22,321 nucleotides of DNA from a virus, in IMG/VR virus record IMGVR_UViG_3300018018_000032, positions 1-22,321 of that record, one strand, 5' to 3'. Below are positions 1 through 22,321 of this stretch, one piece after another (position 1 is the stretch's first letter; each line of letters begins with the position of its first letter). A program made the translations under genes and the position numbers. The notes under the pieces are model-generated. The model was not told where the DNA came from. It searched no databases and worked only from the letters and a program-made list of their open reading frames with translations.

Positions 1-85
1 CATGATTGAGGCATGTGGATTTCCAGCCGCTTTACGCTATAGCAGTATTCTACTAGGCGGCTTTTGTTTAGTCAATGCCTAACAT
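1..85. other. Non-coding leader with inverted repeats before the terminase genes
   Basis: No coding frame is supported here. Three nested inverted repeats are visible: AGGCAT (9-14) with ATGCCT (75-80), AGCCGC (25-30) with GCGGCT (57-62), and the 8-bp palindrome GCTATAGC (36-43). A short AGTA/TACT hairpin lies at 44-54. In lambda the cos packaging site lies just upstream of the small terminase gene, so a packaging or recognition element is possible here, but that is inference. The long inner loop and short T run make a plain terminator unconvincing. Confidence 0.3.
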
Positions 86-769
86 GTGGCTATGGAAGAA
101 CCAATTAAACCTAAACCCAATCTTATCGAAATGGCCAAAAAGAGAAGACATCTGCATCTGGTTGAAAAGCTCGCCAAAGGAAAATCTTCCACACCTACCC
201 TTTCCCGGCCAGAGATCGAAGAATTAGAGAAGTATGAAGGGGATCCCGGTTCCCCTGGTATCGTAGATAGCCAGGAGAAAGTCGCCAAGGTCTTCGGCGT
301 AGCCACCCGGACCGTAGAACGTTGGGTCAGGGAAAGGATGCCGACTACTTCTGATGGGAAGTATGATCTTCTAGAGATCCGCGCCTGGCGTGAAATGAGG
401 AGGTATGGTAATACCAAATCTACTAAGAAAAGTGAACTAGAAGATAGAAAAGACGCAGCTGACGCATTCTTTCGTGAATGCAAGGCAAAGTTGGCAGAGA
501 TAACTCTCAAAAAGGTCTTAGGTGAGCTTATCCCCAAAGAAATCGTAGAAAAAGAGCTTATTCAGATTAGTATAGGCATCAAGCGCGCCCTTCTCGCTCT
601 TCCCCAGCAAGTAGCATCCCAACTCGTAGGCCTCGAAGCCCGGCAGATAGATATTTTACTTAGTGATCGCATTAAGGAAGTCATAGAAGTTATTAGAGAC
701 GGTAAAGCCTTATTTAAAAAAATAAAGAATGAGCAAGCAAGCAGAAACGCTAACAATATGGACGCCTAG
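86..769 (+). CDS. Small terminase subunit, Nu1-like DNA recognition protein
   Basis: This is the likely small terminase subunit, which recognises phage DNA and recruits the large subunit. Residues about 60-107 form a Nu1-like winged helix-turn-helix: a segment reading SQEKVAKVFGVATRTVERW, then a GKYDL...W wing. Residues 110-160 are charged and helical, consistent with oligomerisation. The 227-residue reading starts at GTG 86, but ATG 92 two codons later in the same frame is equally likely. Neither has a clear ribosome binding site. The 3' end overlaps the large terminase gene by 41 bases. Position and fold agree with lambda Nu1; the family is inferred from motifs and context. Confidence 0.8.
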   Translation: MAMEEPIKPKPNLIEMAKKRRHLHLVEKLAKGKSSTPTLSRPEIEELEKYEGDPGSPGIVDSQEKVAKVFGVATRTVERWVRERMPTTSDGKYDLLEIRAWREMRRYGNTKSTKKSELEDRKDAADAFFRECKAKLAEITLKKVLGELIPKEIVEKELIQISIGIKRALLALPQQVASQLVGLEARQIDILLSDRIKEVIEVIRDGKALFKKIKNEQASRNANNMDA

Positions 770-2627
770 GGTCCGCAGTGCATGGCAACTCCCCAATGAG
801 CTGACGGTATCGCAATGGGCAGATCAATATCGTAAACTCGACCCTATGATTTCCGCAGAACCTGGCCAGTGGCGCAGCGATCGCACTCCCTATCTTCGTG
901 GCATTATGGATGCCTTTAATGATCCTCTTGTCGAGAAGATCACAATCATGTCCTGTACGCAGGTAGGAAAAACCGAAAGTTGGCTGAACATGCTCGGCTA
1001 TGCCATAGACCAAGACCCAGCCCCTGTCTTAATCGTCATGCCGCGCGAGCCCGATGCAAAATATATTTCAAAGAGCAGAGTCCTTCCAATGATTAGGATC
1101 TCCCCTGAGTTAAGCCAACATCTTACTAAAGATTCAGATGATTTAACCAGACTAGAAATAAAATTGGACCGGATGTTTATCTATTTCGCAGGCGCCAATA
1201 GTCCTGCAGCTCTTTCCGGCAAGCCGGTAAGGTATGTTTTGCGTGATGAAGTTGATAAGTATCCCAAGTTTTCAGGTGAAGAGGCAGATCCAATAAAGCT
1301 TTCCAATGAAAGAACTCATACCTTTTGGAATAGGAAAAGCATAGATTGCTCAACTCCTACCACCAAAAACGGCTATATTTACAGGGAATATGAACGCTCA
1401 GATAAAAGAAGTTACTACGTACCTTGTCCTCATTGTGGTGGATACCAGGTTTTGGAATTCAGACACCATGTAAAATTCCCCGAAGAAGAGCGGGATCCGG
1501 ATATCATTAAGAAAAATAAACTTGCCTGGTATCAATGCGAATACTGTAAGGGAAAGATAATTGATTCAATGAAACAAGAGATGCTTCTTAAGGGTAAATG
1601 GATCCCCGCGGCCATAAAACTTGATTCCAAAGGGCATATACCAGAAAAATTGGATTTTCCAATAGTTTCGCATGTCGGTTTCCACCTTAATGCCCTATAT
1701 TCCCCCTGGCTTACCTTCTCGGATGTAGCGGCTGAATTTCTTGATTCCCACGATGAGCCGGCACTTCTTATGAATTTCATCAACAGCTGGCTTGCTCAGG
1801 TTTGGGAAGAAGAAGCGATAGAAACCAAGCCGGAAAGGTTAAAGCACCTTTGTGGGGATTATGCCCGGGATACGGTCCCGGATGGCGGTATTGTTTTGGC
1901 TGGCGGGGTGGATGTGCAAAAAGATTATTTTATAATTACGATCCGCGCCTGGGGCGTTTATCCTCAATCCTGGCTTATTCATGAAGAAAGAGTCGCCGAA
2001 TGGGAAGAAGTAGAGCATATTTTATTTGAAACCCGGTATCCTTCTGTCGTTCCAGGAATTGAACCTTTTCCTGTAAGATTGACTTGTTTTGATACAGGAT
2101 ACAGGACTAGTGAGGTATATAACTTCTGTCGGAAGTATCCGGGTTTAACCAGGGCGATTAAAGGAAAAGATCAGATAACCGGTGTACCTTATAAAATGGT
2201 CACTATTGATAGATATCCGGACGGCAAGCGTATTCCAGGAGGTCTTAAACTTTGGTTTCTCGATACTAATTATTTCAAAGATAAAATTAGCTTTTTTGTG
2301 CATACGGAACATGCCTCGCCAACATGGCATCTGCATAGGGAGCCTACTGAAGAATATTTCAGGTGGTTTTGTGGTGAACATAAGATCACTAAGCGTGATC
2401 GAAAGACCGGCAGGACTTATGAGGCCTGGGAACCAATTTCCTCACATGCTCAGGCTCATTATTGGGATTCTGAAGTATATGCCCTGGCTGCAGCTGAAAT
2501 GATGCGCGTATTTACTCTAAAGGATGAGGATAAACCTGGTTCGATATCAGAACGACCTGCACAAAAACCTCAGCAAAAACCTCCCAAATGGATCGCAAGA
2601 GAAGGAAAATGGATAGATCATGGGTGA
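729..2627 (+). CDS. terL: Terminase large subunit, lambda gpA-like packaging ATPase/nuclease
   Basis: This is the packaging motor and headful/cos nuclease, of the gpA (GpA/TerL) type. At 632 residues it is near the lambda length. Visible motifs: Walker A SCTQVGKTE at 75-83; Walker B VRYVLRDEVD at 167-176 with the DE pair at 173-174; a four-cysteine zinc knuckle C233, C236, C270, C273 between ATPase and nuclease; the nuclease strand GGVDVQ with Asp395; further acidic candidates Asp455 and Asp580 (HYWDSEVYALAAAE). The C-terminal tail is rich in Pro, Gln and Lys. The start ATG 729 lies inside the small terminase gene and lacks a strong ribosome binding site, suggesting translational coupling. 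Confidence 0.95.
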   Translation: MSKQAETLTIWTPRVRSAWQLPNELTVSQWADQYRKLDPMISAEPGQWRSDRTPYLRGIMDAFNDPLVEKITIMSCTQVGKTESWLNMLGYAIDQDPAPVLIVMPREPDAKYISKSRVLPMIRISPELSQHLTKDSDDLTRLEIKLDRMFIYFAGANSPAALSGKPVRYVLRDEVDKYPKFSGEEADPIKLSNERTHTFWNRKSIDCSTPTTKNGYIYREYERSDKRSYYVPCPHCGGYQVLEFRHHVKFPEEERDPDIIKKNKLAWYQCEYCKGKIIDSMKQEMLLKGKWIPAAIKLDSKGHIPEKLDFPIVSHVGFHLNALYSPWLTFSDVAAEFLDSHDEPALLMNFINSWLAQVWEEEAIETKPERLKHLCGDYARDTVPDGGIVLAGGVDVQKDYFIITIRAWGVYPQSWLIHEERVAEWEEVEHILFETRYPSVVPGIEPFPVRLTCFDTGYRTSEVYNFCRKYPGLTRAIKGKDQITGVPYKMVTIDRYPDGKRIPGGLKLWFLDTNYFKDKISFFVHTEHASPTWHLHREPTEEYFRWFCGEHKITKRDRKTGRTYEAWEPISSHAQAHYWDSEVYALAAAEMMRVFTLKDEDKPGSISERPAQKPQQKPPKWIAREGKWIDHG

Positions 2628-2901
2628 TTGGATAGAAAGACCTGAGGAATGGATACCACACCAGAGTAAACAAAAACATAGGTCTATTGTTAAAGAAGCC
2701 GAAGAGAATCAACAATCGAAAAAAAAGCAATCATTACAATATGGGGTTATTTATCATCCTTTGCGCTGTCCAAGATGCAGAAGTAAGAATATTAAGACAT
2801 ATAAATCTGAACCACCTATCAGGTATCATAAATGTCGAGATTGTGGGTATAATTTTAGAAGCAGGGAAGCTAAAGAGGTAGAGAAGATTATTGCCGTATA
2901 A
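2620..2901 (+). CDS. Small zinc-ribbon protein of unknown role
   Basis: This 93-residue basic protein overlaps the large terminase stop by eight bases. The N-terminal half is polar, rich in Lys, Gln and Glu. The C-terminal half has a zinc ribbon with CPRC (C50, C53) and CRDC (C72, C75), spacing CX2C-X18-CX2C, followed by GYNF. This pattern resembles small nucleic-acid-binding ribbons such as Ogr/Delta-like or NrdR-type fingers, but no family can be named. Its place after terL suggests a regulatory or packaging accessory role; that is inference. The gene is likely real because of tight overlap and the intact ribbon. Confidence 0.75.
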   Translation: MGDWIERPEEWIPHQSKQKHRSIVKEAEENQQSKKKQSLQYGVIYHPLRCPRCRSKNIKTYKSEPPIRYHKCRDCGYNFRSREAKEVEKIIAV

Positions 2902-3241
2902 TCCAGGATTCTTTATCAGGCCGCGATGAATTCTTTGATTTTTGGCAATCTTTTAATTGTTGTTTAAGTTTCTTATTCTTTCTAAAAAGGAGGAGGCATG
3001 CAATTGATATGGATAATGAGATTAATCCTAGGATTAATATTAGGAATCGTTTTAATACTACAGAAACAGTTAAATAAGATATTACTTGATGATCATACTT
3101 ACTTAAAATTCCTAAAAGAAAACCAACCAGAACAATCAGGTAGGAAAAGATGGCTAAAACAGTTTTATAAGGGGCAAGGAGATGTTCTTTTCTTCTCAAA
3201 TATTCTGTCAATTGTCGTAACGGCCGCATTAATATATACAT
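2888..3241 (-). CDS. Alternative antisense membrane protein (rival to 2998-3255)
   Basis: This is listed as a rival reading, not in addition to the plus-strand gene. It would encode 117 residues: a basic N-terminus (YLRRKEH), a 20-residue helix (about 27-46), a loop, a second helix (about 68-88), then a basic coiled tail (RKNKKLKQQLKD). This is an ordinary positive-inside membrane hairpin. It has no ribosome binding site; a TATAAT box lies at 3255-3260 on the minus strand, 13 bases before the ATG, but no good -35 was found. If real it would be a reverse-strand moron facing the regulatory island at 3291-3349. Confidence 0.3.
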   Translation of the reverse strand: MYILMRPLRQLTEYLRRKEHLLAPYKTVLAIFSYLIVLVGFLLGILSKYDHQVISYLTVSVVLKRFLILILGLISLSISIACLLLFRKNKKLKQQLKDCQKSKNSSRPDKESWIIRQ

Positions 3242-3255
3242 GGTTTTTGAAATAA
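2998..3255 (+). CDS. Small two-helix membrane protein (possible holin-like)
   Basis: The 85-residue product has hydrophobic segments at about 5-22 and 63-82 joined by a basic polar loop, so it is probably a membrane hairpin. It starts at ATG 2998 behind a purine-rich AAGGAGGAGG site, the main argument for this reading. A holin or superinfection-exclusion protein would fit, but no family is recognised. The competing minus-strand frame 2888-3241 also encodes a believable two-helix membrane protein and fills the 96-base gap before this gene. The two are mutually exclusive in most scenarios. Codon third positions here are strikingly A-rich. Confidence 0.5.
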   Translation: MQLIWIMRLILGLILGIVLILQKQLNKILLDDHTYLKFLKENQPEQSGRKRWLKQFYKGQGDVLFFSNILSIVVTAALIYTWFLK

Positions 3256-3290
3256 TTATAGCACAAAAAGGGTCAAAAACAGGTAAAAAA

Positions 3291-3315
3291 GTCGTTACTA
3301 CAGCGTAGTAACGAC
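3291..3315. promoter_or_regulatory. Perfect 11-bp-arm palindrome, candidate operator
   Basis: GTCGTTACTAC (3291-3301) and GTAGTAACGAC (3305-3315) are perfect inverted copies separated by AGC. The right arm ends four bases before the -35 box of the promoter at 3320-3349. The symmetry and position suggest a binding site for a dimeric regulator. A T run is absent downstream, so it is not an intrinsic terminator. Confidence 0.6.
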
Positions 3316-3319
3316 CCCC

Positions 3320-3349
3320 TTGACAATTTTATAAGATAAATGAGATAAT
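3320..3349 (+). promoter_or_regulatory. Strong sigma70-like promoter with extended -10
   Basis: TTGACA at 3320-3325 is followed after 18 bases by GATAAT at 3344-3349, with TGA immediately before the -10 (extended -10 type). A second overlapping TATAAT lies at 3349-3354 but with a 23-base spacer. Predicted transcription start is near 3356. The promoter points into a short non-coding stretch ending in a terminator. Confidence 0.65.
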
Positions 3350-3355
3350 ATAATC

Positions 3356-3441
3356 GACAATCTGGAATAATTCCGGCTGATCCCCGGATTTATAATTAAA
3401 AAGGGCATTGCGGTGCCGCAACATCGCATTGCCCTTTTTAT
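3356..3441 (+). ncRNA. Candidate short phage RNA between promoter and terminator
   Basis: Transcription from the promoter at 3320-3349 would yield an RNA of about 86 bases ending at the terminator. It holds no convincing reading frame. Possible hairpins are GGAA/TTCC in the palindrome at 3364-3374 and TCCGG/CCGGA (3372-3376, 3384-3388, loop seven), then the terminator stem. Alternatively it is an untranslated leader read through by an antiterminated polymerase. Confidence 0.35.
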
Positions 3442-3445
3442 TTTA
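3398..3445 (+). terminator. Intrinsic terminator, possibly bidirectional
   Basis: The left arm AAAAAGGGCATTGCG and right arm CGCATTGCCCTTTTT pair over 14 of 15 positions with one T-T mismatch, around a 12-base loop. The right arm runs into TTTTTATTTT. The A run on the left means it could also stop leftward transcription. Confidence 0.8.
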
Positions 3446-3447
3446 GT

Positions 3448-3493
3448 AGCGGCAGACTGGTGCCAGTTCCACTAGTTTGCCGCTTTCTTTTTT
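3448..3493 (+). terminator. Second terminator-like hairpin abutting a ribosome binding site
   Basis: AGCGGCAGACTGGTG (3448-3462) pairs with CACTAGTTTGCCGCT (3470-3484) over 15 positions including two G-T wobbles, with a 7-base loop. TTCTTTTTT follows at 3485-3493 and then AGGAGG (3494-3499) of the next gene. It could be an attenuator or a translation-controlling leader hairpin. Confidence 0.65.
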
Positions 3494-3502
3494 AGGAGGA
3501 TA

Positions 3503-3721
3503 ATGACAGTACCTACCAATCAGGAAATGCTCGATGCCGTAAAAACCGCCATCTACGCCATCCTCACCGGCGGGGCAGTCCAATCATACAATATTAATGG
3601 CCGCAATCTGCAGAAATATTCCTTAACCGAACTCCAAAAAATGAGAAGGGACCTTGAAAAAGCCATCGCAGCTGCCACCGGCAGCGGCCGTAATTATGCG
3701 AAATTTGTGGACCCAACTTAA
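3503..3721 (+). CDS. gpW-like head-tail joining protein
   Basis: The 72-residue protein resembles lambda gpW, the small head-completion protein that caps the portal before tail attachment. The pattern is an N-terminal helix (MLDAVKTAIYAILTG), a beta hairpin (VQSYNINGRNLQKYS), a second helix (LTELQKMRRDLEKAIAAATG) and a short tail. Length and order before the portal match lambda. The AGGAGG site lies only three bases from ATG 3503, an unusually tight spacing, and directly follows the T run of a hairpin. The stop is three bases before the portal start. Confidence 0.8.
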   Translation: MTVPTNQEMLDAVKTAIYAILTGGAVQSYNINGRNLQKYSLTELQKMRRDLEKAIAAATGSGRNYAKFVDPT

Positions 3722-3723
3722 AT

Positions 3724-5418
3724 ATGAAAACAGAAAAACAAAACACGAATAACTGGGTAGCAAATAGAATAGACGACTTAGTCGGGGTATTCTCTCCAAT
3801 TGCCGCAGCAAAAAGAAAATATTTCCGTTTTATCGCACAAACCATGTTTGGCTCTTACCAAGGCGCCTTAGGCGGCCGGTTACGCGGCTCCTGGATAGCC
3901 AGTAGCGGATCCGCAGATGAAGACCTCCTGCGAGATATCGCCAAATTACGCGAAAGAAGCAGGGATCTAATCCGCAATGATGGTATCGCATCGGGCGCAA
4001 TGGATACCATTATTACAAACATCATCGGCTCAGGTATCAGTCCGCAAAGCAGGATAGATAAAGAGATCTTAAAAATCAATGAAGATTATGCCGATAAGTT
4101 ACAGAAACAGTTCGAGAAAATATGGCAAAGATGGGTTCCCTACGCCGATGCCGCCAACCGGCTAAATTTCTATGAAATAGAAGAACTTTCAGAACGTAGC
4201 CGTTTTACAAATGGAGAATCAATAATCGTTCCTTTAAGGATCCCCGCAGCCAAAAGGAAAAGACCCTATTCCATTGCTTTGCAATCTGTAGAAGCGGACC
4301 GACTCGCCACACCAAGCGACCTTTATTCCAATAGGAAAATCCGTTACGGAGTGGAAATAGGGGAATATGGCGAACCGGTAGCTTATTACATACGTAATAC
4401 CCATCCTGGAGATTATTTTTATTCAAAAAGCTTTGATAATTCCAGCCAGAATTATATTCGTTATCCGGCTCTTAATGATTTAGGTGATCCAAACATTTTT
4501 CATCTTTATCATCTAAAACGTTCTGGGCAGACCCGCGGAGAACCATTTTTCACCCCTGTAATCACTCTTTTCCAGGATAGAAATAAGTATATGGAAGCCG
4601 AAATAATGGCCGCCAGGGTAGCTGCTTGTTTCGCCGCATTTGTCAAAAAAGAAATGGCAAATGAATATGCCATGGGGCAATCAGAAAAAGATGAAGAAGG
4701 CAAACAGTTAGAAAGTATCGAACCGGCATTAATCCAATATCTCGAGCCCGGGGAAGATGTTTCCTTTGCCAACCCCAATCGTCCGGGCAATAATTTCGGG
4801 ATATTCATGGAGCGTATCTTACGGGATATTTCATCCGGCCTGAACCTACCCTATGAAATACTCTCTAAGGATTTCTCAAAGTCAAATTATTCCAATACTC
4901 GCGCTGCCTTACTTGAGGCGCGCAGGTTCTTTATGATGCAGCAGCGTTTTATAGCGGATAGGCTTGGTAAGCCGGTGTTCTTCGCGCTTATAGAAGAAGC
5001 TTATCTGCTTGGAGAGCTCCCCATCCTTGATTTTTACCAAAATAGAGAAGCTTACGTGCGCAGCCGCTGGATAGCTCCTGGATGGCAGTGGATAGATCCT
5101 CAAAATGAAGTCACGGCCGCTGCGGATTCTGTAAATAATAATTTCTCTACATTAGCCGAAGAAGCAGCTGATCGTGGCCAGGATTATGAAGAAATATTAG
5201 AGCAACGCGCCAGGGAACAGAAAAAGATAAAAGAACTTGAAGCCAAGTATGGCATAAAATTGACCCCTCAGCAACCGCCTATAATTAAACAACAACTTCC
5301 GGGTAAGAAACAGCCAGGGGATACTGCTCCCGGAGATCAACCAGCTGGTCCTGATGCTCAACAGCCTGGTGAACCCGCTCCTGGTGATCAGCCGGCAGGA
5401 GGTAATCAAAATGAATAA
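3724..5418 (+). CDS. Portal protein, lambda gpB-like
   Basis: This 564-residue protein would form the dodecameric portal ring through which DNA enters the head. It has the layout of lambda-type portals: an N-terminal RARSRDLIRND-like segment here reading LRERSRDLIRNDGIASGAMD (near 76-95), a central IYHLYHLKRSGQTRGEPFFTPV-type clip region near 260-280, and the LPYEILSKDFSKSNYSNTRAALLEARR core near 375-400. The last 45 residues are Pro/Gly/Gln-rich with two copies of an APGDQPAG motif. There is no clear ribosome binding site; the start follows the gpW-like stop closely, suggesting coupling. The gene overlaps the 40-codon frame starting at 5411. Confidence 0.95.
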   Translation: MKTEKQNTNNWVANRIDDLVGVFSPIAAAKRKYFRFIAQTMFGSYQGALGGRLRGSWIASSGSADEDLLRDIAKLRERSRDLIRNDGIASGAMDTIITNIIGSGISPQSRIDKEILKINEDYADKLQKQFEKIWQRWVPYADAANRLNFYEIEELSERSRFTNGESIIVPLRIPAAKRKRPYSIALQSVEADRLATPSDLYSNRKIRYGVEIGEYGEPVAYYIRNTHPGDYFYSKSFDNSSQNYIRYPALNDLGDPNIFHLYHLKRSGQTRGEPFFTPVITLFQDRNKYMEAEIMAARVAACFAAFVKKEMANEYAMGQSEKDEEGKQLESIEPALIQYLEPGEDVSFANPNRPGNNFGIFMERILRDISSGLNLPYEILSKDFSKSNYSNTRAALLEARRFFMMQQRFIADRLGKPVFFALIEEAYLLGELPILDFYQNREAYVRSRWIAPGWQWIDPQNEVTAAADSVNNNFSTLAEEAADRGQDYEEILEQRAREQKKIKELEAKYGIKLTPQQPPIIKQQLPGKKQPGDTAPGDQPAGPDAQQPGEPAPGDQPAGGNQNE

Positions 5419-5533
5419 AAATAGAAAATCCAAATCCAATAAAGAAAAGAAAATAAAGATATCATTTGCTCCCATGAACATGATGGTCAAGGCAAAAACT
5501 TTCATAGTATCGGTTCTTAAAAAAGAATTATAA
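5411..5533 (+). CDS. 40-residue basic protein between portal and protease
   Basis: ATG 5411 lies inside the last codons of the portal gene and is preceded by GGAGGT at about 5399-5404, correctly spaced. The product begins MNKNRKSKSNKEKKIKISFA and is strongly basic in its first half, with a short hydrophobic helix (TFIVSVL) near the C-terminus. Its TAA ends two bases before the next start, so it bridges two genes exactly. No family is recognised. It may be a real small protein, a coupling leader that delivers ribosomes to the protease gene, or both. Confidence 0.6.
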   Translation: MNKNRKSKSNKEKKIKISFAPMNMMVKAKTFIVSVLKKEL

Positions 5534-5535
5534 AT

Positions 5536-6855
5536 ATGCCTACACCCAGGCCTAAGGAAAAAGAGAAAGATTTTATTGATAGATGCATACCTCAATTGAT
5601 CGAGACAGAAGGACGTAAACCGGATGAGGCCTCAGCTATTTGCCACAGCATTTGGGATAAGCACAATAAGAAAAAGGGGGGTATTGAAATGCCAAAAACA
5701 GAATTCCTAAGGTCGAATATTGCCCAGGGCATAGAGCAGGGCGCTCAAGGTGTGGATCCGGGATTTAAACATGATAAAGGCAAGGGTGCGATTTTCGGAT
5801 ATACCGTGATCACCAAGGGCAAACTCAACGGGCAAGATGTCCGCAATTGGGAAATGGATGATACATCCCTGGATCAGATCGTAGAACTTGGCAATAAAAG
5901 CGCCATCGGAATTAAATCCCGTTTTGGCCATCCCAATATGAGCGGAGAGGCGTTAGGCACCTTCCTTGGCCGCGCCAAGAATTTCCGGCGCGATGGTGAT
6001 GTAGTAAGAGCTGATCTTTACTTCGATGAAACAGCCTATAAGACCCCCAACGGGGATTTGGCAACCTATATATTGGATCTTGCCAGTAATGATCCGGCAT
6101 CTTTCGGCACCTCAATAGTATTTTCTGCAGATCTGGAAACCCGGCTGGAAAAAGACAGTACCCCTAAGAAAGATGGGAGCGGCAAACCCCTGCCGGCATT
6201 GGTAAGATTTAAAAAATTATTTGGCTCTGATGTTGTTGATGATCCCGCGGCCACAAACGGCATGTTCAGCAAATTCTTCAATGAAAGCGTGGAATTATCG
6301 GCAAAAGCCACAGAGTTTTTAGATAAATTACTTTGCGATCCCGATGCATTAGACCGCGTGATGGGCTTTCTCGAGAGATATAGAGAAAATCGGGTTGAAA
6401 TAGAGCTAGAAGAAGAGAAAAAGCAATCTAACCAACTTCACAAGGAGGTAGGAGAAATGGACCCAAAAGAGTTGACATTGGAAATATTGACCAAGGAAAG
6501 GCCTGATCTGGTTGCCTCGATACAGAGTGAGGCAGCGAATAAGGCAATCACAGGCGAACGTGCCCGCGCATTGGCCATTACCAAAGCAGCCAATACGGAA
6601 TTCAAAGGCATGGGGATGGAAGCCTTAAGTGAAGAATCCATCGAAAAAGGCAACACACTTGATGCTGCTCTCGCATCCATGCGCGGTAAAAGGTTAGCTG
6701 ACCTTACGGCAGCCGGCAATAAGGCCCCGGGTGCAGATGATGCAGAATCCGGGAAAGAAAAAACGCACCTTGAACTGGCAAAAGCGTACCAGGCAGAGCA
6801 CAAATGTACCATTGTAGAGGCATTGAAAGCAACCGTGCCCGTGAAAAAGCAATAA
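5536..6855 (+). CDS. Prohead protease with C-terminal scaffold domain
   Basis: This 439-residue protein would mature the prohead by cleaving scaffold. Residues 1-45 carry a module with CIPQLI...AICHSIWDKH, seen at the N-terminus of other phage proteins. The protease domain spans about 50-230, with His132 in RFGHPNMSG and Ser193 in FGTSIVF as candidate catalytic residues, a His/Ser arrangement typical of S78-like prohead proteases; lambda gpC by contrast is S49/ClpP-like. From residue 260 the sequence is charged and helical. An in-frame internal start at 6457 would release the scaffold part. Another in-frame ATG at 5689 follows an A5G6 run and could be the true protease start. Confidence 0.85.
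   Translation: MPTPRPKEKEKDFIDRCIPQLIETEGRKPDEASAICHSIWDKHNKKKGGIEMPKTEFLRSNIAQGIEQGAQGVDPGFKHDKGKGAIFGYTVITKGKLNGQDVRNWEMDDTSLDQIVELGNKSAIGIKSRFGHPNMSGEALGTFLGRAKNFRRDGDVVRADLYFDETAYKTPNGDLATYILDLASNDPASFGTSIVFSADLETRLEKDSTPKKDGSGKPLPALVRFKKLFGSDVVDDPAATNGMFSKFFNESVELSAKATEFLDKLLCDPDALDRVMGFLERYRENRVEIELEEEKKQSNQLHKEVGEMDPKELTLEILTKERPDLVASIQSEAANKAITGERARALAITKAANTEFKGMGMEALSEESIEKGNTLDAALASMRGKRLADLTAAGNKAPGADDAESGKEKTHLELAKAYQAEHKCTIVEALKATVPVKKQ
6457..6855 (+). CDS. Nested scaffold protein from internal start (Nu3-like)
   Basis: ATG 6457 is in the same frame as the protease gene and is preceded by AAGGAGG at 6442-6448 with an eight-base spacer, much stronger than the site of the full-length gene. 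The product would be 132 residues beginning MDPKELTLEIL, helical, charged and cysteine-poor, as scaffolds are. Lambda makes scaffold Nu3 the same way from within gene C. The arrangement would give excess scaffold over protease. It ends with the protease at the same TAA. Confidence 0.7.
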   Translation: MDPKELTLEILTKERPDLVASIQSEAANKAITGERARALAITKAANTEFKGMGMEALSEESIEKGNTLDAALASMRGKRLADLTAAGNKAPGADDAESGKEKTHLELAKAYQAEHKCTIVEALKATVPVKKQ

Positions 6856-6892
6856 GCAGAGTTTAACATCGTTCTTTGTTGGCAAAAAGCAA

Positions 6893-6925
6893 TTAACCAA
6901 TTCCAAAAGGAGGGAAGTAAAGATG
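6893..6925 (+). repeat. Translation leader, copy 1
   Basis: This 33-base stretch ends in the ATG of the decoration gene and matches 7315-7347 at 31 of 33 positions. It contains AAAAGGAGGGAAGTAAAG, a strong ribosome binding site. The paired copies sit before the two proteins needed in the highest numbers. Confidence 0.75.
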
Positions 6926-7279
6926 TATAACGAAGGCGTAAGAACATTTACCGCAGGGGAAGCACTAGAAGCGTACAGGCGCGTCAAATTAAGTTCCACA
7001 GCGGAACAGGTCGAATATGCCGATAAGAATGATGATTTTATCGGAGTAACATTGGAAGCCGCAGCATCAGGCAGCCCTGTAGCCGTCAAGATGCACAATA
7101 CACCTGGTTCCGTGGAAGTCGAAGCATCGGCTGCAATTACCGTCAATTCCACCATCTATGGCGCGGATGATGGAAAAGTATCAAATTCATCGACCGGCGC
7201 GGATAAATTCGGAAAGGCATTAGAAGAGGCATCCGGAAGCGGGGCAATTATCGAAGCAGTTATCGATAAAGTAGCGTAG
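6923..7279 (+). CDS. Capsid decoration protein, gpD-like position
   Basis: The 118-residue product lies between scaffold and major capsid genes where lambda has gpD, the head-stabilising decoration protein. The sequence is beta-rich and small-residue-rich, with EYADKNDDFIGVTLEAAASG, SVEVEASAAITVNSTIYGADDGKV and GAIIEAVI. This looks like the DUF2190-type capsid decoration family; the name rests on pattern and position. It has a strong ribosome binding site within a leader that is duplicated before the capsid gene. High copy number is expected. Confidence 0.75.
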   Translation: MYNEGVRTFTAGEALEAYRRVKLSSTAEQVEYADKNDDFIGVTLEAAASGSPVAVKMHNTPGSVEVEASAAITVNSTIYGADDGKVSNSSTGADKFGKALEEASGSGAIIEAVIDKVA

Positions 7280-7280
7280 T

Positions 7281-7312
7281 ATCATTTTTCAAAGCTCTTT
7301 GCAAATAATGAT
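7281..7312 (+). promoter_or_regulatory. Imperfect hairpin between decoration and capsid genes
   Basis: ATCATT (7281-7286) pairs with AATGAT (7307-7312), and CAAAG (7290-7294) with CTTTG (7297-7301), around a two-base loop. No T run follows. It may stabilise or process the capsid mRNA; this is weak evidence. Confidence 0.25.
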
Positions 7313-7314
7313 TC

Positions 7315-7347
7315 TTAACCAATCCTAAAAGGAGGGAAGTAAAGATG
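7315..7347 (+). repeat. Translation leader, copy 2
   Basis: This is the second copy of the 33-base leader, ending in the major capsid ATG at 7345. It differs from 6893-6925 at only two positions, both just upstream of the AAAAGGAGGG site. Confidence 0.75.
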
Positions 7348-8307
7348 GGTATACAGCCGTCAGGCAGTAGGTCAACACCGCGCCTTGACCTTGGCGCGGC
7401 AGTCATGGAGTTCATCGATCAGCAGAAAACGTTCATCGGCGTCCAGGCAGCACCAATCTTCAAGAGCCCGTTAAAGAAAGCCGTCTTTAACGCCATCACC
7501 AGGGAATGCCTCACCAAGGATGTAGATACAAAGCGCGCCATGAGGGGTAATTACAACAGGGAAGGGATCGTCACCGAAGAGATCTCTTTTGATTGCGAAG
7601 AGCATGGCCTGGAAGGTGCGCTCGATGACGGGGAAAGAAAGCTTTATGCAAGAGATTTTGACGGCGAACTCGTAACCGTCCAGCAGATAACCAATTTACT
7701 GCTTCTTGCCCAGGAGAAACGCATCGCAGCTGCATTATTCAATACCACAACCTTTACCGGATCAGCGCTCTATACCGATAACTCAAGCGCCCCGTGGGAT
7801 GCGGTAGGTTCTGATGCGATCGGGCAGGTTAAGCTAGCCAGGGAAAAGATCCGCCAGAATTGCGGCATCAATTCAGTCAGCCTCATCATCAGCAAGACCA
7901 ACATCGACCGGCTGCTCCTGAATACCGGCATCAAAGCAGCTATCCAATATGTTGCCCGTTTGACCGAAGCAGAACTCTTAAACGCCCTCGCCGATATCCT
8001 GGGTGTTGAGAGGATCCTGACCGGCTTGGCCATCCGCAATACCGCTAACAAAGGCAAGACATTCTCAGGCGCGGATGTATGGAGTGACGATTATGCTTTA
8101 CTCGCAGTAGTTGCCAAAAATGCGGAAAGCCTTACCGAACCGGCACTGGCAAGGACGATCCTCTGGACTGAAGACAGCCCGGAGAACACCTTAGTTGAGC
8201 AATATCGCGAAGAAGCAAAGAAAAGCGATATCTTCCGCGTTCGCCACAGCGTTGACGAGCTCATCATCGACCCGTATTTCGGACATCTGCTTAAAGTAGA
8301 CGCCTAA
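7345..8307 (+). CDS. Major capsid protein, gpE-like
   Basis: The 320-residue protein is the likely HK97-fold shell subunit: it follows the decoration gene, has a strong duplicated ribosome binding site and a typical length. Visible segments include an N-terminal arm, FIGVQAAPIFKSPLKKAVF (near 28-50), the extended loop DFDGELVTVQQ, a helix LLLAQEKRIAAALFN near 118-132, and the C-terminal VRHSVDELIIDPYFGHLLK. The absence of a large N-terminal scaffold domain agrees with the separate nested scaffold gene. A strong hairpin follows the stop. Confidence 0.85.
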   Translation: MGIQPSGSRSTPRLDLGAAVMEFIDQQKTFIGVQAAPIFKSPLKKAVFNAITRECLTKDVDTKRAMRGNYNREGIVTEEISFDCEEHGLEGALDDGERKLYARDFDGELVTVQQITNLLLLAQEKRIAAALFNTTTFTGSALYTDNSSAPWDAVGSDAIGQVKLAREKIRQNCGINSVSLIISKTNIDRLLLNTGIKAAIQYVARLTEAELLNALADILGVERILTGLAIRNTANKGKTFSGADVWSDDYALLAVVAKNAESLTEPALARTILWTEDSPENTLVEQYREEAKKSDIFRVRHSVDELIIDPYFGHLLKVDA

Positions 8308-8319
8308 GGAGTAAAAAAC

Positions 8320-8351
8320 AGACCTCGGGGCCCTATCGGGTCCCGGGGTCT
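8320..8351 (+). terminator. Strong GC-rich hairpin after the capsid gene
   Basis: AGACCTCGGGGCCC (8320-8333) pairs with GGGTCCCGGGGTCT (8338-8351) over 14 positions with two wobbles and a TATC loop. The following ATCTATTAT is a weak T run, so it may be a partial terminator, a processing site or a stabiliser that lowers downstream expression relative to capsid. Confidence 0.6.
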
Positions 8352-8360
8352 ATCTATTAT

Positions 8361-8945
8361 ATGACTCCAGTCACCTTTATAACCGACGGCATAAATAAAA
8401 CCTACGATACGCCCCAGAAATTCCGGGCCAATACCACCCTTATCTTCTTAAATGGCGTATACCAGGGCCTGGGAAGGGACTATACAGAGGATTCCGGCAG
8501 GCAGTCAATAACCTTTGTGAACTTGCCGGACGGAGGCCTTGAGGGGGAGATAAGGTACTTTGTTGACACCGATATCCCCGTCATCATCCCGGGAAGGACT
8601 TATCTCAAGGACCAGCTGGCCGTAGACACAATCAATACCTTCCTGAACGAGAACGAATTCGCCGAATGGATAGTATATACTCCTAAATCCGGCACAGAGA
8701 AGACGATCAAGGCCATCGTGGACCGCCCGCGCGCGCAGCCGGCAGGAGAAGATACCGGCCGGATACTTTTAAATGAATATTCCATTATGATCGCAAATAA
8801 CGAAACCTACGGCGCCATAACAATCAACAAGGGCGGCGACATGGTAACTCTCCTGGATCGTATCGGCGGCACACTTGTCGATTTCAGGGTAGTAGATATT
8901 CTTAGCCAGGACGAAGGGATGTTTCACCTACTCATACAAAAATAA
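8361..8945 (+). CDS. Head-tail joining protein (gpFII-like position) with N-terminal beta module
   Basis: This 194-residue protein sits where lambda has FI/FII. Residues 1-70 resemble a beta module common in phage surface proteins (FITDGINKTYDTP...LIFLNGVYQGLGRDYTED...SITF). Residues 80-194 look like a head-closure/joining domain (EWIVYTP, GRILLNEYSIMIANNETYGAITINKGGDMVTL). Joining to the head is inferred from position. The start ATG 8361 lies nine bases after a strong hairpin and lacks a normal ribosome binding site. The stop TAA abuts the next ATG. Confidence 0.6.
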   Translation: MTPVTFITDGINKTYDTPQKFRANTTLIFLNGVYQGLGRDYTEDSGRQSITFVNLPDGGLEGEIRYFVDTDIPVIIPGRTYLKDQLAVDTINTFLNENEFAEWIVYTPKSGTEKTIKAIVDRPRAQPAGEDTGRILLNEYSIMIANNETYGAITINKGGDMVTLLDRIGGTLVDFRVVDILSQDEGMFHLLIQK

Positions 8946-9590
8946 ATGGCAGAGAACCAGGAACCTACAACCAATAAATATTTCGAAACTGACGCCCAGA
9001 TAGACACTTCCAAGCTGGAAAAGGCTCTTCAACTCGCCCCTCAATTCCTGAAGGAAGAGCTGATGGACGCCTTTGACCATATACGCCGCGCCTTCTTTAA
9101 CGCTTTCTATCAAAATACAGGTATCAAAGACAGGCGTTTCATCCGCACCAAGGACAGGGGAATCGGCAAGCGCATCAAAGTCTACCGCAATCCAAATCTT
9201 GGAAATCCCCTGGATATGGAATTAGGCATCTTCAGCCGTTCCAAGATCGTAGCCGCGCATGAGAAAGGCGCCACAATCACATCAAGATCAGGAGGCATGC
9301 TCGCAATCCCCATAGACGAAGCCCTAAACCAGCGCGGCCGCATAAAAAGCCAATACAGCAAATATTCAAGTTACAGAGAAATACCCGGCATATTCCCAAT
9401 TTTACTAAAAGGCAGGATGTTCCTGGTAAAGCGCGACAGCGAAGGCAAACTGAAATTATTCTTCGTCCTTAAGAACCAGGTCCAGATCCAGCCCCGCCTG
9501 AGATTCTATGACACCTGGTCGGGAATGGAAGGATATAGGGCAAAGATCTTAAATAACGCCGTCATCAAAGCATTAAAGAGGTGGCACTGA
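8946..9590 (+). CDS. gpZ-like tail completion protein
   Basis: The 214-residue basic protein occupies the lambda gpZ position, between head closure and the tail terminator. It has a helical N-terminus (LEKALQLAPQFLKEELMDAFDHIRRAFFNAF broken here into residues about 25-55), a basic GIGKRIKVYRNP stretch, and a beta-rich C-terminal half (IPGIFPILLKGRMFLVKRD, LFFVLKNQVQIQPRLRF) ending in a helix ALKRWH. This matches minor tail gpZ or HK97 gp10-like completion proteins in layout. The start is directly at the previous stop, and the TGA overlaps the next ATG. Confidence 0.65.
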   Translation: MAENQEPTTNKYFETDAQIDTSKLEKALQLAPQFLKEELMDAFDHIRRAFFNAFYQNTGIKDRRFIRTKDRGIGKRIKVYRNPNLGNPLDMELGIFSRSKIVAAHEKGATITSRSGGMLAIPIDEALNQRGRIKSQYSKYSSYREIPGIFPILLKGRMFLVKRDSEGKLKLFFVLKNQVQIQPRLRFYDTWSGMEGYRAKILNNAVIKALKRWH

Positions 9591-10060
9591 TGCCTGAGAC
9601 ACCTACAATCAGGGAAAATATCTTAATCAATCTTCAGACTGTCCTGGAAACGATAAAGAAGACCGCAGGATTTAATAACGATTTCGCCAGCGCCCAAAGA
9701 TGGAACCAGCGCGGCCCGGCTCTTGCCAATATACCTACCGTCATCATCAATGCCGGCCCTGAAGAGAAAGATCCCAGCCCTTTCCCTTTAGCGACCTGCA
9801 CCTTTAATGTCTACCTGGATATCTGGACAAACCATGAGGAAACTGATACCCGTTCTTCAGATGAAATACTTGACAGCCTCCTTGGGGACGTCGAAAAGGC
9901 TTTAATGGCCGACATTACTCGGGGAGGGCACGCAATAAATACCAAGATCCTCAGGAACTATCCTTTCCAAGCCGTACAAGGGCAACCCTCAATCGGCATT
10001 TCCATAGAGATAGAAATAACCTATCAGCACCAGTTAACTGACCCGGCAGTCGCCGGATAA
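9590..10060 (+). CDS. gpU-like tail terminator protein
   Basis: The gene lies between gpZ-like and tube genes, as lambda gpU does; gpU caps the tail tube at the head-proximal end. The 156-residue product has an N-terminal helix (IRENILINLQTVLETI), a strand ANIPTVIINAGPEEK, LATCTFNVYLDIWTNH, a helix DEILDSLLGDVEKALM, and C-terminal strands (PSIGISIEIEITYQHQL), a typical terminator fold order. I chose ATG 9590, which overlaps the previous TGA and has AGAGGT seven bases upstream, over the GTG at 9581. Confidence 0.7.
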   Translation: MPETPTIRENILINLQTVLETIKKTAGFNNDFASAQRWNQRGPALANIPTVIINAGPEEKDPSPFPLATCTFNVYLDIWTNHEETDTRSSDEILDSLLGDVEKALMADITRGGHAINTKILRNYPFQAVQGQPSIGISIEIEITYQHQLTDPAVAG

Positions 10061-10071
10061 AAGGAGGAAGT

Positions 10072-11232
10072 ATGGCAAAATTAACCAAGAAAAGACAACT
10101 GGCCGCAAAGATCGAGAGTATCGAAGGCACAGCAGAGACCCTGGCCGCTATAGACGCCAAGTTACTGGCCTATGATCCTAAGGCAACACCAGATCCACAG
10201 CTTCATGACAAACAGCCGGCAACCGACAGTTTCTCGAAATTCGGGAAACTAGTCGGCTCCATCCCCATGGGCCTGACCTTCGGTCTTGGCCTTAAAGGGT
10301 CCGGCACAGCCACAGTCGAACCGCAATTCGGCAAGATCTTAAAAGGCTGCGGCTTCCAGATCAACACCTTTAAAACAATCTCCATTGGCGCAATCACCAG
10401 CGGTCCTTTCCTGCATAGCGAAGTCATCACAGGCAGTATATCCGGAGCAACCGGCAGGGTCCTGATCAAAACCGTAACCGGCACAACCACACTCTACTTC
10501 GTGCTCATATCCGGGACCTTCCAGAGCGGAGAAACCCTCACAGGCAGCATATCCGGCGCAACCGCCGTAACCTCATCTACCGCATCCGACACAGGCAAGG
10601 CAATCGAGCCATTATCCCTGTATGCCACTACGCAGATAGAATCCCTGACATTAGGCAACTATGAAGACGGCATAAGGAAACTGATAAAAGGCGCGCGCGG
10701 CAATGTTAAATTCCCCTTCAAAATGGGCGAGCCGGTCATCATGGAACTCGATTTTAAAGGCGCCGAACAGGCCATCGCGGATATTCCTTTATTATCAGGA
10801 GTCACCTTTGAATCTACCAAGATGCCGGTCTTCCTTAATGCCGGCTTCACTGTAGACAGTTATGCCGCCCGTGTAAGCGAATTGAATTTAGACATGGGAA
10901 ACGCCCTGGCGCAAAGAGACGATATTAATGACGCCAAAGGCATATTGTCATTTCTGCTTACAGACAGGAATCCCACAGGATCATTCAAGACAGAGATGGT
11001 CCCCGCGGCCACCTATGACTTCTACGCTAAATTAGAGGCCAATACGGAAGTGGAACTTAATTTCATCCTGGGAGCCACAACAGGCAACAAATTCAGGTTC
11101 TATGCCCCCAAACTGCAATACACCAAGATAGAGGATGATGACGCATCCGGCAGGCAGCTAATCACAGTCTCATACTGCCTTAACGGCACCCTGGGGTTAA
11201 AGGACAGCGAATTCGCGATCCTTTGCCTATAA
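10072..11232 (+). CDS. gpV-like tail tube protein with inserted repeat domain
   Basis: This is the likely major tail tube subunit, following the terminator and preceding chaperones as in lambda. The 386-residue length is above that of lambda gpV. Residues about 110-170 form an insertion with two copies of GSISGATG/GSISGATA (121-128 and 158-165), each preceded by an F...E.(I/L)TG strand. Flanking parts are beta-rich: PMGLTFGLGLKGSG, YATTQIESLTLGNYEDG, FKTEMVPAATYDFYAKLE. The insertion probably faces outward from the tube. The AAAAGGAGGAAGT ribosome binding site is strong, fitting a high-copy protein. Confidence 0.8.
   Translation: MAKLTKKRQLAAKIESIEGTAETLAAIDAKLLAYDPKATPDPQLHDKQPATDSFSKFGKLVGSIPMGLTFGLGLKGSGTATVEPQFGKILKGCGFQINTFKTISIGAITSGPFLHSEVITGSISGATGRVLIKTVTGTTTLYFVLISGTFQSGETLTGSISGATAVTSSTASDTGKAIEPLSLYATTQIESLTLGNYEDGIRKLIKGARGNVKFPFKMGEPVIMELDFKGAEQAIADIPLLSGVTFESTKMPVFLNAGFTVDSYAARVSELNLDMGNALAQRDDINDAKGILSFLLTDRNPTGSFKTEMVPAATYDFYAKLEANTEVELNFILGATTGNKFRFYAPKLQYTKIEDDDASGRQLITVSYCLNGTLGLKDSEFAILCL
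10428..10564 (+). repeat. Two 26-base direct repeats within the tube gene
   Basis: Bases 10428-10453 and 10539-10564 match at 24 of 26 positions, offset by 111 bases (37 codons). They encode the repeated TGSISGAT motif, pointing to duplication of a small beta module. Confidence 0.7.
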
Positions 11233-11258
11233 AAAGAAACTTTAAAAGGAGGTAACAA

Positions 11259-11687
11259 ATGATTACGGGAATTAATATCGCGGAAACAAAAGATTATATC
11301 TCCAAATATGACCCGGATAAAGAAAAAGCGACTATCTGGAAGATCGGGATACTCGACTCAATCTTAAAATCAAAAATCCAGAATGTCGTCACTACCTATG
11401 AAGCTGACCCGAGCAATCCCAGGAACGTCAAAGCCAAGGCAACAATCAACGTAAAGGAACAGGCCCTGGAGATAGTCAGGTTTGGGTTAAAGGGGTTTGA
11501 GAATTTCATACATCCACAGACCAAGGAACCGATTAAATTCGACACCATAAGCATCAGCCGTTTCGGAAAAAATTATAATGTTGTTTCAGATAGGATCCTG
11601 GAAATAATCCCTTCGGAGGTCCTTGGGGAATTAGCTGAAGAAATCGGCAAGGAAAGCGGGCTTACCGAAGAAGAAACAAAAAACTAA
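11259..11687 (+). CDS. gpG-like tail assembly chaperone (zero-frame product)
   Basis: The 142-residue product sits between tube and tape measure, the position of gpG, which coats the tape measure during tail assembly. It is mixed alpha/beta with FGLKGFENFIHPQ and VSDRILEIIPSEVLGELAEEIGKES, and an acidic C-terminus ending EEETKN. The final codons create an A AAA AAC slippery heptamer just before TAA, so a fraction of ribosomes should continue in the -1 frame. The ribosome binding site AAAAGGAGG is strong. Confidence 0.8.
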   Translation: MITGINIAETKDYISKYDPDKEKATIWKIGILDSILKSKIQNVVTTYEADPSNPRNVKAKATINVKEQALEIVRFGLKGFENFIHPQTKEPIKFDTISISRFGKNYNVVSDRILEIIPSEVLGELAEEIGKESGLTEEETKN

Positions 11688-12022
11688 TCCTGGCAGTTTG
11701 GGTTGGGAAGTTTAACCTCGACTGCCGCAAATGTTCGCCGGAAGCCAAAGTCAATAATGGCTGCGAAGAAGATTCACCTATCCCGGGAGTATGGCAAGTA
11801 GATGATTGGGAATTCCAGAGATGCCCGTTAAAGATAATAACGCGCCAAAGCGAGGAATATCTCCAGGCCTACTGGTTCCTTAATAAAGGGATGCTTCCAG
11901 GCCCCGGAGGATGGTTAGAGCAGTCGGCAAAGTTCCTAGAGGCAATGATGATAATTACAGCGGAAAAAGTGGCCATAAGGAAAGAACTCGATGAAGAAGC
12001 GAATAAGAACATAAGAAGGTAA
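11259..12022 (+). CDS. gpGT-like frameshift fusion chaperone
   Basis: A -1 slip at 11678-11684 joins the 142-residue chaperone to 112 further codons (11684-12019, stop TAA 12020-12022), giving about 254 residues. This fills an otherwise gene-less 340-base stretch with no internal stop. The extension has four cysteines (extension positions 14, 17, 27, 47; NLDCRKCS, NNGCEED, FQRCPLK), then EEYLQAYWFLNKGMLPG and a helix LEQSAKFLEAMMI. In lambda, the T part recruits tube subunits to the tape measure. The extension has no start or ribosome binding site of its own, supporting frameshifting over a separate gene. Confidence 0.85.
11678..11684 (+). promoter_or_regulatory. -1 ribosomal frameshift slippery site A AAA AAC
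   Basis: The heptamer reads A AAA AAC relative to the zero frame (ACA AAA AAC TAA) and directly precedes the stop codon. This is a classical X XXY YYZ site that lets both tRNAs re-pair after a -1 slip. Confidence 0.88.
11692..11726 (+). promoter_or_regulatory. Stem-loop that could stimulate frameshifting
   Basis: GGCAGT (11692-11697) pairs with ACTGCC (11721-11726); inside, GGTT (11701-11704) pairs with AACC (11714-11717). The stem begins seven bases after the slippery site, within the 5-9 base spacing usual for -1 frameshift stimulators. Confidence 0.6.
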
Positions 12023-12027
12023 TAACC

Positions 12028-13449
12028 ATGCCAGATGACAAAGTAATAGAGATTATTTTAAGATTGCGCGATGAGGTCACCAAGGGCCTGCAGCAAGCGC
12101 AGGTCGGGCTTCATCAATTCTCTAACCAGGTCAAGGAAATAGGCCTTGATATGCGTAAAACCGGCCGGGAAATGACTTTTATGGGGACATCTATGCTTAT
12201 GGCCGGCACAGCCCTTACTGCGCCGCTTATTGCCGCATATAAAGAAGCCGGGAAATTTAATGCAGACATAGCCCACCAACTTAATGAAACTAAGAACGTA
12301 TTCCAAAATCTTTCCGTTTCTATCGGAGAGGCACTTCTTCCTGTCATGAAAGAAGCTACTGATCAAATCGCCAAGATGGTCAATTGGTGGGAAAACCTCG
12401 ATGGGGCCATGCGAGAGAAAATAATAACTTCTGTATTTAATTTAGGTAAAAATCTTATATTTTTAGGCACGACATTTCTAATTGTAGGCAAAAGTATAAC
12501 CTTCCTGGGCAATTTAGCTTTATTAACTTCTGCTTTGATGGCCATGAATCCTGTTATCTTGGCAGCCGCCGCGGCATTCGGAGTTCTTGTCGTTGTCATG
12601 TTGAAATCAAAAGCAATAGCAGATGGGGTACTGGGGACATTTGCATTACTTACAAAGATCCTGACTGTAGGATTGATTAATATTGATTATAAGAAGATGT
12701 CGGCTGGTTTGGATGATTGGAAGAAAAGTTTCACTGATGTTGCCGGTTTATATAAGAATTTTATTAATCAATTCGGAGGTGCTGGCTGGGAAAAGATGAA
12801 ACAACCCCAAGGAGATTTCTTCAGTGGTTTTAAATTGGGATTGGAACAGACAAGGGAAGCTTTGGCCAGCTGGCGAGATATAGGATTACAGGAAGCAACA
12901 GATTTATTTAGTGGGATGCAATCAAATTTCAAGACCATGTTTGTGGATGCCTTTTCAGGACAATTGAAAAAAGCCTCTGATTATTTTGCGGCCTTCGGGA
13001 ATACATTAATCAATATTTTTGCTGATATCCTATCCAAAATGGTAGAAATGTGGATTTCCAGTCAATTATGGCAATTATTTGGTCTTGGAGGTAGTACCGC
13101 TACTATTGCCGGCATGGGAACAGTTTCAGTGGCCCCCGCCAATTATTATTTATCTTCTGCTGCTACTCTTCATGAAGGTGGCCTCATCCGGGCCCATAGT
13201 GGATATCTAGCCTCTGATGAAAGACCGATAATAGTGCAGACAGGTGAAAGAGTTTTATCCCGAAGCCAGAATAGAGATTATGAAAAAGGCAGCGGTAGGG
13301 GTGATATTTATATAACCATGAATCCTACGGGAATCGTTAAAGCATACGATTTCGCTGATTTTTATGCGCATAAGGAAGAATTCCAGGCCATGATGGCTGA
13401 ATCGATAGATTTAAATAAATTAAGGAAGGTAATTAATGCGAATCGCTAA
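12028..13449 (+). CDS. Tape measure protein
   Basis: This protein sets tail length and is ejected with the DNA. It is short at 473 residues; at about 0.15 nm per residue this would predict a tail near 70 nm. Residues 1-110 are helical with the phrase SIGEALLPVMKEATDQIAKMVNWW near 98-121, typical of the tape measure core. Residues about 143-192 are hydrophobic (three to four possible membrane helices). The C-terminal part has LHEGGLIRAHSGYLASDERPI and QTGERVLSR (near 386-411), a common tape measure ending. It follows the chaperone fusion stop by five bases. Confidence 0.88.
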   Translation: MPDDKVIEIILRLRDEVTKGLQQAQVGLHQFSNQVKEIGLDMRKTGREMTFMGTSMLMAGTALTAPLIAAYKEAGKFNADIAHQLNETKNVFQNLSVSIGEALLPVMKEATDQIAKMVNWWENLDGAMREKIITSVFNLGKNLIFLGTTFLIVGKSITFLGNLALLTSALMAMNPVILAAAAAFGVLVVVMLKSKAIADGVLGTFALLTKILTVGLINIDYKKMSAGLDDWKKSFTDVAGLYKNFINQFGGAGWEKMKQPQGDFFSGFKLGLEQTREALASWRDIGLQEATDLFSGMQSNFKTMFVDAFSGQLKKASDYFAAFGNTLINIFADILSKMVEMWISSQLWQLFGLGGSTATIAGMGTVSVAPANYYLSSAATLHEGGLIRAHSGYLASDERPIIVQTGERVLSRSQNRDYEKGSGRGDIYITMNPTGIVKAYDFADFYAHKEEFQAMMAESIDLNKLRKVINANR

Positions 13450-13467
13450 ATTGGAGAAGAAATGGAC

Positions 13468-13785
13468 TTATTCAATAGGATAGTTACGAACATCTTCAGT
13501 TGCGGATTGCGAATGATAGATCCCACTATGACCAGTACTATATCCAACCAAAATATTATCAACAAAATCAAAGACATTTTCCATACTATTATATCGCCAA
13601 GATTCATAAACATGTCCATTAATAGTTTGGCGAGACCAATTAGATGGAGAACTATTAACACTATAGACTTGCTCTTTAGTCATTCCCAAATGTATTGTTT
13701 TAACAAGATTCTGATCATACGTAGTATGGATACTGGCACAGCCATATAGAATAAGAGATATAAAAATCAAAATTAAGGTTTTCAT
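13468..13785 (-). CDS. Minus-strand lipoprotein, BamE/SmpA-like, probable moron
   Basis: This gene runs against the tail operon. The 105-residue product has a lipoprotein signal MKTLILIFISLILYGCAS with lipobox L-Y-G-C and Cys16 as the lipidation site. The mature part has IHLGMTKEQVYSV (near 31-43), the helix-start motif of SmpA/OmlA/BamE-like and related small envelope lipoproteins, and GHVYESWRYN. A promoter lies directly upstream and no ribosome binding site is visible, so the mRNA is probably leaderless. The position between tape measure and gpM-like genes, with its own promoter and reversed strand, is typical of a moron. Roles such as receptor masking or host fitness are inference. Confidence 0.8.
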   Translation of the reverse strand: MKTLILIFISLILYGCASIHTTYDQNLVKTIHLGMTKEQVYSVNSSPSNWSRQTINGHVYESWRYNSMENVFDFVDNILVGYSTGHSGIYHSQSATEDVRNYPIE

Positions 13786-13792
13786 GGCATTA

Positions 13793-13820
13793 AATATACC
13801 ATATTTTAACCAAAATTCAA
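13793..13820 (-). promoter_or_regulatory. Promoter of the minus-strand lipoprotein gene
   Basis: Read on the minus strand, TTGAAT (13815-13820) is followed after 16 bases by TATATT (13793-13798). The ATG begins seven bases later at 13785, so transcription would start at or next to the start codon. Confidence 0.5.
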
Positions 13821-13827
13821 GATAAAA

Positions 13828-14160
13828 ATGGACAATTTTCCCTATTCCCCCGATTTTAAATACAAAGTAACCCCGAAATATAATGTTGAATCTACCCAAT
13901 ATGAGAATAAAGTTGAAGACTCTCGCCTTTTGACTTCTAAAAAACTTCGCACCTTTGAATTTCCTTTTACCGTACGTCCTAAGACTGAAATGGATATTGT
14001 TATCGCTTTCTTTGATACGCAAAAAGAGAACCTTAATCCTTTCACTGTAACCATAGATGGCGAGATAATTACCGGGAAATTTGAACCGGGAACCTTCTGG
14101 TACTCTCCTATTTCTGCCGGAATCTATGAATATGGGTTTACTTTCCAAGAGGTGCCTTAA
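13828..14160 (+). CDS. gpM-like minor tail protein
   Basis: The 110-residue protein follows the tape measure and precedes the gpL-like gene, the lambda gpM position at the tail tip. It has a beta-rich N-terminus (FKYKVTPKYNVESTQY), then KLRTFEFPFTVRPKTEMDIVIAFFDTQ, NPFTVTIDGEIITGKF and the C-terminal YEYGFTFQEVP. The order of strands with a helix containing an MDIV..FF pattern agrees with gpM/DUF2460-type distal tail components. The stop TAA overlaps the next ATG by one base, and AGAGGT within its end serves the next gene. Confidence 0.75.
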   Translation: MDNFPYSPDFKYKVTPKYNVESTQYENKVEDSRLLTSKKLRTFEFPFTVRPKTEMDIVIAFFDTQKENLNPFTVTIDGEIITGKFEPGTFWYSPISAGIYEYGFTFQEVP

Positions 14161-14801
14161 TGGTAGAAACAAATTCTGCGTTTAAAGAAGAATCCCGCAA
14201 ACAAGCTACCAAACCAATTTTTCTCTATACCGTCTATGATTATAAAGGCAATGGAGAGAATTTATATTATGCTGCCTATGACATAAATGTACTATTCGGG
14301 GATCCTCCAATTGAGTATATAAGATTCCCAATTACCCATGATGAAATTACCGAAAATACTAAAGGGGAAATAGATACTACTAAGGTGCAATTATCTAACA
14401 TTGCCCGTCTAGTTGAATATTATCTCCAAAATTATGACCTACGTGGCAAAAAGGTTTCAATTAAGATGGTCTGGGCCAATAAGCTTGATGATCCTGATTG
14501 TTATATAGAGTTTTCTAATTATATAGATTCTTATTCTTCCAATGTCAAAGATGTAGTTTTCAGCTTAATGAGCAAATTCGATATCTTGAACGTTACCATC
14601 CCCGGAATGATATGGTTACGTGATTTCTGCCAGTGGGAATTTGCATCACCCGCAGTAAGAACAGCTGGCAGAGGACAAGAATGTGGATATCTTGGTTCAG
14701 AAATAAGTTGCAATAGAACTTGGCAGAGATGCAAGGAATTAGGTAATAGTCGCAGGTTTATTGGTTGCCGTTCAATTCCGGGGAGAAGAGGATTCATATA
14801 A
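14160..14801 (+). CDS. gpL-like minor tail protein with likely Fe-S cysteines
   Basis: This tail-tip protein has the two-part layout of lambda gpL: a beta-rich N-terminal domain (FPITHDEITENTKGEIDTTKVQLSN segments at 56-80) and a small C-terminal cysteine domain. Cys157, Cys175, Cys184 and Cys191 (FCQWEF, ECGYLG, SCNRTWQRC) are spaced like the four cysteines that bind an iron-sulfur cluster in lambda gpL. The ending NSRRFIGCRSIPG resembles the family ending. The gene begins one base into the gpM-like stop. Confidence 0.8.
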   Translation: MVETNSAFKEESRKQATKPIFLYTVYDYKGNGENLYYAAYDINVLFGDPPIEYIRFPITHDEITENTKGEIDTTKVQLSNIARLVEYYLQNYDLRGKKVSIKMVWANKLDDPDCYIEFSNYIDSYSSNVKDVVFSLMSKFDILNVTIPGMIWLRDFCQWEFASPAVRTAGRGQECGYLGSEISCNRTWQRCKELGNSRRFIGCRSIPGRRGFI

Positions 14802-14805
14802 AAAT

Positions 14806-15216
14806 ATGAAAGAAATAGAATTCATCCGTAAATTATTCACTATTCCTTATAAACACCGCGGCCGCGGATATGACGGCGCGGATTGTTATGGCTTAATCAT
14901 TTTGTTCTACCGTGATTTCTTGGGCATTGAATTGCTGGATGTATATCAGGATTATGATGAAAGTTGGGCATTTAAGAGCAACAAGAATTATTTTTTGGAG
15001 AATTACCATAAGCAATTCGAGAAGATTTCCTTACCCAGAATATACGATATTATTTTATTTCAAAATAAGAAAGGCATTGCCAATCATGGCGGAGTGGTCC
15101 TGCAAAATGGTAAATTCATTCATTGTTCCAAAGATGGGGTAAGTATTAATAGATACAACGATGAAGATTTTAAACGGAAATTCAATGGATTTTATCGATA
15201 TAAAAATGGCTTATAA
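14806..15216 (+). CDS. NlpC/P60 peptidase, gpK-like tail tip hydrolase
   Basis: The product is a cysteine peptidase of the NlpC/P60 class, expected to cut peptide stems of peptidoglycan during infection. Motifs: GRGYDGADCYGLI with catalytic Cys27; NHGGVVL with His94; IHCSKDG with a possible third residue His106. At 136 residues it is only the NlpC domain; the JAMM domain that lambda gpK has at its N-terminus is absent. I chose ATG 14806, four bases after the gpL-like stop, over the longer reading from 14761 that overlaps it. Confidence 0.85.
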   Translation: MKEIEFIRKLFTIPYKHRGRGYDGADCYGLIILFYRDFLGIELLDVYQDYDESWAFKSNKNYFLENYHKQFEKISLPRIYDIILFQNKKGIANHGGVVLQNGKFIHCSKDGVSINRYNDEDFKRKFNGFYRYKNGL

Positions 15217-18200
15217 AAAGAAAAATATCACTATTCGTTTTATTCCCAATATCCTTTCAGAGGAAAATAGGATATTAAAATCTTTCCCATATAACCGTGA
15301 CTGGACTATTCGCAAATATCTTAAAAAATCAGGATTTGAATTTAAGGATATGCATATTGAAATTAATGGTAAAGAAATTAAAAATTTGAATCAGCATTTA
15401 ATTATTGGAGACGAGATTTTGGTTATTCCGAAAATAGAACATCCTATCCTTTTTATTATTGCTGCAGCTAAATGGTTTATGGCCTTATCTGTTTTAGCAA
15501 AAATTGGAGTAATTCTCACAACAGTTTCTATGGGTTATTCAGTTTATCAGGCCATTGCTGTTCAACGAGTAAAAACTCCTTCTTTTGATACCTCAGGAGA
15601 TGGACTTGATGCTGATTCTCCTTCTTCCTCTTGGGATGGTGTGCGTACAACCGCAAATGTCGGTACTCCTATACCTGTTATTTGCGGCACGGTTCTTACC
15701 GGGGGGAATGTCCTTAATGAATACGTTTCTACAGACGGGGATAAAAATTATTTGCATACTCTTTTGGGGATCTGCCATGGTGAAGTAGATAGTATTACCT
15801 TGATTCGCATTAACCGCAACCCTGCAGCCAACTATTCCGGTTATACCCTTGAAAGCCGCCTTGGCACCAATACTCAAACAGTCATTTCAGATTTTCATGA
15901 TAATCACAACCTAAAATCCATCGCCATCCAGATTACTAAAGATGATGCCTATACCTACACTACTGAAGATGACGATGTAGAAGCCTTTGAAGTACATTTC
16001 CAGTTGCCTTCTGGACTCTATCAGACAGACGCAAACGGCAATATATTATCTAATGATGTAACCTACAAAATCGAGTATAAACTCCATTCTTCTGAAACCT
16101 GGATAGATCTTGGCTCAACCACTATCAGCGCCAAATCTCGTAGCAGTCTGAAACGCATCTTCCGTCAGTCCGGACTTACAACCGGTCAGTACGATATCCG
16201 CGTCACCAAGACTTCAGATGATAGTGATTTTACACATACCAGTGATCTTTATATCGAACGTATAGATGAGATCAGCTGTGAAGATGAGCAGGAATTCCCC
16301 AATATCGCCGTAGCCGGCGTCAAATCCCTGGCCATGGACCAATTGTCCGGATCCTTCCCGGATTATGAATTCCTTGCGCGCGGAAAGTTTATGATCCCCA
16401 AAGTCATGAATGGAGAAAATATTGTAAGTTGGGATGATTATTATTGGGATCCCACTGCAACCTGCTATAAACTCCTTTCCGATGGGATCATTCTTACATG
16501 GGATGGCGTAACTTTCATTACAGCCTATTCCGCAAACCCTATCTGGTTCCTTTATCACCTAATGATCAATAAACGTTTCGGTCTTGGCCATTTTATCACC
16601 TCTAGCGATCATAACCTGGATTACCTGGTAGAAATGTCCCAATATTGCGAAGAACGCGTCCCTGATGGCCTGGGAGGCTGGGAAAAGCGCTTCCGCCTCG
16701 ATATCTGCATAGATAGCCCCCAAAAGGCCTTGGATCTAATATTACAACTCTGCTCAGTTTTCCGTGGACTTCCGTTTTATTCCGATAGAGGCCAAATCAA
16801 GATCGCCATCGAGAAACCAGAGATCCCGGTTCAGCTCATTCACATGGGCAATATTGTAAAAGATAGTTTTTCCGAGACTTGGGATTCTATCCGTGATGTC
16901 CCCAATATCGTTAATGTTCAATTTAATGACCAGGATAATAACTATGAAACAAGTACTATCCAAGCTGCCATAGATGATGAGGCCCTGGCTGCCGGCAAGC
17001 CTGTAAATATTAAAACTATCCGATATTATGGCACAAAACTTTCCTACGCCATCCGTTATGGTCGCGATTACCTTAAAATCTGCAAATATATCTCTAATAC
17101 CATAAAACTCTCAGCCGGCATAGGCGCTCTCGTGCGCCAATGCGGTGAACTCATCGATATAGCCCATGACGTGCCACAATGGGGTTTTTCCGGCCTTGTA
17201 AAGGCGGATTTTGATTATAAAGGCACCTATGACGCAGATACCCTTTATGCCATAAATGACGCAGTCGCCTATGAAGAAAATGAATATAAAGCTATTCAAC
17301 CAGCCTTAGGCAATCTTCCCACAGATACCGATTACTGGCAGATAATCTCAAGGACTAAAGTCAAACTAGACCGCAACGTCATCATCGAATCCGGCAAAAG
17401 TTACGCCATTCGGGTAGATTTCGCCAAAGGCGCGTACGAGGAAAGAATAATAACAGATCCTACAGGTACCTATACCGAAGTAACTGTCAGCTCACCATTC
17501 AGCAAGATTCCCATGGAACACGATGGTTATTCCTTTGGCGAGGTAGATAAAGTTGTCAAACCGGCCAGGATCGTATCTCTTAAACGCAAACGTAACTGCG
17601 AGTTGGAAATCGAAGCCGTTGAATATGATGAGCGCATTTATGATGACAGCACGGTGATCTTGCCCCAAAGGAAATACTCCTCTTTAAGCATGGATATCCC
17701 CGATGTCACAGGCCTCAAACTTACCGAGCGCATGATCGTGGCCAATGATGGCACCATAGAAGATGCCATCGACGTCTGGTTCGATAAGCCAAACATGACA
17801 AATTATTCTGTAAATAACTTCACCAAGGCCAAGATCTACTTATCAGACAACGCCGGCCTCAGTTGGAGTTTCGCAGGGGAAACAACCGGTATCCATTTCG
17901 CCATCACAGGTAACCTCAAAGACCTCCAAGCCTATAGGATCGCCGTTGTTTCCGTAGGCGTTACCGGTGAAAAATCCATCTTAACCAGCCCCCAGGAAAA
18001 TATCACCCTAGTAGGCAAATCCGCCCCGCCCCAAGATGTCGCCAATTTCATCGTCAACCAGTCCAGGGACAGGATCGTCTTCAGCTGGTCACACGTCACA
18101 GACGTCGACCGCGCCGGCTACGAGATCAGGATGGGCGAGTCCTGGGAAAGCGGCTATCCCATATTAAACGAAGACAAAAAGAATACCGCTGAGCTCCCCA

Positions 18201-18994
18201 TTTTTAAGACAGGCGAAAACCAGAAGTTCTATATCAAAGCCAAGGACACCTCAGGCAACTATTCCCAAAACGCAACCGAAGCGATCATTACCATAGATAA
18301 TATTCCCTTCCAAAACATCATAAAGAGCTATTCCGAGCAATCAGTCTGGTCCGGCACCTTGGAGAACCTCGAAGTCGTAGATGGGGTCCTCAAGATAACA
18401 GAAGGCAACCTTACCGGGAAATATATCACACCAGTCAGGGATGTCGGATACGTCGCCCCTTTCAAGATAGGCATCGACAGCATCGTCACGGCCACAGGGG
18501 ATACAAAATGGTCCGATTTCGCAGAAACCCTTAAATGGAGTGACTTACCTGATAATCTAAGATTCTCTGGGGAGGAACTCGCAGGCGCGGCCTCTTTTAG
18601 GATAAAGACATCTGAAGACAACATTAACTGGAGCGACTGGCTACTATGGCAGCCAGGGGACTACAATTGCCGATTCTTCCAGGTAGAAATGACCCTGATA
18701 AGAAACTCTACGGCGCAGGACCTGCAATGTTCCCAGATGAATTACTTTGCAGACCTCCCGGACGTAGACGACAAGTTCGAAGATGAAATAACAGACGCCG
18801 CAGCGGGTAAGGACGTCGTCTTTAACAAGACTTTCCATGAGATTCCTTACGGTGTAGATGTGATTCCTTTAACCGGCAATGGAGTCTATCGTAAAATAAC
18901 CAATCTTGACACGACAGGTGGCAACATAAAACTTTATGACCTTGTCGGCGCTCCTGCGACCGGCCAGATCAAGGTCCACGTACACGGGATATAA
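15206..18994 (+). CDS. Tail tip attachment protein, gpI/gpJ-like fusion
   Basis: This 1262-residue protein is the receptor-binding central tip. Residues 1-75 form a small beta-grasp-like domain and 79-118 a long hydrophobic segment, together resembling gpI; the gpJ-like part follows without a break (TPIPVICGTVLTGGNVLNEYVST near 155, GICHGEVDSI, then NPIWFLYHLMINKRFGLG near 440). Residues about 666-715 look like a small carbohydrate-binding insertion (YKGTYDADTLYAINDAVAY, NEYKAIQP, DTDYWQI). Two fibronectin-III-like domains lie near 830-1030. The C-terminus (VVFNKTFHEIPYGVDVIPL) is a lectin-like tip. ATG 15206 overlaps the peptidase by 11 bases; ATG 15161 and 15185 are alternatives, and none has a clear ribosome binding site. 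Confidence 0.88.
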   Translation: MAYKKKNITIRFIPNILSEENRILKSFPYNRDWTIRKYLKKSGFEFKDMHIEINGKEIKNLNQHLIIGDEILVIPKIEHPILFIIAAAKWFMALSVLAKIGVILTTVSMGYSVYQAIAVQRVKTPSFDTSGDGLDADSPSSSWDGVRTTANVGTPIPVICGTVLTGGNVLNEYVSTDGDKNYLHTLLGICHGEVDSITLIRINRNPAANYSGYTLESRLGTNTQTVISDFHDNHNLKSIAIQITKDDAYTYTTEDDDVEAFEVHFQLPSGLYQTDANGNILSNDVTYKIEYKLHSSETWIDLGSTTISAKSRSSLKRIFRQSGLTTGQYDIRVTKTSDDSDFTHTSDLYIERIDEISCEDEQEFPNIAVAGVKSLAMDQLSGSFPDYEFLARGKFMIPKVMNGENIVSWDDYYWDPTATCYKLLSDGIILTWDGVTFITAYSANPIWFLYHLMINKRFGLGHFITSSDHNLDYLVEMSQYCEERVPDGLGGWEKRFRLDICIDSPQKALDLILQLCSVFRGLPFYSDRGQIKIAIEKPEIPVQLIHMGNIVKDSFSETWDSIRDVPNIVNVQFNDQDNNYETSTIQAAIDDEALAAGKPVNIKTIRYYGTKLSYAIRYGRDYLKICKYISNTIKLSAGIGALVRQCGELIDIAHDVPQWGFSGLVKADFDYKGTYDADTLYAINDAVAYEENEYKAIQPALGNLPTDTDYWQIISRTKVKLDRNVIIESGKSYAIRVDFAKGAYEERIITDPTGTYTEVTVSSPFSKIPMEHDGYSFGEVDKVVKPARIVSLKRKRNCELEIEAVEYDERIYDDSTVILPQRKYSSLSMDIPDVTGLKLTERMIVANDGTIEDAIDVWFDKPNMTNYSVNNFTKAKIYLSDNAGLSWSFAGETTGIHFAITGNLKDLQAYRIAVVSVGVTGEKSILTSPQENITLVGKSAPPQDVANFIVNQSRDRIVFSWSHVTDVDRAGYEIRMGESWESGYPILNEDKKNTAELPIFKTGENQKFYIKAKDTSGNYSQNATEAIITIDNIPFQNIIKSYSEQSVWSGTLENLEVVDGVLKITEGNLTGKYITPVRDVGYVAPFKIGIDSIVTATGDTKWSDFAETLKWSDLPDNLRFSGEELAGAASFRIKTSEDNINWSDWLLWQPGDYNCRFFQVEMTLIRNSTAQDLQCSQMNYFADLPDVDDKFEDEITDAAAGKDVVFNKTFHEIPYGVDVIPLTGNGVYRKITNLDTTGGNIKLYDLVGAPATGQIKVHVHGI

Positions 18995-18995
18995 T

Positions 18996-19328
18996 ATGAA
19001 AAAACTTATAATCATCTTAATCAGCATTTTCCTCCTGGCCATAACCTGTTCTTACGCGGATATGACCATCCAACCCCTGAAGATTTATGTCGATGAGGAA
19101 ACCGAAAAGAATATAGCCTGGGCCAATGGCACAATAGTCTATGTAACGAATACAAGCAAAACTTACCAGCTCCAGAACGGTTCTTTTGTGGAATACTATC
19201 CAAGTGGCAAATATTGGAAAGACGATGGTACCCTAGGCGACCCTTCCGGCGGCACTGCCGATATAGATGGAGGATCTGCCGATACTGACTATAACCAGGT
19301 TCCAGACATAGATGGAGGAGGGGCATAA
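18996..19328 (+). CDS. Small exported fibre-associated protein with DGG repeats
   Basis: ATG 18996 follows the tip gene stop by one base. The 110-residue product begins with a Sec signal peptide (MKKLIIILISIFLLAITCSYA, cleaved before DMTIQ). The mature part is beta-rich (IAWANGTIVYVTNTSKTYQL, GSFVEYYPSGKYWKDDGT), and the C-terminus carries two IDGG motifs (TADIDGGSADTDY, PDIDGGGA), a sequence style found at the ends of phage tail fibre proteins. Its role is unknown. The stop overlaps the next ATG (TAATG). Confidence 0.75.
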   Translation: MKKLIIILISIFLLAITCSYADMTIQPLKIYVDEETEKNIAWANGTIVYVTNTSKTYQLQNGSFVEYYPSGKYWKDDGTLGDPSGGTADIDGGSADTDYNQVPDIDGGGA

Positions 19329-20578
19329 TGAAAAGACTTATTTTATCTATTCTAATTTCTTTGTGTTTTATCTCATCAGGATTAGCCGCGCAAAAAATAC
19401 AGTTCAGGCGGGATGTCGCTGCCACATGGACTTCCGTCAACCCCACCCTCGCATCCGGGGAAATAGGTCTTGAAACAGACACGGGAAAATTCAAGATGGG
19501 CGATGGCACTACTGCCTGGACTTCTCTCGCTTATTTTAGCGCAGGTGCAATAGCGAGTTATCCAGGAGCAGGTATAGCAGTATCTACTGGTTCGGGATGG
19601 AATTCATCAATAACCGACAATCATTCCAATTGGGATACCGCCTACGGCTGGGGCAACCATTCACAAGCTGGATATTCAAAATATGAATTTGGGGCAAATG
19701 ATTTTAATGGTACGGGAGATTTTACTACAACATCTAATGTCAGTGCAGCTGAATACTATGGGAATGGTTCACATCTGGAAGGAGTGATTGCGGAAGAAGT
19801 AGAATGGAGTAAAATTACTGGGAATATCTCCAATCAGACGGATTTACAAGAGGAGTTCAATAGCAAGGTATCGAATACCACCACAGTCAATGGTCATGCC
19901 CTTTCTGCCAATATAACAGTTAATAAAACTGATATCGGCCTGGGGAATGTCAGCGATATCGATACCACCAATCCCGCAAACATAACCCAAGATAGCGATC
20001 ATCGTTTTGTCAATGATACCGAGAAATCTGACTGGAATGCTAAAGCGGACTATGAGTTTGGCGCGCATAATTTTAATGGCACAGGAAATTTTACTACTCC
20101 AGGGAATATTAGCGCAGGTAATCTTTCAGGAACTATAAATCCCGCCAATGTAACCCAAGATACAACTCACCGTTTTGTGAGTGATGCTAATATAAGCAAC
20201 TGGAATGCTAAGCCGACCACTTCCTCTACGGATACCTTTACCAATAAGCGTAACCAGAAAAGAATTGATTCCCAAACGACTACAAACACTATTACCCCTG
20301 AAATCTCAACTTACGACATCTTTGTAAGAAGCGCGCAGGCGCACGACCTAGTAATCAATAATCATTCAACTAGCACTCCTGCCGATGGAGAAACGATGGA
20401 ATTTATCATCCTTTCTGACGCCACACCTAGGGCAATTACTTATGGGGATAAATATGTAGCTAAGTCAGGGATTGCATTACCTACGACTACCGTGGCTTCG
20501 AAATGCACGAAGATGCTATTCCAGTGGCGGGCCAGTATAAGCCAATGGGATTTAATAGCATCAACGCAAGAGGCTTAA
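19328..20578 (+). CDS. Fibre protein with signal peptide and Mtd-like N-terminal domain
   Basis: The 416-residue product has a signal peptide (MKRLILSILISLCFISSGLAA) followed at 22-70 by a domain typical of tail fibre N-termini: QKIQFRRDVAATWTSVNPTL, GEIGLETDTGKFKMGDGTTAW, similar to the major tropism determinant N-terminal domain. Residues 118-300 contain two repeat pairs (YEFGANDFNGTGDFTT and YEFGAHNFNGTGNFTT; NITQDSDHRFVNDTEKSDWNAK-like and NVTQDTTHRFV...SNWNAK). The C-terminal 100 residues form a beta-rich end (FVRSAQAHDLVINNHSTSTP, MEFIILSDATPRAITYGD). GGAGGAGG precedes ATG 19328. It is a fibre by sequence but apparently exported. Confidence 0.82.
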   Translation: MKRLILSILISLCFISSGLAAQKIQFRRDVAATWTSVNPTLASGEIGLETDTGKFKMGDGTTAWTSLAYFSAGAIASYPGAGIAVSTGSGWNSSITDNHSNWDTAYGWGNHSQAGYSKYEFGANDFNGTGDFTTTSNVSAAEYYGNGSHLEGVIAEEVEWSKITGNISNQTDLQEEFNSKVSNTTTVNGHALSANITVNKTDIGLGNVSDIDTTNPANITQDSDHRFVNDTEKSDWNAKADYEFGAHNFNGTGNFTTPGNISAGNLSGTINPANVTQDTTHRFVSDANISNWNAKPTTSSTDTFTNKRNQKRIDSQTTTNTITPEISTYDIFVRSAQAHDLVINNHSTSTPADGETMEFIILSDATPRAITYGDKYVAKSGIALPTTTVASKCTKMLFQWRASISQWDLIASTQEA

Positions 20579-20579
20579 T

Positions 20580-21965
20580 ATGAAAAAGTTTTTTTATAAA
20601 AGGTGGTCTTTCAGAGAGCGCAAGTGTGGGAACATAGTTCAAGGTTTGCCTTTACTATGCCACAGCCACCTTAAAAAACTTCTCCTTACTCTTGGTTTAT
20701 TATTTTTACCCTTACAGATATTTGCTGCAACTTCTTCAGTTACTCAGACCGCCGCAGGAAATTATACCTGGCTCTGTCCTCCTGGCGTTACCACTTTACA
20801 AGTTGAACTTCGGGGTGGCGGAGGTTCAGGCGGCGGTTCAACGACTAATCCCGGCGGCGGAGGTGGTGCGGCAGGCGGTCAGTATTCTATTAACAGCAGT
20901 TTAGCGGTTACCGCAGGTACTACTTATAACTATACGGTTGCGGCGGCGCAAACGACAGTAGGCACAGGAAATGGTTCTGATGGACACGATAGTACCTTTA
21001 ATACCAATAGTGTAGTTGCCAAAGGCGGGCAGCATGGAACTTCATACCAGGGTGGCGCAACCCATGGCACAGGTTCAACAACTGGCGGCGTAGGCACAGT
21101 TACCGCAGGAGTAAGTGGCGAGGACGGAACGACCACTTATGGAGGAGCAGGCGGTGCAGGGGGAAATAGTGGAGGAGCAGGCGGTGCAAGAAAATCTTCC
21201 GACGGGAATGGCAACAATGGAACTGCTCCTGGCGGCGGAGGGTCAGGCGGTTTCAAGAATACAACATCAAGCAGAAATGGTGGCACAGGCGCAGCCGGGA
21301 AGTCTATTCTTACTTATACCACTCCTTTAGTCTCTGCACTTACAGATAATTTCAATGATAATTCTTTAGATGCGAAGTGGACTACTTATATAGATACTGG
21401 TGCTGGTTCTATTGCGGAAGCTAATCAAGAAATTGAGATAACTACTAATATTAATGTTTCAGGATATACAGAATTATATTCTGTAAATGATTACGATTTA
21501 ACAGGTTCATCTATGACAATAAAAGTCATAGATAGGGGGAGTATAACTAATACTAACCTTTATTTTTATCCTCTTTTTGCGATAATTTGGAGCGGGAATT
21601 ATGACCTTATAGGATGGGATATATTTACTCTTGACGGTATAAATATGCGCATTTGCCCAGTTAAAAGAATTAATTATTCTTTTACTTTAATAGGGACAGA
21701 TGTCGCTTATAACGCTAATACCTACCGTTACTTAAAAATCAGGGAACTTTCAGGAACTACTTATTTTGACTACTCCGCTGATGGGTTAAATTGGAATAAT
21801 TTTAATTCTGTTGCCAATCCTATTACTATTACAGCTATCCGAGGGAGTAGTTCTGTATACACTACCTCTGCAACTGTTTCTGCCACTACAGCTAAAGTAG
21901 ATGACTTTAATATATTGCCGAGCGGAACAAACCACAACGGAGATTTTTTTCAATTCTTTAATTAA
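20580..21965 (+). CDS. Glycine-rich fibre or adhesin with signal peptide and lectin-like domain
   Basis: The 461-residue product has a Sec signal core at 34-48 (LLLTLGLLFLPLQIFA) after an unusually long 31-residue N-region rich in Lys and Arg. Residues about 51-245 are a glycine-rich beta domain starting TWLCPPGVTTLQVELRGGGG, like the glycine-rich domains of phage adhesins. From about 250, FNDNSLDAKWTTYIDTGAG starts a concanavalin/LamG-like domain ending near FNILPSG. AGAGG seven bases before ATG 20580 supports the full-length start. Likely receptor or surface binding; the exact ligand is unknown. Confidence 0.78.
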   Translation: MKKFFYKRWSFRERKCGNIVQGLPLLCHSHLKKLLLTLGLLFLPLQIFAATSSVTQTAAGNYTWLCPPGVTTLQVELRGGGGSGGGSTTNPGGGGGAAGGQYSINSSLAVTAGTTYNYTVAAAQTTVGTGNGSDGHDSTFNTNSVVAKGGQHGTSYQGGATHGTGSTTGGVGTVTAGVSGEDGTTTYGGAGGAGGNSGGAGGARKSSDGNGNNGTAPGGGGSGGFKNTTSSRNGGTGAAGKSILTYTTPLVSALTDNFNDNSLDAKWTTYIDTGAGSIAEANQEIEITTNINVSGYTELYSVNDYDLTGSSMTIKVIDRGSITNTNLYFYPLFAIIWSGNYDLIGWDIFTLDGINMRICPVKRINYSFTLIGTDVAYNANTYRYLKIRELSGTTYFDYSADGLNWNNFNSVANPITITAIRGSSSVYTTSATVSATTAKVDDFNILPSGTNHNGDFFQFFN

Positions 21966-21977
21966 AGGAGCATAGAT

Positions 21978-22187
21978 ATGAAGCAAATCATTCCTCATAA
22001 GCTCATTATATCTCTTAACCAGGACGGAACCTTTAAGAGCGGAATCCTGCAGTACAAACTTAAAATAGACGAGATAGAAGAAAGGCAGTTTCGTACTTTG
22101 GGGATTACGCAGGGTATCAATCAGGAAGAAATCAATAAGGTCTTAGAGGACGCCAAATCGCACGCAGAACAAGGAGAAGGAATATGA
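21978..22187 (+). CDS. Small fibre-cassette protein of unknown function
   Basis: The 69-residue soluble protein begins MKQIIPHKLIISLNQDGTFK and contains GILQYKLKIDEIEERQFRTLG, then a helical end NKVLEDAKSHAEQGEGI. Proteins of this style occur beside phage tail fibre genes, but I know no function. It has no signal peptide, unlike its neighbours. AAAGGAG precedes ATG 21978 at good spacing, and its stop TGA overlaps the next ATG, so it is coupled to the next gene. A fibre assembly helper is one possibility. Confidence 0.72.
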   Translation: MKQIIPHKLIISLNQDGTFKSGILQYKLKIDEIEERQFRTLGITQGINQEEINKVLEDAKSHAEQGEGI

Positions 22188-22321
22188 AAAGAAGATTATT
22201 GATAACAGCGTTAATTTTTTTACTGGCCGGCAGCAATGCATTCAGTGCGTGGGATCCTACCAAGCCAGGCAATGACGATATAGTGAAATATGGTCCTGCA
22301 GTAATCAGGGCGAATTTTGAA
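22184..22321 (+). CDS. Fibre protein with signal peptide, cut by window end
   Basis: Only the first 46 codons are present. A Sec signal peptide (MKRRLLITALIFLLAGSNAF, cleaved after SA) is followed by WDPTKPGNDDIVKYGPAVIRANFE. The mature start matches a widespread phage tail fibre opening of the form W-x-x-x-K-P ... IRxNF/W. AAGGAGAAGG precedes ATG 22184, which overlaps the previous stop. The rest lies beyond the window. Confidence 0.75.
   Translation, partial: MKRRLLITALIFLLAGSNAFSAWDPTKPGNDDIVKYGPAVIRANFE

Follow-up and report, generated by a model that had tools for sequence, protein, structure and literature searches.

Fibre-type genes downstream of the gpJ homologue

The window, by which we mean the whole stretch of DNA analysed, is a 22,321-base virus record, and all positions given here are window positions unless another record is named. 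Its list of open reading frames, together with family searches, delineates a lambda-like late region encoding TerL, a portal, a major head protein, a tape measure protein, Phage_tail_L, NlpC/P60 and gpJ. The gene starting at 15161 (genes are named below by their first position) is homologous to the tail-tip protein J, including solved gpJ chains, and its product is 42-48% identical to the J proteins of its relatives. A fibre cluster directly adjoins gpJ on the 3' side, with the gene order 18996, 19328, 20580, 21978 and 22184 (Table 1). The NlpC/P60 gene (window:14761-15216) has a listed, putative TTG start and overlaps the end of the Phage_tail_L gene. In a search for the host of the window phage, gpJ had no strong match among 297 genomes from the phylum to which HGW-Deltaproteobacteria-13 belongs, nor among 198 from that of a Nitrospira genome.

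Table 1. Positions of the gpJ homologue, the post-J genes, their predicted signal peptides (SPs) and a zinc-ribbon gene of related phages
Feature	Position	Strand	Evidence and remarks
gpJ homologue, tail-tip attachment protein	15161..18994	+	phrog_31 4.9e-126, PF24801 4.6e-22; without SP
110-aa SP-bearing protein with IDGG motifs	18996..19328	+	start directly after J stop; no family; SP rule positive
Predicted SP of 18996, 21 aa	18996..19058	+	predicted cleavage SYA/DM: MKKLIIILISIFLLAITCSYA/DMTIQ
Mtd_N tail fibre with SP	19328..20578	+	PF18454 8.7e-13; 17 phrog matches, mostly tail/structural
Predicted SP of 19328, 20 aa	19328..19387	+	predicted cleavage GLA/AQ: MKRLILSILISLCFISSGLA/AQKIQFRRD
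Mtd_N domain of 19328	19397..19513	+	residues 24-62 of precursor
Glycine-rich fibre/adhesin-type protein with SP	20580..21965	+	PF21722 1.6e-11, phrog_863 2.3e-19
N-terminal extension and predicted SP of 20580, 49 aa	20580..20726	+	predicted cleavage IFA/ATSSV: MKKFFYKRWSFRERKCGNIVQGLPLLCHSH-LKKLLLTLGLLFLPLQIFA/ATSSV
69-aa post-J protein without SP	21978..22187	+	in relatives conserved between J and AWDxTKP gene
AWDxTKP fibre with SP, cut by window end	22184..22321	+	SP-less homologues MAWDKTKPEND... in relatives
Predicted SP of 22184, 21 aa	22184..22246	+	predicted cleavage AFS/AW: MKRRLLITALIFLLAGSNAFS/AWDPTKP
Zinc-ribbon gene, ~90-130 aa	L190:1128-1406, L434:402-701, L458:4875-5267	-	only SP-less phages

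Family profile searches bear out most of the fibre signatures that the original prediction had read from the letters. The product of 19328 matches the Mtd_N profile PF18454 with 48.4 bits against a curated cut-off of 26.3, its relatives of solved structure being phage hyaluronidases (PDB 2c3f, 2yvv), and that of 20580 matches Gly_rich_2 (PF21722) with 45.1 bits against a curated cut-off of 24.3. The W..TKP..IRANF motif of 22184 proved to be part of a recurrent N-terminus of phage fibre genes, here called AWDxTKP. The exception is 18996, whose IDGG motifs are visible but match no family in these searches; among the viral contigs searched, relatives were confirmed for neither 18996 nor 20580. 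Taken together, the domain matches, the signal-peptide grammar described below and the existence of SP-less homologues support the assignment of the named proteins, as judged from their sequences, to fibre-type proteins carrying export signals. Because the phages are uncultivated, the probable membership of the SP-bearing fibres in the virion rests on homology.

Predicted Sec signal peptides and their start codons

Signal peptides were called by a rule-based screen calibrated on two annotated 50-kb stretches of E. coli K-12, in which it was positive for 14 of 14 exported, 2 of 47 cytosolic and 13 of 21 membrane proteins; in view of the last figure, the screen alone cannot tell SPs from membrane anchors. 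In the window, four of the five post-J genes are positive versus none of the 22 other genes. All four genes that had been predicted to start with a Sec-type signal (18996, 19328, 20580 and 22184) are present as open reading frames, pass the screen and display the grammar of Sec and signal peptidase I (SPase I) substrates, namely a positively charged n-region, an uncharged hydrophobic core and a small residue at position -1, and the 69-residue gene 21978 is, again as predicted, negative. The weakest case is 20580, in which the SP-like segment appears only after a 32-residue extension, giving an atypically long n-region. All four SPs were called type I, and none was called with an SPase II lipobox of the kind expected of an Llp-type superinfection-exclusion lipoprotein.

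Applied to 2211 viral genes with a length of 80 aa or more, the same screen flags 106 (4.8%). At this base rate, four positives among five adjacent genes would arise with a probability of P ~3e-5, assuming that the genes are independent, in line with the earlier argument that four in a row are unlikely by chance. As predicted signals, the export signals of the post-J genes are strongly supported. It is correspondingly extremely improbable that they are false positives, that is, ordinary fibres whose N-termini happen to be hydrophobic or whose starts are called in the wrong place: although the screen flags membrane proteins too, this low chance probability is accompanied by recurrence in several phage lineages and two prophages, by an exact junction between SP and domain, and by Shine-Dalgarno sequences at most of the upstream ATGs.

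In both 19328 and 22184, a strong Shine-Dalgarno sequence precedes the upstream ATG, and the sole internal start candidate is one TTG located inside the SP. True starts 3' of the hydrophobic segments, against which the original prediction was to be checked, were not found in these two genes, in which no start codon lies between SP and domain, and wrong start calls do not explain the predicted SPs. Alone among the named genes, 18996 has an ATG just after the SP, at codon 23, with no obvious Shine-Dalgarno sequence. Internal initiation at such a codon could give a fibre a cytoplasmic form, which would go onto virions, beside its exported form; we consider this very unlikely, since 19328 and 22184 offer no codon of this kind and no Shine-Dalgarno sequence was seen before that of 18996. 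The extension of 20580 (window:20580-20675), which places 32 residues before the SP core, contains no internal ATG and one TTG (codon 23), and its start is putative.

The same domains with and without signal peptides in other phages

A search of related phages for the same fibre domains, as had been suggested, returned both SP-bearing and SP-less versions. In the viral Mtd_N relatives examined, the domain begins at residue 3-9 with no SP, whereas the 19328 precursor reaches this very N-terminal position only after the predicted cleavage, its domain starting at residue 24. In relatives whose TerL is ~50% identical to that of the window, 21978 homologues and a MAWDKTKPEND protein without SP are encoded among the genes that follow gpJ. 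A pattern scan for M-AWDxTKP, from which unrelated MAWDTTKP proteins were excluded, identified 25 distinct SP-less sequences starting M-AWD. A second scan, which required an SP-sized gap before AWDxTKP and made no demand on hydrophobicity or on the residue preceding AWD, identified an SP directly before AWD in six further IMG/VR phage records. The SP-bearing protein of the phage record L217 and the SP-less one of L434 are identical at 66/100 positions over the AWDxTKP part. All 7 SP-AWDxTKP proteins have A, G or S just ahead of AWD (P ~1e-4 from composition), so predicted cleavage would leave AWD, as Met removal should from M-AWD; a wider table shows one of these three residues before the domain in 20/20 cases, most of the other cut sites there being author-chosen. 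For both AWDxTKP and Mtd_N, predicted cleavage would thereby nearly restore the N-terminus of the bare homologues. Among genome contigs, the SP-AWDxTKP pattern gave nothing beyond chance matches, and likewise in 155 genomes of the class of the prophage host described below. Among cultured phages, there was no match to the AWDxTKP protein of L217, one short match to that of L199 and no good match to the 69-aa gene.

The N-terminus of a fibre is generally its tail-proximal end. A hydrophobic segment at this end could sit in the tail tip of the virion, uncleaved, as an anchor or a membrane-active helix. This we regard as unlikely, since SPs are not conserved in sequence between phages that have 42-48% identity in their J proteins, every SP-bearing AWDxTKP protein has one of the small residues named above just ahead of the domain, and the SP-less homologues do without the segment.

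Phages with SP-bearing fibres span several lineages, comprising L199, L201 and L217 of the same J family, the group L204/L205/L208, L296 and L377. The first three have gpJ and a 21978 homologue in common with the window; a second SP-bearing gene of L199 resembles virion structural families, L201 combines an SP with AWDxTKP and LamG, and L217, over its full 38.9-kb record, carries seven SP-bearing fibre/adhesin-like genes, five of them in a second cluster, one with LamG. L204, L205 and L208 represent another phage type and have two SP genes each, with a pectate-lyase-type tailspike behind the SP in L205, and in L377 an SP is joined to LamG. In L296, a 72-kb phage, SP, Mtd_N and Collar occur in one fibre, which is found with 100% identity over 354 aa in a prophage on a 94-kb contig, joined to host genes; the host is a genome in the class of HGW-Deltaproteobacteria-13. 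At the prophage/host junction there (L473/L474; G588:C8, ~32.5 kb), the SP fibre and two downstream phage genes end immediately ahead of KaiC-like host genes, as identified by eye. In a second prophage of this class, an SP stands in front of a fibre whose match to phrog_8469 starts at profile position 3, and four other collar proteins in the class have no SP.

Within the J family, predicted SPs are all-or-none per phage. On the SP-bearing side, 9/9 recognised post-J fibre-type genes are tagged in the window, L199, L201 and L217, with the proviso that the window, L199 and L201 records stop inside the SP genes or a short way past them and could have an SP-less fibre elsewhere; on the other side, none of the 16 relatives whose records show a fibre gene, L434 among them, carries an SP on it, and many of these relatives are close to each other. 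Trees of J and AWDxTKP did not tell gain of SPs from loss. In the SP-less phages, the divergent L434 and L458 among them, the 21978 homologue is separated from the AWDxTKP gene by a zinc-ribbon gene for which family searches gave no confident match. The four SP phages have no such gene at that place, and a search of the whole L217 record (38.9 kb) did not find it either. No weight is placed on a Fisher value that came from a provisional count and takes no account of relatedness.

Some SP-less sister phages encode a cysteine-rich protein (17 Cys) behind the AWDxTKP fibre (loci L186:5283-9856 and L190:2-577(-)), with similar ones in L188, L391, L431, L445 and L446; the C-terminal end of the L190 protein reads CCECECTCTCTCTC... 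In L186, the gene is followed by three radical SAM/SPASM genes that resemble RiPP maturases (PapB-like) with scores below NCBIfam cut-offs. The cysteine-rich proteins are possibly peptide-modified phage adhesins.

Proposed export of fibres and comparison with known systems

The usual view of tailed phages is that the whole virion, with its fibres, is finished in the cytoplasm before the cell lyses. From predicted SPs that stand before fibre domains, recur among phages and are all-or-none per phage, we infer actual export, cleavage, extracytoplasmic folding and attachment at lysis. The tail fibre/adhesin proteins would be made as Sec preproteins, exported by the host Sec machinery and relieved of the signal by signal peptidase I, leaving an N-terminus close to that of SP-less homologues after Met removal. 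The fibres would fold and collect outside the cytoplasm, in the periplasm if the host is diderm, and would join fibre-less virions when the inner membrane fails, probably at lysis. We hold this sequence of export, cleavage and extracytoplasmic addition to virions with moderate confidence. In E. coli, Sec generally disfavours positive charge at the start of a mature protein; the predicted mature Mtd_N protein begins AQKIQFRRD, with a net charge of +2, and is not ideal in this respect, which speaks against export. Oxidative folding was considered as a reason for export and rejected, cysteine not being enriched (0.86 vs 1.09 per 100 aa).

The exported proteins might instead be no virion parts and act on the envelope of the infected or lysogenic host, by receptor binding or masking, a change in adhesion or degradation of surface glycans, an appreciable though doubtful possibility. 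Lambda has an exported outer-membrane protein, Lom, encoded between its tail-spike and tail-fibre genes (PMC12309495), the tail-like PblB of S. pneumoniae prophages, with a putative SP, works as an adhesin (PMC4508584), and the pectate-lyase-type tailspike of L205 and the LamG domains of L201, L377 and L481 would suit such a role. However, Sec export by itself stops short of the surface in a diderm, the tagging of all recognised fibres of a phage leaves no recognised SP-less fibre for the virion, and the N-terminal Mtd_N and AWDxTKP domains, which a free effector would not need, are intact. It is this tagging of every recognised fibre, together with the retention of the N-terminal domains, that leads us to favour assembly outside the cytoplasm over a surface effector. 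Of the three meanings that the original prediction had offered, the virion anchor thus fares badly (the SPs vary, the -1 rule of SPase I is obeyed and bare homologues exist), extracytoplasmic assembly would fit best, and surface display retains some likelihood.

More generally, and more tentatively, some tailed phages may export their whole fibre set via Sec and finish their virions extracytoplasmically at lysis, the alternative being a cytoplasmic route with a zinc-ribbon partner, and relatives may switch between the two routes. If true, such a heritable, phage-wide shift of fibres to the export pathway would change the picture of cytoplasmic completion and supply a case from nature in which large fibres cross a membrane. 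It would also make testable why some phages have SPs and near relatives have none.

We found no report of SP-tagged fibre sets in the open-licence literature, and one may exist elsewhere. Mtd_N (PF18454) fibres and phage hyaluronidases (PDB 2c3f, 2yvv) have the same N-terminal domain in a tail or structural context; the relatives seen begin with this domain, whereas 19328 has a Sec SP in front of it. In lambda, as in the window, fibre-type genes follow gpJ, and in lambda the interval encodes an exported protein (PMC12309495), but Lom is an outer-membrane barrel and no fibre, whereas in the window the fibre-type proteins themselves carry predicted SPs. PblB of pneumococcal prophages, also tail-like and also predicted to have an SP (PMC4508584), is a single protein from a monoderm host, with no all-or-none fibre set of the kind seen in the window phage and its relatives. 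SP endolysins (J5a clade, fOg44) are also phage proteins that use Sec (PMC8878798), but they are lysis enzymes, not fibres. As for diversity-generating retroelements, their cellular targets often have SPs and their phage targets are fibre-like (PMC8144416, PMC6199706); these phage targets are reported to have no SPs (PMC6199706), whereas here phage fibres are predicted to carry them.
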